From contig JASJDC010000001.1 of assembly GCA_030065235.1 (NCBI GenBank), positions 62,001 to 126,000 on the forward strand: a DNA stretch of 64,000 nt, given 5' to 3'. Below the pieces are notes generated by a model that was given only the letters and a program-made list of their open reading frames with translations, made no database searches and was not told where the DNA came from. The DNA is from Alphaproteobacteria bacterium. Its GTDB lineage: Bacteria; Pseudomonadota; Alphaproteobacteria; UBA8366; Aestuariispiraceae. Shown here piece after piece: positions 1 to 64,000 of this stretch (within the stretch, counting starts at the first letter, position 1; every line of letters starts with the position of its first letter). The position numbers were made by a program, and so were the translations under genes.

Positions 1-155
1 TAAAAGAAGCCGGCGTTCCGGTCGATCTGATCCGCTATCCCGGCCAGATCCACGCTTTTTTCACCTTCACCCACGCCGTGGATGATGCGCACCGGGCGCA
101 GCAGGACGCCGCAGCGGCTTTAAAAGCCCGTTTCGAACTCGGGTATTGCAAGTAA
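1..155 (+). CDS. alpha/beta hydrolase, C-terminal fragment (5' truncated by window edge)
   Basis: An open frame enters from the left edge (first full codon at 3) and stops with TAA at 153-155, giving 50 C-terminal residues. The segment RYPGQIHAFFTF resembles the end of dienelactone hydrolase or acetyl-esterase type alpha/beta hydrolases, where the conserved histidine of the catalytic triad follows a YPG or Y-G stretch; here that residue would be the H of QIHAF. The remaining tail is an alanine-rich helix. The catalytic serine and substrate cannot be seen, so the family is a moderate-confidence reading. Confidence 0.55.
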   Translation, partial: KEAGVPVDLIRYPGQIHAFFTFTHAVDDAHRAQQDAAAALKARFELGYCK

Positions 156-170
156 CTTATAACCTCTCTA

Positions 171-246
171 ATTTAGCAAGATGTTAATAATTCCCGTGCT
201 AAATAGGCAAATCGGGAATCGCCCATCGGTCTGTGTGATCGATTCC
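171..246 (+). promoter_or_regulatory. interleaved inverted repeats in the chemoreceptor leader
   Basis: In the AT-rich gap before the chemoreceptor, ATTTAGCA (171-178) pairs perfectly with TGCTAAAT (197-204), and ATTCCCG (190-196) pairs perfectly with CGGGAAT (213-219). The order left-left-right-right is that of an H-type pseudoknot with stem arms directly abutting at 196/197. A third pair, GGAATCG (215-221) with CGATTCC (240-246), would compete with the second. This could be a structured 5' leader or overlapping operator sites; whether it is transcribed is unknown. No T-run follows, so it is not an ordinary terminator. Confidence 0.4.
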
Positions 247-319
247 TTGGGGGATGCAGGGAGGGCGGAATTCTCAAATCAGACGATGGGTGAACATCCG
301 TTTTGTGAAGGAGTTCGCT

Positions 320-2332
320 ATGCGCATCGGACGTCGTTTCAAGATTTCGAGCCTCATGTATGCCGGCTTCGCAGCCGTTCTGTGCCTGTCGGCCTTGGTC
401 GGCGGGGCCAGCCTCTATGGCAAGTCCATCATTTCCGGCCTTGTTCACGAGTTCGAAGTCCTCGTGAAGGCTGTTCAGGGCGTCGCGACATTCGAGGAGA
501 AGATGCTGCGAACCCGCCTTGCGGCGAAGGATTTCGTGCAGCGCGGCGATGACCAAGCGGCGGCGGATGTCGACCGGTTCGGCGCCGAGGCGACGGCGTT
601 CATCGAAACACTGGCGGCTGATCCAGAATTGGCCGGGCAAAAGCCCGCCCTCGACGCTCTGGCGACGGAAGCGAGGGCTTATTTGGACGCGTTTCGGGAT
701 GCCGCGGCGTTGCAGAACCGTCTTGAGACCCGCGTGGATGGCGCGCTAAATCCTGCGGCTTCCGCGGTGGATATATCGCTCGCCAGACTCATCGACGGCG
801 CGTCGAGTAGTTCCGACGGTATTGCAGTGCAAGCTGCGGGGCGGGCGAAGGCGAGCTGGTTGGCGGCCCGGCTTGAGATTGAGCGTTTCCTGAAGACCGG
901 CGATCCGACGCAGGCGGAGAGCGCCCTGTCCGAACTGAACCGGGTCGATGATGAGATCAATGCGATGGCGACCGGTGGCGCGGGTGCGCAAACAGCCGCC
1001 CTGGCGTCCGGCCTGGAAGCGGAAGTTGCGGCCTATCGCGAGGCTGTTCAGGTCATCGCTGATATCAAGACGCAGCGTGATCGATTGGTCGCGGACCGGT
1101 TGGAAGTGATCGGCGGCGAGATCGTCACCCGTGCGCGCGCCATTGTCACCGAAAATACGGAACGGGAATACGCGGTTCAGGACGAACTGGATTCGACCAA
1201 CGCAACGATGACTTGGATCGTCGTCGGCGTCATCGTCGTCGCCGTACTCATAGGCGTGGCGCTGGCCTCGACCATCGCGCGCTCGATCACGGTTCCCGTG
1301 TCGGCGATGACTGCGGCGATGAAGCGCCTCGCCGATAAGGATTTATCGATCCCGGTGCCCGCGACCGACTATAAAAACGAGATCGGCGCCATGTCGGCCG
1401 CGGTTCAAGTCTTCAAGGACAATATGATCCGCGCCGACGAATTGGCCGCCGCCGAGGAGGCGCAGCGCGCCGACCGGGAGCGCCGCGCGCGTCAAATTGA
1501 GGATCTGACGCGCGGTTTCGACAGCTCGGTCGCGACGGTCCTGACCTCGGTCGGCTCGGCCTCGAACCAATTGCAGCAGACCGCGCGTGATATGAGTTCG
1601 GTGGCCACCCAGACCAATGAACAGGCGACGGCCGTGGCGGCGGCCTCGGAAGAAGCGTCTGTCGGGGTTCAGACCGTGTCCTCGTCCGCGGAGGAGCTGT
1701 CCAGCGCCATCCGCGAAATCTCGTCGCAATTGTCCGATGCGCGGAGCATGACCAGCAGCGCGGCGGGAGAGGCGCGCGACACGGGCGCGATTGTCGAGAA
1801 TCTAAGCCGGGTCGCGAACTCGATCGGAGACGTGGTCGACTTGATCACCGATATCGCGGAGCAGACGAACCTGTTGGCGCTCAACGCGACGATCGAGGCG
1901 GCGCGCGCCGGAGAAGCCGGCAAAGGCTTTGCCGTCGTCGCGAATGAGGTGAAATCTCTGGCCTCGCAAACCGGCAAAGCGACGGAACACATCGCGCGGC
2001 AAATCTCTGAGGTTCAGGTCGAGACCGGCCGCGCCGTCACCGCCATCGCCTCGATCAGTTCGGTGATCGAATCGGTCGATGGCAGCGCCGCGGCCGTCGC
2101 GGCTGCGGTTGAGGAGCAGGCGGCGGCGACGCAGGAGATCGCGCGCAGCATCAGTCAGGTCGCCACCGGCACGGACGAGGTGAACCAGAACATCTCCGGC
2201 GTCTCGCAGGCGGCGGGCACGACCGGCGAGTCCGCCGGGCAGGTGCTCGACGCGGCGGGTGATCTGTCGCAACAGTCGGACACGCTGAAGCGCTTGGTGG
2301 AGGATTTCCTGACTCAGGTGCGCGCGGCTTAG
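320..2332 (+). CDS. methyl-accepting chemotaxis protein
   Basis: Membrane chemoreceptor that passes ligand signals to CheA/CheW. The start at 320 is chosen because GAAGGAG lies just upstream (306-312); the frame is open further up but without a ribosome site. The 670-residue protein has an N-terminal membrane segment (about residues 12-32), an all-helical periplasmic sensor region of roughly 260 residues, a second membrane segment at about 297-320, a HAMP domain to about 372 and a cytoplasmic signalling domain. The hairpin tip carries the hallmark [19 protein letters not shown] around residues 510-530. No C-terminal receptor-tethering pentapeptide is seen; the protein ends in VRAA. No che genes lie nearby, so it is an orphan receptor with unknown ligand. 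Confidence 0.95.
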
Positions 2333-2386
2333 CGCGGAAGTTGCGAGCCAGCAGGCGGCGGCGCGCTTTGACCGGGTTCGATCTGG

Positions 2387-3286
2387 TCAGCCGATAGCGC
2401 GCGCCGCCTCCAGCGCTCGGGCCCGAAGCCAGCGATTAGCGGGGGTCGCGTGCCGGGTAGGATGCCAGGCCATGCGCACCTCGAAGCCGGGGATCTCGAG
2501 CGGCGGCGGGTGGATCGACAGCGTCGCGCCATAGGCTTGGGCGATCCTCTTAGGCATGGTCGCCACCAGGTCCGATCCCTCAAGAAACCGGGGGGCGAGG
2601 ACAAAATTCTGCACTGACAAGGCGACGCGCCGCTTCATCCGACGCTTGGTCAGTACCTTGTCGACGAACCCTTCGAAACCGCCGCCTTGCAGCGAGACGA
2701 GCAAGTGATCGGCGCGCCGGAACTCGTCCAACGTCAACGGCCGGCCCGCCGCCTTGTGGCCCCGGTCGACGGCGGTGACGAACTCTTCGTGCATAAACAG
2801 CGCCTGGCGCCAGTGGTCCTGCAGAGTCGAGGGCGTGCCGATATAGAGGTCGATGTCGCCGCGCTCCAAGCCCTGATCGACATCCGTCGCGGGCGCCTGA
2901 AAGAACGCCAGACGGCATTTCGGCGCGCAACGCCGCAGCATCGCTGCAAAGGGGGCGCCGACCACATGCTGCAGCGCGTCGCTGGCTGCGATCCGGAAGT
3001 CGATGGCGGAGGCCTCCGGGTCGAACCGGTCGTCCTTGGCGACCAGCGCGTTGAGACCGTCGAGATGATTGCGCAGATCGGCCCTTAGCGCCGTGGCGCG
3101 GTCGGTTGGGACCAGTTTCTTGCCAACCTGCACCAACAAGGGATCGTCGAACATGGCGCGCAGCCGCGCCAATTGCGCCGACAGCGCCGGTTGCGTCAGC
3201 CCGACGCGTCGCGCGGCCTTGGTCACGCTGCGTTCCTCGAGCAGCGCGTCGAGTGATCGCAACAGGTTCAGATCGGCTTGCCGCAT
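2387..3286 (-). CDS. LysR-family transcriptional regulator
   Basis: A 299-residue LysR regulator with the N-terminal winged helix-turn-helix (residues 3-62, including SVTKAARRVGLTQPALSAQL) and a C-terminal effector-binding domain of periplasmic-binding-protein type. The N-terminus (DLNLLRSLDALLEERSVTKAA) is typical of the NodD/NahR-like branch. It is divergent from iorAB with a 138-bp shared intergenic region carrying repeated sites, so it is most likely the regulator of that oxidoreductase, by the usual LysR arrangement. The inducer is not known. Confidence 0.92.
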   Translation of the reverse strand: MRQADLNLLRSLDALLEERSVTKAARRVGLTQPALSAQLARLRAMFDDPLLVQVGKKLVPTDRATALRADLRNHLDGLNALVAKDDRFDPEASAIDFRIAASDALQHVVGAPFAAMLRRCAPKCRLAFFQAPATDVDQGLERGDIDLYIGTPSTLQDHWRQALFMHEEFVTAVDRGHKAAGRPLTLDEFRRADHLLVSLQGGGFEGFVDKVLTKRRMKRRVALSVQNFVLAPRFLEGSDLVATMPKRIAQAYGATLSIHPPPLEIPGFEVRMAWHPTRHATPANRWLRARALEAARAIG

Positions 3287-3308
3287 TCGGGATTAATCCT
3301 GGTTATGC

Positions 3309-3342
3309 ATCGTATACTATTAATCGATTGGTAGGATGCATC
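3309..3342. promoter_or_regulatory. probable LysR operator / iorAB promoter region
   Basis: Between the divergent LysR and iorA genes the sequence turns AT-rich. ATGCATC occurs twice as a direct repeat (3305-3311 and 3336-3342), starts 31 bp apart, about three helical turns. Between them is a dyad with arms ATCG (3309-3312) and CGAT (3325-3328) around an AT-rich centre, in keeping with the partially symmetric sites LysR proteins bind. Location and symmetry are seen directly; the regulatory role is inferred. Confidence 0.45.
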
Positions 3343-3424
3343 AATTATCTTCATATCTCGTGTCAAACGCGCCGGCGTCGCGGTGGTCCGGCCGTAGAAA
3401 TACTCGAGCAATCGGAGGCGTGTC

Positions 3425-3886
3425 ATGGAGCATGTACTTAAAATTAACGGTCAGGAGCATCGGGTCGATGTCGATCCCGACCAGCCGTTGCTGTGGGCGA
3501 TTCGGGATGCGGTCGGCCTGACAGGAACGAAATACGGCTGCGGTGTGGCGCAATGCGGCGCCTGTACGGTTCACCTGAACGGCGTCCCGGTGCGGTCCTG
3601 TCAGACCTTCGTCGAGGACGCGGTCGGCGCCGAGATTACGACGATCGAAGGGATTGGCGACAAGGTTGCGACCGCCGTTCAGGAAGCCTGGGCCGATCTG
3701 GATGTGCCGCAATGCGGCTATTGCCAGTCCGGGCAGATCATGTCGGCGGCGGCGCTGCTTTCCGAAACGCCGAAGCCGACCGATGCGGATATCGACAGCG
3801 CCATGTCTGGCAATCTCTGCCGATGCGCGACCTATCAGAGAATTCGCGGCGCCATCCATGAAGCCGCCAAGCGGTTGGAGGCCTAA
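3425..3886 (+). CDS. iorA: isoquinoline 1-oxidoreductase alpha-type subunit, two [2Fe-2S] clusters
   Basis: Electron-transfer subunit of a molybdenum hydroxylase. The 153-residue protein has a plant-ferredoxin-like N-terminal domain with cluster cysteines C39, C44, C47 and C59, and an alpha-helical C-terminal domain with CGYC (C97, C100) and CRC (C132, C134). Length and motifs match IorA/CoxS-type subunits. It is followed after 2 bp by the large subunit gene, so the pair forms one transcription unit ending at the terminator at 6132-6168. There is no FAD subunit gene, as expected for the IorAB type, which passes electrons to another acceptor such as a cytochrome. Confidence 0.92.
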
Positions 3887-3888
3887 TT

Positions 3889-6108
3889 ATGCTGCCGAAA
3901 AAACTCCAAGCTATGAATTTCGCCGCGTCGGAAAGCTCCGTCGCGCCGACTCTGTCCCGCCGGGGCTTCCTGATCTCCGCCGCCGCGACGGCGACAGGCC
4001 TGGCGATCGGGTATCAGGTCCTGGGCGCGAAGGCCTCGGCCGGCGCGGCCGGCGGACCGCTTAGCCCGTTCGCGTCTTATGTCGAGATCTCCGAGGATGG
4101 CGTCGTGACGGTGCTCTCCTCGCAGTTCGAGATGGGGCAGGGCGCCTATCACGGCCTCGCCACGCTGGTCGTCGAGGAACTTGGCGCGAATTGGGATCAG
4201 GTCACGGTTCGCGGCGTCAGCGCCAACAACGATCTTTATGGCAACCTCGCCTGGGGCGGCGTCGCCCAAGGATCGGGCGGATCGACATCGATGGCGACCT
4301 CGTGGGACCGCTATCGGAAAGCCGGGGCCGCGGCGCGTGAAATGCTGATCGCGGCGGCGGCTCAATCCTGGGGCGTGCCGGCGGCCGAAATCTCGGTCAA
4401 GGAAGGCGTCGTCTCGCACGCTTCGGGTCGATCAGCCGGTTTTGGCGCGTTGGTGAAGGCGGCCGCCTCTCAGCCGGTTCCGACCGATATCGCCCTGAAG
4501 GCGCCGAGCGAGTGGACCGAGATCGGCTCGGAAAGCACGAAACGCTATGACCGGGTCGGCAAGACCAACGGCGCGCAGGATTTCACGATCGATGTGAAAC
4601 TGCCGGGCATGCTGACGGCGGTGATGATCCATCCGCCCAAATTCGGGGCCACGGTGGCCGGCTTCGATGCGGCCGAGGCGAAACAGATCGCCGGGGTCCA
4701 TGACGTCATCGCCATCCCGCGCGGCGTCGCGGTCGTGGCCAAGGACATGTGGACGGCGCTGAAAGCGCGCGACTTGGTTACGGTGTCCTGGGACGAGAGC
4801 CAGGCCGAGACTCGCGGGATCGACGAGATCTTTACGGAGTACCGCGCGCTGGCCGAGCAGGCGCCGACAGCGATGGCGCGCAACGATGGGGACGCCGCGG
4901 CGGCCATTGGCGCCGCCGAGACGGTGCTGGAGGCGACCTATGAGTTTCCGTTCCTCGCCCACGCCGCCTTGGAGCCCTTAAACGCGATCGCCCACCGCGA
5001 TGCGGACGGCGTGTTGAACATCTATGGCGGCCATCAGATCCCAGACCTCTATCACTACATCGTCTCTCAAGTGACCGAGACGCCGATGGAGCAGATCCGC
5101 ATGGTCATCATGAAGACCGGCGGCGGCTTCGGGCGCCGGGCGGTCGGCGACGGCGATGTTGTGGCGGAGGCGGCCATGATCGCGCGCGCCATCGGCTACG
5201 CCGCGCCGGTCAAGGTGCAGTGGACGCGCGAGAACGACATGCGCGGCGGGCGCTACCGGCCGGCCTATGTGCATAAGATGCGCGCGGGCCTCGACAAGGA
5301 CGGCAAGCTCGTCGGGTTTGAGAACCATATTGTCGGCCAATCGATTGTCGCGGGCACGCCGTTCGAAGGTCTGATTCAGAACGGTATCGATCAGACCTCG
5401 GTCGAAGGCGCGTCGAACCAGCCCTACGCCATCCCGAATGTGGCGGTCGGGCTGACCACAACGGATGTGAAAGTGCCGGTTCTCTGGTGGCGCGCCGTTG
5501 GATCGACCCACACCGCCTATGCGGTCGAGACCTTCATGGACGAGATCATCGAGGCCACCGGCGGCGACCCGGTTCAGTACCGTCTCGATCTGTTGAAGGA
5601 CCATCCGCGCCACGCCGGCGTTCTGAAGCTGGCGGCGGAAAAGGCCGGCTACGGGAAGAAGGCGCTGCCGGAAGGTCACTATCACGGCGTATCAGTTCAT
5701 GAGAGCTTCGCGTCTTATGTCGCTGAAATTGCGGAAGTTTCTGTCGAGGGCGGCGAGGTCGTGGTGCATAAGGTGACGGCCGCGGTCGATGTCGGCACGG
5801 CGATCAATCCCGACACGATCAAGGCGCAGGTCGAAGGCGGCGTCGGCTTCGGTCTCGGCTCTGTCCTGCAAGAGGACCTGACTCTGACCCAGGGCGCGGT
5901 CGATCAAGGCAACTATGACAGCTACATGCCGCTGCGCATCGACCAGATGCCCGAAATCGATGTGCATATCGTCGAAAGCGACGCGCCGCCGACCGGCATT
6001 GGCGAGCCTGGCTTGCCGCCGATCGGACCGGCGGTGGCCAACGCGGTCTATCGGGCGACCGGAACCCGCGTGCGGATCCTGCCCTTCGCCAAGGGTATGG
6101 TCGCGTAA
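3889..6108 (+). CDS. iorB: isoquinoline 1-oxidoreductase beta-type subunit (molybdopterin-binding, Tat-exported)
   Basis: Large catalytic subunit (739 residues) of the xanthine-oxidase family that binds the molybdopterin cofactor and hydroxylates N-heteroaromatics or oxidises aldehydes. The start is fixed by GGAGG at about 3876-3880. An N-terminal twin-arginine signal (S23-R-R-G-F-L) followed by a hydrophobic Ala-rich stretch predicts export to the periplasm; IorA lacks a signal and would be carried along. Family motifs include EMGQGAYHG, a GGGFGRR cofactor motif and the active-site segment GIGEPGLPP with the catalytic glutamate at about E706. Substrate cannot be fixed from sequence: aldehyde dehydrogenases of this type look similar. 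Confidence 0.92.
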
Positions 6109-6131
6109 ATCGACCTGAAGACGACATGACA

Positions 6132-6168
6132 GGGCCGCTCCAGTTAGCTGGGGCGGCCCTTTTCTTTT
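6132..6168 (+). terminator. Rho-independent terminator of iorAB
   Basis: A 10-bp GC-rich stem (GGGCCGCTCC at 6132-6141 with GGGGCGGCCC at 6150-6159, one G-T wobble) with an 8-nt loop is followed by TTTTCTTTT (6160-6168). It lies 24 bp after the iorB stop and before the convergent CaiB gene. The T-run is on the plus strand only, so it ends the iorAB transcript. Confidence 0.9.
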
Positions 6169-6171
6169 CGG

Positions 6172-7323
6172 CTATAACGCGGCGCCGCCGCTGTCTTTGT
6201 CCTGCGGTGTGAGGGACGGGACCTTTGTCTCTTTTCCGGCGTCGCGGAAGACCGGCGCGATCGGCATGGGCGAGGCGGTCATGCCGACGCCGCCCCCGGC
6301 GGCGATCCGATCCTGAAACAGCCCGCGCGCCTGAAACAGCGGGTCGGCCCGCGCCGCGGCGATATCCTGCACGAGGTTGGCGCAGACATCCTTCCCCGCG
6401 AATGCGGCGCGCCAATGGGCGGCGGGCTTGGCGCCGATCCGTTCCTGCACCGCCTTGATCGCCGCCTTTGGGTCGGCGTCCTCATCTCGCAGCGCTTTCG
6501 GCAAATCGATGATGTCGCAAAATAGCCGCCAGAACCTGTCCTCCAGTGGCGCGGCCGCGATATAGGCCTGATCCTGGGTCTCGTATATCTGATAACGCGG
6601 CGACCCGCCTGTCAGCAATTCTGCGCCGGGTTCAGGCGTCGCGCCGGTCAGTTCCGCCTGCGCCTGGCCCCAGAAGGACCAAGCGAACAGTCCGTCGGTC
6701 ATCGAAATGTCGAGATGCGCGCCTTGGCCGGTCGTCTCGGCCCGCCTGAGCGCTATCAGGATATTGATCACCGCCGGCAGGGCGCCGGCGCCGATATCGG
6801 CGATCAGGCCCGGCGGGATCACGGGCTTGCCGGTGGAATCTCCGCCGATCGCCAGCAGGCCGGCGCGCGCCAGATAGTTCAGATCATGCCCGGCCTCGTT
6901 CCGCGCCGGGCCCGTCTGCCCGTAACCGGTGATCGAGCAATAGACCAGGCGCGGGTTGGTCGCCGTCACCGCCGCATACCCCAAGCCAAGCCGGTCCATC
7001 ACCCCGGGCCGGAACTGTTCGATCAGGATGTCGGCTTGTTCGATCAGGGGCGTCAGCCGCGCGACGGCGTAGGGCGCCTTCAAATCCAGGGTGAGACAGG
7101 ATTTGCCGCGATTCAATTGAGCGTAGTGCGCGCTGGTCTCGCCGAAGCGCGGTTGGAAGCCGCGCATGGCGTCGCCGTCGCCGGGGCGTTCGATCTTGGT
7201 CACCGCCGCCCCAGCCTCCGCCAGGATCAGGGACGCCAGCGGCCCCGGCAGCAGGGTCGAGAAATCCAGGACCCGCAGACCGCTGAGCGGCTTCGCGGCT
7301 GGGTCAGCGTCCGCGGGCGACAA
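6172..7323 (-). CDS. CaiB/BaiF family protein, alpha-methylacyl-CoA racemase-like
   Basis: A 383-residue class III CoA-transferase fold protein. The segment around residue 147 (AGHDLNYLARAG) matches the racemase branch, where this aspartate is part of the His/Asp pair that epimerises the alpha carbon of 2-methylacyl-CoA esters. The N-terminal LSGLRVLDFSTLLPGPLA is typical of the family. The start used is a TTG at 7323, because no in-frame ATG lies near and the conserved N-terminus begins about 13 residues in; the ribosome site is weak, so the start is uncertain. It is convergent with iorAB. A role in branched-chain or sterol side-chain CoA metabolism is inferred from the family. Confidence 0.85.
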   Translation of the reverse strand: MSPADADPAAKPLSGLRVLDFSTLLPGPLASLILAEAGAAVTKIERPGDGDAMRGFQPRFGETSAHYAQLNRGKSCLTLDLKAPYAVARLTPLIEQADILIEQFRPGVMDRLGLGYAAVTATNPRLVYCSITGYGQTGPARNEAGHDLNYLARAGLLAIGGDSTGKPVIPPGLIADIGAGALPAVINILIALRRAETTGQGAHLDISMTDGLFAWSFWGQAQAELTGATPEPGAELLTGGSPRYQIYETQDQAYIAAAPLEDRFWRLFCDIIDLPKALRDEDADPKAAIKAVQERIGAKPAAHWRAAFAGKDVCANLVQDIAAARADPLFQARGLFQDRIAAGGGVGMTASPMPIAPVFRDAGKETKVPSLTPQDKDSGGAAL

Positions 7324-7590
7324 TTGCCGAGTCCACGCCGGCGCGGAGACGATAGCGCCGGACGGCTCTTTGATCGGATATCATGACCGGGGATGTGAGC
7401 GCGTCGAGCAGAAGCGGCCCGTAACGCGTGCGCTGCGCCGCTTCTTCATCAGCCACACCCATCCGGATTGTCAGCATCCCTTGCATCATGCGTCATCCGT
7501 TTCCATCCGCCCGTCACACTATCGGACAAAATCGGCGATCTCCACCCGACGCGCCGGAACGCGCTTGAACTGACGGCCTAGGCGCGTGAT

Positions 7591-8841
7591 ATGACACGGA
7601 TGCAAGACCAGAGCTACGCCGGGCTTCGCGTCCTTATTGTCGATCACCACCCGCAAGCGCGTCAGTGGTGCCTCGGTCTGCTGGGACAATTGGGCGTCGA
7701 AGAGGTCGAAATCGCCGAGGATCGCGCCGCAGCGATTGAGGTGCTGAACACCCCCGGGGCGCAGCCGCTGGACTTGATTTTGGCGGAGTTGCATCTTCCC
7801 GACGGCGACGGCGTGGATATGCTGCGCGAATTGGCGGAGCATGGCAGCCGTGCGGCGGTGATCCTCGTGACCGGCGTCGATCCGCGTATCCGAGAGGCCG
7901 GTGAGGATCTGGCGCGGGCCCGCGGCCTTCGCGTCTTGGGCTCGCTCGCCAAGCCGCTCACCGTTAGCGGACTGGGCGACCTGCTGTCGCGGCACGCCTT
8001 TGAGCGGCCGGCCGACACGCCGAGCCGGCGGATCGCCTTTTCGCCCGACGATCTGCGCCGCGCGGTCGAAGGCGACGAGTTGCTGATTTACTTCCAGCCG
8101 AAGGTGGCGGTCGGGACGGGCGCGGTTTCAGGCGTCGAAGCGTTGGTGCGTTGGCTGCATCCGGAATACGGCATCCTGCAGCCCGACACGTTCATTCCGG
8201 CGGTCGCCGATGCGGGTTTCATCGAGCCGATGACCTATGTCGTGCTCGATAAGGCGATGACGCAATTGAACGCGTGGCGTGAGGACGATCTTTCGCTCAC
8301 CATTTCAGTGAACATTCCGGCCGAATGTATGGACAATCTCATTCTGCCGCGACTGGTCGAAGAGCTGATACGGGTCCACCGGATACCCGCGAGCGCGCTG
8401 ATCCTGGAAATCACCGAGAGCGGGATATCCCATGACCTGGCCAATGCGTTGGACGTTCTGACCCGGCTGCGCTTGAACGGCGTCGGCGTCTCGATCGACG
8501 ATTTCGGCACCGGCTATGCGACGATCTCCCGGCTGGCGAAGCTGCCCTTCGATGAGTTGAAGCTGGATCGCACCCTGGTCACCGGGGCGCATGAAACCGA
8601 ACGGCTGCAAACCATACTCCGCTCAACGATCTCCCTCGCTCAGGACCTTAAGATCCGAACTGTGGCGGAGGGCGTCGAAACGGTCACAGACTGGCGCATG
8701 CTCGAGACGATCGGCTGCGATTCGGCGCAAGGTTTCTACATGGCGATGCCGATGCCTGGCGACCAAGTCGCCGGCTGGATGACGCATTGGGCGCATCATC
8801 GGACGCGGGTTCTCAGCGGCGCCCCGATACTGGACGTCTGA
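7591..8841 (+). CDS. REC-EAL protein, cyclic-di-GMP phosphodiesterase with degenerate receiver
   Basis: A 416-residue two-domain protein of RocR/VieA-like layout: receiver-like domain at residues 12-130 and EAL domain at about 150-400. The EAL domain keeps the key motifs: EALVRW, the Asn of SVNIP, EITES, DDFGTGYATISRL, the Lys before TVAEGVET and QGFYM, so it should hydrolyse cyclic di-GMP. The receiver is altered: the acidic pair is D18-H19 and the phosphoacceptor position carries glutamate (E66 in LAELHLPDGDG), while the T and K of the switch (VTG, AKP) remain. It may therefore be locked or regulated without phosphorylation. ATG at 7600 is an alternative start. Confidence 0.9.
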   Translation: MTRMQDQSYAGLRVLIVDHHPQARQWCLGLLGQLGVEEVEIAEDRAAAIEVLNTPGAQPLDLILAELHLPDGDGVDMLRELAEHGSRAAVILVTGVDPRIREAGEDLARARGLRVLGSLAKPLTVSGLGDLLSRHAFERPADTPSRRIAFSPDDLRRAVEGDELLIYFQPKVAVGTGAVSGVEALVRWLHPEYGILQPDTFIPAVADAGFIEPMTYVVLDKAMTQLNAWREDDLSLTISVNIPAECMDNLILPRLVEELIRVHRIPASALILEITESGISHDLANALDVLTRLRLNGVGVSIDDFGTGYATISRLAKLPFDELKLDRTLVTGAHETERLQTILRSTISLAQDLKIRTVAEGVETVTDWRMLETIGCDSAQGFYMAMPMPGDQVAGWMTHWAHHRTRVLSGAPILDV

Positions 8842-8948
8842 CATTTCGGGCTTGCGCGCCGGCGCAATCGATCCTACCGGTCAAAAACGAGATCATTGGA
8901 GGCGGCGGCGGCGGATCAGCAGCCGGTCCGCCTGTATAGGGGCGCATC

Positions 8949-9857
8949 GTGAAACGCCGTCTTCCTTCCCTCAGCGCGGCCAAGGCCTTTGAGGCCGCGG
9001 CGCGTCATCTCAGTTTCCGGGCGGCGGCGGAAGAGCTCTCGGTCACCCATTCCGCGATCAGCCATCAGGTCAAATCATTAGAAGCGCAGCTTGCCGTGCC
9101 GTTGTTCCGGCGCGGTCCGCAGTCGGTCAGCCTGACGGAAGCCGGCAAGGTCCTGTACCCGATCCTGCGCGAGGCCTTCGACAATATCGCCGATGGCGCG
9201 GATCTGGTGCGCTCGGTCGAATCGCCGCGCGAGGTCACCGTGCAAGTCTATATGACGACCGCGGTCTACTGGCTGATCCCGCGCTTGCATGAGTTTCAAC
9301 AGCGCTATCCCGATATCAAAGTCCGCCTGGCGACCTCGCGGATCAACTGGGAGTTCGATCCGGAGCAGGCGGACATCGGAATCGTGCTCGAGGCCCCGAC
9401 CGATCCCAGCGTGCATCGCGAGGTCTTGGCGCCGGCGCAATTGACGCCGGTCTGTAGTCCGAAACTCTTGAACGGCCCCATTGCGATCGCCAAGCCGACG
9501 GATCTTCACAATCATCGCCTGCTCTCGGTCTATACGTCGCCCGGCGATTGGGCGACTTGGTTCGAAAAGGCCGGGCTCGACCCGATCAATGAAAGCGATG
9601 CGGTCTCGTTCGACGGTTACATCCTGGCTTTCGAGGCGGCGATCGAAGGGCAGGGCGTGGCGATGGCGCTGAGGCCGTTCGCCTCGCCGGAAAAAACCGT
9701 CGAGCCGCGCTTGACCGCGCCCTTTGGCCTCGTGGCGGAGCGCCGCAATCCCTGGCTTTTGGTATGCCGGCCGGAACGGCTTGATCGGCCGGCGGTTCGG
9801 GCCTTCCGGACCTGGATTCGGCAACAGGCTGGCGGCGATCATACGAAATTCAAATAG
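8949..9857 (+). CDS. LysR-family regulator, GcvA-like
   Basis: A 302-residue LysR regulator beginning with GTG at 8949. The N-terminus (RRLPSLSAAKAFEAAARHLSF) and the DNA-binding helix region to about residue 65 are typical of the GcvA branch (which includes glycine cleavage and beta-lactamase activators), and the C-terminal two-lobed effector domain is complete. It stands alone: the preceding gene is 107 bp upstream and the next is behind a 211-bp structured leader, so its target is not evident from context. Confidence 0.9.
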   Translation: MKRRLPSLSAAKAFEAAARHLSFRAAAEELSVTHSAISHQVKSLEAQLAVPLFRRGPQSVSLTEAGKVLYPILREAFDNIADGADLVRSVESPREVTVQVYMTTAVYWLIPRLHEFQQRYPDIKVRLATSRINWEFDPEQADIGIVLEAPTDPSVHREVLAPAQLTPVCSPKLLNGPIAIAKPTDLHNHRLLSVYTSPGDWATWFEKAGLDPINESDAVSFDGYILAFEAAIEGQGVAMALRPFASPEKTVEPRLTAPFGLVAERRNPWLLVCRPERLDRPAVRAFRTWIRQQAGGDHTKFK

Positions 9858-9921
9858 TCCTTATTTATGAGATGCTTATGGGGCGGTCTTTCTGGTCAGA
9901 GAGGACTCGCTCTAGCCGGTC

Positions 9922-9945
9922 GACTCGGATATGGTGATCCGAGTC
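9922..9945 (+). promoter_or_regulatory. perfect inverted repeat in the leader of the M23 peptidase gene
   Basis: GACTCGGAT (9922-9930) and ATCCGAGTC (9937-9945) form a perfect 9-bp stem with a 6-nt loop, 123 bp before the GTG start of the peptidase gene and 64 bp after the upstream LysR stop. There is no T-run, so it is not a standard terminator. An operator or an mRNA leader hairpin is possible. Confidence 0.5.
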
Positions 9946-9980
9946 CGCGATCGTGCGGCGGGAGGGGGAAAACTGAACCA

Positions 9981-10003
9981 AAGGCGTCGCGGAGCGGCGC
10001 CTT
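9981..10003 (+). promoter_or_regulatory. second leader hairpin, terminator-like or attenuator-like
   Basis: AAGGCGTCGC (9981-9990) pairs with GCGGCGCCTT (9994-10003) through ten base pairs with one G-T wobble and a 3-nt loop. The following sequence has TTTTT only 10 nt later, so it would be a poor Rho-independent terminator for the upstream LysR gene; a leader structure for the peptidase transcript is equally possible. Confidence 0.4.
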
Positions 10004-10068
10004 GTCATTGTCATTTTTCGCTCGACGGCCGCCTTTGCAGCCCGGCGAGCGTCGGTAAGGAGTTTGGT

Positions 10069-12054
10069 GTGAGGGGCGATGCGGCTGGGCGCCATGGCGA
10101 GTGGCAAGGGGATCGGCGGTTATTCAGAGATCGAGAACTCATCATCCGATCCGACGGGCGGGTCGTTTATTTCCGCCTTACGCGGGGCCATCAGATTGTA
10201 GCCTCGGCCATCCTGGGCCTCATGATCGCTTGGGGCGCTGCGGCCACCGGCGGCGCGGTGCTGCAACAAGGGATGATCGCGGAGAAGCGACAGGAAATCT
10301 CAGAGGCCAAACTCGCCTACGGCCAATTGCGGCAGGATCTCGATTCCTACCGCTCCGACATGGCCCAATTGACGCAATCTTTATCCCGCCGGGCCGTCGC
10401 CGCGCTTCAGCCCAATCCGAAAGACGCGGCCGCGTCGGTGCAAATCCAGTCGGAATTGCAAGCGCTGGCGGGCTTGAACCGCAGCCTGGACAAAGCGTTC
10501 CGGCTGATCTCGACGGATCTCGACATACCCAGCGAGGAAAGCGGCCGCATCATCGCGTCCCGGCGCGCCCTGAATGAAGAGATCGAACTGCTGCAGCAGA
10601 ACCTGGTCCAGGCGCGGATCGAAATCGCCGCGCTGTCAGAGGAAAACCGAATGCAGGCCGCGCGGGTCGATGAGATTCACTTGGAGCGCGTCAGATCTGA
10701 TGAGCGCCGGGACGCCATAGCGCGCCGCGCCGCGAATCTCGAAAAGTTCCTGTCGGAAAGCCGTGGCGAATCCGGTGCGCTAACCGAGGAAATCGATGAC
10801 CTCGAAACGGTTTTGGCGCGCGTGAATCGCCAGAACCGCGCCGCCGCCGACAAAGAGCGGGACCTGCGTGATCGGATCGCCGGATTGGAGAACGCCTTGC
10901 AGCAAGCCCGGGCGCGCGGCGACGGGCTCGCCACCGGTTTGGCGTCGGTGCGCCGGAAGTTGGGTGAAGAACAGGAACGCCTGGCCGAAATCACCCAAGA
11001 GCGGGACGGCTTCTCGACCCAGGCGGCGCGGCTTCAGGGTCTCTTGCAAAAGGCGCGGCTCGATCGCCGTAAGGTAGAGCGGACCTTGGCGGGCCTTGTC
11101 GATGACCTGGCCGCCTTGGAGATCGACCCGCCGCCAACGCTTCTTGTTTCAGCCGCGCCGAATATCGAAGACGCGGATGTCGTCGCCGAACTCAAGGCCA
11201 TGACGAAGGGTTTGTCCCTGTCGCTGAAAGACAGCCGTGACAGACAAGCCCGGATCGAGGGTGTGATTGACGATCTGCTCGAAACCTTGACCGTGGTCGC
11301 AGGCGAGGCGGTTGAGGGCGCGACCCTTTCCGACGATCCGGTTGATCGGACCGAGGCGCTGGTCTCATCCATCGGCGCACTCCATGAAGAGCAACGCGCG
11401 GCTGTCGCCGAACTCACCGAGCGGGCCGACGCGCATATCGCGCGCGCCGAGCGCGCGCTGACGACGGCGGGTTTGGGTCCGGTGGAGTTGCAGACTCTCG
11501 GGATTGCGCCTGAAAAGGGTCAGGGCGGCCCGTTCTTCGCGATGGATTTCGCCGGCGGGGCTGTTGAGGAGTTGGAAGTGTCGGTGGCGACCCTGGCGGA
11601 ACGCGCCGAAAGGCTCGCCACATTGGAAGACCTCATGGCCTGCGCGCCCTGGATATCGCCGGTCGACCATTACCATTTGACCAGCAAGTTCGGGAAGCGG
11701 AAGGACCCGTTCAACGGCCGGATGGCGATGCATAAAGGGATCGACCTCGCCGGATGGCCGCGTACGCCCGTTTACGCCTCTGCGCCGGGAGAGGTCTCTT
11801 TCGCGGGCGTGCATGGCCGCTATGGCCGGATGGTGGAAATCGATCATGGCTGCGGCATCCGCACCCGCTATGGGCATCTGCGCAAGATCATCGTGAAGAA
11901 GGGCGAAACGGTCGGACACCGAGATCAGATCGGCACGCTGGGATCGACGGGCCGAAGCACCGGCCCGCACGTGCATTATGAGATCAGGATCAATGGCGAG
12001 CCCGTCGATCCGTTGAAATTCATCGAAGCGGGACGATACTTCTATAAAAGCTGA
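10069..12054 (+). CDS. M23 (LytM) family metallopeptidase with N-terminal DUF5930-like region
   Basis: Envelope peptidase expected to cut peptidoglycan cross-bridges. The start is set at GTG 10069 with TAAGGAG at 10056-10062; an ATG at 9931 falls inside a hairpin and is rejected. The 661-residue protein has a short cytoplasmic N-terminus (RELIIRSDGRVVYFRLTRG, as in DUF5930 proteins of alphaproteobacteria), one membrane segment at about 45-70, a long coiled coil to about 480 and a C-terminal LytM domain. Zinc ligands H555, D559 (HKGID) and H636 (GPHVHYE, with H634) are present, so it looks active. The bactofilin gene follows 94 bp later, a pairing known from cell-shape loci in other bacteria (for example CcmA with Csd peptidases). 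Confidence 0.92.
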   Translation: MRGDAAGRHGEWQGDRRLFRDRELIIRSDGRVVYFRLTRGHQIVASAILGLMIAWGAAATGGAVLQQGMIAEKRQEISEAKLAYGQLRQDLDSYRSDMAQLTQSLSRRAVAALQPNPKDAAASVQIQSELQALAGLNRSLDKAFRLISTDLDIPSEESGRIIASRRALNEEIELLQQNLVQARIEIAALSEENRMQAARVDEIHLERVRSDERRDAIARRAANLEKFLSESRGESGALTEEIDDLETVLARVNRQNRAAADKERDLRDRIAGLENALQQARARGDGLATGLASVRRKLGEEQERLAEITQERDGFSTQAARLQGLLQKARLDRRKVERTLAGLVDDLAALEIDPPPTLLVSAAPNIEDADVVAELKAMTKGLSLSLKDSRDRQARIEGVIDDLLETLTVVAGEAVEGATLSDDPVDRTEALVSSIGALHEEQRAAVAELTERADAHIARAERALTTAGLGPVELQTLGIAPEKGQGGPFFAMDFAGGAVEELEVSVATLAERAERLATLEDLMACAPWISPVDHYHLTSKFGKRKDPFNGRMAMHKGIDLAGWPRTPVYASAPGEVSFAGVHGRYGRMVEIDHGCGIRTRYGHLRKIIVKKGETVGHRDQIGTLGSTGRSTGPHVHYEIRINGEPVDPLKFIEAGRYFYKS

Positions 12055-12091
12055 TAGGGTCTCGGGTCGGCGGGCGCCGTCCGGCGTCGCG

Positions 12092-12120
12092 CGCCGGGTG
12101 TGGATTCGCTGAACCCGGCG
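12092..12120 (+). promoter_or_regulatory. hairpin between M23 peptidase and bactofilin genes
   Basis: CGCCGGGT (12092-12099) and ACCCGGCG (12113-12120) form a perfect 8-bp stem with a 13-nt loop, followed by TTTCCGCTGTTT. It lies in the 94-bp gap between the two genes. It may be a weak or partial terminator that adjusts the ratio of the two products, or an RNA-stability element. The structure is seen; the role is a guess. Confidence 0.3.
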
Positions 12121-12148
12121 TTTCCGCTGTTTGGTAAAGGTCATTGTC

Positions 12149-12562
12149 ATGGCGTCTAGGAAATCCGCGGCGGTGGCGACGAAGCCGGTCGCTCCCTCGA
12201 TTATTTCAACCGATCTTCATGTGCGCGGCGATTTGGTCAGCGCGGGCGACATTCATATCGACGGCGACGTGGACGGGGATGTGCGCAGCGCCCGGGTCAC
12301 GATCGGCGAGACCGCCGCCGTGAACGGCTCCGTTTTCGCCGAGCAAGTGCATGTCTCGGGCGCCGTGAATGGCGAAATCTCAGCGAAGACGGTCATTTTG
12401 ACCAAAACCGCCGCGGTTAAAGGCGACGTCAATCATGAAAGCCTGTCGATTGAGGCGGGCGCGTTCATTCAAGGGCTTTGCAAGCGGGTCCAGATGGAAA
12501 GCCCGCCGCCCGGGCCGGCAGACGCCGGCGACAAAGGCGAGGCGGGGCCCAAGGCCGCCTGA
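12149..12562 (+). CDS. bactofilin
   Basis: Polymer-forming cytoskeletal protein that scaffolds cell-wall enzymes at specific sites. The 137-residue product has a central right-handed beta-helix built of short repeated turns rich in G-D-V and V-x-G elements (residues about 25-105; LVSAGDIHIDGDVDGDVRS and following), flanked by short disordered ends with Pro-rich tails, as usual for bactofilins. ATG 12149 is chosen, with TAAAGG 8 nt upstream; a TTG at 12131 is less likely. Its place directly after an M23 peptidase suggests that it localises that enzyme. Confidence 0.92.
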   Translation: MASRKSAAVATKPVAPSIISTDLHVRGDLVSAGDIHIDGDVDGDVRSARVTIGETAAVNGSVFAEQVHVSGAVNGEISAKTVILTKTAAVKGDVNHESLSIEAGAFIQGLCKRVQMESPPPGPADAGDKGEAGPKAA

Positions 12563-12580
12563 TCCCTCCGGTTGGGCCGA

Positions 12581-13579
12581 TCAGGCCGATAGGCATCGTT
12601 GGTAGGTCGCCGCGTCAACATTGCCGCCTGAAATGACGGCGACCACGGTACGTCCCTTTGTTTCGATCTTGCCAGACAGCACCGCCGCCAAGGCGACGGC
12701 GCCGCCCGGTTCAGCGACCAGCTTCAAATCCGAGAAGGCGGCCTTCATCGCCGCCAAGGCTTCATCGTCGCTGACGGTCAGAACGCCGGTCAGCCGTTCT
12801 CGCATGATCGCAAAGGTCATCTCCCCGGGGCTCTGGGTCAGCAGGGCGTCGCAGATCGAGCGCGCATCTTCCCGAATTGTCTCACGCCGGCCGCTCGCGA
12901 AAGACCGCGCGGTGTCGTCGAAATCCTCCGGCTCGACGGCGTAGAGCGCCGCATCGGGAAAATGCGCGTTGACCGCGATGGCGGACCCGGCGGTCAGCCC
13001 GCCGCCGCCGCAGCAGAACAGCGCGGCGTCCGGGACCGCGCCGATCGCCTGACATTGCCGGGCGATCTCAAGCCCGGTCGTGCCTTGTCCGGCGATGATT
13101 CTGGGATCGTCATAGGGACGGATCAGCACCGCGCCTGTATCATCAGCGCGTTGCGCGGCCATATCCTCCCGGCTTTCGCTATAGCGGTCGTAATGCACGA
13201 TTTCGGCGCCGTAGAACTTGGTGTTGGCGATTTTGATCGCGGGCGCGTCGCGCGGCATGATGATCGTCGCCTTGACGCCCAGCAACTGCGCCGCTGAGGC
13301 GACCCCTTGGGCGTGGTTGCCCGACGAATAGGCGATCACCCCGGCCGCTTGCTCGGCGGGCGTCAGGCTTGAGATCGTGTTATACGCGCCGCGGAACTTG
13401 AAGGACCCGGTGCGTTGCAGACACTCCGGCTTGATCAGAACACGCCCGCCGGTGCGGGCGTTCAAGAGCGGGGATTCCAGAAGCGGGGTGACGACCGCTG
13501 TTCCGGCCAATCGCTCAGACGCCGCTTCAATGGCCGTCAGATCCACCAGTTCGTCGGTCGCAACGTGAGAGGAAGTCAT
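12581..13579 (-). CDS. threonine/serine dehydratase, PLP-dependent, catabolic type
   Basis: Fold type II PLP enzyme expected to deaminate threonine or serine to the 2-oxo acid. The 332-residue product has the PLP lysine K61 in GSFKFRGAYN, the SSGNHAQG motif and a glycine-rich phosphate-binding loop (CCGGGGL). It lacks a C-terminal ACT domain, so it is not the feedback-regulated IlvA form; 3-hydroxyaspartate dehydratase or serine racemase cannot be excluded. The start ATG 13579 lies 53 bp inside the end of the upstream hydrolase gene, suggesting translational coupling within the minus-strand operon that begins with the lytic transglycosylase. Confidence 0.88.
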   Translation of the reverse strand: MTSSHVATDELVDLTAIEAASERLAGTAVVTPLLESPLLNARTGGRVLIKPECLQRTGSFKFRGAYNTISSLTPAEQAAGVIAYSSGNHAQGVASAAQLLGVKATIIMPRDAPAIKIANTKFYGAEIVHYDRYSESREDMAAQRADDTGAVLIRPYDDPRIIAGQGTTGLEIARQCQAIGAVPDAALFCCGGGGLTAGSAIAVNAHFPDAALYAVEPEDFDDTARSFASGRRETIREDARSICDALLTQSPGEMTFAIMRERLTGVLTVSDDEALAAMKAAFSDLKLVAEPGGAVALAAVLSGKIETKGRTVVAVISGGNVDAATYQRCLSA

Positions 13580-14423
13580 AGAGCGCCTTTCGTGAGTCCG
13601 GTTCATTGAGGGTCGGCGTGTGGCCCGCCCCTGGAATGGTCGCGGTCGCGGCGCTGGGATGCGCCGCCGCCATCGCCTGCAGGGTCTCGTCCGTGAGTAT
13701 GTCCGAGAATTCGCCGCGCAGCGCAAGCAGCGGAACCCGGGTCACGGCCTTGAAATAGCGCCAGAGATCGGGGATCGGCGCGCCTTTGGTCATGGGGGCG
13801 GCGATTTGCGGGTCCCAATCGACATGATAGAGCCCGTCCTCGCGCTGAACGAAGGTCGCTGCGGCGGCGATCCGCCAATCCTCATCCGACCAGCCTGGCT
13901 GTTTGAAGATGGCGCGCAGCTCCGCCGTCGCCGCCTCGAGGCTTGGATGCCGGCGCTCCGTCTTGAGATAGTCGATGATCCGGTCCATGCCCGCGCCGCC
14001 GATCTCCGGTCCGACATCGTTCAAGACAAGCCCGGCCAGCGCCGGCGGTGTCGCAACGCCGAGCCCCATACCCAACAGCCCGCCCAGCGAGGCGCCGATC
14101 ACGATGACCCGGTGCAGCCCCAGCGCCATCAGCAGATGGCGGATATCGTTGAGATAGGTTTCGGGCGTGTAGTTCATAGGGTTCGGATCGCGATCGGACC
14201 GCCCGCGGCCGCGATAGTCCGGGCAGATCACGCGCCGCGGCGGACCCACGTCGCCGGCGGCGATCTCCGTGGCCAGAAAGGCGAAATCTTTGGAGTTCCG
14301 CGCCAGACCCGACAGACAAAGAACAGCGGTCTCTTCTTTCGCGTCGGGCGGCGTCGGATAGTCCCGGAAATAAAGCGAAATTCCGTCCTGCGCCGTATAG
14401 CGCCTTTCCATGTAATCGCTCAT
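13527..14423 (-). CDS. alpha/beta hydrolase
   Basis: A 298-residue serine hydrolase of the alpha/beta fold. Seen are an early HG-less oxyanion region (VLCLSGLARNSKDF), the strand CPDYRGRGRSD, the nucleophile elbow GASLGG and the late GAGHTPTLNEPD with the catalytic histidine. These fit haloalkane dehalogenase-like or esterase-like hydrolases that act on small esters or carbon-carbon bonds. It sits 18 bp after the haloacid dehalogenase gene and overlaps the dehydratase gene by 53 bp, so it is in the middle of an operon. Its substrate is not known. Confidence 0.88.
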   Translation of the reverse strand: MSDYMERRYTAQDGISLYFRDYPTPPDAKEETAVLCLSGLARNSKDFAFLATEIAAGDVGPPRRVICPDYRGRGRSDRDPNPMNYTPETYLNDIRHLLMALGLHRVIVIGASLGGLLGMGLGVATPPALAGLVLNDVGPEIGGAGMDRIIDYLKTERRHPSLEAATAELRAIFKQPGWSDEDWRIAAAATFVQREDGLYHVDWDPQIAAPMTKGAPIPDLWRYFKAVTRVPLLALRGEFSDILTDETLQAMAAAHPSAATATIPGAGHTPTLNEPDSRKALYDFLSRCDRRTGGSDGH

Positions 14424-14441
14424 GGGTTCCGCCGCTGCGCG

Positions 14442-15131
14442 CTAGGCGCCGGCGCCGATGAGGCGCGGCACATCGTGTAAGGAGGACAGAACCTTGACCG
14501 GCGCGCCCGGCAGCCGTTCCGTCGGCTGGCCAAAGCGGTTGACCCAGCAAACCTGGAAACCGTACTGCGCAGCGCCAGCCGCGTCCCAGCCGTTCGACGA
14601 CATGAAACAAACCTCGTCGGGCGCGACGCTGAACTGTTTCAGGACCATCTCGTAGGTTTCCGGACGCGGTTTGTAGAGCCGTAGCTCGTCCACCGAGAGC
14701 ACCGCGTCCAGAAGCCCGCCGATCTCGGCCGAACTGACCGCGCCGTCCAGCATGGCGGGCGCGCCATTCGACAGGATCGCCGTGCGCCGGCCCGATTGCT
14801 TTAACTGGCTAAGCACCGCCGCGACCTCTGGATAGGCGTCGAGCCGCCAATAGAGATCGAGAAGCCGCTGACGCAAATCACGGTCTTCAAGTCCCACGGC
14901 CTGCATGGCGAAATCCAACCCGTCCTGGGTCACCTGCCAGAAGTCGGTATAGGCGTCCGGCATCAGGGTCCGCAACCAAGTATATTGCAGTTGTTTGGCG
15001 CGCCAGATCTCCGCCAGTTGCGCGTCCTTGCCGTATAGCTCGTCCTTCAGATGCGCCGCCGCCGCGTTCACATCGAACAGGGTGCCATAGGCGTCGAAGA
15101 CGCAGACTTTGATCCCTTCGATTTCCGGCAT
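14442..15131 (-). CDS. haloacid dehalogenase, type II (L-2-haloacid dehalogenase family)
   Basis: HAD-superfamily hydrolase of 229 residues, the size of DehII-type L-2-haloacid dehalogenases. The nucleophile aspartate is D13 in VFDAYGTLFDV; motif II (SNGAPAML), motif III lysine (KPRPETYEM) and the SSNGWD segment typical of the type II dehalogenases are all present. Such enzymes convert L-2-haloalkanoates to D-2-hydroxy acids, though some members have other substrates. GGAGGGG precedes the ATG. It follows the lytic transglycosylase by 38 bp in the same operon. Confidence 0.88.
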   Translation of the reverse strand: MPEIEGIKVCVFDAYGTLFDVNAAAAHLKDELYGKDAQLAEIWRAKQLQYTWLRTLMPDAYTDFWQVTQDGLDFAMQAVGLEDRDLRQRLLDLYWRLDAYPEVAAVLSQLKQSGRRTAILSNGAPAMLDGAVSSAEIGGLLDAVLSVDELRLYKPRPETYEMVLKQFSVAPDEVCFMSSNGWDAAGAAQYGFQVCWVNRFGQPTERLPGAPVKVLSSLHDVPRLIGAGA

Positions 15132-15169
15132 GATCGACCCCTCCGCCCGCCTCTTTATCTCTGGCGATT

Positions 15170-17299
15170 TTATCGCTCGCGTGTGCGGACCGGCGCGCGG
15201 GGGTATTCCGACCAGGCCGGCGGCGGGACGGTCTTCCGCTCGGCTTCCTCCGCCAGTGTGGCGACGACTCGCGCCCTAGGTATGACGCCGCCGCTGGTGA
15301 AGGAAAGCGCGGCCGGCCGATCGGTCAGGCGGGTACGGTAGATCGTGATATTCTCCAGCACCCGCTGCACGTAATTCCGCGTTTCCGAGAATGGAATCTG
15401 CTCGATCCAATCCAGCGCCTCGTGAACGCCCAGCCTCGGGTCGCCGTTGCGGTCGACCCAGCGCCGCACCCGATGCGGGCCCGCGTTATAGCCGGCCAGC
15501 GCCATGATCAGCGAGCCGTCGAAATCGTCGATCAGTTCCGCCAAATAGTGATCGCCCAGACGGATATTATAAATCGGATCGACGGTCAGCGCCGATTTTC
15601 GGTAGGACAGGCCGACCGAGCGCGCCACCGACTTGGCCGTCGCCGGCATCAGTTGCATCAACCCGCGCGCCCCGGCGCTGCTGATCGCCGCCTGGTCGAA
15701 CGCGCTTTCCTGCCGGATCAGGCCGAACAGGATGTCGGGGCCGAGCCGGGCCTCGCGCGCAATCGGGGCCAGCGGATAGCCGGCGCGCGGCAGCAACACC
15801 TGTTTCTTGATCGCCTGCCGCGCCGCATAGACCGCCGCGTCGGGCCGTCCCAAAACGCTGGCCAGATCGGCGGCCATGGCCATCTCCTGCGGCGTCTCGA
15901 CCGTGGCGCCGAGATGGCGCAGCACGGTGCGCAGGGTCTTGCGCGATTTCACCTCCGCCAAGAGGCGCGCCAGACGCACCAACTCCCGCTCTTCGAACGC
16001 GGCGCGCTCGGCGGCGCTGGGCTCGACCGGACCGGTCAGGGCAGGGCGGTCCGTTGGCGGCAGGCGCGCAGCGGCGGTCTGACCGTAGAAGCTGCCGCCA
16101 TATTGCGCCGCCTCGCGATACCATTGCGCGGCGATCTCGGGCTCGCCGCCGGCCTCGGCCGCGCGCCCCGCCCAATAGGCGGCGCGGCTGATCGAGACCG
16201 GGAAGCGCACCTTCGCATACATGTCGCGGAAATGCGGAAAGGCCAATTGCGGGTCGTCGAGCAGGCGCAGCGCGGTCCAGCCCGCGAGCCACTCGCCTTC
16301 AGCCATCGGCAGGCCGGTCTCGGCGCCATGCTCGGCTGCGATCCGGTAGGCTTGCGAGATCCGACCGTCCGCCAAGGCCCGGCGCGCCAGAACCGCGCGT
16401 TCGCGCCACCAGAGCGCCGGATTGGCGCCGCTGTCGATCGGCTGGTTCAGCAACAGGTCGATGGCGTCATCGTCGCGGCCCTTGCGCCTTCGCCAGCGCA
16501 GCCGCTCATAGATCAGACCGGGATCGTCCCGCAATTCGGCGGGAACCCGGGCGATAGCGCCGTCCACCCCACCGGAAAACCGCCGCAGCGCGATACGCGC
16601 CTCCGCCAGCCGCTGACGGTCCGCTGTCGCGCGGCGGGCCTGCCGAGTCGCCTCGGTCGTCCGACCGTCCCAGATCAAGCGCTCCAGACGGGCGTCGTGA
16701 TGCGCGTCCGTGATCAGACCGCCGAAACGTTTCAGGAACTCGCGCTCTTCGGCGACCGACAGGTTCAAGGCGATCCAGGCCTCCGGGGCCAGCCGGTCGA
16801 TCTCGCGCCCCCGGTTCGAGGCCTCGAGCGCAGCGGCGTATCGGAAGAATCCTCGCGCGGTCCGCGGCGGCGTCGCATCGAACCAGCGTAGGACCGCGCT
16901 ATCCGACGCGCCTGCGCGGGCTTTTTCCTCGGCCCGCCGGCTGAGCGTCTTCAGCCGGGGCCAAGTCGGGTTATCCCGGATGAAATCTGTCAGGGTCTCG
17001 AAGGCGGCGTCATTCCCAGCCCGTTGCCACACGAGCCAGTCGATCGCCTTATCCAACAGCGGATTGCCGCCGCGCGCGGCGTGGCGGCGGGCGGCGGTCA
17101 GTTTGTCGAGCTCGGCCGCGTGGAACGCCGCCTCGTAATGGCCGCGATCTTCGTCCGAAAGTAATTGCGCCCCCGCCCCATCGCTCACCGCGAGCGAGAG
17201 CGCCAGGCCGACGCCAAAAAACACGCCAGACCAGACCGCGCGCCGTCGCTGTGGCGCCTGTCCGAATGCGCGGGGTGTGCCGGTTGGGTCGGTCCTCAT
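15170..17299 (-). CDS. soluble lytic murein transglycosylase (Slt-type)
   Basis: Periplasmic enzyme that cleaves peptidoglycan with formation of 1,6-anhydro-muropeptides. ATG 17299 is chosen because it gives a positively charged start and a hydrophobic segment (SGVFFGVGLALSLAVSDGAGA) that works as signal peptide. The 709-residue protein has a long superhelical N-terminal region and a C-terminal SLT domain with catalytic glutamate in IRQESAFD, then GARGLMQLMPATA and LAGYNAGPHRVRRW. Length is a little above E. coli Slt70. It heads a minus-strand operon and is divergent from dapA, another cell-wall gene. Confidence 0.93.
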   Translation of the reverse strand: MRTDPTGTPRAFGQAPQRRRAVWSGVFFGVGLALSLAVSDGAGAQLLSDEDRGHYEAAFHAAELDKLTAARRHAARGGNPLLDKAIDWLVWQRAGNDAAFETLTDFIRDNPTWPRLKTLSRRAEEKARAGASDSAVLRWFDATPPRTARGFFRYAAALEASNRGREIDRLAPEAWIALNLSVAEEREFLKRFGGLITDAHHDARLERLIWDGRTTEATRQARRATADRQRLAEARIALRRFSGGVDGAIARVPAELRDDPGLIYERLRWRRRKGRDDDAIDLLLNQPIDSGANPALWWRERAVLARRALADGRISQAYRIAAEHGAETGLPMAEGEWLAGWTALRLLDDPQLAFPHFRDMYAKVRFPVSISRAAYWAGRAAEAGGEPEIAAQWYREAAQYGGSFYGQTAAARLPPTDRPALTGPVEPSAAERAAFEERELVRLARLLAEVKSRKTLRTVLRHLGATVETPQEMAMAADLASVLGRPDAAVYAARQAIKKQVLLPRAGYPLAPIAREARLGPDILFGLIRQESAFDQAAISSAGARGLMQLMPATAKSVARSVGLSYRKSALTVDPIYNIRLGDHYLAELIDDFDGSLIMALAGYNAGPHRVRRWVDRNGDPRLGVHEALDWIEQIPFSETRNYVQRVLENITIYRTRLTDRPAALSFTSGGVIPRARVVATLAEEAERKTVPPPAWSEYPRAPVRTRER

Positions 17300-17494
17300 G
17301 GCGGCCGCAGTGTAGTGTGATCCGCGAATCGCCCGCAACAGGGGATTTATGACGGTTTCGTGGGCTGGCGGGGACGGGGAATCCGCCCGTTTCGGCGCTT
17401 GTTCCGGTTCGTGCATGGGGCTAATGTCCGCCGCTTTCCAATCAGAGCCTTTTGCGCCCTCCGCTTACACAGCGCCGGGTTTGGAGTCAGACCG

Positions 17495-18379
17495 ATGCCG
17501 ATGTTCGAAGGATCCATGACCGCCTTGATTACGCCGATGCAAGAGAACGGCGCGATCGACGAGAAGGCGTTTCAGGATTTCGTCGAGTGGCAGGTCGCGG
17601 AAGGCACGGTCGGACTGATCCCCGTCGGCACCACCGGCGAGTCGCCAACCCTGAGCCATGCGGAGCATGAGCGCGTGGTCAGCTTGACCGTTGAGGCGGC
17701 GGCCGGCCGGGCCAAAGTGATCGCCGGCGCCGGATCGAACAACACGGCGGAAGCGGTTCAATTGACCAAACATGCGAAACAGGCCGGGGCCGATGCGGTT
17801 CTGAGCGTCACGCCCTATTACAACAAACCTACCCAGGCCGGGCTCTACGCCCATTTCGCGGCGGTCGCCCAGGCGGCAGACATTCCGGTCGTGCTTTACA
17901 ACATCCCGCCGCGCTCGATCATCGACATGTCGGTCGAGACCATGGCGCGGCTGGTCAAGGACCACCCCAACGTGGTCGGGGTGAAGGACGCGACCAACGA
18001 TCTGAACCGGCCGGTCGACACCCGTTTGGCGATCGGCCCGGATTTCAGCCAGCTTTCCGGCGAGGACGGCACGGTCGGCGCTTTCCTCGGGCAAGGGGGG
18101 CATGGCTGCATCTCGGTCAGCGCCAATGTCGCGCCCAAGCTCTGCGCGCAACTGCATCAGGCCTGGCAAGCCCGCGATCTCGACGCTTTCGAGACCCTGC
18201 GCGACCGCTTGATGCCGATCCATAAGGCGATGTTCTGCGAGGCCTCTCCCGGCCCGGCGAAATACGGGGCCAGCCTGTTGGGCAAATGCACGCCCGTCGC
18301 CCGCCTGCCGATCGTCGAGATCGCCGAGAGCAGCAAGGCGCAGGTGCGCGCGGCGATGGAAGGGGTCGGCCTTCTCTAA
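17495..18379 (+). CDS. dapA: 4-hydroxy-tetrahydrodipicolinate synthase
   Basis: Condenses pyruvate with aspartate semialdehyde in the lysine and meso-diaminopimelate pathway. The start at ATG 17495 is preceded by TTGGAG; the resulting 294 residues match the family length. Schiff-base lysine K164 (GVKDAT), proton-relay tyrosine Y135 (VLYNIP), the TTGE segment at 46-49 and YYNKPTQ are all present. smpB follows only 23 bp downstream, likely co-transcribed, an arrangement common in alphaproteobacteria. Confidence 0.96.
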   Translation: MPMFEGSMTALITPMQENGAIDEKAFQDFVEWQVAEGTVGLIPVGTTGESPTLSHAEHERVVSLTVEAAAGRAKVIAGAGSNNTAEAVQLTKHAKQAGADAVLSVTPYYNKPTQAGLYAHFAAVAQAADIPVVLYNIPPRSIIDMSVETMARLVKDHPNVVGVKDATNDLNRPVDTRLAIGPDFSQLSGEDGTVGAFLGQGGHGCISVSANVAPKLCAQLHQAWQARDLDAFETLRDRLMPIHKAMFCEASPGPAKYGASLLGKCTPVARLPIVEIAESSKAQVRAAMEGVGLL

Positions 18380-18402
18380 GCAGAGGGCGGCCGAACGCCG
18401 GG

Positions 18403-18894
18403 ATGGCTGGTAAAAACAGAGGTAAAAACAAGGGCTTGTCGGACGGTCTTGTGGCCGTTAATCGGCGTGCGCGCTTCGATTACGCGATCGAAGAGACGCT
18501 GGAGGCGGGGCTGGTCCTGACCGGGACGGAGGTAAAATCCCTCCGCCATGGCGGCAGCAGCCTGGGCGAGGCCTATGCGGGTCTGAAAGCCGGCGAGCTC
18601 TTTCTGTTCAACGTCCAGATCCCGGTCTATGAGAACGCGCCCAAGGCCTTTCAGCACGAACCGAAACGCCCGCGCAAATTGCTGGTCAAGAAGCGCGAGC
18701 GCGACAAGCTGATCGGCGCCATCAAGCGCGACGGCATGACCCTGATCCCGCTGCGGATGTATTTCAACGATCGCGGCTTGTGCAAATTGCAGCTCGGCCT
18801 GGCGAAGGGCAAAAAGACCGTCGACAAACGCCAGACCATCAAGGACCGCGACTGGCAACGCCGCAAAGGCCGCCTGATGCGCGAGGCGGGGTAG
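18403..18894 (+). CDS. smpB: SsrA-binding protein SmpB
   Basis: Binds tmRNA and brings it to stalled ribosomes for trans-translation. The 163-residue protein starts at ATG 18403 (MAGKNRGKNKGL), shows the beta-barrel core with NRRARFDY, the LTGTEVKSLR motif and the basic C-terminal tail (KGKKTVDKRQTIKDRDWQRRKG, given here in part) that inserts into the ribosomal A site. Length is as in other SmpB proteins. The tmRNA gene itself is not in the window. Confidence 0.97.
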   Translation: MAGKNRGKNKGLSDGLVAVNRRARFDYAIEETLEAGLVLTGTEVKSLRHGGSSLGEAYAGLKAGELFLFNVQIPVYENAPKAFQHEPKRPRKLLVKKRERDKLIGAIKRDGMTLIPLRMYFNDRGLCKLQLGLAKGKKTVDKRQTIKDRDWQRRKGRLMREAG

Positions 18895-19138
18895 AGCCGG
18901 CTTCCGACGATCTGCGCTATCTGGTAGAGCGGCCTGATCGAATGGGCAAACCGCCTTCGTCGCCGACCCGCTGAAGGGCAAATGCTAGCTGCTTGTTGAA
19001 GCGGCCTGAAGATTAATGGCCTGGTTCGCTGTGCCAAGCTATTGGGCGAAACGCTTGACCTCTTGTTGCGTGCGATGATTGGGTTTTTCGCCAGAGCCTC
19101 TACGTTGCCGCAACACTCTTTTCAGGAGCGCTTTACAA

Positions 19139-20980
19139 GTGACCGATCCTAAAAAGGGACTCGGCCTGGACGATTCGACGTCCAATGACTCTGTCGAAGA
19201 TGCTGTATCGATTGCTCGCAGCAGATTGCATTCTTGGGAGTTGGCCAGGGCGGAGAATGACATCGCGCTGTGCGACGCCTTGATGCAGGAACTGCGGGAT
19301 CTGGCGGCGGCGTTTGGTGATAACAGCGCGGTCCGGGAGCAGCTCGTCAAAGGGCTTTTGGAGTCCTTGGACTACGCGAACGAGATCGACGATTCTGCCC
19401 GAAGTCGTTCTTTGTTGCAGGAGATACGCGACCTTGAGGCGGCGCATTTGAGTGACGCCTCGGTTCGCGCGCGGCTCGCAACGGCCCAGTATTGCGAAAT
19501 CTATTGGAGTTCAAAAAAGGGGGATTGGAGCCGGTGTGACCCCGTGTTGCAGGACCTGCGCGATCTCGCGTCGGCTCATGAGGATGACGCCACCGTTCGG
19601 GCGGCTCTCGCCATGTGTCTTTACAACGTGTTGACCAATAGTGAAGGCAGAGGTGATCCGCAGTTACGCGATACTTTGATGCAAGATCTGCGCGGTTTGG
19701 CGGCGGCGCCAGGCGACGACGGCGCGGGTCGACAGATGCTCTCAAGCGCCCTCTTCAACGCGCTGTGCCAGGCGACGGAGGACCGTGACCTACAGCGACG
19801 CGATGCACTGCTGCAGGAACTGCGGGATTTGGCGGCGGCGCATGAGGACGACGGCTCGGTAGGCGCTGATCTGGCAATGGGCCTGTTCAACACACTGAAC
19901 CACGCCAAGGCGGAAGGGGATCTGGCGCGTCGGGACGCGCTGCTGCAGGAGTTGCGCAGTCTGACGGCGGCGCTCGCGGAAGAAAGCCCAATTCGGAAAC
20001 AACTCGCCATGGGTCTCTTCAACACGTTGAACCATGCCGCATGGGAGAATGATCTGGCGCGACGCGATGGACTCTTGCGGGAGCTTCGCACCTTGGCGGC
20101 TGGCCACGCGGAGGATGGTGCGGTCCGGGAAAACCTCGCGATGGGTCTGTTCAACTCAATGAACAACGCCAAGGAGGAAGGCGACCGAGCGCGCAGCGAC
20201 GAGCTATTGCAGGAATTGCGTGACTTGGCGGAAGCGTTTCCAGACCAAAGCACGGTTCGCGCGCACCTCGCGATGGGCTTGATGAACACGCTGAGGTTCG
20301 CTGTGGAGGAAACCGATCGGACGCGGCGCGACGCGCTCTTGCAGGAATTGCGCGATCTGATGGCGAAGCATGGCCAAGACGACGCCGTCCGGAAGCAACT
20401 CGCGATGGGTTTGTTCAACACACTGGCGGACGCCCAGGCCGAGGGAGACGGCGACCTGCGTGACACGCTGCTTCAGGAACTGCGCGATCTTTCGGCGGCC
20501 CATGACGAGGACCCGCATTTGCGGAAGACGCTCGCGCAAAACCTGTTGAATACGCTGAATTGTGTCGCGGACGAAGGGGACTTGCTGCGCCGAGACGCCT
20601 TGTTGCAAGAACTGCGGGATCTGGCGGCGCGCCACATTGAGGACGCTGAAGTTCGCAGACAGTTAGCCATGGGCTTCGTCAATGCGGTGATTGATGCTGA
20701 GCACGGGAAACAAATCGCCCGGGGCCAGAGTTTCATGCGGGAACTGCGAGAGTTGGCGGCTACCCATGCTGGGGACGCTGGGGTCCAGGAGCAAATGGCC
20801 AAAGCACTCAATGTGCTGATCTACTACGATAATGACATGAGCTCGGACCAGAGCGACGCGCTGCGTCGGGAACTGCATGCTTTGGCGGCTGCCAATAGCG
20901 ACGTTGAGAGCATTCAGCATTATTTGCGCTCCGCCAGAGCGATACGCGCGCGCGAGAGTCCCGATGGGGCTAATTCGTAG
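19139..20980 (+). CDS. uncharacterised protein made of twelve 44-residue helical repeats
   Basis: Function unknown. Starting at GTG 19139 (AGGAG at 19124-19128; an in-frame ATG at 19079 has no ribosome site) the 613-residue product has about 47 unique residues and then repeats every 44 residues to near the end. Consensus helices are LLQELRDLAAAH and VRxxLAMGLFNTLNxA, joined by EDDxx and by EGDLARRDA. The pattern of small and large hydrophobics in paired antiparallel helices suggests a solenoid akin to TPR, Sel1 or kinesin-light-chain repeats. There is no signal peptide or membrane segment, so it is probably a cytoplasmic scaffold. It stands alone between smpB and a convergent lipoprotein gene. 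Confidence 0.75.
   Translation: MTDPKKGLGLDDSTSNDSVEDAVSIARSRLHSWELARAENDIALCDALMQELRDLAAAFGDNSAVREQLVKGLLESLDYANEIDDSARSRSLLQEIRDLEAAHLSDASVRARLATAQYCEIYWSSKKGDWSRCDPVLQDLRDLASAHEDDATVRAALAMCLYNVLTNSEGRGDPQLRDTLMQDLRGLAAAPGDDGAGRQMLSSALFNALCQATEDRDLQRRDALLQELRDLAAAHEDDGSVGADLAMGLFNTLNHAKAEGDLARRDALLQELRSLTAALAEESPIRKQLAMGLFNTLNHAAWENDLARRDGLLRELRTLAAGHAEDGAVRENLAMGLFNSMNNAKEEGDRARSDELLQELRDLAEAFPDQSTVRAHLAMGLMNTLRFAVEETDRTRRDALLQELRDLMAKHGQDDAVRKQLAMGLFNTLADAQAEGDGDLRDTLLQELRDLSAAHDEDPHLRKTLAQNLLNTLNCVADEGDLLRRDALLQELRDLAARHIEDAEVRRQLAMGFVNAVIDAEHGKQIARGQSFMRELRELAATHAGDAGVQEQMAKALNVLIYYDNDMSSDQSDALRRELHALAAANSDVESIQHYLRSARAIRARESPDGANS
19280..20980 (+). repeat. tandem 132-bp coding repeats
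   Basis: Twelve units begin at 19280 and follow at 132-bp steps (for example 19808 and 19940, each starting on the leucine before LQELR), the twelfth being one codon shorter, with a partial thirteenth at 20861. DNA similarity is strongest in units five to nine, where the block coding LLQELRDL and AMGLFNTLN is nearly unchanged, while the outer units have diverged. This indicates growth by duplication and offers a route to copy-number change by recombination. Confidence 0.85.
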
Positions 20981-21030
20981 CGGGTGTTGGGTGGTTTAGG
21001 GCGCGCCGCTCCCCACCCCGCCTTCAATCC

Positions 21031-21594
21031 CTACCCATCCGTCTGGATCGAGAAAATCACGCTGCGGCCGGCCTGGTCGAGGCCTTGGCCGTTGATGGCT
21101 TGTTGGCCGGCGACGGGGACGAGGATTCCGGCGATTTGAGCCTGGTTGGAGCAGGTGATCTCCCAATCGCCGCCGACCCGGCCGAGACTGTCGGGCGCAT
21201 CGAAACGGATCAGGCCCTCGCAGGCGATGTTGAGCGGGGGGAGCGCAAAGCTCATCCGCGTGTCGTCGCCGCTCTTGGCGAGTTGGGTGACGGTCCCGAC
21301 GAAGTCGCGGCCTTGCAGGCCCGGCAGGTCGTACCAGATGAAGGCCAGCTTGACCGGGTTGATCGGGGCGAAACTCTGCGGGCCCAGGGGCGGCGGCGGC
21401 TCGTTGGTGACCGGTTGCACCGTCAATGGCGGCAGGGTCGACGCTTCTTCGCGTGCGGGGTCGGCCGCTCTCTGGGGCGTTTGGGCTGTCTGAGCGGGGG
21501 CGGCCGGTTCGGCGGCCGGGGAGGGCGCGTCCAGCGCGCAGCCCGACACGACGCCGACGCACAGCATGGCGGCCAATACTCGATCCTTTGGCAT
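21031..21594 (-). CDS. hypothetical lipoprotein
   Basis: A 187-residue protein with a short signal peptide ending in a lipobox (V16-S17-G18-C19), then a Pro/Ala-rich linker of about 50 residues and a globular domain of about 120 residues. ATG 21594 is chosen over an upstream in-frame start because it places the charged residues and hydrophobic stretch correctly for a lipoprotein signal. The domain contains a WYDLPG segment and two cysteines (IACEGL, ITCSNQ) that could form a disulfide. It is convergent with the repeat-protein gene and divergent from the aminotransferase gene. No family recognised. Confidence 0.7.
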   Translation of the reverse strand: MPKDRVLAAMLCVGVVSGCALDAPSPAAEPAAPAQTAQTPQRAADPAREEASTLPPLTVQPVTNEPPPPLGPQSFAPINPVKLAFIWYDLPGLQGRDFVGTVTQLAKSGDDTRMSFALPPLNIACEGLIRFDAPDSLGRVGGDWEITCSNQAQIAGILVPVAGQQAINGQGLDQAGRSVIFSIQTDG

Positions 21595-21757
21595 GACGCG
21601 CACTATCCTTCTCCCTTTCCCCAAGCTCGCGACTCTTGAGGCTTTCCCGCGATCGTTTCAAGCGGGAAGGCGCCGAGGCGGTTTGGAACCTTGGCCCTGC
21701 GACGCCATCGGCGTATTGCTGGTTCGGTACATGGATCGACGCGAGTTTGGGGGCGAC

Positions 21758-22864
21758 ATGGACGAGCGCTTCATTCCTCTAACCGAGACCGTCCGCGCCT
21801 TGCCGGCGACGACGCCTTTCGTTGGGCCCGAGGCGTTGGAGCGCACGAACGGCGCCGTCTTCAAGGCGCGGATCGGGGCCAATGAAAGCGCCTTCGGCCC
21901 ATCGCCCAAGGCGCTGGCGGCGATGCGCGACGCGGTGGCGGAGGCGAGCTGGTACGGCGATCCGGAGAATTTCGAACTGCGCCAGGCCATCGCCGCGCAT
22001 CATGGCGTCGGGATGGACAATGTCTGCGTCGCCGCCGGGATCGATTCTTTGCTGGGGCTGGTGGTGCGCATGCTGGTCTCGCCCGGCGCGCCGATCGTCA
22101 CCTCCCTGGGCGCCTATCCGACCTTCAACTACCAGGTCTCCGGCTTCGGCGGCGCGCTGCATACGGTTCCCTACCGGAACGATTTCGAGGATCCCGAAGC
22201 GCTGTTGGACAAGGCCAAAGCGGTCGAGGCGCCGCTGCTCTATGTCGCCAATCCGGACAATCCGATGGGTTCCTGGCATGGCGCGGCGTCGGTACAATCG
22301 CTGATCGACAGCGTTCCCACCGGCAAGGTCCTGATCCTGGACGAAGCCTATGCGGATTTTCTCGACCCGGTTGAGATACCGGCGATTGACGTCTCCAACC
22401 CGTGCGTCATTCGGATGCGCACTTTCTCGAAGGCGCACGGGCTGGCGGGCGCGCGGGTCGGCTACGCCATCGCTCACCCGGCTCTGATCACCGGGCTGAA
22501 CAAGATACGCAATCAGTTCGAGGTGACCCGCGTCAGCCAGGCCGGCGCTCTGGCGGCCTTTCAAGACCCGCAATATGTCGGCCAGGTGGTCGCCGAAGTC
22601 GCGGCGGGAAAGGCGGACATTGCAAAGATCGCGTCGAAGCACGGTTTCACGGCGCTGCCATCAGCGACCAATTTCGTCGCCATCGATGTCGGCGGTCATG
22701 AGCAGGCGACGCGCATGATGGCGGAGCTTGGCCGTCGCGGGGTCTTTATCCGGATGCCGGGCGCCGCTCCGTTGAACCGCTGCATTCGGGTGACGGTCGG
22801 GACGGAGAAGGACCGCGCGGTCTTCGCCGATGCCTTGGCGGATGTGGTTGCGAGCGGAGGCTGA
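21758..22864 (+). CDS. PLP-dependent aminotransferase, histidinol-phosphate aminotransferase-like
   Basis: Fold type I PLP aminotransferase, 368 residues, of the HisC branch. The Schiff-base lysine is K225 in RTFSKAHGLAG; NPDNPMG (165-171) and DEAYADF (195-201) bind PLP, and the C-terminal RIRV-like arginine segment (CIRVTVG) is present. ATG 21758 is preferred to 21731 by the G-rich run just upstream. It is followed by a formamidase fusion, a BKACE gene and an acetylpolyamine deacetylase in the same direction, not by his genes, so it probably transaminates a catabolic substrate rather than histidinol phosphate. Confidence 0.85.
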   Translation: MDERFIPLTETVRALPATTPFVGPEALERTNGAVFKARIGANESAFGPSPKALAAMRDAVAEASWYGDPENFELRQAIAAHHGVGMDNVCVAAGIDSLLGLVVRMLVSPGAPIVTSLGAYPTFNYQVSGFGGALHTVPYRNDFEDPEALLDKAKAVEAPLLYVANPDNPMGSWHGAASVQSLIDSVPTGKVLILDEAYADFLDPVEIPAIDVSNPCVIRMRTFSKAHGLAGARVGYAIAHPALITGLNKIRNQFEVTRVSQAGALAAFQDPQYVGQVVAEVAAGKADIAKIASKHGFTALPSATNFVAIDVGGHEQATRMMAELGRRGVFIRMPGAAPLNRCIRVTVGTEKDRAVFADALADVVASGG

Positions 22865-22947
22865 TCCTTGCGCCCGACAATCCGTCTGGAAGCCGACCGG
22901 CGATCGGGCTAGCCTGACCAAATGAAAGGCTTGAGGGGGTCGGTTCC

Positions 22948-24180
22948 ATGAGGGTTTCGTATGCGGAGTCGGCCCCGTCTCTCTGGACGGCGGCGGGGGC
23001 CGCGGGCGGCGCCAGGCTGGTGACGACGCCACGCATCGCGGCCGGCCCGGTGCATCCGCTCGACGACGCCTTTCGCGCGGTCTTGAAACAGGCGGCGCGG
23101 TCATTGACGGCGGAAGGCGCGGCGCCGGGGCATCTGTCCCAGGCGGTGTTTCATATTCATTCCCGAAGTGAGTTCGACGAAGCGTTGCTGGATCTCGACC
23201 TCGCCTATCGCGAGTATTTCGCCGGCAACTTCCCGGAGATCACCGTTGTTGAGGATCCGTCGGTCGAGACGATCGATGTGGCCTTCTCGGCGCTGATCCC
23301 GCCGGCCGACCCGGGCCGGGTGGTCTATGACGGTTATACCCAGGCCGAGATCGACTATCAGTATTCGCCGCGCGCCCAGGCGCCGGATTACGAACGAGTC
23401 TTCGATGTCTGGCGGACCGCGGGACCCGCCTATCAGCGTGCGCATCGCAGGGCTGAGATCTTCTACGGCGACAGCGCGCGGCAGAGCGTCGATCTCTACC
23501 TGCCGCCCGAGGCTGACAACCCGCCGATCCATGTCTTCGTGCATGGCGGCTATTGGCAGGCGATCGACAAGAAGAACCACGCGCATGCCGCCGCCGGTCT
23601 GCTCAGCGCGGGCGTCGCCGTGGCGATGCCGAACTACGACCTGATGCCCGATGTCGATCTTGAGGAGATCATCCGCCAGACCCGCCATTCGGTTGCGAAA
23701 ATCTACGAACTGGCGGGCGCGTACGGTTATGACGGCGAGCGGCTCACCGTGTCGGGCCATTCGGTGGGCGGGCATTTGGCGGGCGTTCTGGCTTGTACGG
23801 AATGGCGGCGGGAAACCGATGGCGCACCGGATGACTTAATCAAGGCCGCGCTCTCGATCTCCGGCGTCTTCGACCTGACGCCGCTGGCGCAAACCGGCAT
23901 GAACCGGGTCTTCGGTTTCACGCCCGATAACTGCCGACGGCTCAGCGTGACCAGCATGCCGCCGCCGACGGCGCTGCCAGTCACGCTCTGCGTCGGCGGC
24001 AAGGAGAGCGCTGAGTTTCATCGCCAGACGACGCTTTTCGGCGATTATATGGCGGCGCAGGGCTGTCCGGTTGAGACGGTCCAGGCGCCGGACGACGATC
24101 ATTTCACCATTGTCGAGGCTTTTGGCGATCCGGCGACGCCGCTGGGCGCGGCCGCGATCGCGATGGCGCGGCGGGCCTAG
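22948..24180 (+). CDS. Rid (RidA/YjgF)-like domain fused to kynurenine formamidase-like alpha/beta hydrolase
   Basis: A 410-residue two-domain protein. Residues about 20-118 resemble the Rid/YjgF fold (GARLVTTPRIAAGP, helix with LKQAARSLTAEGA, LAYREYF, then SVETIDVAFSAL); the usual imine-binding arginine is not visible. Residues about 125-410 are a full arylformamidase-type hydrolase: lead-in YDGYTQAEIDYQYSPR, oxyanion motif H199-G-G-Y-W, nucleophile S272 in GHSVGGHL, acid E353 in GGKESAEF and H385. Such hydrolases cut N-formylkynurenine or related amides. GAGGGGG precedes the ATG. The gene lies 83 bp after the aminotransferase and 28 bp before the BKACE gene, so both domains probably serve one pathway. 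Confidence 0.85.
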   Translation: MRVSYAESAPSLWTAAGAAGGARLVTTPRIAAGPVHPLDDAFRAVLKQAARSLTAEGAAPGHLSQAVFHIHSRSEFDEALLDLDLAYREYFAGNFPEITVVEDPSVETIDVAFSALIPPADPGRVVYDGYTQAEIDYQYSPRAQAPDYERVFDVWRTAGPAYQRAHRRAEIFYGDSARQSVDLYLPPEADNPPIHVFVHGGYWQAIDKKNHAHAAAGLLSAGVAVAMPNYDLMPDVDLEEIIRQTRHSVAKIYELAGAYGYDGERLTVSGHSVGGHLAGVLACTEWRRETDGAPDDLIKAALSISGVFDLTPLAQTGMNRVFGFTPDNCRRLSVTSMPPPTALPVTLCVGGKESAEFHRQTTLFGDYMAAQGCPVETVQAPDDDHFTIVEAFGDPATPLGAAAIAMARRA

Positions 24181-24208
24181 GCGGCCCGGCCAGCGGGGAG
24201 GGGAAGGT

Positions 24209-25138
24209 ATGCCTCAGAAGAAAGCGATCATCACCTGCGCGATCACCGGCTCGATCCACACGCCGACCATGTCGGAACATCTGCCGATCACGCCCGACGA
24301 AATCGCCGAACAGGCGATCGGGGCGGCGGAGGCGGGCGCAGCGGTTCTGCATTTACACGCGCGCAAGCCCGATGACGGGCGCCCGACCCAGGACCCGGAC
24401 GTCTATATGCAGTTCCTGCCGCGCATCAAACAGAACACCAACGCCGTGGTGAACATCACCACCGGCGGGGGCCTGGGCATGCCGGTTGAGGAGCGGCTGG
24501 CCCCGTCGCTGGTCGCCGAGCCGGAGCTCTGCTCGCTGAATATGGGATCGATGAATTTCGGCATCTTCCCCATGCTCGAGAAATACGAGGCTTGGAAATA
24601 CGGCTGGGAGCCCGACTATCTTGCGTCGACCAAGGACTTCATTTTTAAAAACACTTTCAATGATATAGAATCGATCTTGACGAAAATGGGTAAGAAAGAA
24701 ACAAGGTTCGAGTTCGAATGCTATGACGCCGGGCATCTCTATACGCTAAAGCATTTCTATGATCGGGGATTGGTGAAGGCGCCGATCTTCGTGCAATTCG
24801 TCATGGGCATTCTGGGCGGGATCGGGGCCGACACCGAAAACTTGGTCTTCCTGAAGAAGACCGCCGACAAGCTGTTCGGCGAGGCCTATGTTTGGTCGAT
24901 CCTCGGCGCGGGCCGTATGCAGATGCCGCTGGCCGCCGTCGCCGCCGGGATGGGCGGCAATGTCCGTGTCGGGCTGGAGGACAGTTTGTTGATCAGCCGC
25001 GGCAAGCTCGCAAAGAACAACGCGGAGCAGGTCGCCAAAGTGCGCTCGATCCTGGAAAGCCTGTCGATTGAGGTCGCGACGCCGGACGAGGCGCGAGAGA
25101 TATTGGCGCTCAAAGGCGGCGACCGGGTGAAGTTCTAG
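24209..25138 (+). CDS. beta-keto acid cleavage enzyme (BKACE, DUF849 family)
   Basis: Zinc enzyme that condenses a beta-keto acid with acetyl-CoA and splits it to acetoacetate and a new acyl-CoA; the founder, Kce, acts on 3-keto-5-aminohexanoate in lysine fermentation. The 309-residue product has metal-binding H48 and H50 in LHLHARKP, the TTGGG segment after VNIT and GLED with the acidic ligand. A ribosome site (GGGAAGG) precedes ATG 24209. Placement in an operon with aminotransferase, amidase and deacetylase suggests an amino-substituted beta-keto acid as substrate, but the subgroup cannot be told by eye. Confidence 0.9.
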   Translation: MPQKKAIITCAITGSIHTPTMSEHLPITPDEIAEQAIGAAEAGAAVLHLHARKPDDGRPTQDPDVYMQFLPRIKQNTNAVVNITTGGGLGMPVEERLAPSLVAEPELCSLNMGSMNFGIFPMLEKYEAWKYGWEPDYLASTKDFIFKNTFNDIESILTKMGKKETRFEFECYDAGHLYTLKHFYDRGLVKAPIFVQFVMGILGGIGADTENLVFLKKTADKLFGEAYVWSILGAGRMQMPLAAVAAGMGGNVRVGLEDSLLISRGKLAKNNAEQVAKVRSILESLSIEVATPDEAREILALKGGDRVKF

Positions 25139-25161
25139 CCGCGCGAGACGGGAGGTCGGCC

Positions 25162-26190
25162 ATGAAACTCTTCTTCGACGAAGCGCAGCGCCTCCATGAC
25201 CCCGACAGTTTCATTGTGCTCGGCCAGGTCAAACCCAATCCCGAAACGCCGGAACGCGCAGCGCGCCTGTTGGCTGGCGTCGCGGAGACGGGGCATGAGG
25301 CGATTACGCCCGAAGATCATGGTCTGGGGCCGATCGCGGCGGTCCATACGCCGGACTATCTGCATTTCCTGAAGACCATCCATGAGGAATGGAGCCTGGT
25401 TCCCGGCGCCGGGCCGGAGGTCATCCCGAACATCCATCCGACCCGGCATCGTCCCGATGCGCTTTACACGTCGCCGGTCGGCAAGGCTGGCTATTTTATG
25501 GCCGATACCGCTTGCCCGATTTCGGCGGACACTTGGGGGTCGGTCTACGCCAGCGCGCAATCGGCGATCGGCGCGGCGCTGGCGGTGCGCGAGGGGGAGG
25601 CGGCGGTCGCCTACGCCCTGTGCCGGCCGCCAGGCCATCACGCCTTCGCCGACATGGCCGGCGGCTTCTGTTTCGTGAACAATTCGGCCGTCGCCGCGCA
25701 GTTGCTCAGGGCGCGCCACGACCGAGTCTGCGTGCTCGATGTCGATGTGCATCATGGCAACGGCACGCAGGGGATTTTTTACGAACGCTCGGACGTCTTG
25801 ACGGTCTCGCTGCATCGCGACCCGGCGGGTTACTACCCGTTCTTCTGGGGCCACGCCCACGAGTTGGGGGAAGGCGCGGGCCGCGGCTACAATCTGAATT
25901 ATCCGCTGTCGAAAGGGACCATCGATCATGGCTTCCTAATGACGCTGGACCAGGCGCTGGAGAAGATCCGGCTTTACGCGCCCGGCGCGCTTGTCGTCGC
26001 GCTCGGCCTCGACGCCTATGAAGGCGACCCGCTGAAAGGGCTGAAGATCACGACCGAGGGGTTTGGCTATATCGCCGCCCGGATCGCCCGGCTGGGACTG
26101 CCGACCGTTCTGATCCAGGAAGGCGGCTATGTCAGCGACGGGCTCGGCCCCAATCTCGCCAGCTTCCTCGCCGGGTTCGAGAGCATCTAG
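25162..26190 (+). CDS. acetylpolyamine amidohydrolase (histone-deacetylase family)
   Basis: Zinc hydrolase that removes acetyl groups from N-acetylputrescine, acetylcadaverine or similar amines. The 342-residue length and residue positions agree closely with the Mycoplana APAH: tandem histidines H159-H160 (RPPGHHA), zinc ligands D195 and H197 (DVDVHHGN), a later ligand in LGLDAYEGDP and catalytic Y323 (EGGY). It ends the four-gene plus-strand operon, 23 bp after BKACE, and is convergent with the GNAT gene. A role in releasing free diamines or amino acids from acetylated forms is inferred. Confidence 0.9.
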   Translation: MKLFFDEAQRLHDPDSFIVLGQVKPNPETPERAARLLAGVAETGHEAITPEDHGLGPIAAVHTPDYLHFLKTIHEEWSLVPGAGPEVIPNIHPTRHRPDALYTSPVGKAGYFMADTACPISADTWGSVYASAQSAIGAALAVREGEAAVAYALCRPPGHHAFADMAGGFCFVNNSAVAAQLLRARHDRVCVLDVDVHHGNGTQGIFYERSDVLTVSLHRDPAGYYPFFWGHAHELGEGAGRGYNLNYPLSKGTIDHGFLMTLDQALEKIRLYAPGALVVALGLDAYEGDPLKGLKITTEGFGYIAARIARLGLPTVLIQEGGYVSDGLGPNLASFLAGFESI

Positions 26191-26234
26191 GCGAGGCTCG
26201 GTCTGTTGCTTCGGCGCCACAAACCAAGAGACCG

Positions 26235-26696
26235 TTAGGGAGCGGGCCAAACATAGCGCATGTCCGGCAAGCGCTCTTCATTCCGGTCGCCGGCCGTTTG
26301 TTCCGCGATGACGAAGCCATTCTTTTCGTAGAAGGCGCGCGCTCTCCGGTTAGCCTGAAAACACCAGAGCGTCAGGCCGGAAGGCCGCCGGGTTTTCGCC
26401 TCATCCACCAACCGGCGTCCAACGCTTTGAGACCAATGATCCGGCGCGACATACAACAAATGGATTTCATCTTGGTCCAAAGCCAGAAAACCCAAAATAC
26501 GCTGATCGCTGGTTGTTTTCGCGTTCTTGGCCACCAGGACCTCGCACGAACCAAAGATCTGCTGTTCAATGAATCGGCGCTTTTCACCGTCGGTGTAAAG
26601 TTCGGGCAGAAAATCCAAGGTTTCCAAAGACGCGATGAAGGTGGCGGCGACCGCCGATGCGTCGCTGTCCTGCGCATCGTGAATCTGAACGGCCAA
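26235..26696 (-). CDS. GNAT-family N-acetyltransferase
   Basis: A 153-residue GNAT protein. The central segment ALDQDEIHLLYVAPDHWSQS followed by VGRRLVDEA is the acetyl-CoA-binding motif A region (the usual Q/R-x-x-G-x-G/A loop reads QSVGRR), and the C-terminal ANRRARAFYEKNGF is motif B. No ATG is found near the N-terminus; a TTG at 26696, 11 bp after the stop of the sulfur transporter gene, is the most plausible start, so translation may be coupled. Substrate unknown. It is the last gene of the minus-strand run from glpK. Confidence 0.78.
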   Translation of the reverse strand: MAVQIHDAQDSDASAVAATFIASLETLDFLPELYTDGEKRRFIEQQIFGSCEVLVAKNAKTTSDQRILGFLALDQDEIHLLYVAPDHWSQSVGRRLVDEAKTRRPSGLTLWCFQANRRARAFYEKNGFVIAEQTAGDRNEERLPDMRYVWPAP

Positions 26697-26707
26697 CGCT
26701 GGACGCC

Positions 26708-27895
26708 CTATAACCGAAACAGCGGGCGCAGTTTGACGCCGAGGAAGTTGCCGGCCAGCGCGCAGAACAGCCAGAGCACCCCGTGCAGGCTGCCTGACGC
26801 TGTGCCGCTGAAAAACGAGCCGATATTGCAGCCGAACGCCAGACGCGCGCCATAGCCCAGCATTAAGCCGCCAATAATGGCCGCCGCCGCCGGGCCGAGT
26901 CCGATCCTGAAACTTGGCGAGTATTTCCCGGCCAGACCCGCCGCCGCCAGGGCCCCGATCATGATCCCGATATTCATCAGCGAGGTCTTGTTCTGCAGCA
27001 GGTCGGCTTCCAGCCGCCAGGCGTTGCGGCGCCAATAGTCCGACTCCGCCAGGGGCAGGCCCAGCGCGTCCGCCGCTTGGCCGCCCCAAGTCACGAATCC
27101 GCTGGTCACGCCCCATGGCCCCCCGGAAAGCGCCAGGGTCGCGAAGTTCAAAAGCGCCAGCGCGACGGCGCCCCAGACCCACGGCCAGGCGCCGCGCAGC
27201 AGCGGATGGCGCGTCTCGTCTCCGGCGCGCGCGTGCGAGATCAACCGTCCGTGCCGGCGCTTCTCGATCCAATAGGACAGCGCGGCGATGGCGGCGAAGA
27301 AGGAGAGGGCGAGCGCCAGTGCGTTCACCGCGCCGAATTCCCGCACGATAGAGATGCGGCCGAGCGAGGGCAGGGAGAGCCACCAATCCAAATGCAGCGT
27401 CCCAATCACCGACCCGATAATGAAAAACAGCAAGGTGATGACCATCCGGCTGTTGCCGCCGCCGACGGTGAAAAGGGTTCCGCTGGCGCAGGCGCCGCCC
27501 AATTGCATGCCGACGCCGAAGATGAAGGCGCCGACCGCGACCGACATGCCGACCGGATGCACGAAACCGTAGACGTCGCGCCCGAACAGCTCGCGCGCCT
27601 CCATCGCCGGGAAGAATAACAGGCAGGCGAGCGCCAGCATGAGCATCTGGCCGCGCACGCCCGCCCCTTTCCCTTCTGTGAGGAAAGCCCGCCAAGAGCC
27701 GGTGAACCCGAAGCTGGCGGCGTAGAGCACGCCGCCCAGCGCTAGGCCGATTGCGAACAGACCCGCCGTGCGCATGCCGAACTCGGTCGCCGTGTAGAAC
27801 AGGATATAGGTCCCGAAAATTGCCGCCAGACGGATTGCAAGACGGCTCTTGGCGGTTCCGGGACGGGGCCCAATCAAAACGGCCAATCTACTCAA
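26708..27895 (-). CDS. YeeE/YedE (TsuA-like) sulfur-compound transporter
   Basis: Inner-membrane protein with many hydrophobic segments over 395 residues. It has the two hallmark cysteine motifs, GGACASG (C136) and FGCNIGS (C356), which line the thiosulfate path in TsuA. This is the long, fused two-repeat form. TTG 27895 is the best start: AGGAG lies 7 nt upstream and the conserved membrane region begins soon after. The TsuB/TusA-like sulfur carrier that often accompanies it is not adjacent. It lies between a CoA-transferase (24 bp) and a GNAT (11 bp) in one direction. Selenium or thiosulfate transport is inferred from the family. Confidence 0.88.
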   Translation of the reverse strand: MSRLAVLIGPRPGTAKSRLAIRLAAIFGTYILFYTATEFGMRTAGLFAIGLALGGVLYAASFGFTGSWRAFLTEGKGAGVRGQMLMLALACLLFFPAMEARELFGRDVYGFVHPVGMSVAVGAFIFGVGMQLGGACASGTLFTVGGGNSRMVITLLFFIIGSVIGTLHLDWWLSLPSLGRISIVREFGAVNALALALSFFAAIAALSYWIEKRRHGRLISHARAGDETRHPLLRGAWPWVWGAVALALLNFATLALSGGPWGVTSGFVTWGGQAADALGLPLAESDYWRRNAWRLEADLLQNKTSLMNIGIMIGALAAAGLAGKYSPSFRIGLGPAAAAIIGGLMLGYGARLAFGCNIGSFFSGTASGSLHGVLWLFCALAGNFLGVKLRPLFRL

Positions 27896-27919
27896 CTCAC
27901 GGCTCCTCTCGGCGCGGCC

Positions 27920-29047
27920 TTACTCCGCTGAGAACTCTTTGCGGATGGCGTCGCTGTGCTCGCCGAGCGGCGGCACCGGGCCGAAACCTGTGGGGCCGCC
28001 TTCAACGCGTATCGGCGACGCTATCAACGCGATTTCCGCACCGGACGGCAAATCAACTGGCTGTGTTCGAAGCTGCGGATGATCAATCAGACCGTCCACC
28101 GTGTTGACCCGCCCGAAGGCGATGGACGCCGACCTCAAGCGCTGCGCGAGATCGGCGCTGTCGATTTTGGTGAAGACGGTCTCGATAACGGCGTCCAGTT
28201 CGGCCCGGTTTTGGACCCGTTTGGTCGGATCGTCGAAACGCGGATCCGCCGCCAAGCCGGCGTCGCCGAGAATCTCGGCGCAGAGGGTGCGCCACTCGCG
28301 CTCATTCTGGATCGAAATCAGGATCAATTCGCCGTCGGCGCACGGAAAGGCGCCATAGGGCGCGATGCTGGGATGCGCCAGACCGACCCGTTTCGGCGCC
28401 TTGCCGCCATAGCGGCGCTGAAGATAAGGCACCGTCATCCAATCGGCCATGGAATCGAACAAAGAGGCCTGGATCGCCTTGCCGACGCCGGTTCGCCCGC
28501 GTTCGACCAGCGCCTCCAGGGCGGCGGAATAGGCGTAGAGGCCCGTGGCGATGTCGACAACCGAAACACCGACCCGCCCCGGCGCCTCCGGCGAACCGGT
28601 GACCGAGGCCAGCCCGCTTTCGGCTTGAACCAACAAGTCGTAGGCCTTCATGTCCCGATAGGGCCCGTCTTCGCCATAGCCGGTGATGTCGATCGTGATC
28701 AGACGGGGATGCTCCGACCGCAGCGCCTGCGAGCCGAACCCGGCCCGGGCGGCCGCGCCTGGGGCGAGATTCTGAATAAAGACATCCGCCTTGCTGAGGA
28801 TCCGATGCAAAAGAGCGCTGTCACCCGGATCCTTGATATCGACGATGAGCGATTCTTTACCACGGTTGAGCCAGACGAAATAGGCGCTTTCTCCCATGAC
28901 CAGCGCGTCATAGCGGCGCGCAAAATCGCCTTCCGCGCGTTCCAGTTTGATGACGCGCGCGCCGGCGTCGGCGAACCGCATGGTGCAATAGGGCGCGGCG
29001 ACCGCTTGCTCGAGGCTGACCACGAGAAGACCGTCAAGCGCGCCCAT
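27920..29047 (-). CDS. CaiB/BaiF family CoA-transferase
   Basis: Class III CoA-transferase of 375 residues. Catalytic aspartate D137 lies in KAYDLLVQAESG, the form seen in formyl-CoA or succinyl-CoA transferases, and unlike the GHD-x-N-Y racemase motif of the other CaiB gene at 6172-7323. ITGYGEDGPY and the N-terminal VVSLEQAVAAPYCTMRFA are family signatures. The start at 29047 is 11 bp after the stop of the hybrid kinase gene, and the sulfur transporter follows 24 bp later, implying co-transcription. The acyl donor and acceptor cannot be deduced. Confidence 0.9.
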   Translation of the reverse strand: MGALDGLLVVSLEQAVAAPYCTMRFADAGARVIKLERAEGDFARRYDALVMGESAYFVWLNRGKESLIVDIKDPGDSALLHRILSKADVFIQNLAPGAAARAGFGSQALRSEHPRLITIDITGYGEDGPYRDMKAYDLLVQAESGLASVTGSPEAPGRVGVSVVDIATGLYAYSAALEALVERGRTGVGKAIQASLFDSMADWMTVPYLQRRYGGKAPKRVGLAHPSIAPYGAFPCADGELILISIQNEREWRTLCAEILGDAGLAADPRFDDPTKRVQNRAELDAVIETVFTKIDSADLAQRLRSASIAFGRVNTVDGLIDHPQLRTQPVDLPSGAEIALIASPIRVEGGPTGFGPVPPLGEHSDAIRKEFSAE

Positions 29048-29058
29048 GCTGTGATGCT

Positions 29059-31965
29059 TCAGACCCGGCCCGTTGCGCGCGCGTCGGGCTCGCCGATGGC
29101 GGCGCGGATGGCTGAGGCGGCCAATCGCCGGCGCGCGTCAAGCGACAGGCGATCGGGCGTGGCCGACGCCGCGTCTCGATCCGGGCCTTCATACTGATCC
29201 GGTCCGCAATGGCCGGTGGCGTCGCCGATCGCCTCGAACAGTTTGTCCGGCAGGACCGGCTTGGCGACGAAGCCGTCCATGCCCGCTTGCAGATATTGCT
29301 CGCGGTCGCCGCGCATGGCGTTGGCGGTCACGCCGACGATCGGCAGCCGACGATCCGATTCCCACTCCGATTCGCGGATCAGTTTGGTCGCGGTGGCTCC
29401 GTCGATCTCCGGCATTTGCGCATCCATCAGCACGATGTCGTAGGCGCCCGAAACCGCCATTCGGACAGCGTCACGGCCGTTGTCGGCGACATCGCAGTGA
29501 TGGCCGGCGCGCGACAGGAACGCTTGGATCAGCTTCTGATTGATCGGCCTGTCCTCCGCCAACAGCACGTTGAGGCGTTTCGGCGGCAAGCGCCGATACC
29601 GCAGCGACCTTTCTGAACGGGTCGCCGCGGCGGCGCGTTGCGCGGCCTTCAACGGAATCTTGAACCAAAAGGCGCTGCCGATCCCGACGGCGCTTTCCAC
29701 GCCGATCTCGCCATGCATCAGATCGACGAGCTGCCGGCTTATGGCCAAACCCAGCCCTGTACCGCCGAACCGGCGTGTCGTCGACGCGTCCGCTTGGGTG
29801 AACTTCTCGAACAAGCGCTCCTGATGCGCCTGGTCGACGCCGACGCCTGTGTCCTGGACCGTACATGTCAGAAGCACATCCCCGTCTTCCTGCGCCTCTG
29901 TCTCTGCGGTCAGAGAGACATGACCGTGATCGGTGAATTTTATCGCGTTGCCAATCAGGTTGATCAGCACTTGCCGCAGACGCGTCGGGTCCCCCTGCAA
30001 GGCGGGGTTCTCGCCTTCATAAGCGGGGCAGCGGAACACGATCCCCTTGCTGTGCGCCCTGGGCGAGAAAATCTTCCTGATCGTTGCGATCAGGTCGTTG
30101 AGGTCGAAGGCTGTCACTTCCAAATCGACATGGCCGGACTCGATCTTCGACAAGTCGAGCAAGTCGTCGATCAGGGATAGCAGCGCCTCTGACGACACGA
30201 TGACGGCGTCAAGATAGTCGCGCTGCTCCTCGTCGAGCCGGGTCTGCATCAGCAATTGGGCGCCGCCGATGACGCCGTTCATGGGGGTGCGGATTTCATG
30301 ACTCATATTCGCCAGGAAGTCGGATTTCGCCCGGTTCGCCGCTTCGGCGCGGTCTCGTTCGGAGGCGTAGTCCTGTGTGATCATGCGGAGCTGGTTGGCC
30401 TGCTCCTCCAGCGTCTTGTTCGCCTCGGCCAGTTCCAGAACCGTCTTTCGCAGCGCCTGTTCGGCGTGTTTCCGGTCGGAGATATCGTGGATCGAGCCCG
30501 CCATGCGGAATGCGTAATCGTTCTCGTCCCTTTCCGCCTGACCGCGAATATGCACCCAGCGGGTCTCGCCGTCGTCACGCGCAAGGCGAACCTCGAGATT
30601 GTAGGGCGCGCCGGTTCGGATATGGGCGTTGAAGACTTGCCTATTGCGGCCAAGATCGTCGGGGTGGAGCCGGCTTTGGATCAACGATGTCGGCGCTACG
30701 GCGCCAGGCCATTCGACGCCCATGATCTCCTTAAACCGGTCGGACATATAGAGGCTGTCGTCTGCGGCTGACCAAATCCACAGTCCCGCCGCAGAGCCGC
30801 GCGTCGAGAGTTCGAACCGTTCCTCGCTTTCGCGCAAGGCGTTCTCGGCTGCGATTCGATCGGTTGCGTCGACGCCCGAGGCGACAAATCCTTGGACGGT
30901 TCCGGTCTCGTCCAAATAGGGGCTGTAACGCCAATCAATCCGCCGCAGTGAACCGTCGCGCGCTTGGACGGCGGTGCGGTAGTCGCTGGATTGGCCCGCC
31001 ATGACCTTCTCGATGACCGGCGCCACTGTTTCCCATCGCTCCTCCGGCAGGAAATCCTGGATATTCACGCCGATCAGGTCCTGATCCTCGGCGGCGAAAA
31101 CCTCTTGATAGGCGCGATTGACGAAGCGAAAGCGCAAATTGCGGTCGACATAGGCGATCAGGGTCGGCGAGGTCTGGGTGACGATTTCCAGAACCGCCTC
31201 ATTCTCGCGCAACGCACGCTCGGTTTCGACCTGCGAGGTGACGACGACGCCGAAAGACAGATAGCCCTCAATCTCGCCGTCATCGCCGCGATGCGGCGTG
31301 ATGGTCCATTGCACGACATGTTGCGCGCCTGTGAGGTCGATTACCGGCGTGACTTCGGTGACCGTTTCACCGCGTGAAACCCGGCGGAACAAAGCGCTTT
31401 GCGTATCGGGATTGAACGGCGACCCATGCGACAGCGCCCGTCCCTTGATCGCGGCGGCGCCGACCCCGAAGAATTTGGAGAACGCGCGGTTGCAGAACTC
31501 ATAGCGCAATGCAGGATCGGCGTAGAAGACCAGTGTCGCCGAGGTGTCATTGACCAACCGCAGAAGCCGCTCCTTGCCCGCCAATTGGTTCTCGCGCAAA
31601 ACGTCGTCGGTGACGTCTTCCAGATCGACTAGGACGAACGCGTCTCCGGCCGCGTTCGTGTAGGGCTTACCCGTGGCGGCGATCGACTTCTTTTCGCCGT
31701 CATACGGATAGGAGATCACGCTTTGTACGGTCTCGCCCTTCAAGGCGCGGTCCACGTAGGGGCGCACCACAGAGAAACGCTCCGGCCCCAATACTTCCAG
31801 GACGGTCATGCCGGCGACGGTCTGGTCTTCGGACGCCAGCCATCGGGCGTTGAACGCTCGGTTGGCGTAGACATAGCGATAGTGGCTGTCGATGATCGCA
31901 AGCAGGCTCGGCGATTGGTCGACGAGCGCGCGCAGCATCTGGTCGAATTTCGGACCTTCGATCAT
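29059..31965 (-). CDS. hybrid sensor histidine kinase with four PAS domains and a receiver
   Basis: Soluble signalling protein of 968 residues without membrane segments. Four PAS domains occupy about residues 10-120, 130-245, 255-370 and 385-500, the last with a PAC-like end (VHIRGQAERDEN). A coiled stretch leads to HisKA with phospho-acceptor H556 (MSHEIRTPMNG), then a HATPase domain with N, G1 and G2 boxes (NLIGNAIKFT, DTGVGV, GTGLGLA) and a C-terminal receiver with D848 (LMDAQMPEIDG). No Hpt domain follows. It is tightly followed by the CoA-transferase gene (11 bp), so its signal may concern that pathway or redox state; the output regulator is unknown. Confidence 0.94.
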   Translation of the reverse strand: MIEGPKFDQMLRALVDQSPSLLAIIDSHYRYVYANRAFNARWLASEDQTVAGMTVLEVLGPERFSVVRPYVDRALKGETVQSVISYPYDGEKKSIAATGKPYTNAAGDAFVLVDLEDVTDDVLRENQLAGKERLLRLVNDTSATLVFYADPALRYEFCNRAFSKFFGVGAAAIKGRALSHGSPFNPDTQSALFRRVSRGETVTEVTPVIDLTGAQHVVQWTITPHRGDDGEIEGYLSFGVVVTSQVETERALRENEAVLEIVTQTSPTLIAYVDRNLRFRFVNRAYQEVFAAEDQDLIGVNIQDFLPEERWETVAPVIEKVMAGQSSDYRTAVQARDGSLRRIDWRYSPYLDETGTVQGFVASGVDATDRIAAENALRESEERFELSTRGSAAGLWIWSAADDSLYMSDRFKEIMGVEWPGAVAPTSLIQSRLHPDDLGRNRQVFNAHIRTGAPYNLEVRLARDDGETRWVHIRGQAERDENDYAFRMAGSIHDISDRKHAEQALRKTVLELAEANKTLEEQANQLRMITQDYASERDRAEAANRAKSDFLANMSHEIRTPMNGVIGGAQLLMQTRLDEEQRDYLDAVIVSSEALLSLIDDLLDLSKIESGHVDLEVTAFDLNDLIATIRKIFSPRAHSKGIVFRCPAYEGENPALQGDPTRLRQVLINLIGNAIKFTDHGHVSLTAETEAQEDGDVLLTCTVQDTGVGVDQAHQERLFEKFTQADASTTRRFGGTGLGLAISRQLVDLMHGEIGVESAVGIGSAFWFKIPLKAAQRAAAATRSERSLRYRRLPPKRLNVLLAEDRPINQKLIQAFLSRAGHHCDVADNGRDAVRMAVSGAYDIVLMDAQMPEIDGATATKLIRESEWESDRRLPIVGVTANAMRGDREQYLQAGMDGFVAKPVLPDKLFEAIGDATGHCGPDQYEGPDRDAASATPDRLSLDARRRLAASAIRAAIGEPDARATGRV

Positions 31966-32027
31966 TCGGAAGTGTCGTCCGAGCGGGCGGTGCTGTCTAG
32001 TCGCGACGACACAGTTGTTTTTGGAAG

Positions 32028-33512
32028 CTAAGGCTTGTGCAGGGTCCTCGCCACGGCGTTCTCCCAGCCTGAGAGCAGCTTGCGTCGCGCGACCGCATCA
32101 ATCCGGGGTTCAAACCGGCGTTCGAGGCGCCAGGCCTCGGCGATCCCGTCAAGACCCGCCAGAAGACCTGCCTGATGGGCCGCGAGATAGGCCGCGCCCA
32201 GCGCCGTCGTCTCGGTCACGATCGGGCGGTCAACCGGTTTGCCAAGCGCGTCGGCCAAGAATTGCGCAAACCAGTCATTCGCGACCATGCCGCCGTCGAC
32301 CCGCACCGTCTCCGGCGCAATGCCGTCCTTCTCCATGGCGACGAACAGATCGACCGTCTGATAGGCGACTGATTCCAACGCCGCCCGGGCGAAATGCGCC
32401 GGGCCGCTGTCGCGTGTCAGACCGAACATCGCACCGCGCGCCTCTGGCCGCCAATAGGGCGCGCCGAGACCGACGAAAGCCGGCACCAGATAAACCCCGC
32501 CATTGTCGTCGAGGCTCTCCGCCATTTTCTGGCTTTCCGCCGCGGACGCGATGACGCCAAGCCCGTCCCGCAGCCATTGGATTGCGGCCCCGGCGACGAA
32601 GATCGACCCTTCCAGCGCGTAATGCGTCTTGCCGTCGATCCGGCTGGCGATGGTGGTCAAGAGCCGGTTCTTCGAGAGAACAGCACTGTCGCCGGTGTTG
32701 ATGATGGCGAAACACCCCGTGCCGTAGGTGCTTTTGATCGAACCCGGCGCGAAGCAAGCCTGTCCGATCGCGGCCGCCTGCTGGTCGCCCGCCACGCCTA
32801 GGATCGGCAGATCGAGGCCCAAATGTTCGGCTTTGGCCGCACCGAAATCCGCCGCGCAGTCCAGCACGTCGGGCAGGATCTCGCGCGGAACGCGGAAGAT
32901 CCGAAGCAGCTCCGCGTCCCAATCCTGGCTATGGATGTTGAACAGGCTGGTGCGTGAGGCGTTGGTGACGTCGGTGACATGCCGCTCGCCGTCCGTGAGC
33001 CGCCAAATCAAGAAACTGTCGACCGTGCCGGCGCAAAGCTCGCCGCGTTCCGCTCGCGCCCGCGCCCCCGGCACGGCGTCGAGGATGAAGTCGAACTTCG
33101 TCGCCGAAAAATAAGGGTCCAGCACCAGACCTGTCTTCGGCCGCACCGCTTCCTCGGCCCCTTTCTTGGTCAGCGTCGCGCAGGTTTCTGTCGTCCGCCG
33201 GTCTTGCCAGACAATCGCGTTGTGGATCGCTTCGCCGGTCTCCCGGTCCCAGATGATCGCGGTTTCGCGTTGATTGGTCAGGCCGATAGCGTGGACCGTC
33301 GCGCCGTCGGGGGTCTGGGCCAGCGCCTGTTTGCAAACGTCGATGGTCGAGGACCAGATATCCTCTGGATCGTGCTCGACCCAGCCGTCCTTCGGGTAGT
33401 GCTGCGGAAACTCCTGCTGCGCCGAGGCCACCGGTACGCCGGCCGCGGTAAAGAGAATGGCGCGGCTGCTGGTCGTCCCCTGATCGATCGCGAGAATAAG
33501 GTCTGTCGACAC
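32028..33512 (-). CDS. glpK: glycerol kinase
   Basis: Phosphorylates glycerol to glycerol 3-phosphate. GTG 33512 is chosen: GGGAGGG lies upstream and the resulting 494 residues match the family length. The N-terminal phosphate loop [11 protein letters not shown], the [10 protein letters not shown] and WQDRRT substrate segments, GTGCF and the C-terminal VDGGMVAND are all intact. No glpF, glpD or glpR is adjacent; the hybrid kinase gene follows 62 bp downstream on the same strand. Confidence 0.96.
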
Positions 33513-33613
33513 GTTTTTGGCCCTCCCAAGCCGTAACACTTTATCCAACCATGCGGCGGGTCGGAAAACCGGTCAATCTCCCGGTAGATCACCAAGGTCC
33601 TGCATCTGGCCCG

Positions 33614-35197
33614 TCAGGCCCGTTCCTTAGCGGCGGTGAATTGAACGTCTGGGTTCTGTTCGGTCTGGTAGTTCAATTCCCAGGCGTTGCGCGCCAGGAA
33701 GACCGGATCGCCGTCGCCATCCACGCCCATCGCGGCGCTGTTGCCGTCGATCAGCTTCTTCAGGGCCGCCTTGTCGTCGGAATAGACCCAGCGTGCGGTG
33801 TCGAACGGGGCGGGCTCCAGGCTGATGGCGACGCCGTATTCCTGGTTCACGCGCGTCGTCAGCACGTCCAACTGAAGCTGCCCGACCACGCCGACGATCC
33901 AATCACCGCCCAATGTGCGCTTAAAGACCTGGGTGACGCCTTCTTCCGACAGGCCGACGAGCGCCTTTTCCAGATGCTTGGATTTCATCGGATCGTCCAG
34001 CCGCACCCGGCGCAGGATCTCCGGCGCGAAATTCGGGATGTCGGTGAAGCGCAGCTTCTCCGTCTCGGTCAGCGTGTCGCCGACCCGCAGAGCGCCGTGA
34101 TTGGGTACGCCGATAATGTCTCCGGGCCAAGCCTCGTCCGCCAATTCCCGATCCTCGGCGAAAAACAGGATTGGATTATGGATCGCCATTTGTTTGCCCG
34201 ACCGCATGTGGTTCAGCTTCATGCCGCGCGAGAACTTGCCCGAGCAGATGCGCATAAAGGCGATCCGGTCCCGGTGCTTCGGGTCCATATTCGCCTGAAC
34301 CTTGAAAACGAAGCCCGTGACCTTGTCCTCGCCGGGCGTAATGGCGCGTTTGTCGCTGCTCTGGCTGCGCGGCGGCGGGGCGTTGCGTCCGATCCCGGCC
34401 AGCAGTTCGGAGACGCCGAAATTCCTGAGCGCGCTGCCGAAAAAGACCGGCGTCATATGGCCGCCGCGATAGGCCTCCAGATCGAAGGCCGGGCTGGCGT
34501 CGCGCGCCAACTCCGCTTCTTCGCGCAGGGTCGTCAGTTGCTCTTCCGGCAGGCGCGCATCCAGGATCGGGTCGTCGAGGCCGGAGACCTGGACAACCTC
34601 GCTGGCGCCGCCTTCCTGCATCAGGATCAGCCGGTCGCCGACAAGGTCATAGCAGCCGAGGAAATTGCGCCCCATGCCGATGGGCCAGGACATTGGCGTC
34701 ACGTCGAGCGCTAGAGTCTCGCCGATCTCGTCCAGGATTTCGAACGGGTCGCGCGCCTCACGGTCCAGTTTGTTGACGAAGGTGGTGATCGGGATGTCGC
34801 GCAGGCGGCATACCTCGAACAGTTTCAGGGTTTGGGGTTCGATCCCGCGCGCCGCGTCGATCACCATCACCGCGCTATCGACCGCCGTCAGGGTGCGGTA
34901 CGTATCCTCGGAGAAATCCTCGTGCCCTGGCGTGTCGAGCAAGTTGAAGGTGATGCCGCTATTCTGGAAGGTCATGACAGAGGTTGTGACCGAGATGCCG
35001 CGCTCTTGTTCGATCTTCATCCAGTCTGAGCGCGCGCGGCGTCGTTCGCCCTTGGCCTTCACCTCGCCGGCGAGATGGATCGCGCCGCCAAGCAAGAGCA
35101 GCTTCTCGGTTAGGGTCGTCTTGCCCGCATCCGGGTGCGAGATAATAGCGAAGGTCCGCCGCATTTCTGCGGCGGCGGCGGGGGTCAGGGCGTTCAT
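33614..35197 (-). CDS. prfC: peptide chain release factor 3
   Basis: Translational GTPase that recycles RF1/RF2 after termination. The 527-residue product starts at ATG 35197 and has the P-loop SHPDAGKTTLTEK (about 20-32), switch II DTPGHEDF, NKLDRE specificity motif and the RF3-type C-terminal domain. The in-frame extension upstream of 35197 has no ribosome site. It lies 73 bp downstream of the DUF1194 gene on the same strand. Confidence 0.96.
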   Translation of the reverse strand: MNALTPAAAAEMRRTFAIISHPDAGKTTLTEKLLLLGGAIHLAGEVKAKGERRRARSDWMKIEQERGISVTTSVMTFQNSGITFNLLDTPGHEDFSEDTYRTLTAVDSAVMVIDAARGIEPQTLKLFEVCRLRDIPITTFVNKLDREARDPFEILDEIGETLALDVTPMSWPIGMGRNFLGCYDLVGDRLILMQEGGASEVVQVSGLDDPILDARLPEEQLTTLREEAELARDASPAFDLEAYRGGHMTPVFFGSALRNFGVSELLAGIGRNAPPPRSQSSDKRAITPGEDKVTGFVFKVQANMDPKHRDRIAFMRICSGKFSRGMKLNHMRSGKQMAIHNPILFFAEDRELADEAWPGDIIGVPNHGALRVGDTLTETEKLRFTDIPNFAPEILRRVRLDDPMKSKHLEKALVGLSEEGVTQVFKRTLGGDWIVGVVGQLQLDVLTTRVNQEYGVAISLEPAPFDTARWVYSDDKAALKKLIDGNSAAMGVDGDGDPVFLARNAWELNYQTEQNPDVQFTAAKERA

Positions 35198-35270
35198 GGC
35201 GGGTCCGTCGTCTGCTGCGCGCCGGGTTCTATTCCGACCCGGGCGCAACGGCAAGCGAGTGGGTGCTGCT

Positions 35271-35990
35271 CTAGCGGACGCCTTCTATCGGCGCGCCGCT
35301 ATCTGCGATCTCCAACAGCATCTTTTCAATCACCGCCTCGGCGAAATTCTCGTTGCGCTCGGCGATTTTGACGAAGGAGCCGATCCCGCCGATCACGTCG
35401 CGCTGATAATGGACATCCAACGGGATGCCGCCGGGTCCGCGATAGCCGCCGCGCCCGGAATTGATCACCAGGGCGTTGATTGTGATTCCCATGGCCACCG
35501 CGTCGTCCCGTGCGTCGGTGACCGGCCGGCCGCCGATATTCGGCCCGTCGCCGGAAATGTCGATAATCCGGCGGATGCCGCGATGCGGGTTGGTCTCCAT
35601 CAGGGTCACGCTGTAGTCGATGGCCGCTGAAATTGAGTTGTAGCCCCAGGCCTCACGCGGTGCGCTGCGCAGCGCCTCGGCGAAGGCCTGCGCCGACTCG
35701 GGCCCATCGATCACCGTCCAATCGACGATGGTGGCTTGGGACAGCGCGTCGCCCCACTCGACATAAGCGATGGCCGTCTTGCCGTGCAGTCCGCCGGTGA
35801 GCAGCGCCAGCACCTGATCGTTGGTGACCGCCGTCGCGTAGCCGTCGCGCTGAAGCGCCAATTCGATATCGTCGATCGAGCCGGACCCATCCGCCGCCAA
35901 GACCAGTTCCAAATCGACCGGAATGGTTTGCGCCTGGGTCGACTGTGAATAGGCGAACAAGGCGAAGACAAGGGTGAAAACGACTTTCAT
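35271..35990 (-). CDS. DUF1194 protein (secreted VWA-like), copy 1
   Basis: A 239-residue secreted protein. The signal peptide MKVVFTLVFALFAYSQSTQA is followed by a von Willebrand A-like domain with a metal-site motif D-G-S-G-S near residue 44 and DISGDGPNIGG later, both typical of DUF1194. These proteins are widespread in alphaproteobacteria and have no assigned role; metal-dependent adhesion is a guess from the fold. ATG 35990 gives the proper signal peptide. A second member lies at 43330-44013 with similar layout. Confidence 0.85.
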   Translation of the reverse strand: MKVVFTLVFALFAYSQSTQAQTIPVDLELVLAADGSGSIDDIELALQRDGYATAVTNDQVLALLTGGLHGKTAIAYVEWGDALSQATIVDWTVIDGPESAQAFAEALRSAPREAWGYNSISAAIDYSVTLMETNPHRGIRRIIDISGDGPNIGGRPVTDARDDAVAMGITINALVINSGRGGYRGPGGIPLDVHYQRDVIGGIGSFVKIAERNENFAEAVIEKMLLEIADSGAPIEGVR

Positions 35991-36088
35991 GGCGAGGGCG
36001 CTCCCGTATCGATCGTCCAACGGTACGACGGTGGGCGTGATTTGTCGCCTGCATTGCGATCAGGCGCGAAGAGGCGCAGTGTCGCGGC

Positions 36089-38026
36089 ATGACTGACCCA
36101 CTCTATGAGAAGAATATCAAGGCCTTACGCCGCGCCGTTCCGGAAGACGTTCTGGCCGCGATCCTCGACGCGCCGACATCCGGCCTGGCGTTGGTCCGAG
36201 ACGGCGCCGATGTGAATCTGGATCTGGGCGGCGGCCGGCGCCTTTATGAGCATGGCGCCATGTGCGCGGCGCGAACGCAGGTCGAGGCCTATTGCCGGAA
36301 ACCGAACCGGATCACCTTGAACCCGCCCGACCTCGAGAGTTCCTGGGTCAAGGGCGGGGCCGGATTTTACCGCGCGCTGGATGAGAGCGTTGGCCCGCTT
36401 CCCGCGGGCGATCCGGCTCAGCCGCCAGGGCCACACGATCCAGCCGTGGGCGCACTCGCATCGTTCGGCTGCGGCTTGGGGCTGCATTTGCCCTTACTGC
36501 GCGCGCGCCTGTCGGTCCGGTCGTTGATCGTCGCCGAGGCGGAGCCGGCCCTGATCAAGATGAGCTTCTCTCTGCTCGATTGGGCCGCCTTGATCGCGGC
36601 GCAGGAACGGGAAGGGGGCAGGCTGGTCTTCGCCGTATCGAAAGATCCGGTTGTTCTGGCGGCGCAGGTCTTCGAAGCGATCCGGGATATCGGTTTCGAA
36701 AGGTTAGACGGCTCATTCGGCTTTCGCCATTACCGCAGCCCCGCGCTTGACGAGGCGCATCGCTTGTTCGTCGAGCAGATGCCGGTATTGGGCAGCTCCC
36801 ACGGTTTCGTCGAGGACGAAAAGCTGATGATCGAGCAGGCCGCTGCGAATCTAAGGCGGCCTGCCGCCCGGATCGCTGCCGCCGATCTCGGCGCGCCGAT
36901 CGAGACGCCGGTGCTCGCGATCGGCAACGGCCCGTCGCTCGACGGCTCGATCGAGCAGATAAAGCGCCTGGCGCCCAACGCAATCCTGATCTCAGGCGGC
37001 ACAGCATTGGGGGCCTTGCTGGAGCATGGTTTGACGCCGGATCTTCATTGCGAGGTGGAGAATGTCGGGGATGTGTTTGACGGGTTGGCGATGACGGCCC
37101 AGCGTTTTGATATTCGCGGCATTCCAATGCTCTGCCCGCCGACAGTGAATCCCGGCATGCCCGACCTGGTCGACGGACCGGCCTTCTACTTCCAGGACAC
37201 GGTCGGGCCGACGGTCCTGTTCGGCGGCGGCAGGGCCTGGCGCCAGGCGGGGCCGACGGTGGTCAATCTGGCGATGCGGGCGGCGCTCTGGCTGGGCGCG
37301 ACAACAATCGTGCTGTTTGGCGTTGATCTCGGGAGCGTCGCCCCGGATAGGCACCATTCCGGCGCCGGCGCCTATGCCTGGTCCGACGATCCCTATTGGC
37401 GCGACGGTGCGGGGATCGAGGGCTTCGACCTAACTGTTCCTGGGAATTTCCGACCCAGCGTCCTGACCAACCGGGCGATGATGTTCAACAAGGCGCATTT
37501 CAACGTCTTCGCCACCACGAATCCCGGCGTGACGGTGCTGAATTGCAGCGACGGCGCGCGGATCGAAGGCGCGGTTCCGACCGACGCGGCGAGTCTGGAC
37601 TTCCCGACGCCAGCGCGGCCTGGCGGCCCCGTCGTGCGCGCCGCTTTCGATCGTTGCGCGCCGGTATCGGCGCTCTCGCCGCCGCTTGACGAGGCTCTTG
37701 CGCTCTATGACGCGGCCTTAGCGGATTGGGAGGCGGCGGCGGACGCGGCCTTGGCGGCGGCGGATGGTTTCGACGGGCTGCTGACTGGATTTGCGCCCAT
37801 GATGCATATGGCGGCAAGCGATCCGACGGCGGTCCGCGCGGCCAAGACCGCCTATCGGGGGAGCATGCTGATGGTGCTGCAGCACGCTTTCGCCCACTAC
37901 CGGCGACTCGACGCTTCTAATCGTCCCGCCTTTTCCACGCATGTCATGCCGTTGCTGAAAAAAGAATGGGCGCGCCAGCGGTCGGTGATGCGCGCGGCGA
38001 TCGCCGCAGCGTCTAGAGACCCTTGA
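36089..38026 (+). CDS. Maf-like motility accessory protein (MptE-like, DUF115)
   Basis: A 645-residue protein with a central DUF115 domain (about residues 270-470), recognised by AIGNGPSLDGSI, SGGTALGALLEHG, VENVGDVFDG and LFGVDLG followed by HHSGAGAY. In flagellated bacteria such proteins transfer nonulosonic acids such as pseudaminic acid to flagellin. The N-terminal region (1-250) and an Ala-rich helical C-terminus complete the Maf layout. No flagellin, neu or pse genes are near, which is unusual. Its last 14 bp overlap the convergent enoyl-CoA hydratase gene. Confidence 0.82.
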   Translation: MTDPLYEKNIKALRRAVPEDVLAAILDAPTSGLALVRDGADVNLDLGGGRRLYEHGAMCAARTQVEAYCRKPNRITLNPPDLESSWVKGGAGFYRALDESVGPLPAGDPAQPPGPHDPAVGALASFGCGLGLHLPLLRARLSVRSLIVAEAEPALIKMSFSLLDWAALIAAQEREGGRLVFAVSKDPVVLAAQVFEAIRDIGFERLDGSFGFRHYRSPALDEAHRLFVEQMPVLGSSHGFVEDEKLMIEQAAANLRRPAARIAAADLGAPIETPVLAIGNGPSLDGSIEQIKRLAPNAILISGGTALGALLEHGLTPDLHCEVENVGDVFDGLAMTAQRFDIRGIPMLCPPTVNPGMPDLVDGPAFYFQDTVGPTVLFGGGRAWRQAGPTVVNLAMRAALWLGATTIVLFGVDLGSVAPDRHHSGAGAYAWSDDPYWRDGAGIEGFDLTVPGNFRPSVLTNRAMMFNKAHFNVFATTNPGVTVLNCSDGARIEGAVPTDAASLDFPTPARPGGPVVRAAFDRCAPVSALSPPLDEALALYDAALADWEAAADAALAAADGFDGLLTGFAPMMHMAASDPTAVRAAKTAYRGSMLMVLQHAFAHYRRLDASNRPAFSTHVMPLLKKEWARQRSVMRAAIAAASRDP

Positions 38027-38804
38027 AAATCGGTTTCCGCTTCTCGTTGAACGCCGCGACGCCCTCCTTGCGGTCTTCAGTGTCGATCAGCGTGTTGTAA
38101 ATGGCGACCTCGCGATCGCGGGCGTCGGGCAAGGGACGGTCGGCGCCATCCTCTATCGCCCGCAGGGCGGCCCGGACGGCGAGGGGCGCGGCCTCGGCGA
38201 TCCGCCTTGCGGTGTCCAGCGCGTCGGCTATCAGCGCCTCAGGCGGGCAGAGCCGGTTTACCACGCCCATCTCGTAGGCTTTGGCGGCGGAAATCGGTTG
38301 ACCAGTCAGGAGGATTTCCTTGGCCTTCCGCAGCCCAATCGCGCGGGGCAGGTTCTGGGTGCCGCCGATCCCCGGGATCAGGCCCAGCGTCACCTCGGTA
38401 AGTGCGAACCGCGCCTGCGGGACCGCATAGGCGAAATCGGCGGCCAGCGCCAATTCGAAGCCGCCGGCATAAGCCGCGCCGTTGACCGCCGCGATCACCG
38501 GGGTCGGGCAATCCATGATCGCATAGGCCATACGCTCGAACAGGACATGCTGCGCCCGCCAGTCGGCCTCCGCCATGCCGTTCCGTTCCTTCAGATCGGC
38601 CCCGGCGCAGAAGGCGCGGTCGCCCGCCCCGGTCAGGATCACACAGCGCGTCTTAGAGGCCTGGGCCTCGCCCTCGAAAACCGCGACCAGACGCTCCGCC
38701 ATCGCCGTGTTGAAGGCATTGGCGACCGACGGGCGGTTCAGCGTCACCGTCAGGATGGTGGGCTCCGGCCAGGCCGTGAGCACAGGATCGTCGGCGCCGG
38801 TCAT
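38013..38804 (-). CDS. enoyl-CoA hydratase/isomerase family protein
   Basis: Crotonase-fold enzyme, 263 residues. The oxyanion-hole segments CAGADLKE and NGAAYAGGFELALAADF are intact, and the catalytic glutamates appear near ALTEVTLGLIPG (E) and further on. The start ATG 38804 overlaps the stop of the adenylate cyclase gene in an ATGA, which points to translational coupling, an odd functional pairing. The C-terminus FNEKRKPIFKG is typical. Substrate (short-chain or methylglutaconyl type) is not resolved. Confidence 0.92.
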   Translation of the reverse strand: MTGADDPVLTAWPEPTILTVTLNRPSVANAFNTAMAERLVAVFEGEAQASKTRCVILTGAGDRAFCAGADLKERNGMAEADWRAQHVLFERMAYAIMDCPTPVIAAVNGAAYAGGFELALAADFAYAVPQARFALTEVTLGLIPGIGGTQNLPRAIGLRKAKEILLTGQPISAAKAYEMGVVNRLCPPEALIADALDTARRIAEAAPLAVRAALRAIEDGADRPLPDARDREVAIYNTLIDTEDRKEGVAAFNEKRKPIFKGL

Positions 38805-41167
38805 TTGCTGGTCGCCACGAAAACGCCGTCCCAATCGCCGGGCGGCGGCGCCTTTCGGTAGTCGGCGATCCGCTCGCCATAGATCGCGTAGAAATTGGCC
38901 ATCGCGCCATTCAGCATTGGTGTGTTTTGCGCGGCGATCGTCTCCGCCTTATCCCATTCCTGCGTGCGGTAGGCGGTGAGATAGGCGTCATGCGCGGATT
39001 GCAGCGCTTCGAAGGAAGCCGAGTCGCGCATCGTCTGGTCGCCGAGCAGGCAATAGACCCGCACCGCCTCGGTCTTTCCCTTCACCGCGATCAGGTCGAG
39101 CTCCAACAAAGCGAAATCCTCCGACGCGGCCTCGGCGGTGTCGGCGCCGACGACAATGTCCACGCCATAATTCTTGGATTGCCCTTCAAGCCGCGCCGCC
39201 AGATTGACCGCATCGCCGAGCACCGAATAGTCGAAGCGCTGCTCCGAACCCATATTGCCGACGACGACGTCGCCGGTATTCAGGCCGACGCCAATATTCA
39301 ACGGCAGGAAGCGCTCGCCGGACGCCTCCGCTTCCGCCTTACGCTCGGCGTTCAAGGCGTCCAGCGCTGCGAACATGTCGAGCGCCGCCCGGCAGGCTTT
39401 TTTCTCTTGATCCGGCACATCCAGGGGCGCGTTCCAGAAGGCCATGATGCAGTCGCCCATATATTTGTCGATCGTTCCGCCCGTCTGCATGATCCGGTCG
39501 GTCAGCGGCGTCAGCAACCGATTGATCAGCACGGTCAGCCCTTGCGGATCGGCCTTGTAGCGTTCCGAGATCGCCGTGAAGCCGCGTACATCGCAGAAGA
39601 GCAGGGTCATTCGCTTGGTCTCGCCGCCCAGCTGAAGCTTGTCGGGATCTTGCGCCAATTGTTCGACCAGATCCGGCGACAGATATTGGGCGAAGGCGCC
39701 GCGCACCTGCTTCTTCTCCGCCGCGTCGCGCGTGTAATTCGCAAAAGCCAGGAAGGCGTAGAGCAGGATTGCGGCCGCGGTCGGGTAGGACGCGTCCAGA
39801 AGCACGAGCTTCTGAGAGAACAGGAACCAACTTGTCCCAATTGTCGTTCCAGCGACGAGCGCGAGGAATCCCAAGGAAAGGAACGGCCCGAAACGAGGGA
39901 CGAGATAGAGCAGAAACAGGCCGGCGATCAGCATGACAAAGATCTCGGTCAGATGCATCTCGACCGGGTGCTGCAGATATTGCTGCTGCAGGATCGCCTC
40001 GATCAGGTTCGCATGCACCTCGACCCCGGGCAGGCGGGGCTCGATCGGCGTTGCGCGAATATCGAGCAGCCCGACCGCCGACGCGCCGACCAGGGCTAAG
40101 CGCCCCTGCAATCGTTCGACCGGGACACGTTTGTTGATCAGATCGGTCGCTGAAACATAGAGGCGGCCTTCATTGCTCGGGCTGTTGGACGCGTCCGGTT
40201 CGGCGAAATAGATCCAGACCCGGCCGTCGCCGTCTGTCGGGACGGGAAATCCTGCGGTTCCCGGAACTTGAAGCACGACGCGGTCGACGCCGCCCTCATT
40301 CATGCCCACGAAAATCGAGTTGCCGCCGAAACCGACCCGCAGCATCTCCAGCGATAGGGTCGGCTTTATGACGCCTTGAATATTCATGACGATCGGAACC
40401 CGCCGCACGACGCCGTCCACTTCATCCTCGACGGAGAAGACGCCGCGCCCAAGCGCCGCCGCCTCCAGTTCCGGCCGATTATGGATCAGGGTCGGGTTCG
40501 CGAAGATGAAATCGTTCGGATGGCCGCCGCGCCATCCCAGGACAGAGCTCTGCATGGCCGCCTCCGGCGGTGTGGCCAAAGGCGGGGCCTTCGTGCTCGC
40601 CTGACCCACCACCGTGCGCATGGTCTCCATCGCTTCGGCCAGAATCTGATCGTTGGTCGGCAGGGCTTTCAGCGCGGCGACCGTGTCGGGCGCAACGCCG
40701 GGGATGGTTTCGGCGATTACGCCGGGCGAGGTCCGGTCCGGCTCCGGAAAGGCGATGTCGAACCCGACCACCGCCATGCCGTAATCCCGCGCGGCGGTCA
40801 CCAGATCGGCGATGACGGTGCGGCTCCAGGGAAACTGGCCGAGCTCTTTCAGACTTTTCTCGTCGATATCGACGATGACGACCGGGCTCGGGTCGGCGGG
40901 AATGCGCGGTTTCAGGCGGTTGTAGAGATCGAATGTCTTAACGCGGGCCGTTTCGACCGCCGTCGGGTCCCAGACCCGCAAGGACACGAGGGCCGCGAGG
41001 ATCGCAAGCCCGACAAGCGTGATCGCGCTCGGTCGCCACCAGGGACCTTTGCCGCCGTGGCGTCGGGCGTCGGGTGATAACAGGCCTCGAATCCGCGCGC
41101 CCAGCGCCGGCGCACGGGTCTGCGTGTTGGCGTCGTCGGCGTTGCGGGTCACTGGCGCATCCGTCAT
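38801..41167 (-). CDS. CHASE2-domain class III adenylate cyclase
   Basis: Membrane receptor cyclase of 788 residues. Order: N-terminal membrane segment (about 42-62), extracytoplasmic CHASE2 sensor (about 75-400, with VVIVDIDEKSLKELGQFPW), three membrane segments (about 410-490) and a C-terminal catalytic domain. Metal-binding D526 (CDVRGFT) and D572 (DKYMGDCIMAF), adenine-selecting K568 and the transition-state Asn/Arg in DAVNLAARLEG are present, so it should make cAMP. ATG 41167 (MTDAPVTRN) is preferred over upstream in-frame starts. Divergent from the SPOR lipoprotein gene and overlapping echA by 4 bp. Confidence 0.93.
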   Translation of the reverse strand: MTDAPVTRNADDANTQTRAPALGARIRGLLSPDARRHGGKGPWWRPSAITLVGLAILAALVSLRVWDPTAVETARVKTFDLYNRLKPRIPADPSPVVIVDIDEKSLKELGQFPWSRTVIADLVTAARDYGMAVVGFDIAFPEPDRTSPGVIAETIPGVAPDTVAALKALPTNDQILAEAMETMRTVVGQASTKAPPLATPPEAAMQSSVLGWRGGHPNDFIFANPTLIHNRPELEAAALGRGVFSVEDEVDGVVRRVPIVMNIQGVIKPTLSLEMLRVGFGGNSIFVGMNEGGVDRVVLQVPGTAGFPVPTDGDGRVWIYFAEPDASNSPSNEGRLYVSATDLINKRVPVERLQGRLALVGASAVGLLDIRATPIEPRLPGVEVHANLIEAILQQQYLQHPVEMHLTEIFVMLIAGLFLLYLVPRFGPFLSLGFLALVAGTTIGTSWFLFSQKLVLLDASYPTAAAILLYAFLAFANYTRDAAEKKQVRGAFAQYLSPDLVEQLAQDPDKLQLGGETKRMTLLFCDVRGFTAISERYKADPQGLTVLINRLLTPLTDRIMQTGGTIDKYMGDCIMAFWNAPLDVPDQEKKACRAALDMFAALDALNAERKAEAEASGERFLPLNIGVGLNTGDVVVGNMGSEQRFDYSVLGDAVNLAARLEGQSKNYGVDIVVGADTAEAASEDFALLELDLIAVKGKTEAVRVYCLLGDQTMRDSASFEALQSAHDAYLTAYRTQEWDKAETIAAQNTPMLNGAMANFYAIYGERIADYRKAPPPGDWDGVFVATSK

Positions 41168-41255
41168 GGCGCGAGTGTAGCGGTCGCGATCTGAGCCGTC
41201 TTTCGAAAAACAACGGGGCCGCATGTCAGCCTCTCGCGCAAGCCGCAAAGCGACT

Positions 41256-41317
41256 CGGTCGGAAAACGACCGGAACAGCATCGGGTGACTGAATATCATA
41301 TGGTAAGATTCTGATAT
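41256..41317. promoter_or_regulatory. intergenic structures between cyclase and lipoprotein genes
   Basis: The 240-bp divergent gap contains a hairpin CGGTCG (41256-41261) with CGACCG (41267-41272) and an AT-rich dyad ATATCA (41293-41298) with TGATAT (41312-41317). The AT-rich part is the best candidate for promoter elements in this gap. Roles are inferred from position only. Confidence 0.3.
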
Positions 41318-41407
41318 ACATTGGATTATTGTGGCGAAGACGCGGCCGCTGGCGCGGCGATTGCTATGCGCTACACTTTCATTTCACGACTGAATTTAGG
41401 CGACGCT

Positions 41408-42661
41408 ATGAACCGTATATTCCCGACCGTTCTACCCGCGCGGCGTGCGCTTTCGCTTCTGCCGTTCCTGGCGCTCGGGGCTTGCGCCGGCGGGACGGGC
41501 GACAGCCCGGCTGAGCAAGCGGTCCGCAAAGGCTTGTCGCCGGAGGAGATCTTGCTGGCCAAAACGCCGCCGACCTATGCGGTCGGCGACCGCTACAGTT
41601 TCGACAATCCGGCCGTGACTTGGGAAGTGACCGCGATTAAGGGCGATGAGGTCATGTGGCGCAGCGACGCCGGGGAAAAGCAGATCACCAGCGCCAACCC
41701 GCTCTTGCCCGCGCTCGCCTGGGAAAGCGCCGAGCGCGGCTCAGGCCGTCGGCTGATCAGCGACCAGAATGGCGGCCTGTTCCCATTGGAGGTCGGCGCA
41801 AGCCTGACGTTTAAATCCACCGTCAGCTCCGATAAGCCGCCCTACGCCTGGGAATATGATTGGTCCTGCGTCGTGCTCGGCGAGGCCTTTGTTCCATCTC
41901 CTGTCGGCGAATCACATGCGTTTGAGGTGCAATGCGGCCGTGATCGTTCGGACGAGTTGACCTTCTACTACGCGCCGACGATCGGCCACTACGTACAAAT
42001 GCGCATCGCCGCGGAAACCGGGGAAGAAACGCCAGAGGCGGAGGCCGCGATCGTGCGGAATCTGACCGCGTTCGAGCGCCGCGCTGCGCTCGATGGCGCG
42101 GCGCAAATCGTCTCATCCTCGGGCGTTGCGGATGGACCGGTTTTCGAGGCGTCGGACGGCGCGGCGCCAGAAGCGCCGCAAGAGCTTGAAGACGCGCGCG
42201 CCGCTACAGGCCGGATCGTCAACGCCGAGCCGCCGCCGCCCGCTGTGACGGTCGATCCGGCGGGCCAGCCGGGACGGGCGCCGCTGCCGAATTCGGTGGC
42301 CGCCGCCGTCCAATCCCTCCAGGCCGCGCGACCCCAGCCAAGCGCGGGCGCTCCGCAACCCCTGACCCAGGGCGCGGCGACAACCGTCCGGTCGGGCTCT
42401 GCGGCGCCCGCCTCAGGCATGGCGGTGCATCTGGCCTCTTACCGCGACCCGGCCAACCCGGACCGCGGCTGGCGCGATCTTTCGCAGCGCTATAGCGGCG
42501 TTTTGGGAGGGTTGCAGCCGATCGTGCAACGGGTCGATCTAGGGGCGAGAGGCGTGTTCTACCGGCTGCATGCAGGGCCTGTGGCTTCGGCCGACCAGGC
42601 GTCGGACATTTGTCGGCGGCTGCAAGAGCGCGGCGCCTATTGCAAAGCGGTGAAACTCTAA
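41408..42661 (+). CDS. lipoprotein with C-terminal SPOR-like domain
   Basis: A 417-residue envelope protein. ATG 41408 gives a signal peptide ending in the lipobox LGAC followed by AGGTG. The middle (about 45-230) is a beta-rich domain of unknown family, followed by an Ala/Pro-rich linker. The last 75 residues (from GMAVHLASYRDP to GAYCKAVKL) have the layout of SPOR domains, which bind septal peptidoglycan stripped of stem peptides. A role in division or envelope upkeep is inferred. It converges on the coiled-coil membrane protein gene with a 33-bp gap. Confidence 0.78.
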   Translation: MNRIFPTVLPARRALSLLPFLALGACAGGTGDSPAEQAVRKGLSPEEILLAKTPPTYAVGDRYSFDNPAVTWEVTAIKGDEVMWRSDAGEKQITSANPLLPALAWESAERGSGRRLISDQNGGLFPLEVGASLTFKSTVSSDKPPYAWEYDWSCVVLGEAFVPSPVGESHAFEVQCGRDRSDELTFYYAPTIGHYVQMRIAAETGEETPEAEAAIVRNLTAFERRAALDGAAQIVSSSGVADGPVFEASDGAAPEAPQELEDARAATGRIVNAEPPPPAVTVDPAGQPGRAPLPNSVAAAVQSLQAARPQPSAGAPQPLTQGAATTVRSGSAAPASGMAVHLASYRDPANPDRGWRDLSQRYSGVLGGLQPIVQRVDLGARGVFYRLHAGPVASADQASDICRRLQERGAYCKAVKL

Positions 42662-42694
42662 CTGACGTTTATCGGTGTGCGCTTCGGCGCGTCT

Positions 42695-43213
42695 CTATTG
42701 CGCCTGAAAAATAAAGCCTTGAGGCGGCTCCGTTTCGCGGGCGGCGTCGCGTGCGCTCGGATCGGAATCGGGCGGCTGCGCCTGACTTGGGGCGGTTTGG
42801 GCGTCGATGGACCGATCGGTTGCACGTTCGTCACTCAATTGGCTGGGAGCCTCCAACGACGCGCCGTGCGACGCGCTCTGCTGCAGGAAGAACCAACTGC
42901 CGCCGGCGAGAATGCCGACGGTGACGCCGAATATCAAAACCAGGACGGCCAGGATCATCGAGGTCGATTTGCGGCTGGCGCGCATGCTGTTGATGTCGGC
43001 GATCGCGCGGTCGAGTTTGGCTTCGGTCTGGGTTTGCCCTTCGCTGATCTCGGATTGCAGGCGGATCAAAGCGGCGGACAAGTCAGCGCGCAGGGCGCTA
43101 TGAGCCTGTTGAACCGACTTCGATTCCGCGGCGATGATGCGCAAAGCGGCGCGGACCTGGGCCTCGACGGCGGACAGGTGGGCGCGCAGCTCCTCGCGGG
43201 ACAAATCAGTCAT
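42695..43213 (-). CDS. hypothetical single-pass membrane protein with coiled coil
   Basis: A 172-residue protein without recognised family. Residues 1-90 are charged and heptad-like (ELRAHLSAVEAQVRAALRII and LDRAIADINSMRA), predicting a cytoplasmic coiled coil; residues about 96-118 form one membrane segment (SMILAVLVLIFGVTVGILAGG); the C-terminal 55 residues are Pro/Gln/Ser-rich and likely disordered in the periplasm. ATG 43213 is chosen; the longer in-frame reading upstream runs into the DUF1194 gene in another frame and is spurious. Confidence 0.65.
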   Translation of the reverse strand: MTDLSREELRAHLSAVEAQVRAALRIIAAESKSVQQAHSALRADLSAALIRLQSEISEGQTQTEAKLDRAIADINSMRASRKSTSMILAVLVLIFGVTVGILAGGSWFFLQQSASHGASLEAPSQLSDERATDRSIDAQTAPSQAQPPDSDPSARDAARETEPPQGFIFQAQ

Positions 43214-43329
43214 GCGTCCGATCAGCTTTCCGCGGCGCCCCTGCGTCCAAGCCACTTTGACCCCGCTTCGATAGGCTGTGCTATCCGAATTCGGGTCCGC
43301 TTTGCAACGTCTATGACCTTGTTGGAGCC

Positions 43330-44013
43330 CTAGGATACGGGCGTCAGTCGGATCTCTCGGACCAATTTCCGAACGATCGCCCGGCGGAAATCTGTGTAAT
43401 TCTTGGCCGTGATCACAAAGGCGCCGGGACCGCCGATCACATAGCGTTTGAAATAGACATCCAGCGTTCGGTCCTCGAGCAGGATCGCCAGACCGTTGAC
43501 GGTCGCGCCTTGCAGGATGGCGGCGTCGCGCGCCCGGGCGACCTCTTGGCCGACATTGTTGCGGCCGTCGGCCGAGATATCGATGGTCCAGCGCAAGGCG
43601 CTGAAGGGCGCCTGGTCGAACAGCGCCGTGGAGTGGCGGATCGCAGCGGCCATCGCGGTGGCGCCGTCGGCGGAAGACCGCGGAATCGCTGAAATGACCG
43701 CGCCCAATCCCGGCGCCGATCGCGGCGTCACCAAGGTCCAGGGAACGACCGTTTCCTGATTGCGCGCGCCGGACCATTGCACCACCGCCACCGCGATGGC
43801 GCCTATGGGGCCGGAGGCGATGGCGTCGATCACCTCCGGATGGCGGAAGGCGGCGCCCAGCGCCTCGATCTGCAGCGCATATTCCGCGTCATCGACGCTG
43901 TAGGAACTGTCGACCGCCAGGACGAGCAGCAGATCGACGCGCTCTTGCGCCCAAGCCTGCGCATGCACGAAGCAAGATAGCGCCAAGGCGCAGATCACCG
44001 TGAGAGCTTTCAT
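43330..44013 (-). CDS. DUF1194 protein (secreted VWA-like), copy 2
   Basis: A 227-residue secreted protein with signal peptide (MKALTVICALALSCFVHAQAW) and a VWA-like domain carrying D-S-S-Y-S in place of the metal-site motif, then DISADGRNNVG. It parallels copy 1 at 35271-35990 in layout, including the late VIGGPGAFV and FRRAIVRKLVREI segments. The serine spacing D-x-S-x-S is kept. ATG 44022 is a possible alternative start. The following coiled-coil gene is 116 bp downstream. Confidence 0.83.
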   Translation of the reverse strand: MKALTVICALALSCFVHAQAWAQERVDLLLVLAVDSSYSVDDAEYALQIEALGAAFRHPEVIDAIASGPIGAIAVAVVQWSGARNQETVVPWTLVTPRSAPGLGAVISAIPRSSADGATAMAAAIRHSTALFDQAPFSALRWTIDISADGRNNVGQEVARARDAAILQGATVNGLAILLEDRTLDVYFKRYVIGGPGAFVITAKNYTDFRRAIVRKLVREIRLTPVS

Positions 44014-44115
44014 AGCGCGCATTTGGGAACAAGGTCCGGCGCTTTGCAACGGTCGCGGCGATCGCCCGGCGTCGCGGCTCTTTCATCGCGCGGGCCTGGG
44101 CTGTAGACACGATCC

Positions 44116-44955
44116 ATGCCCTTCACGCATCCAGTCTTCTCTTTCATCGCGTTGCTGCTGGCGCTGTATCTGGCGTTGGTCGGGTTTCTGTATTTGGCGC
44201 AGCGGCTGCTGCAATATCATCCGAACCAGACCATTCCGACCCCTGCCGCCTATGGCGCGCCGGAGATGGCGGCGATCCGCATTCCGAACGATGACGGGCA
44301 GCCGCTCTTGGCTTGGTTCCGCGCGCCGACCGAACCCGGCGCACCGACCCTGGTCTATTTTCATGGCAACGCCGGTCACTTGGGCGACCGGGCGGATAAG
44401 GTTCGCCCCTATCTCGACGCCGGCTATGGCGTGCTGCTGGCGGGGTATCGCTATAACGCCGGGGCCGGCGGGTCGCCGAGCGAGGCGGGGCTGATCGCGG
44501 ACGGCCGCGCCGCGCTGGACCATGTGATTACGGCGGGCGCGGCGCCGGGCGACGTGGCGCTCTATGGCGAGTCTTTGGGCTCTGGCGTCGCGGTGGCGCT
44601 GGCGGCGGAACAGGCGGCGCGCGGTGCGCCGGTCGCCGCCGTCCTTCTCGAAGCGCCCTTCACCAGCGTCGCCGATGTCGCGGCGCAGATCTATTGGTAT
44701 GTCCCGGCGCGATGGCTGCTAAAGGACAGGTTCGATTCGCTGGCTTTGATCGACGCGATCAATGCGCCGCTGATCATCGGCCATGGCGGGTCCGACGGCT
44801 TGGTGCCGGTGACGTTCGGCCGCCAGCTCTTCGACGCCGCGGAGGAGCCGAAGCGTTTCTTCACCCATCCTGAGGCGCGGCATAGCAATATCGACGATTT
44901 CGGGTTCGCCGCCGCCGCCATCGCGTTCGTCGCGGCGCAGCGTGAGCGTCCTTAG
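44116..44955 (+). CDS. membrane-anchored alpha/beta hydrolase (YfhR/ABHD13-like)
   Basis: A 279-residue hydrolase with an N-terminal membrane anchor (residues about 7-30, FIALLLALYLALVGFLYLAQ). The fold is clear from YFHGNAGHL (oxyanion region), AGYRYNAGAGGSPSEAG, nucleophile elbow YGESLGSG, HGGSDGLVPV (acid) and the C-terminal ARHSN with the histidine. These match BEM46/ABHD13-type serine hydrolases of unknown substrate. Its stop overlaps by 4 bp the convergent molybdopterin/nucleotidyltransferase gene. Confidence 0.88.
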   Translation: MPFTHPVFSFIALLLALYLALVGFLYLAQRLLQYHPNQTIPTPAAYGAPEMAAIRIPNDDGQPLLAWFRAPTEPGAPTLVYFHGNAGHLGDRADKVRPYLDAGYGVLLAGYRYNAGAGGSPSEAGLIADGRAALDHVITAGAAPGDVALYGESLGSGVAVALAAEQAARGAPVAAVLLEAPFTSVADVAAQIYWYVPARWLLKDRFDSLALIDAINAPLIIGHGGSDGLVPVTFGRQLFDAAEEPKRFFTHPEARHSNIDDFGFAAAAIAFVAAQRERP

Positions 44956-46607
44956 CGGCCGGAATTCTCCCGCGCGGCGCGCAGGGCGTCGGGCGTGTCG
45001 ATATCGGTCAAGACGCCCGGCCCGGCGCGGGTCTCGCAGACCACTTCCTCATGCTCGGCGATCAGCCGTCTTGCGCCCATGTCGCCCTCGGCCTGGCTCA
45101 GCAGGCCCAACAAAGCCCGGTCGAACAGGATCGGATTGCCGCGTTTGCCCTGATGGCACGGGATGCAGATCGCCCGACCCTCCAACGGGTTGAACCCGGC
45201 GATCACGCCATTCACATCGTCGGTCGTTAGGTAGGGCATGTCGCCCAAACAGATCAGCACGGCGTCGAAGTCATCGCCGGCCTGCAATAGCGCCCCGACT
45301 CCGGTCTTCAGCGACGTGCTCATGCCCTCGGCGAAATCTGGGTTATGCACAATGGCGGCGTCGATCCCGATGAGAGCGGCTGTCACCGCCTCCGCATCAT
45401 GGCCGGTGACGACGGTCAGACCGGCGATCCGGCTGTCGCGCAGTACCTCCGCCACGCGCCGAACCATCGGCCGCCCGTCGATATCCAGTGTCAGCTTGTT
45501 CTGCGCGCCCATGCGGGTCGATCGGCCGGCGGCCAAGAGCAGCGCCTGCGCCCGTGGTTCCGACTGACCCGTCGGTTCGGGCGTAGAGGGGCCGGAGCGC
45601 GGCTGCGGTCTGGTCTCGATTTCCTTCAGAAGACCGCCTGCGCCCATCAGCATAATATCGCGCTTGGTCACCGGAATGTCCGCCGCCAGCCGCTGCAGCA
45701 CCCAGTCGAAACCGTTCAGCTTCGGTGAACGGGCGCAGCCGGGCATGCCGATCACCGGAGCCGGACCGAGCCGGCCGAACAGCAACAGATTGCCGGGATC
45801 AACCGGCATGCCGAAATGATCCACCGCGCCGCCAGCCGCCTCGATTGCGGCGGGGATGACATCGCGCCGGTCAGTGATCGCCGAGGCGCCGGCGATCAGC
45901 AGAATGTCAGGCCGATGCGCCGCGTCCATCGCCCGGACCGTCGCGGCGAGCGCGCCCGGCTCATGCGCGCAGCGCCGCTCGTCGGCCAGCGTCAGCCCCA
46001 ACAGCGTCATCCTGTCTGAGAGGACCCGCGTGGTCTTGTCCAAAATGCTGGGTTTGGTGTCGGGCAGGTTCGTCTGGATAAAGCCGACGCTTTTGGCGCG
46101 AAACGGCGCGACGCGGATCAGCGGGGCGGCGGCGCGCGCAATCGCGGCGCATTCGGCCAAGGCCGGCTCCGGCGCGGCGAATGGGATGATCTTGACAGTC
46201 GCGATCATCTGCCTCGGCCGGACGACCTCCATCGCCGGAACCGTTGCGACGGTGACGGCTTCATCGACCAGGTTCAGCGCGTCGAGCGCGGCCGTGTCGA
46301 TCACCGCGACGCCGTCATGATCGGCGATCAGATTGACCCGCCCGGTAAAGGGCGCCGTCAGAGCGTAGCCGGGCGCCGAGGTTTCGCCGGATAACGCTTC
46401 GGCGATCCGAACCGCCGCGGCGTCTTCATGCACATCGTCATCTTCGAGCCGGGCGGCGATGACGCTCTCGACCCCGTACCCTTGCAAAAGGGCGATGTCT
46501 TGGTCGGAGAGTATGCGGCCTTTTTTGAGCTTTGTCGGGCCGGCGCGCGTGCTGTGCGCCAGGATCGCGCCTTCGGCGTCCGAGACCGGCGTCGTGTCGA
46601 AGATCAT
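44952..46607 (-). CDS. molybdopterin-binding domain fused to MobA/MocA-like nucleotidyltransferase
   Basis: A 551-residue two-domain protein. Residues about 1-335 resemble the MoeA/CinA-type molybdopterin-binding region (SVGFIQTNLPDTKPSILDKT, ILLIAGASAITDRRDVIP, PVIGMPGCARS). Residues about 355-551 are an NTP-transferase with LLLAAGRSTRMGAQNKL, LGDMPYL and GNPILF, as in MocA/MobA that attach CMP or GMP to the molybdenum cofactor. ATG 46607 overlaps the xdhC stop in an ATGA. By position it finishes the cytosine-dinucleotide cofactor for the Cox and Ior enzymes. Confidence 0.9.
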   Translation of the reverse strand: MIFDTTPVSDAEGAILAHSTRAGPTKLKKGRILSDQDIALLQGYGVESVIAARLEDDDVHEDAAAVRIAEALSGETSAPGYALTAPFTGRVNLIADHDGVAVIDTAALDALNLVDEAVTVATVPAMEVVRPRQMIATVKIIPFAAPEPALAECAAIARAAAPLIRVAPFRAKSVGFIQTNLPDTKPSILDKTTRVLSDRMTLLGLTLADERRCAHEPGALAATVRAMDAAHRPDILLIAGASAITDRRDVIPAAIEAAGGAVDHFGMPVDPGNLLLFGRLGPAPVIGMPGCARSPKLNGFDWVLQRLAADIPVTKRDIMLMGAGGLLKEIETRPQPRSGPSTPEPTGQSEPRAQALLLAAGRSTRMGAQNKLTLDIDGRPMVRRVAEVLRDSRIAGLTVVTGHDAEAVTAALIGIDAAIVHNPDFAEGMSTSLKTGVGALLQAGDDFDAVLICLGDMPYLTTDDVNGVIAGFNPLEGRAICIPCHQGKRGNPILFDRALLGLLSQAEGDMGARRLIAEHEEVVCETRAGPGVLTDIDTPDALRAARENSGR

Positions 46608-47329
46608 GCGGCCTTCGACCGTCTCGGGCCGCGCAAGGCGAGCGTCGTCTGGGCCAGCACGGCGACGGCGATCTCCGCTGGTGAGATCGCGCCGATATCG
46701 AGCCCGATCGGCGCTTGGATGCGCGCGATTTGTGCTTCGCTGAAACCGGCCTCCGTGAGCCGCGCGACGCGTTTGCCATGGGTCTTTTTGCTGCCCAATG
46801 CGCCGATATAGAAGGCGTCGCTCTGTAACGCGGCTTCGAGCGCGGGATCGTCGATCTTCGGATCGTGGGTCAGCGTCACGACCGCCGTGCCGCGATCCGG
46901 CGGGATTTCCTCCATCACCTCGTCCGGCCAGCGTTGGTCCAGCAGGATCCCGGGAAATCGTTCCGGCGTCGCCCAAGCGCTGCGCGGATCGATCACCCGC
47001 ACATCATAGCCGGTCGCCAGCGCCATCGGCGCCAGGGCCTGCGAGATATGGACCGCACCGGTGATCAGCATGCGTTTCGGCGGATTGAAGGGCTGAATGA
47101 AATAGCGGCCCGCCTCGCTATCGACGATCTCGCCCTTGTCGCGGGCCATCACCGCGTCGAGCCGTGCGTCCAAGTCTTCGACAGCGGGCAGGGGCGCGCC
47201 ATAGGCGCTGCGGGTTTCGCCGTCTTCGCGCAGCAATGACTGTTCGCCAGAACTCATTTCCGTAATCAGAACAGCGGATTGCCGGCGCGCCTTCACGTCC
47301 TGAATTAGGTCGAGAATGTCCCGCTTCAT
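46604..47329 (-). CDS. XdhC-family protein, C-terminal (Rossmann) half
   Basis: A 241-residue XdhC/CoxF-type maturation protein that helps insert or sulfurate the molybdenum cofactor. It carries the Rossmann-like part: RMLITGAVHISQALAPMA, VIDPRSAWATPERFP, VVTLTHDPKIDDPALEAAL, YIGALGSKKTHGKR and IGLDIGA. The usual N-terminal XdhC/CoxI domain is encoded separately by the next gene upstream (47359-47697), 29 bp away, so the protein works as two chains. It overlaps the next gene by 4 bp. Confidence 0.9.
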   Translation of the reverse strand: MKRDILDLIQDVKARRQSAVLITEMSSGEQSLLREDGETRSAYGAPLPAVEDLDARLDAVMARDKGEIVDSEAGRYFIQPFNPPKRMLITGAVHISQALAPMALATGYDVRVIDPRSAWATPERFPGILLDQRWPDEVMEEIPPDRGTAVVTLTHDPKIDDPALEAALQSDAFYIGALGSKKTHGKRVARLTEAGFSEAQIARIQAPIGLDIGAISPAEIAVAVLAQTTLALRGPRRSKAA

Positions 47330-47358
47330 GCGTTTTCCCTCAATGCTGCGCCGCCGCC

Positions 47359-47697
47359 TCAGGCGCCTTCGAGCTTCTCGACGAAGACCTCGATTTCGCC
47401 GCCGCAGGTCAGGCCGACCTCCCAGGCCATGGCGTCGGACACGCCGAAGGCGAGACTGCGCGGCTTGCCGTCTGCGATGGATTCATGGGCTTCGGTGACC
47501 ACGGCGCCTTCGATGCAGCCGCCGGAGACCGAGCCGACGAAACGGCCGTCGGCGTTCACCGCCAACTGGCTGCCGACCGGGCGCGGTGAGGAGCCCCATG
47601 TGCGCACAACCGTGGCCAGGGCGACGCTATCGCCCGCATCCAACCAGCCCTCGGCCTGTTTCAAGACATCGTCACTCGACAAAGCAGCGTCGGTCAT
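47359..47697 (-). CDS. XdhC/CoxI-family protein, N-terminal half
   Basis: A 112-residue protein equal to the N-terminal XdhC_CoxI domain only. Recognisable are GDSVALATVVRTWGSSPRPVG, VGSVSGGCIEGAVV and the late LTCGGEIEVFVE. The cysteines in SGGC and TCGG are the conserved pair of this domain. It stands between coxE (20 bp) and the C-terminal half gene (29 bp), forming a split XdhC typical of many cox clusters. Confidence 0.92.
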   Translation of the reverse strand: MTDAALSSDDVLKQAEGWLDAGDSVALATVVRTWGSSPRPVGSQLAVNADGRFVGSVSGGCIEGAVVTEAHESIADGKPRSLAFGVSDAMAWEVGLTCGGEIEVFVEKLEGA

Positions 47698-47717
47698 CGT
47701 TTCTCTCCAATCTCAGA

Positions 47718-49055
47718 CTAGGCCGCCAGGCGGCGCCATTTCGCCATTTGGGCCTTGTCCGCCGCGCTTTCCTGGCCCAAAGCGGCGGCCAGTTGGTGCA
47801 GGCTGGACAGATTATGCACGGCGCGAAATTCATCGACATGACGGATGATCGCCCGCGCGCCCGCCGCCTTCGGCTCATAGGCCTCGTAGCGCAGCAACGG
47901 ATTCAGCCATATGAGGCGGCGGCAGGACTTGTGCAAGCGCTCCATCTCCTCGGCCACGCCCTGCGCGCCTTCCCGGTCCAGCCCGTCCGTGATCAGGATG
48001 CAGACCGCGCCTTGGCCGAGCACGCGCCGCGACCAATCGCGGTTGAAATCGTGCAGCGACGCGCCGATCCGGGTGCCGCCGGACCAATCGTCGACGCCTT
48101 GCGAGACCATGTCGATCGCCGCGTCTGGATCTTTGTAACGCAGATAGCGGGTGATGTTCGTCAGCCGCGTGCCGAACAGGAACGTATGCACCCGGTCCCG
48201 GTCGTTGGTCAGCGCATGCATGAAATGCAGCAGCATGCGGGCGTAGCGGTCCATCGAGCCGGAGATGTCGCACATCAGCACCAGCGGCGGCGGTCGGCGC
48301 CGCCGTTTGCGGCGCTTCAGCATAGAGAGGTCGCCGCCGGACCGCGCCGCCTGGCGCAGAGTCGCGCGCATATCGACCCGCCGGCCGGCGGGATGCGGTT
48401 GGAAACGGCGGGTGGGCAATTGCCGCAAGGGCAGGGTGAGCCGCCGGATCGCCGCGCGGGCCTGTTCCAGCTCGGCGCTCGACATTTTCTCGAAATCCTT
48501 GTCGCTGAGGATTTCCTCGCGCGAGAAGGTCAAGGTGGCGTCGAATTCCAGCGCTTCCTCGTCCGCTTCGCCGGCTTGATCCTCTTCTTCGCCCTGTTTC
48601 TCGCCGGCGAGCGCCTCGGCGACCCGGCGCGACATTTCCTCTTTGGGCGGCGGCGCCGGATCCTCCTCTTGGGTCAGGGTCGGCAGCAGCATGCCCATCA
48701 TCTTTTCCAACAGGTTGGGATTGCGCCAGAAGAAATGGAAGGCCTGGTCGAAGATCTCGCGCTGGTCACGCCGGTTCACGAAGACCGCATGCAGAGCCCA
48801 ATAGAAGTCTTTCCGGGAGCCGAGCCCCACCGCCTCAACCGCATTCAGCGCCTGCAGCACCTTGCCGGGTCCAACCGGCAGTCCGGCCTGACGCAGCACC
48901 CGGGCGAAATGCATGATGTTTTCGGCCATCCGGCCGCCTTCGGCCGAGGTCTCGGTTTTGCCGATCGAGCGCAGCATCGCCGCAGGATCGACCATGGCGC
49001 CGTCGCTGGCGCCATAGGCGTTGGGGGCGTAGCTGGGCGTATTATCGTCCGACAT
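47718..49055 (-). CDS. coxE: VWA-domain protein, CoxE
   Basis: A 445-residue partner of the CoxD ATPase in maturing the active site of Mo hydroxylases. The C-terminal VWA domain begins near residue 255 and has an intact metal site D263-I-S265-G-S267. N-terminal residues 40-130 are helical, 130-170 form an acidic low-complexity linker and a basic patch (KRRKRRRRPPP) precedes the VWA domain. It follows coxD by 23 bp, as in Oligotropha-type clusters. In the known case CoxD/CoxE are needed to build the Cu-S-Mo centre; what the pair does with form II enzymes is unclear. Confidence 0.92.
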   Translation of the reverse strand: MSDDNTPSYAPNAYGASDGAMVDPAAMLRSIGKTETSAEGGRMAENIMHFARVLRQAGLPVGPGKVLQALNAVEAVGLGSRKDFYWALHAVFVNRRDQREIFDQAFHFFWRNPNLLEKMMGMLLPTLTQEEDPAPPPKEEMSRRVAEALAGEKQGEEEDQAGEADEEALEFDATLTFSREEILSDKDFEKMSSAELEQARAAIRRLTLPLRQLPTRRFQPHPAGRRVDMRATLRQAARSGGDLSMLKRRKRRRRPPPLVLMCDISGSMDRYARMLLHFMHALTNDRDRVHTFLFGTRLTNITRYLRYKDPDAAIDMVSQGVDDWSGGTRIGASLHDFNRDWSRRVLGQGAVCILITDGLDREGAQGVAEEMERLHKSCRRLIWLNPLLRYEAYEPKAAGARAIIRHVDEFRAVHNLSSLHQLAAALGQESAADKAQMAKWRRLAA

Positions 49056-49078
49056 CGGGTCGTTTTCCCCGGGGTCGA

Positions 49079-50005
49079 TCAGGCGGCCGCCGTCTTGGCC
49101 AGTTCGGTATTGACCTCATCGAGAATGCGCGCCGCTTCGGAGCCGCGGATTTTCGCGATATCGTCCTGATATTTCAGCAGCGCGCCCAGCGTGTCGTTAA
49201 TCGTCTGCGGATCGAGCGAGAGTTGATTCAACTGGGTCAGCGCCTGAGCCCAATCGATCGTCTCGGCGACGCCGGGCTGCTTGAACAGGTCGAGGCTGCG
49301 GATTTTCTGCACGAACCCGACGATCTGCTTGCTGAGATCGACCGGGGCGTTGGGGGCTTTGACCTTGAGAATATCCAGCTCGCGCTCCGCGTCCGGATAA
49401 TCGACCCAGTAGTAGAAACACCGGCGCTTGATCGCGTCGTGGATCTCCCGCGTCCGGTTCGATGTCAGCACCACAATCGGCGGTTCCGGCGCCGTGATCG
49501 TGCCAAGCTCGGGCACCGTGACCTGGAAATCGGAAAGGACTTCCAGCAGGAAGGCCTCAAAAGGTTCATCCGTGCGGTCCAACTCGTCGATCAGCAGGAT
49601 CGGCGCGCCGCCGGACGCCGAGGGCTGGAGCGCGCGCAGGATCGGCCGTTCTATCAGGAACCGCTCGCTGAACAGATGCGATTCCAGGCTTTCTCGGCTG
49701 GTCTCGCCCGAGGCCTCGGCCAGTTTGATTTCCAGCATCTGACGCGCGTAGTTCCACTCATAGACGGCGGAGGAGACATCCAACCCTTCGTAACACTGCA
49801 GGCGGATCAGATCGCGGCCGAGCGTCTTGCTCAGCACTTTCGCGATCTCGGTTTTGCCGACGCCGGCCTCGCCCTCTAGGAACAGCGGCCTTTTCAGTTC
49901 CAGCGCCAGAAACAGGGCGGTTGCGAGACTGCGGTCCGCGACATAGTCGCCGTCGGACAGAAGCGTGACGACATCGTCGACAGTGTGGGGTAGGGCGCTG
50001 GTCAT
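49079..50005 (-). CDS. coxD: MoxR-type AAA+ ATPase, CoxD
   Basis: AAA+ chaperone ATPase of 308 residues. Walker A is GEAGVGKT (45-52), Walker B LLIDELDR (137-144), and the sensor segment VLTSNRTREIHDAIKRRC follows. ATG 50005 is preferred, with AAGGA 8 nt upstream; an in-frame ATG at 50014 is possible. It leads the maturation operon coxD-coxE-xdhC-xdhC-mocA-like and is divergent from the glyoxalase gene with a 133-bp gap. Confidence 0.93.
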   Translation of the reverse strand: MTSALPHTVDDVVTLLSDGDYVADRSLATALFLALELKRPLFLEGEAGVGKTEIAKVLSKTLGRDLIRLQCYEGLDVSSAVYEWNYARQMLEIKLAEASGETSRESLESHLFSERFLIERPILRALQPSASGGAPILLIDELDRTDEPFEAFLLEVLSDFQVTVPELGTITAPEPPIVVLTSNRTREIHDAIKRRCFYYWVDYPDAERELDILKVKAPNAPVDLSKQIVGFVQKIRSLDLFKQPGVAETIDWAQALTQLNQLSLDPQTINDTLGALLKYQDDIAKIRGSEAARILDEVNTELAKTAAA

Positions 50006-50138
50006 GCTGAACATCCTTGACGCTGGATGGATCGCCGCAAACGAGCGCGGCGTTGGAAACTGGCGAGCAACCTTGATATGAAGGGTGAGAGGGGGTTCAG
50101 CAAGCCAGGGAAGGCGCCAAACCTTAAAGGGGGGCCCC

Positions 50139-50624
50139 ATGCCGCAATCGATCGCTGCTCTGGCTCTGCTCGTGCCCGACTATGATCAAGCGATCGACTA
50201 TTATGTCGGCGTTTTGGGGTTTGATCTGATTGAGGACACAAAGCTCTCGGAAACCAAGCGGTTTGTCCGGGTTCGGCCGCCGAACGAGGCCGGCGGCGCC
50301 AGCATCCTCCTTGCGAAGGCGAAGAATGCGGTTGAGCAGGCGGCGATCGGCGATCAGAGCGGCGGACGGGTGTTCCTGTTCCTACATACCGACGACTTCG
50401 TGCGCGACTATGCGCGCTATCTGGAAAAAGGCGTCGATTTTGTCGAGGAGCCGCGACACGAGCCGTACGGAACCGTCGTCGTCTTCCGCGACCTGTTCGG
50501 CAATTTGTGGGATCTGGTTCAGCCCATGTCGAGGTCTGCAGACGCGCCGGCGCCAAATCAGAATTTGCGCACCCAGTCGCCGCTTTCGGCGAGGAACCAA
50601 GCGCCGCGGGGCGCCTTTTTTTGA
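50139..50624 (+). CDS. glyoxalase/VOC family protein
   Basis: A 161-residue VOC-fold protein. Residues 6-130 form the paired beta-alpha-beta modules (IAALALLVPDYDQAIDYYVG, then HTDDFVRDYARYLEKGVDF and VVFRDLFGNLWDLVQP). Metal ligands would be at H-less positions in the first module, so it may belong to the bleomycin-resistance-like group rather than a true glyoxalase I. The last 67 bp overlap the convergent YdbL gene; the C-terminal 30 residues are not part of the fold and are Ser/Ala/Asn-rich. Confidence 0.85.
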   Translation: MPQSIAALALLVPDYDQAIDYYVGVLGFDLIEDTKLSETKRFVRVRPPNEAGGASILLAKAKNAVEQAAIGDQSGGRVFLFLHTDDFVRDYARYLEKGVDFVEEPRHEPYGTVVVFRDLFGNLWDLVQPMSRSADAPAPNQNLRTQSPLSARNQAPRGAFF

Positions 50625-50941
50625 ATATGCTGGGCGTAGACGCGCGCAGCATATTCCGGGCGGGTCTTCGCGCGCTCCGCAGCTTGCGCGTAGAAGCTTC
50701 GCCGCTGCCGATTTACCGTCTTGACCAGCGCCTTGACCTGAGGCGTCGCCTCTTTCCGGCGTATGGTGAGATAGCCGTCATAGCGCTCGCCGACATCGCC
50801 GGCGACCAGAAACCGGTCCAGCGTCGACAGGTTCTGAGCCGACGCCCCGACAGGGGCAATCGCTGCGACCCACGCCAGAAAGCCGAGAGCAAGAGCCTTC
50901 GAAAGGGCGGATCGAGCGGCGCGTTTTCGGTTCTGAAACAT
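50558..50941 (-). CDS. YdbL-like (DUF1318) periplasmic protein
   Basis: A 127-residue exported protein. ATG 50941 gives a signal peptide (basic start, hydrophobic ALALGFLAWVAAIAPVG, cut after ASA). The mature part has the DUF1318 features: GDVGERYDGYL, ALVKTVNRQRRSFYAQAAER and a C-terminal Gly/Trp segment (SGDWVRKF). In E. coli YdbL is encoded with YdbH and YnbE, which bridge the envelope; neither partner gene is adjacent here. An earlier in-frame ATG at 50986 would place extra residues before the signal. Confidence 0.8.
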   Translation of the reverse strand: MFQNRKRAARSALSKALALGFLAWVAAIAPVGASAQNLSTLDRFLVAGDVGERYDGYLTIRRKEATPQVKALVKTVNRQRRSFYAQAAERAKTRPEYAARVYAQHIQKKAPRGAWFLAESGDWVRKF

Positions 50942-51045
50942 ACAGATTGGTAAGCAAAGGACATGCCAGCGCCAATTCGAAATCATGAGATTTGGATATC
51001 GAATCGCATCGGTCTATATTGGCTCTGTCACAAGGGGATTTGCGC

Positions 51046-51432
51046 ATGGTCTTGGTCAAACGAGCTTTGTCGCCGCGGGCGCAAGAAGCGCTGGAGCTGA
51101 TCGCCGCCGCCACCGTCTTTCACACGGTGCGCGATATCGACAGCATGCATCTGCACGCGACCTATGGGAATGCGACGCTCAGTCTGGTCGTGCCGCTGTC
51201 GGCCTGGGCCGAGTTGCAGGGGCTGATCGATTGGGACGAGGGCGAGGCGGGCCCCATGCCGCGTGTGATCGACCGCGCGCCGGTCTCGTTGCTGAAGTCC
51301 TTGCCGGCCGCCTCGAACGATTCGGCCGATTTGGAGGCTGCGGAACAGTTGGACCTGCCGCTGCCGACGCACAATGCGCGCGAAGCCCTGGAAGCCGCCG
51401 GACAACAGAGCCTCGATTTGGGCGTCGCCTAA
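51046..51432 (+). CDS. hypothetical protein, 128 residues
   Basis: No family recognised. ATG 51046 follows AAGGGGA at 51032-51038. The N-terminal 65 residues look like a compact domain (VKRALSPRAQEALELIAAA, then alternating hydrophobic strands HLHATYG and LSLVVPLSAW), while the C-terminal half is acidic and Pro/Ala-rich and may be disordered. No signal peptide. The stop overlaps the convergent alanine dehydrogenase gene by 4 bp. Codon use is like that of its neighbours, supporting a real gene. Confidence 0.6.
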   Translation: MVLVKRALSPRAQEALELIAAATVFHTVRDIDSMHLHATYGNATLSLVVPLSAWAELQGLIDWDEGEAGPMPRVIDRAPVSLLKSLPAASNDSADLEAAEQLDLPLPTHNAREALEAAGQQSLDLGVA

Positions 51433-52550
51433 GCCGCCGCGAACGCTTTCGCCGCATCGATCGCCGGATAGCCGAGCGCCTCGGCCACCGCTGGGTGCGT
51501 GACCTGACCGTTCCAGACATTCAGGCCCTGGGCCAAATGCGGATTGGCGGCCAGCGCGGCGCGCCAGCCTTTTTCGGCGATGCCCAACGCATGGGGCAGG
51601 GTGACGTTGTTCAGCGCATAGGTCGAGGTGCGCGCGACCGCGCCCGGCATGTTGGCGACGCAATAATGCACCACCCCATCGATGGTGAAGGTCGGATCGG
51701 CATGGGTCGTCGGCTTTGAGGTCTCGAAACAGCCGCCCTGATCGATCGCCACATCGACGATCACCGCGCCGCGTTTCATGGTTTTCAGCATGGCGCGCGT
51801 CACCAGTTTCGGCGCCGCCGCGCCGGGCGCCAACACCGCGCCGATGACCAGATCGGCCTCGGCGACGCATTCGGCGATGTTCGCCCGGTTGGAAAAGCGC
51901 GTCTTGGCGCTGGCCTCGAAATACATGCCGAGCCGTTCGAGCGCTTCGGGGCTGCGGTCCAGGATGGTGACATCGGCGCCCAGGCCGACGGCCATCTGCG
52001 CCGCATTGAAGCCGACCGTACCGCCGCCGAGGATCGTCACTTTGCCGGGCGCGACGCCGGGCACGCCGCCGAGCAGAACGCCGCGGCCGCCATGCTCCTT
52101 CTCTAGCGCCGCGGCGCCGGCATGAACCGCCATCCGTCCGGCGACCTGGCTCATCGGTTTCAGAAGCGGGAGTCCGCCATGAGCGTCGGTGACCGTCTCA
52201 TAGGCGATGCAGACCGCGCCCGATTTGACCAAGTCGCTCGTTTGGTCCGGGTCCGGCGCCAGATGCAAGTACGTGAAAAGCACTTGGCCCGGGCGCAGCA
52301 TGGCGCGCTCCGCCGGTTGCGGCTCTTTCACCTTCACGACCATCTCCGCTTCGGCGAAGATCGCTTCCGGGCCCGGCAGGATTTCCGCCCCGGCGGCGCG
52401 ATAGTCGTCGTCGCCGGCGCCAATGCCGGCCCCTGCGCCGGTCTCGATCAGGACCCGATGCCCATGCGCGTGCAGTTCCGCCACGCTTTCGGGCGTCAGG
52501 CCGACCCGGTACTCGTGGGTTTTGACCTCTTTCGGTCCGCCGACGATCAT
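51429..52550 (-). CDS. ald: alanine dehydrogenase
   Basis: NAD-dependent enzyme interconverting L-alanine and pyruvate plus ammonium. The 373-residue length, N-terminal [58 protein letters not shown] and [18 protein letters not shown] are as in characterised alanine dehydrogenases. A typical family ribosome site (GGAGGAAGG) precedes ATG 52550. It is in the same direction as coxM but separated by a strong terminator, so it has its own expression. Confidence 0.96.
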
Positions 52551-52593
52551 GCCTTCCTCCTGTTCGTGCGCCGCGCTATTCCGCTGTCGCGTG

Positions 52594-52628
52594 GAAATGA
52601 AAAGGGCGGCCTTATCGAAGGCCGCCCT
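52594..52628 (-). terminator. Rho-independent terminator downstream of coxM
   Basis: On the minus strand a perfect 9-bp stem AGGGCGGCC...GGCCGCCCT (plus-strand arms 52603-52611 and 52620-52628) with an 8-nt loop is followed by TTTCATTTTCC, read from plus positions about 52602-52594. It lies 27 bp after the coxM stop and 44 bp before the ald start. It should end the coxS-coxL-coxM transcript. Confidence 0.9.
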
Positions 52629-52654
52629 CTTGCAGTCTCACCGATGCCGACGCC

Positions 52655-53449
52655 CTACGCGGCCGCCACCGCGCGTTTCGCCATGACGCCGATCAGATGC
52701 GCACGGTACTCGGCGCTGGCGTGGATGTCTGAATTCAAATCGTCGGCGGAGACGGAAATACCGTCCAACGCTTCCGGCGCGAAGTTGGAGGCGAGGGCCG
52801 CTTCCATCTCCGAGGCGCGGAAAACGCCGTCTTGCCCGGCCCCGGTCACGGCGACGCGTGCGGCGCCGCCGGTTTGGGCGACGCAGACGCCGACCATCGC
52901 ATAGCGCGAGGCCGGGTTCGGGAACTTCATATAGGCCGCCTTGTCCGGTTTCGGGAATTTGACAGCGGTCAGGATTTCATCCTCGTCCAAGGCGGTGTCG
53001 AACATGCCGGTGAAGAAATCGTCCGCGCTGTATTCGCCCTTGTTGGTGACGATGGTCGCATTCAAGGCGAGGCAAGCCGCGGGATAGTCCGCCGCCGGGT
53101 CGTTATTCGCGACCGAGCCGCCGATGGTGCCGCAATTGCGCACCTGTGGGTCGCCGATGCCTTCCGCCACCGCCGCTAAGGCGGGAATCACCAATTGGAC
53201 GTCCGACGAGCCGGCGACTTCCGCATGGGTGGTCATCGCCCCGATTGTGACCGACGAGCCGTCCGAGCTGATGCCCTTGAGATCGCCGACAGCGGCCAGA
53301 TCGATCAAATCGCTGGGCTGCGCCAAGCGCTGTTTCATGGTCGGGATCAGGGTCATGCCGCCGGCGACGATTTTGCCGTCTTCGGCCCCGGCGAGCGCCG
53401 ACGCCGCGTCGGCGAGCGAACCGGGTTTATAATAATTGAAGTCATACAT
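52655..53449 (-). CDS. coxM: CoxM-type FAD-binding subunit of a molybdenum hydroxylase
   Basis: Medium subunit of 264 residues that binds FAD and passes electrons onward. The FAD loops are KIVAGGMTLIPTMKQRL (about 30-46) and CGTIGGSVANNDPAADYPAA (about 108-127), both intact. The C-terminal domain (CO_deh_flav_C) runs from about 175 on. It lies 31 bp after the coxL stop and just before the terminator. Substrate specificity is set by coxL. Confidence 0.94.
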   Translation of the reverse strand: MYDFNYYKPGSLADAASALAGAEDGKIVAGGMTLIPTMKQRLAQPSDLIDLAAVGDLKGISSDGSSVTIGAMTTHAEVAGSSDVQLVIPALAAVAEGIGDPQVRNCGTIGGSVANNDPAADYPAACLALNATIVTNKGEYSADDFFTGMFDTALDEDEILTAVKFPKPDKAAYMKFPNPASRYAMVGVCVAQTGGAARVAVTGAGQDGVFRASEMEAALASNFAPEALDGISVSADDLNSDIHASAEYRAHLIGVMAKRAVAAA

Positions 53450-53480
53450 GCTTCTTCTCCTTGAAGGGTTCGCTCGAGGC

Positions 53481-55850
53481 TTATTCGGCCGCCATCGGCA
53501 TCTTGGCGTCCTGGATCGCTTGCCAGACCTTTTCCGGGGTCGCCGGCATGGTCATGTCCGTAACTCCCAGGCCCGACAGCGCGTCGACGATGGCGTTGAT
53601 CACCGCCGGCGGCGAGCCGATGGCGCCGGTCTCGCCTACCCCTTTCACACCCAGCGAGTTGTGGGCGCATAGCGTGACCGCCGTGTCGGTGTCGAAAGAA
53701 GGCAGATCGTCGGCCCGCGGCATGGTGTAATCCATATAGGAACCGGTGATCAGCTGACCGTCATCGTCATAGACGCAGCCCTCCAACATGGCCTGGCCAA
53801 TGCCTTGCGCCAGTCCGCCATGGGTCTGGCCGGCGACGATCATCGGGTTGATGACGCGGCCGACATCGTCGCAGGCGGACACCTTCTCGATCGTGGTGAC
53901 GCCGGTATCCGGGTCGATCTCCACCTCGACGATGTGACAGCCGCCGGGATAGGTGAAGTTCATCGGATCGTAGAAAGCCTGCTCCTCAAGCCCCGGCTCC
54001 AGCGTTTCATGCGGGAAGTTGTGCGGGACATAGGCGGTGAGGGCGACCTCGCCGAAGGCCATCTCCTTGTCGGTGCCGGAGACGGTGAACTTGCCGTCCT
54101 TGAACTCGATATCGGCTTCGGCCGCTTCCAGCACATGGGCGGCGATCTTCTTCGATTTGTCGATGACCTTGTTCATCGCCTTCATCAGCGCTTCGCCGCC
54201 GACCGCCAGTGAGCGCGAGCCGTAGGTGCCCATGCCGAAGGCGACCTTATTCGTGTCGCCATGGCTGATCTCGATTTGATCGAGCGGCAGGCCCAGCGTG
54301 TCGCTGACCAGTTGCGCGAAGGTGGTTTCGTGCCCTTGGCCATGGCTGTGCGAGCCGGTGAAGACGGTGACAGAGCCGGTCGGATTGACCCGGACATTGG
54401 CGCTCTCGAACAGACCGGCGCGGGCGCCGAGCGAGCCGACGACCGCCGAGGGTGCGATGCCGCAGGCCTCCACATAGGTCGAATAGCCGAGACCGCGCAG
54501 CTTGCCCTTGGCTTCCGACGCAGCCTTGCGGGCCGGGAATCCAGCCACGTCGGCCATGCCCTGCGCCTTTTCCAGCGTCGCCATATAGTCGCCTGAGTCA
54601 TATTGCAGCGCGACCGGCGTCTGGTATGGGAAAGCGTCGGACGGGATGAAGTTCCGCTTGCGTATCTCGTCCTGGGCGATGCCCATTTCCCGCGCCGCGC
54701 GATCGACGAGGCGCTCCAGCAGATAGGCCGCTTCCGGCCGACCGGCCCCGCGATAGGCGTCGACCGGCGTGGTGTTGGTGAAGACCGCCCGGACGTTCGC
54801 ATGGATCAGCGGCGTCGTGTAAACGCCGGCCAGCAACGTGGCGTAGAGATAGGTCGGCACGCAGGGCGCGAAGGTCGAAAGGTAGCCGCCCATATTGGCG
54901 ATCGTATCGACTTTCAGACCCAGGAATTTGCCGTTCTCGTCCAAGGCCAGTTCGGCATGGGTGATATGGTCCCGGCCATGGGCGTCGGTGAGGAAAGATT
55001 CCGTCCGCTCCGCCGTCCATTTCACGGGACGTCCCACTTTCGGCGCCGCCCAGGTGACGATGGCTTCTTCCGCATAGTGATAGATCTTCGAGCCGAAGCC
55101 GCCGCCGACATCCGGCGCCACCACCCGCAGCTTATGCTCCGGGATCTGCAGCACGAAGGCCCCCATCAGCAGACGGATCACATGCGGGTTCTGGCTGGTC
55201 GTGTAGAGCGTGTACTCGCCTGACGCTTTGTCATAGGCGCCGACCGCCGCGCGCGGCTCCATCGCGTTGGGAACGACGCGGTTGTTGACGATGTCGATCT
55301 TGCTGATGTGATGGGCGTTCGCGAAGGCCGCGTCCACTTCCGCCGCGTCGCCGATCTCCCAATCGTAGCAGAGATTGTTCGGCGCATCGTCATGAACCAG
55401 GGTTCCGCCGGCCAGCGCCTTGTTCATATCCACCACGGCTGGCTGAATGTCGTAGTCGACCTCGATCGCTTCCGCCGCGGCTTTCGCTTCCGCAAGACTC
55501 TCGGCGATCACGACAGCGATCTGGTCGCCGACATAGCGCACCTTGCCCTTGGCGAGCGGCGGGTGCTCCGGCTCCTTCATCGGCTCGCCGTCCTTGCTAT
55601 TAACCTGCCAGCCGCAAGGGATCGAGCCGACCTGCATGTCTTCGCCGGTGAAGACGGCGACGACGCCCGGGGCCGCCTTGGCGGCCGAGACGTCCAGTTT
55701 CGTGATCGCCGCATGCGCATGCGGGCTGCGGAGGATATAGGCGTAGGTCTGATTGGGCTGTTCCAGATCGTCGGTGTAGCTGCCGCGCCCTGTGAGGAAC
55801 CGGGCGTCTTCGACGCGCTTCACGGAAGCGCCAATACCGGTGTCAGTCAT
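53481..55850 (-). CDS. coxL: form II CO dehydrogenase-like molybdopterin-binding large subunit
   Basis: Catalytic subunit of 789 residues of the xanthine-oxidase family. The active-site loop reads AYRGAGR at residues 365-371, which marks the form II group; true CO-oxidising form I enzymes have AYxCSFR with a cysteine that holds copper. The catalytic glutamate is E740 in GVGETGA. GGGFGSK is also present. So CO oxidation is doubtful and another aldehyde or aromatic substrate is likely. ATG 55850 is set by GGGAGAAG upstream. Order coxS-coxL-coxM is unusual against the classic coxMSL. Confidence 0.94.
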
Positions 55851-56003
55851 ATGTTTCTTCTCCCTGAACGTGAGCCGCGCCACTCCTGGTCCGCCGCGCG
55901 CCTTGGTTGGCTCTATGATCGGACCCTAACGCTGTCTCCGTCCCGTGCCGCTGTGACAAATCGTTCTAAACCGGGGGCCGCCTCTCGGCCGTACGGACGC
56001 TCG

Positions 56004-56465
<462 letters not shown>

Positions 56466-56698
56466 GATAGATCCTCCCTAATGATCTAAACTGACTGTGG
56501 AATGGATAAGGTGTTGGCGTTCCCTATACGTCTCTCTTCGTATCCCTGGTCGCGCGCGTGACGCCCGCGATTTCATTTGTTTGGCCGGCCCTCGTTTGAC
56601 GGGGTCACGATCCGCTTAACGTGAGTGTGGGACGCTCCGGCGCCGGAATCAAGTCCGCCAAGACGGCTGTTCCGGAACGCGCGTCCCCGGCGGTCGCG

Positions 56699-57142
56699 CT
56701 AGGCTTCGTCGACGCGTTTGTGGGTCACCCCCGAGAGGATCATATCGACGGTTTCGCCGTCGTCTGAAAGAGGCAGGGACAGATACTCGAAGCGGTAGTC
56801 GATCCCATCGAGCGTGCGTTCACCGGCGCGGCTGATCGGTTTTTTAAGGCGTGTGGTTTCCTCGTAGCGTTCCAACAATAGCGCGATGGCCTTTGGATCG
56901 GGCAGGTCGCGCAACAGCGTCCCGGCAAGGGGCGCTCTAGAGAAGACATTGAGATCGGCGCCGACGAACCGGAATCGGTAGGAGGCGGGGTCGTCCACTG
57001 CCGAGCCGATCACCTCGACCAGCACGATCACTTTTTCAAGATGACCGATTTCGTCCAGATTCACCTGCGAACGCGCCGGAAGTCCAGTATCAGACGGCAA
57101 GCCGCGCCAGTAGTCGTGCAGCCATTCCAGGTCCCGATGCAT
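56699..57142 (-). CDS. PAS-domain protein
   Basis: A 147-residue stand-alone PAS-like protein. The N-terminal LHDYWRGLPSDTGLPARSQVN and the later ASYRFRFVGADLN match the PAS_5 group of alphaproteobacterial proteins, which often lack any output domain. It has no visible heme or FMN cysteine motif. It lies 20 bp downstream of coxG and upstream of the coxS promoter, so it may take part in sensing for the cox cluster; that is inferred. Confidence 0.75.
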   Translation of the reverse strand: MHRDLEWLHDYWRGLPSDTGLPARSQVNLDEIGHLEKVIVLVEVIGSAVDDPASYRFRFVGADLNVFSRAPLAGTLLRDLPDPKAIALLLERYEETTRLKKPISRAGERTLDGIDYRFEYLSLPLSDDGETVDMILSGVTHKRVDEA

Positions 57143-57162
57143 CCTGGCGAGGGCTCGGCTCT

Positions 57163-57822
57163 TTAGGACGAAAAACCATAAATCAGCAGACCGGCGACAA
57201 TGATCACCGCCACCGTCCAGACAAAGGGGCTGAGGCCGCGTCGCTTGTTCGAGACATCGGTAGCGGCGTCGATCGCCGCCTTCGCAGCGTCGGCCTTCAC
57301 AGCCGCCGCTTCGGGGGCGGCTGCTTCGGCGGCCGGCTGCGCCGCAGTCTCAGCGGCTTCGGCGGCCGCCGGCGCGCCGGTTCGGGCGGCGACCTGTTCG
57401 ACAAAGCTCCCGAAGAACTCGTTCGCCATCTTCTTGGCGGTGGAATCGATCAGCCGCGATCCGATCTGCGCCAGTTTGCCGCCGACATTCGCGTCGACGT
57501 CGTAGGTCAGCACAGTCTCACCCGCGTCTTCCGCCAAGGCGACCTTGGCGCCGCCTTTCGCGAAACCGGCGGCCCCGCCTTTGCCTTCGCCGCTGATCGT
57601 ATAGCCGTTCGGCGGATCGATATCGCTCAGCGCCACGGCGCCGGAGAATTTCGCCTTCACCGGACCGACCTTGGCCTGAACCGTCGCTTCGAAAGTCGTA
57701 TCCGACGTCTTGGTCAACTCCTGGCAGCCGGGAATGCAGGCGGCCAGAACCTCAGGATCGTTCAAAGCCTCCCAAACAGCTTCGCGGGGCGCGGGGATGC
57801 GATATTCGCCTTTCATGTCCAT
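57163..57822 (-). CDS. coxG: CoxG-like SRPBCC protein with C-terminal membrane anchor
   Basis: A 219-residue protein. Residues 1-145 are an SRPBCC (START-like) domain with MKGEYRIPAPREAVWEALND, VLAACIPGCQEL and the YTISGEGKGG loop; residues about 150-190 are an Ala/Glu-rich linker; the last 20 residues form a membrane anchor (VWTVAVIIVAGLLIYGF). CoxG ties the CO dehydrogenase to the membrane in Oligotropha. ATG 57822 follows GAGGA. The PAS gene follows 20 bp later. Confidence 0.9.
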   Translation of the reverse strand: MDMKGEYRIPAPREAVWEALNDPEVLAACIPGCQELTKTSDTTFEATVQAKVGPVKAKFSGAVALSDIDPPNGYTISGEGKGGAAGFAKGGAKVALAEDAGETVLTYDVDANVGGKLAQIGSRLIDSTAKKMANEFFGSFVEQVAARTGAPAAAEAAETAAQPAAEAAAPEAAAVKADAAKAAIDAATDVSNKRRGLSPFVWTVAVIIVAGLLIYGFSS

Positions 57823-57978
57823 GGCGTGGCTCCTCGTGACGATCCGGCGCGGCACGTCGCCGCGACCCTTGCATGCGGTGACAGCGCGCTTTGGATTGCG
57901 CTAGACTTTTGCTGTTCATAGGCCCAGCGTTGGGCTGCGGCAAGGCGTCGGTTCTTTTACGACGAGACGGGAGCGGAC

Positions 57979-58497
57979 GTGACGATCACAGTTGCGCCAT
58001 CGGCCATTGATGTCGGCCTCTGGTTCTTCGATCAGGCGCGGAAGGAGAACGATCACCTTCAGCCGCAAAAGCTGCAGCGGCTGCTCTATATCGCCCAAGG
58101 GTCTTATGCAGCGCTGTATCATGGCCGAAAACTCATGCCCGCCGTATTCGTCGCCGGCGAGACGGGGCCGGAGGACCCCAATATCTTCCGGCTGTTTGAA
58201 CGCGGACGGCCGTCGAATATCGGCAATCCGTCGCTGCAGCCGGAAGTCATCTATTTCCTCCATTCGATTTGGAAGCGCTATGGCCATCACTCGACCGAAT
58301 ACATCAACACCCAAATCCGGCATCACGCGATCTACCGCAAGGCCTTACAACAAGGGCTTGGCGCCGAAATCGGCTTTCCGGCGATCGTTCGGTTCTTCAC
58401 GACGTTGGAACGTCCGACGGTTGAGAAAGTGAAAACGGCGGACGGTCGAATGCTGCAGAAATGGACCCCGGTCGCGGTCGGATCGCCGAAATCCTGA
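57979..58497 (+). CDS. DUF4065 (Panacea-domain, SocA-like) protein
   Basis: A 172-residue protein starting at GTG 57979 (GGGAG about 6 nt upstream). The Panacea fold shows in DVGLWFFDQARKENDHLQPQKLQRLLYIAQG and AALYHGRKLMPAVFVAGETGP, given here in parts. Panacea proteins are found as antitoxins, including SocA of Caulobacter, which delivers the SocB toxin to ClpXP. No small toxin gene is adjacent on either side, so this copy may be a stand-alone adaptor or an orphan antitoxin. Confidence 0.8.
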   Translation: MTITVAPSAIDVGLWFFDQARKENDHLQPQKLQRLLYIAQGSYAALYHGRKLMPAVFVAGETGPEDPNIFRLFERGRPSNIGNPSLQPEVIYFLHSIWKRYGHHSTEYINTQIRHHAIYRKALQQGLGAEIGFPAIVRFFTTLERPTVEKVKTADGRMLQKWTPVAVGSPKS

Positions 58498-58634
58498 TGC
58501 GTTGGACGGGGGCGCAAGACCGCAGCGCGCGCTTGGCGTTGCAGTTTTCGGTCAATGCAAGATACTGCGCTGGACACTGTGGAGATCGCAATCTCGGCTT
58601 ACAGTTGGATACGGTCGGGCGTCGGGGGACAAGC

Positions 58635-60092
58635 ATGACAGGCGAAGCTTTACGGCGACGCGCTCGCAACGGCGCCGGCTTGATCGGACTCGCGCTTCTC
58701 GCGCTCTTCGGCGCGGGGTCGCCGGTTCTGGCGGCTGGCGCCGGCGCACCGCATCTCGACGGCGGGGAAATGGGTCTGCTTTGGGTCGTTCCTTTCGCGG
58801 GGATCCTGTTGTCCATCGCGGTCTTTCCCCTCATTGCGCCGAGTTTCTGGCACAATAATTTCGGCTGGATTTCAACTTTCTGGGCGGCCTCTTTCCTGAT
58901 CCCGTTCACCATCGTCTATGGGGTCGAGCTCGCCTTGTTCGAGCTGTTGCATGTGTTCTTCCTCGAATATCTGCCCTTCATCATCCTGTTGCTCTCATTA
59001 TTCACGGTGGCCGGCGGCGTGCGGGTGCGCGGCAAGCTGACGGGAACCCCCGTCGTCAATGCCGGCCTGCTGTTGGTCGGGACCTCGATCGCCAGTTGGA
59101 TGGGCACGACCGGGGCCGCAATGTTGTTGATCCGGCCGCTTTTGCGGGCGAATGAGAACCGCCGCTACAAGGTCCACACGGTGGTCTTCTTTATCTTCCT
59201 GGTGGCCAACATTGGCGGCAGCCTGACCCCGCTTGGCGATCCGCCGCTGTTTTTGGGATTTCTCAAGGGCGTCGGCTTTTTCTGGCCGACGACGCATATG
59301 TTCCTGCCGATGCTGATGGTCTCAGTCATCCTGCTGGCGGTCTATTTCGCGCTCGACCGGTATTTCTACGCCAAGGAGGACAAGGAGGCCCTAAAGGCTG
59401 CGTCGGACGAAGAGACCGGCGCGCTGAGGCTCGAAGGGTCCATCAATATACTGCTTTTGGCCTTCGTCGTCGGCGCGGTCTTGCTTAGCGGCGTCTGGCG
59501 GCCGGGGATCAGTTTCGAAATATTTCATGTGCCGATCGAATTGCAGAATGTGACCCGGGACGTGTTGCTGGTGGGGATCGCCTATCTCTCGATCCGGATA
59601 ACGCGAACCGAGAGCCGCAAGGCGAATGGCTTCACCTGGTTTCCGATCGTCGAGGTCGGCAAGCTCTTCGCCGGAATCTTTATCACCATCATCCCGGCGA
59701 TCGGCATTCTCAAGGCCGGCACGGCGGGCGCGCTGGCCCCGATCGTCAATCTGGTCAGCCGGGACGGCCAGCCGGTTGATGCAATGTACTTCTGGACGAC
59801 GGGGATCCTGTCCAGCTTTCTCGACAACGCGCCGACCTATCTGGTGTTCTTCAACACCGCCGGGGGGGATGCTGCGCGGCTGACGACTGAACTGTCCTCG
59901 ACGCTCTTGGCGATTTCCGCCGGCGCTGTCTTCATGGGCGCGAACACCTATATCGGCAACGCGCCGAACTTCATGGTGCGCTCGATCGCCGAGGAACGCG
60001 GCGTGCCGATGCCCAGCTTCTTCGGCTATATGGGCTGGTCGATCGTCTTCCTGACGCCGCTCTTCGTGTTGGTGACCTTCGTGTTCTTCTAA
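58635..60092 (+). CDS. sodium:proton antiporter-like ion transporter
   Basis: Inner-membrane transporter, 485 residues, with a signal-like N-terminus and about 11-12 hydrophobic segments. It belongs to the ion-transporter superfamily (NhaD, ArsB, CitM relatives); seen are GTSIASWMGTTGAAMLLIRPL, NIGGSLTPLGDPPLFLGFLKG and the late FLDNAPTYLVFFNTAGGD, split here for brevity. Asp residues in GDPP and LDNAP are the conserved ion-path residues of the group. ATG 58635 follows GGGGGAC. Often annotated as sodium:proton antiporter; the ion is not proven. Confidence 0.88.
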   Translation: MTGEALRRRARNGAGLIGLALLALFGAGSPVLAAGAGAPHLDGGEMGLLWVVPFAGILLSIAVFPLIAPSFWHNNFGWISTFWAASFLIPFTIVYGVELALFELLHVFFLEYLPFIILLLSLFTVAGGVRVRGKLTGTPVVNAGLLLVGTSIASWMGTTGAAMLLIRPLLRANENRRYKVHTVVFFIFLVANIGGSLTPLGDPPLFLGFLKGVGFFWPTTHMFLPMLMVSVILLAVYFALDRYFYAKEDKEALKAASDEETGALRLEGSINILLLAFVVGAVLLSGVWRPGISFEIFHVPIELQNVTRDVLLVGIAYLSIRITRTESRKANGFTWFPIVEVGKLFAGIFITIIPAIGILKAGTAGALAPIVNLVSRDGQPVDAMYFWTTGILSSFLDNAPTYLVFFNTAGGDAARLTTELSSTLLAISAGAVFMGANTYIGNAPNFMVRSIAEERGVPMPSFFGYMGWSIVFLTPLFVLVTFVFF

Positions 60093-60112
60093 AGCGGTAG
60101 GGCGGGCGCGCG

Positions 60113-60949
60113 ATGGACGACTTTCAGGCGGCTTGGCGGGCGCGATTCGGCGTTGACCCGCCCGACGGACTTCCAGACGCGGGCGAAACACTGGCGCGTA
60201 TTCTAGGCCGCGCCAGTTGTCGCCAATTCCGGCCCGACCCGATCGACGCGGGCCTTCTGTCCCTGCTTTTGGCCTGTGCGCAATCGGCGCCGTCCAAGTC
60301 CGACTTGCAGCAATATAGCATCGTGGTCATCGACGACCCCGCGATCCGAAGCGCGATGCAGGAATGGTCCTCCTTCGACGCCTGGATCGGCGACGCCCCT
60401 GTCTTCCTGGTCTTCTGCGGCGATCTCAATCGCCAGCGCCGGATCTCAGAGTTGCACGGGTTCGACCATCGCAACGATTCCCTCGATACCTTCATGAACA
60501 CCGCCGTCGACGCGGGAATCGCCTTGGCGAGTTTCGTCCTCGCGGCCGAGGCGGCGGGCCTTGGCTGCTGTCCGATCAGCGTTGTTCGCAACCATATCGC
60601 AGAGGCGTGCGACCTGCTCGGCTTGCCGCCGGGCGTGTTTCCGGTCGCGGGCCTGGCGCTCGGCCATGTTGCCGCAGAAGCGCAGTCGACTGTCAGCATG
60701 CGGCTTCCGCCTTCCGCCGTCATCCATCGTAACCGCTACGATAGCGCCGACTTGGACACGGCGATCGCCGCCTATGACGCCCGCCGTCACGCGACCGCGC
60801 CAATCCCGCCGGGGAAACAACGGCATGTCGATCGCTATGGCGTTAAACAGGGGCTGACCTGGTCGGAAAATGCGGCGCGCCAGATGTCGGTTCCAGAACG
60901 CACGGGATTCGCCGCTTTTCTCAAAGGGCGCGGGTTCGCCTTGGATTAG
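60113..60949 (+). CDS. nitroreductase-family flavoprotein
   Basis: FMN-dependent NAD(P)H oxidoreductase of 278 residues. Early RASCRQFRPDPIDAG binds FMN phosphate; AAEAAGLGCCPISVVRN and LPPGVFPVAGLALGH follow as in NfsA/NfrA-type enzymes, and the long C-terminal extension (RHVDRYGVKQGL) is typical of that larger group. It starts 20 bp after the antiporter stop, so the two may be co-transcribed, and it is convergent with the exporter gene. Confidence 0.9.
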   Translation: MDDFQAAWRARFGVDPPDGLPDAGETLARILGRASCRQFRPDPIDAGLLSLLLACAQSAPSKSDLQQYSIVVIDDPAIRSAMQEWSSFDAWIGDAPVFLVFCGDLNRQRRISELHGFDHRNDSLDTFMNTAVDAGIALASFVLAAEAAGLGCCPISVVRNHIAEACDLLGLPPGVFPVAGLALGHVAAEAQSTVSMRLPPSAVIHRNRYDSADLDTAIAAYDARRHATAPIPPGKQRHVDRYGVKQGLTWSENAARQMSVPERTGFAAFLKGRGFALD

Positions 60950-60959
60950 GTTTCGATCG

Positions 60960-62258
60960 TCAACGCTCGCCAGCGCGGGGCAAGTCCGCCTCGGATTTGA
61001 CGATCGGTCCAGGCGGATGTTCCTTGTCCGCCCATAGCGACATCGCCAGGGATAGCAGGCAAAAGGCCCCAAAGCCGCCGATCATCGGCAGCACTGAGCC
61101 GGAATAGGATTGGCTGACCAAGGCCCCGAAAGGCACGGCGATCAAGCTGGCGAGCGATCCGACCAAGGCCGATGCCACGCCGGCGATATGGCCCATCGGC
61201 TCCATGGCCAACGCGTTCAGATTGCCGAACAACATGCCGACGCAAAAGAAGCTGACCATCAGGACCAGACTGACGCTGAGCAGATCGGGCTCGCGTCCAA
61301 CCGCGGCGCAGACGGCGAGGAATGTGAGCATCGTGCTGGCGCAGAGGATCAGCGCGAGGCGGGATATCCGGCGCATGCCGAAACGGATGACCAGTTTGCC
61401 GTTCAGGATCGACGCCGCGCCGATCGCCAAGGACAGGATCGCGAAATGCAGCGGAAACCAGCGGCCCAGTCCGTAATCCTGCTGGAAAACCTGCTGGGCC
61501 ATCGACAGGTAGGCGACGAAAGGGCTGAAGATGAAACCGGTGGCGAGCGTATATCCCAGTGTGGTGCGGTTGCTCAGCGCCTCCTTGAAACCGCGATAGA
61601 TCCGGCGGGGCGAGAGGGGCGCGCGCGATGCGTGCGGCAGGCTCTCTGGGATGCGCGTCAAAAACCAGACCGTGTTGATCAGACCCAACAGGATGAAGAA
61701 CCAGAAGATCATACGCCAACCGGCCGCCAGCATGATCCCCTGACCGATCGCCGGCGCCAGGGCGGGAACAAAGATGAACACCGCCATGACGAAGGACATG
61801 ATCTGCGCCATCACCCGGCCTTCGAACCGGTCGCGAATCATCGCCACCATAACGATCCTCGGGCCCGCCGCGCCCAACCCCTGCAGGACGCGGCCAATCA
61901 GCATGGTCTCGAAATCGGTCGCCAGGGCGGATAGCAGACTGCCGCCGGCGAAGACGCCGAGGCCGATATAGATCAGCGGCTTGCGGCCATACACATCCGA
62001 CAGCGGCCCATAGACGATCTGACCGACCGCAAGACCGATGAACAGCGCCGAGATGATATATTGCGCGTCGTTCGGGACCGGGATCGCCAGCGCCGATCCA
62101 ATTTCCGGCAAGACCGGCAGCATCGCGTCGATCGACAAGGCGACCAGGGAGAACATCAGGGCGGCGATGGCGACGAATTCGCCCCGGCCCGGCTCGGCCG
62201 AGCGAAGGCGCTCCTGCGCACCCGCGCCGCGGGGCTCCTTCTCGACGGCGCCGGTCAT
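60960..62258 (-). CDS. Bcr/CflA-family MFS drug exporter
   Basis: A 432-residue major facilitator with 12 predicted membrane segments. The MFS loop motif GPLSDVYGRKPLIYIG (after helix 2) and the Bcr/CflA signatures LGAAGPRIVMVAMIRDRFEG and FVPALAPAIGQ are present. Such pumps expel bicyclomycin, chloramphenicol, or cysteine and related compounds by proton exchange. It starts 7 bp after the universal stress protein gene, so they form one transcription unit. Confidence 0.92.
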   Translation of the reverse strand: MTGAVEKEPRGAGAQERLRSAEPGRGEFVAIAALMFSLVALSIDAMLPVLPEIGSALAIPVPNDAQYIISALFIGLAVGQIVYGPLSDVYGRKPLIYIGLGVFAGGSLLSALATDFETMLIGRVLQGLGAAGPRIVMVAMIRDRFEGRVMAQIMSFVMAVFIFVPALAPAIGQGIMLAAGWRMIFWFFILLGLINTVWFLTRIPESLPHASRAPLSPRRIYRGFKEALSNRTTLGYTLATGFIFSPFVAYLSMAQQVFQQDYGLGRWFPLHFAILSLAIGAASILNGKLVIRFGMRRISRLALILCASTMLTFLAVCAAVGREPDLLSVSLVLMVSFFCVGMLFGNLNALAMEPMGHIAGVASALVGSLASLIAVPFGALVSQSYSGSVLPMIGGFGAFCLLSLAMSLWADKEHPPGPIVKSEADLPRAGER

Positions 62259-62265
62259 CGCGCGA

Positions 62266-63096
62266 TCAGTGCGACATGTAGATCGGGATCGCCGAATGCC
62301 CCAAGACGTAACGGCTGGGACCGAAAAACAGGCGTTCGCTTAAGCTGCTGCGCCCATAGCCGCCCATGACAAGCCGGTCGACGCCGAGCGTGTGGGCCGT
62401 GTCCAGAATTTGCTCGCCGATCGCCTCGTCATGGTCCTTCGAGACCACTTCGGCGGCGACGCCATGCCGGGCCAAATATTCCTGCAGCAGGTTCGGCGCC
62501 GCATGCCTCTCCGGATGCGACTGCAGGGCCAGGATCGTCACCTTTTTGCTGTCGCGGAGAATTTCCAGCGAATCGCGCACCGCCCGCATCGCTTCTTTCG
62601 AGAAGCGCCAGGCGATCATCGTGTGGATCGGTTCGTCCAGCTTGGCCGGCGCGTGCCCTTTGGGCAGAACCAGCACCATGCCGCCGGCCTCTTGAATGAC
62701 CAGTTCCGGCAATTGGAACATCAAACGATCTTCGAAATGGTCGAACTGAACCTGGGTGACCACCGTCAGGTCCGTGCGATGCACATGCTCCATCAACTGA
62801 TCGAAATGGTCGGTCTCGCCATAAGCCCATTCATACGAGATCCCGGACGCCGCGCAGAGCGCCTCCGCCTCGTCTCTGATTTCGCCGCTGCGGCTGCGCG
62901 CCAGATCGCGCGCCTCGGCGATATAGGCGGCCGAGGCGCCGCGTCCCGCCGCGCCGGCCGGCATATGCACGGCGGCGGCGACATAAAGACAGATCAAATG
63001 CGCGTCGAAACGATGCGCCAGGGCGACCGACGTCTTCAGCCGGATCTCCCGGTCTTCGTCCAACGCCAGATGCACCAGTATTTGCTTGATGGACAT
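62266..63096 (-). CDS. universal stress protein (tandem UspA-type)
   Basis: A 276-residue protein with two UspA-like halves. The first starts IKQILVHLALDEDREIRLKT; the second ends with VDRLVMGGYGRSSLSERLFFG and YVLGHSAIPIYMSH, where G-x2-G-x9-G(S) is the ATP-binding pattern of the ATP-type Usp group. The first half's nucleotide loop is degenerate. It is the first gene of the unit with the Bcr/CflA exporter. Role in stress is inferred from the family. Confidence 0.9.
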   Translation of the reverse strand: MSIKQILVHLALDEDREIRLKTSVALAHRFDAHLICLYVAAAVHMPAGAAGRGASAAYIAEARDLARSRSGEIRDEAEALCAASGISYEWAYGETDHFDQLMEHVHRTDLTVVTQVQFDHFEDRLMFQLPELVIQEAGGMVLVLPKGHAPAKLDEPIHTMIAWRFSKEAMRAVRDSLEILRDSKKVTILALQSHPERHAAPNLLQEYLARHGVAAEVVSKDHDEAIGEQILDTAHTLGVDRLVMGGYGRSSLSERLFFGPSRYVLGHSAIPIYMSH

Positions 63097-63411
63097 CGCG
63101 AACCACCCGCCCCAATCGGCGCCGTGCGCCGGTTTCGCCCGTGGGGGAAGCCTTCCCCTTCGGTCAGGCTAGTCCGCGACCGAAGCGGCGGCAAGGGCGG
63201 TGCGGCCCCCGACGAGGTCCTTGGCTGGGCTCCGGGCTGGGCTCCCGGCTGGGCCCCGGGCTCGGCCCCAGACGGGATCATTGAAAAACTGCGACAGTTG
63301 ATCCGCGTCAATGTCCCTACTTGCTCCATGGTTTATTCGTCGAAGATCGCAGCGCGCGGGCTCCCCTCACGCGCCAGGCGGACCGTCAATAACAGTGAAT
63401 GGGAGGAAAGA
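63097..63411. other. 315-bp intergenic region between Usp and phasin-like genes
   Basis: No gene was found here. It should hold the divergent promoters of the universal stress protein and the phasin-like gene. The left part is GC-rich and contains the 12-bp tandem repeats at 63226-63273; the right part (about 63274-63400) is less GC-rich and more likely to hold the phasin promoter. GGGAGG at 63401-63406 is the ribosome site of the next gene. Confidence 0.6.
63226..63273. repeat. 12-bp GC-rich tandem repeat, about 4 copies
   Basis: Units TGGGCTCCGGGC, TGGGCTCCCGGC and TGGGCCCCGGGC run head to tail from 63226 to 63261, with a degenerate fourth to 63273. Each unit contains a near-palindromic GGGCNCCGGGC core. 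The tract lies in the Usp/phasin intergenic region and is the only simple tandem repeat seen outside genes. Confidence 0.8.
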
Positions 63412-63789
63412 ATGCCCGTTTCCAAGAACGCCAGTATGCCGAGCTATCCCTTTCCCGCCGAGCTCGCCGCCATGGATCCTTTCAAAGGGCCTCAGGGTCG
63501 CTCTATGTCGGCGTTGAACGAGACCGCCCTGAAAGGGATCGAGTCTTGGCATAAAGAGGTCAGCCGTTTTGTCGCGCATCGGATCAAGAAGAATATGGAG
63601 CTGCAAACCGCCCTGGGCCGCTGCGGTTCGGCCAATGATGCGTTCGAGACCTGCGTCTCGCATTGGCAGGACATGGTGAACGAGTATTGGGAAGAGAGCG
63701 CCAAGCTCGGCGAGATATCGGCGAAAGCTGGGATGGAGGAAGCGGCTGCGATCGCGAAGACTGATTTTAACGGCGGCGGAAAGTCATAG
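63412..63789 (+). CDS. phasin-like protein
   Basis: A 125-residue, mostly helical protein starting at ATG 63412 with GGGAGG upstream. Helices with ALKGIESWHKEVSRFVAHRI and DMVNEYWEESAKLGEISAK have the amphipathic, Trp-containing pattern of small phasin-family proteins that coat polyhydroxyalkanoate granules. No PHA synthesis gene is in the window, so the link is by sequence character only; a general helical stress-linked protein is the alternative. Confidence 0.55.
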   Translation: MPVSKNASMPSYPFPAELAAMDPFKGPQGRSMSALNETALKGIESWHKEVSRFVAHRIKKNMELQTALGRCGSANDAFETCVSHWQDMVNEYWEESAKLGEISAKAGMEEAAAIAKTDFNGGGKS

Positions 63790-63823
63790 TCGCCCGCGAT
63801 TGTCTTGGCCGCGGCGACGGGGT

Positions 63824-64000
63824 CTAAGGCGCGGCCGGGTCGAGCCCCGCGCGCATCGCTATGCGGACGAGGTGGGAGAGATTCTCCGCCTTGGTCTTCT
63901 GCATCACCCGACGCCGGTGCGCCTCCGCCGTGCGCGGCGAGATGTTCAGTGCGCGCGCCATTTCCTTCGCTGTCCGGCCGAGCATCAATTGGTCCAGCAC
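63824..64000 (-). CDS. LuxR/FixJ-type response regulator, C-terminal DNA-binding part (5' truncated by window edge)
   Basis: The minus-strand frame from the right edge to TAG at 63824-63826 codes 58 residues of a GerE/LuxR-type helix-turn-helix: LMLGRTAKEMARALNISPRTAEAHRRRVMQK, given here as a family hallmark in part, then a short C-terminal helix with AENLSHLVRIAMRAG. The pattern is that of FixJ-like two-component regulators common in alphaproteobacteria. The receiver domain lies outside the window. Confidence 0.88.
   Translation of the reverse strand: MLDQLMLGRTAKEMARALNISPRTAEAHRRRVMQKTKAENLSHLVRIAMRAGLDPAAP

Follow-up and report, generated by a model that had tools for sequence, protein, structure and literature searches.

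The window, a 64,000-nucleotide stretch of an alphaproteobacterial contig (JASJDC010000001.1), contains a BKACE gene followed by a gene for an acetylpolyamine-amidohydrolase-type deacetylase (APAH), and this pair probably helps degrade an acetylated lysine-like amino acid. Our preferred reading, to which we assign a probability of about 0.42, is that the BKACE-APAH core acts on the N6-acetyl-beta-lysine series, with a HisC-like aminotransferase encoded upstream taking the aminotransferase slot and a Rid-hydrolase fusion serving as an accessory. The genes concerned are:

21758..22864, plus strand: PLP aminotransferase (AT) of the PRK08153 type, HisC-like (profile matches, motifs)
22948..24180, plus strand: fusion of a Rid-like domain and a kynurenine-formamidase-like alpha/beta hydrolase (hydrolase profiles, fold matches, motifs)
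24209..25138, plus strand: BKACE (PF05853, catalytic residues)
25162..26190, plus strand: APAH, with the BKACE the core of the conserved pair (PF00850, PDB match, motifs)

The order of the four ORFs, their common plus strand and the gaps of 83, 28 and 23 bp are as the preliminary description had given them, and the AT start shifts by a few codons in a separate gene caller, which picked 21731. No terminator-like site was found in the three gaps (seven in the region against 4.3 expected), and one lies just 3' of the APAH gene, at 26284-26296; the sole promoter-like match falls inside the BKACE gene and scores at shuffle level. A single transcript from AT to APAH is plausible on this arrangement.

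Gene content, conserved linkage and catalytic motifs were observed directly, and the family calls made earlier from the letters alone are confirmed. The BKACE matches PF05853 with an E-value of 5.8e-110 (367.4 bits against a gathering cut-off of 24.8) and has a histidine pair, H48 and H50, which we take to be the paired histidines of the metal site. Its E170 and R253 align with E171 and R254 of BKACE15 from Paracoccus denitrificans, whose catalytic roles are described in PMC11961710. The window protein also passes the model NF053538, named for 3,5-dioxohexanoate:acetyl-CoA acetone transferase (538.7 against a cut-off of 430), but so do 8/8 BKACEs from different contexts, and we set that name aside as a lead to the substrate. 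The APAH matches Hist_deacetyl (PF00850, E 5.2e-72), has the motifs DVDVHHGNG, GLDAY and QEGGY, and finds its best PDB match in 3men, the nearest entries being acetylpolyamine amidohydrolases; the HDAC domain and the catalytic motifs are thus both present. The AT matches Aminotran_1_2, has the motifs SKAHGLAG and NPDNP and a best PDB match in 4wbt, and scores above the cut-off of NF006014/PRK08153 (518.4 against 510) and below that of the hisC model TIGR01141 (239.5 against 276.55), so that it is HisC-like, as first proposed, but not HisC itself.

The fusion was originally described as a Rid-formamidase. Its C-terminal hydrolase, with matches to BD-FAE/Abhydrolase_3, PDB 2pbl and the kynurenine formamidase 4e11, has the fold and motifs of that enzyme (HGGYW, GHSVGGH). 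The N-terminal half has no Pfam match, and in its structural model (mean pLDDT 65, a modest value) it has a predicted Rid/YjgF fold, all 50 matches listed being to Rid/YjgF-family proteins (best E 3.8e-5). An alignment with five operon Rid proteins showed that it lacks the arginine of the free-standing forms, presumably the catalytic residue of RidA, and we therefore term it Rid-like, lacking this residue. The fusion may perhaps act as a thioesterase or in clean-up. No kynureninase partner for the formamidase half was recognised among the typed neighbors, the recurrent partner in relatives being an M20-family gene.

We examined conservation of these genes using gene calls from a codon model, or tblastn in low-GC genomes, where the codon model fails. 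BKACE and APAH are adjacent in 12 of 14 genomes of the same family, the window's own included, and the pair occurs at 22 distinct loci, 19 of which have a class-III aminotransferase within 9 kb and seven a GNAT between the two genes. The one operon GNAT searched, from Shinella, has thialysine and diamine acetyltransferases as its closest matches, and an acyl-CoA thioesterase or thioesterase-family gene lies beside two Shinella clusters. In Alisedimentitalea the genes after the aminotransferase are instead those for CoA-transferase subunits, for a deacylase and for a thiolase. Other combinations include PotABCD-BKACE-DAO at locus L249, which is without an aminotransferase or a close APAH, and TRAP-BKACE-DAO in genome G003; the DAO genes at both appear to be other amine-oxidising partners of BKACE. 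The pair in the window has no class-III aminotransferase linked to it, nor an oxidase, a transporter or a related GNAT, and no orthologue of the operon class-III aminotransferase was found in its genome. A putative GNAT gene convergent with that of the APAH (26235 to about 26710, minus strand) was considered as the missing acetyltransferase and rejected, as the listed matches of the operon GNATs to the window all have E-values above 0.5.

The expectation that all four genes would stay together in relatives held for BKACE and APAH and failed for the other two: as a set they were found only in this genome. AT lies beside neither BKACE nor APAH in any of 10 same-family relatives carrying its orthologue, nor in any of 18 AT-positive genomes of the class sample. 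Likewise, the fusion is beside none of AT, BKACE and APAH in 11 same-family relatives, in nine of which its neighbor is the M20-family gene (Pfam was run on three), and none of the other three genes was found within the flanks of fusion relatives in named genomes (80 of 281 loci). This raises the possibility, which we hold to be somewhat short of even, that only BKACE and APAH form a functional unit, with AT and the Rid-hydrolase brought beside them by local rearrangement and serving other pathways. The same is suggested by G003, where dapA, smpB, AT, Rid-hydrolase, BKACE and YedE occur in the order and orientation of the window but spread over about 60 kb. Against chance neighborhood, the window genes share a strand with short gaps, the pair's usual class-III aminotransferase is missing here, which leaves a slot for an aminotransferase, and in Roseovarius pelagicus a hydrolase related to that of the fusion (32%) directly follows BKACE. 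The Roseovarius locus is one of nine stand-alone BKACE plasmid loci read; at two others, a cyclase-family gene before BKACE in Chelatococcus proved unrelated by BLAST, and in Thalassospira an alpha/beta hydrolase lies two genes off on the opposite strand.

Phylogenetic analysis places the window BKACE with those of G008 and of G003-C3 (support 100/100), outside the operon group, and the window APAH with that of G008 (100/99). The AU test does not reject a tree in which the BKACE trio joins those of the operons (p 0.36), and joining the window APAH to the operon APAHs gives p 0.007, so that it falls outside them. The pairing with BKACE requires at least four changes on the APAH tree (gains or losses, counted with no shuffle control), and the trees point to repeated recruitment of APAH. 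Assignment of the BKACE to a subgroup by its residues, which had been proposed as a check, gave a mixed answer: F197 is found in the window trio and in the BKACEs linked to an aminotransferase (21 proteins, one with Y instead) and in 0 of 21 others, and several further positions, for example 241, 198 and 216, are also operon-like, while positions 229, 89, 90 and 201 have the state of the stand-alone group. Because of these mixed residues, the position of the APAH outside the operon APAHs and the lack of an operon-aminotransferase orthologue in the genome, the window pair is, as far as sequence can tell, a side branch of the BKACE-APAH operon pairs.

The mixed residues, the 100/100 trio and the signs of repeated APAH recruitment would also be consistent with the window, G008 and G003-C3 BKACEs forming a lineage of their own whose substrate would differ, being a beta-keto acid produced from a different amine by a DAO oxidase or by AT, the APAH first deacetylating the imported compound. 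The neighborhoods of the other members (a TRAP transporter and oxidase in G003, APAH and oxidase in G008) fit this proposal, which we nevertheless consider less likely than not, since the trio can be joined to the operon BKACEs without rejection and the window protein is operon-like at F197 and the positions listed with it. That the APAH is an ordinary acetylpolyamine deacetylase beside BKACE by accident agrees with its nearest PDB entries, with the 35 of 40 APAH neighborhoods read in the class sample that have no adjacent BKACE and with nine stand-alone BKACE plasmid loci whose annotation shows no APAH in the stretch read, but is improbable given the 22 distinct loci, 19 with the same class-III aminotransferase, and the changes counted on the APAH tree.

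For the preferred reading, the order of the steps, the substrate and the substitution by AT are what we infer. N6-acetyl-beta-lysine would be converted by an aminotransferase to 6-acetamido-3-oxohexanoate. BKACE would then transfer the two-carbon unit of this amino-derived beta-keto acid to acetyl-CoA, giving acetoacetate and an acyl-CoA with an acetylated distal amine, here 4-acetamidobutyryl-CoA, from which the APAH would strip the acetyl group to yield 4-aminobutyryl-CoA or 4-aminobutyrate and acetate. The acetyl would serve as a protecting group, as the free 6-amino-3-keto acid is expected to cyclise. For the amine-to-ketone step, relatives would rely on the linked class-III aminotransferase, a DAO-family FAD oxidase or both, and for uptake on an ABC transporter of the polyamine or amino-acid type; in the window genome the amine-to-ketone conversion is a possible role for AT, which may fill the slot or be a chance neighbor. 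The earlier guess of transamination, beta-keto acid cleavage to acetoacetate and an acyl-CoA, and deacetylation is backed by the class-III aminotransferase-BKACE-(GNAT)-APAH clusters of relatives, in which AT and the Rid-formamidase are not kept.

The preliminary description knew of no described pathway with these steps, which is not quite right. Aerobic degradation of beta-lysine in Pseudomonas proceeds by N6-acetylation, transamination, cleavage to 4-acetamidobutyryl-CoA and acetoacetate, and deacetylation; we know of no role in it for a Rid-formamidase. Each of these functions (acetyltransferase, aminotransferase, BKACE-type cleavage, deacetylase) has its counterpart gene in the relatives that carry the GNAT. 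The window has the cleavage enzyme and then the deacetylase, by family only; it differs in having no linked acetyltransferase of that type, the operon GNATs matching nothing significant among the matches listed, and in its aminotransferase, which is of the PRK08153 kind rather than class III. No local source of beta-lysine was recognised in the family, the lysine 2,3-aminomutase family (TIGR00238) having no match in the 14 family genomes. Two order-level genomes do have one, and at L250 the TIGR00238 gene precedes two genes that we read as ATP-grasp-like and an ORF of 608 aa, part of which resembles APAH (38%), too distant to count.

Neither a gene assignment for the beta-lysine route, among the matches listed, nor a report joining BKACE with a deacetylase was found in the CC-licensed PMC literature searched. 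In Kce lysine fermentation (PMC3149608), an enzyme of the BKACE family acts on a keto acid derived from lysine and yields acetoacetate and an amino-acyl-CoA, but aminomutases and a dehydrogenase replace acetylation and transamination and there is no deacetylase; the window BKACE scores 255.1 against the Kce model, far under its cut-off of 382. In oxidative deoxyribonate catabolism, according to the available sections of PMC6365646, BKACE likewise cleaves a beta-keto acid from a neighboring oxidising enzyme, and one species has a CoA-transferase and thiolase in its place, as has locus L225; unlike here, the keto group arises from an alcohol through a dehydrogenase, and those sections describe no deacetylase. 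BKACE15 (PDB 8rio) belongs to the same long-form subfamily, with T at the position of F197, and its physiological role is stated as unknown in PMC11961710. The acetylpolyamine amidohydrolases 3men and 3q9b share HDAC fold and motifs with the window APAH, but the coupling to BKACE in 22 loci suggests a substrate other than acetylpolyamines.

More broadly, it is conceivable, though doubtful, that the class-III aminotransferase-BKACE-(GNAT)-APAH cluster encodes the aerobic beta-lysine/N6-acetyl-beta-lysine pathway, that GNAT-less lineages use it to scavenge the osmolyte N6-acetyl-beta-lysine, and that the window carries a stripped-down version, its usual partners replaced by the HisC-like AT and the Rid-hydrolase. 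If so, the cluster would give genes to a pathway known from older enzymology, whose activities are to our knowledge orphans without assigned genes, and make these testable, supplying sequences for the N6-acetyl-beta-lysine transaminase and the 4-acetamidobutyryl-CoA deacetylase. A sink for beta-lysine and the osmolyte N6-acetyl-beta-lysine could then be mapped in genomes, and some HDAC-like bacterial deacetylases would be given a definite function in metabolism instead of the generic label "histone deacetylase family protein".

The four genes of the array all lie on the forward strand of the window:

21758-22864 (+), a HisC-like aminotransferase
22948-24180 (+), a fusion of a Rid-like domain to a kynurenine-formamidase-like hydrolase (the Rid-hydrolase)
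24209-25138 (+), a beta-keto acid cleavage enzyme (BKACE)
25162-26190 (+), an acetylpolyamine-amidohydrolase-type deacetylase (APAH)

Their order, strand and gaps of 83, 28 and 23 bp are reproduced exactly as first observed, with no terminator-like site in the three intergenic gaps and one immediately 3' of the APAH gene. In profile searches the aminotransferase is of the PRK08153 type, exceeding the cut-off of NF006014 and scoring under that of the hisC model, while the third product is a BKACE (PF05853) and the fourth adopts the histone-deacetylase fold, being closest to acetylpolyamine amidohydrolases. The fusion carries a C-terminal alpha/beta hydrolase that resembles kynurenine formamidase and 2pbl, a "putative thioesterase". 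Its N-terminal domain has no Pfam match; all 50 listed fold matches of its model, which is of modest confidence (mean pLDDT 65), are Rid/YjgF-family entries, and in an alignment it lacks the arginine of five free-standing Rid proteins from related clusters. Active-site motifs were found in the aminotransferase, hydrolase, BKACE and APAH. The window also encodes a repeat protein (19241-20980, +) in which RRDALLQELRDLAA-like units recur and for which no Pfam model exceeds its cut-off; convergent with the APAH end is a frame read as a GNAT-like acetyltransferase (26235 to ~26710, -).

The four proteins were each used to survey 29 genomes (the window's own and relatives) and 385 of the class. Within the same-family sample of 14 Aestuariispiraceae genomes (the window's own, G000, and G001-G013), BKACE lies next to APAH on the same strand in 12, all but G004 and G006. 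Orthologues of the aminotransferase (at least 57% identity) occur in 10 of the 13 other family genomes, that of G013 being split over two contigs, and none of the 10 adjoins BKACE or APAH. The full-length fusion is present in 11 of these 13; in the flanking stretches examined, a BKACE of G003, at a distance of 6.7 kb, is the only representative of the remaining three genes, and in 9 of the 11 the fusion adjoins an M20-family gene (Pfam was run on three of these). Another 18 genomes, from the class sample, carry an aminotransferase orthologue (E<=1e-95), none of these orthologues lying near a BKACE or APAH among the matches listed beyond set score limits. As the aminotransferase and fusion lie apart from BKACE-APAH in the surveyed relatives, the four-gene set is found only in this genome among those surveyed. 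The preliminary description had proposed a four-gene pathway unit: its chemistry is plausible, but the unit is wrong, the first two genes being unlinked to the last two in relatives.

The module worth attention is instead the conserved BKACE-APAH pair in clusters with a class-III aminotransferase and a GNAT. In relatives the order is a divergent LysR, PotB, PotC, solute-binding protein, PotA, class-III aminotransferase, BKACE and APAH, and many such clusters also hold a DAO-family oxidase and a Rid protein. The aminotransferase is PRK07483-like, scoring slightly below that model's cut-off. The pair was listed in 29 places, seven of them short copies of other listed loci, leaving 22 distinct loci; a class-III aminotransferase lies within 9 kb in 19, the others being the window, G008 and G012, where the contig ends at the pair and the aminotransferase lies beside the other BKACE fragment. 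A polyamine-type transporter accompanies 14 of the 22 pairs and an annotated amino-acid ABC transporter three more. In seven loci (two Shinella, Phyllobacterium, Pararhizobium and three class genomes) a GNAT separates BKACE from APAH; the one searched, from Shinella sp. HZN7 (L222), has thialysine acetyltransferase, 2fe7 and diamine acetyltransferase 2 as its best PDB matches and ornithine-N5 acetyltransferases lower in rank. Similarity of the operon GNATs to the GNAT-like frame of the window is not significant. A thioesterase gene is also present in each of the two Shinella clusters, and Rhizobium sp. CB3171 retains a 133-aa BKACE relic between aminotransferase and GNAT (L224:10300-10701). 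Alisedimentitalea (L225:8953-16407) has, downstream of the aminotransferase, genes for CoA-transferase subunits, an ArgE/DapE deacylase and a thiolase where BKACE and APAH would otherwise stand, and then an amidohydrolase and alanine racemase. Among APAHs at large the BKACE link is uncommon: in 40 APAH regions, mostly the better-scoring places of the class search with family genomes excluded, BKACE is adjacent in five, and one has the class-III aminotransferase without BKACE. No description of the link was found in the portions seen of PMC11961710, PMC12421898, PMC12133276, PMC6365646, PMC3149608 and PMC10470551.

Further loci hold parts of this repertoire. L249:3911-11000 combines a Pot-type transporter, BKACE and DAO-family oxidase without a class-III aminotransferase or close APAH. 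Two order-level genomes (L252:970-3639 and L253:1-2446) encode an APAH-like protein (41-42%) and a DAO-family oxidase (52-53%), separated by a small gene, with no BKACE on either contig. L250:1023-6001 has a KamA-family gene, two genes read as ATP-grasp-like and a 608-aa ORF, truncated by the contig end, that includes an APAH-like part.

From the observed linkage, families and motifs we infer a substrate and an order of steps in which a beta-transaminase would supply the substrate of BKACE, which would yield acetoacetate and an acyl-CoA; with an omega-acetyltransferase acting beforehand and the deacetylase afterwards, the acetyl moiety would serve as a protecting group. The aerobic beta-lysine route of Pseudomonas is a known precedent for acetylation, transamination, cleavage and deacetylation, and by analogy the scheme fits it. 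Counting against the beta-lysine scheme, none of the 14 family genomes has a match to TIGR00238 (KamA family); the substrate would hence come by import, which the transporters linked in relatives would permit.

The window pair stands apart from these operons. In the APAH tree (59 rows) the window and G008 proteins pair at 100/99 away from the operon APAHs. A single clade of the 22 operon APAHs is rejected (p 0.006), as is one of these plus the window pair (p 0.007), both with the caveat of the long branch L142 among them; pairing with BKACE requires a minimum of four changes, gains or losses, on this tree. Given the rejection of a single operon clade, multiple origins of the pairing are probable. 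In the BKACE tree (45 rows) the window, G003-C3 and G008 proteins form a trio (100/100), and the 21 operon and aminotransferase-linked BKACEs occupy one side of a branch (78/94); a topology that joins the trio to them survives the AU test (p 0.36). At group-separating columns, picked after the fact as the best separators, the trio shares F at position 197 with the linked set (18 F and one Y in 19 operon rows, F in both aminotransferase-only rows; F or Y in none of 21 other BKACEs), and carries the state of the other BKACEs at 229, 89, 90 and 201.

The window array is explained by local rearrangement or deletion. In G003 about 60 kb hold, in the same order and orientation, YedE, DAO oxidase, BKACE, TRAP transporter and Rid-hydrolase, then aminotransferase, smpB and dapA; the window has a compact dapA, smpB, aminotransferase, Rid-hydrolase, BKACE, APAH and YedE, and G008 has BKACE, APAH, DAO and YedE. 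Selection for co-expression of the array is possible.

An orthologue of the operon aminotransferase is missing from G000, where the best match (44%) adjoins another BKACE-like gene; a search with the G008 oxidase likewise finds nothing there at E<=1e-60. The 44% match is a second class-III aminotransferase, located outside the window (G000:C15:15276-17419), and lies directly 5' of the distant BKACE-like gene in a neighborhood that, by coordinates, recurs in several family genomes. A hydrolase related to that of the window (32%) directly follows BKACE in Roseovarius pelagicus, the single such case among nine stand-alone BKACE plasmid loci; this formamidase-like protein (L256:8969-9823) shares its cluster with choline and aldehyde dehydrogenases. 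On the basis of the trees, the residues and the partners missing from G000, the window pair is a side branch that may act on the operon substrate or on a different one; here the aminotransferase slot could be taken by the HisC-like enzyme and the Rid/thioesterase slot by the Rid-hydrolase.
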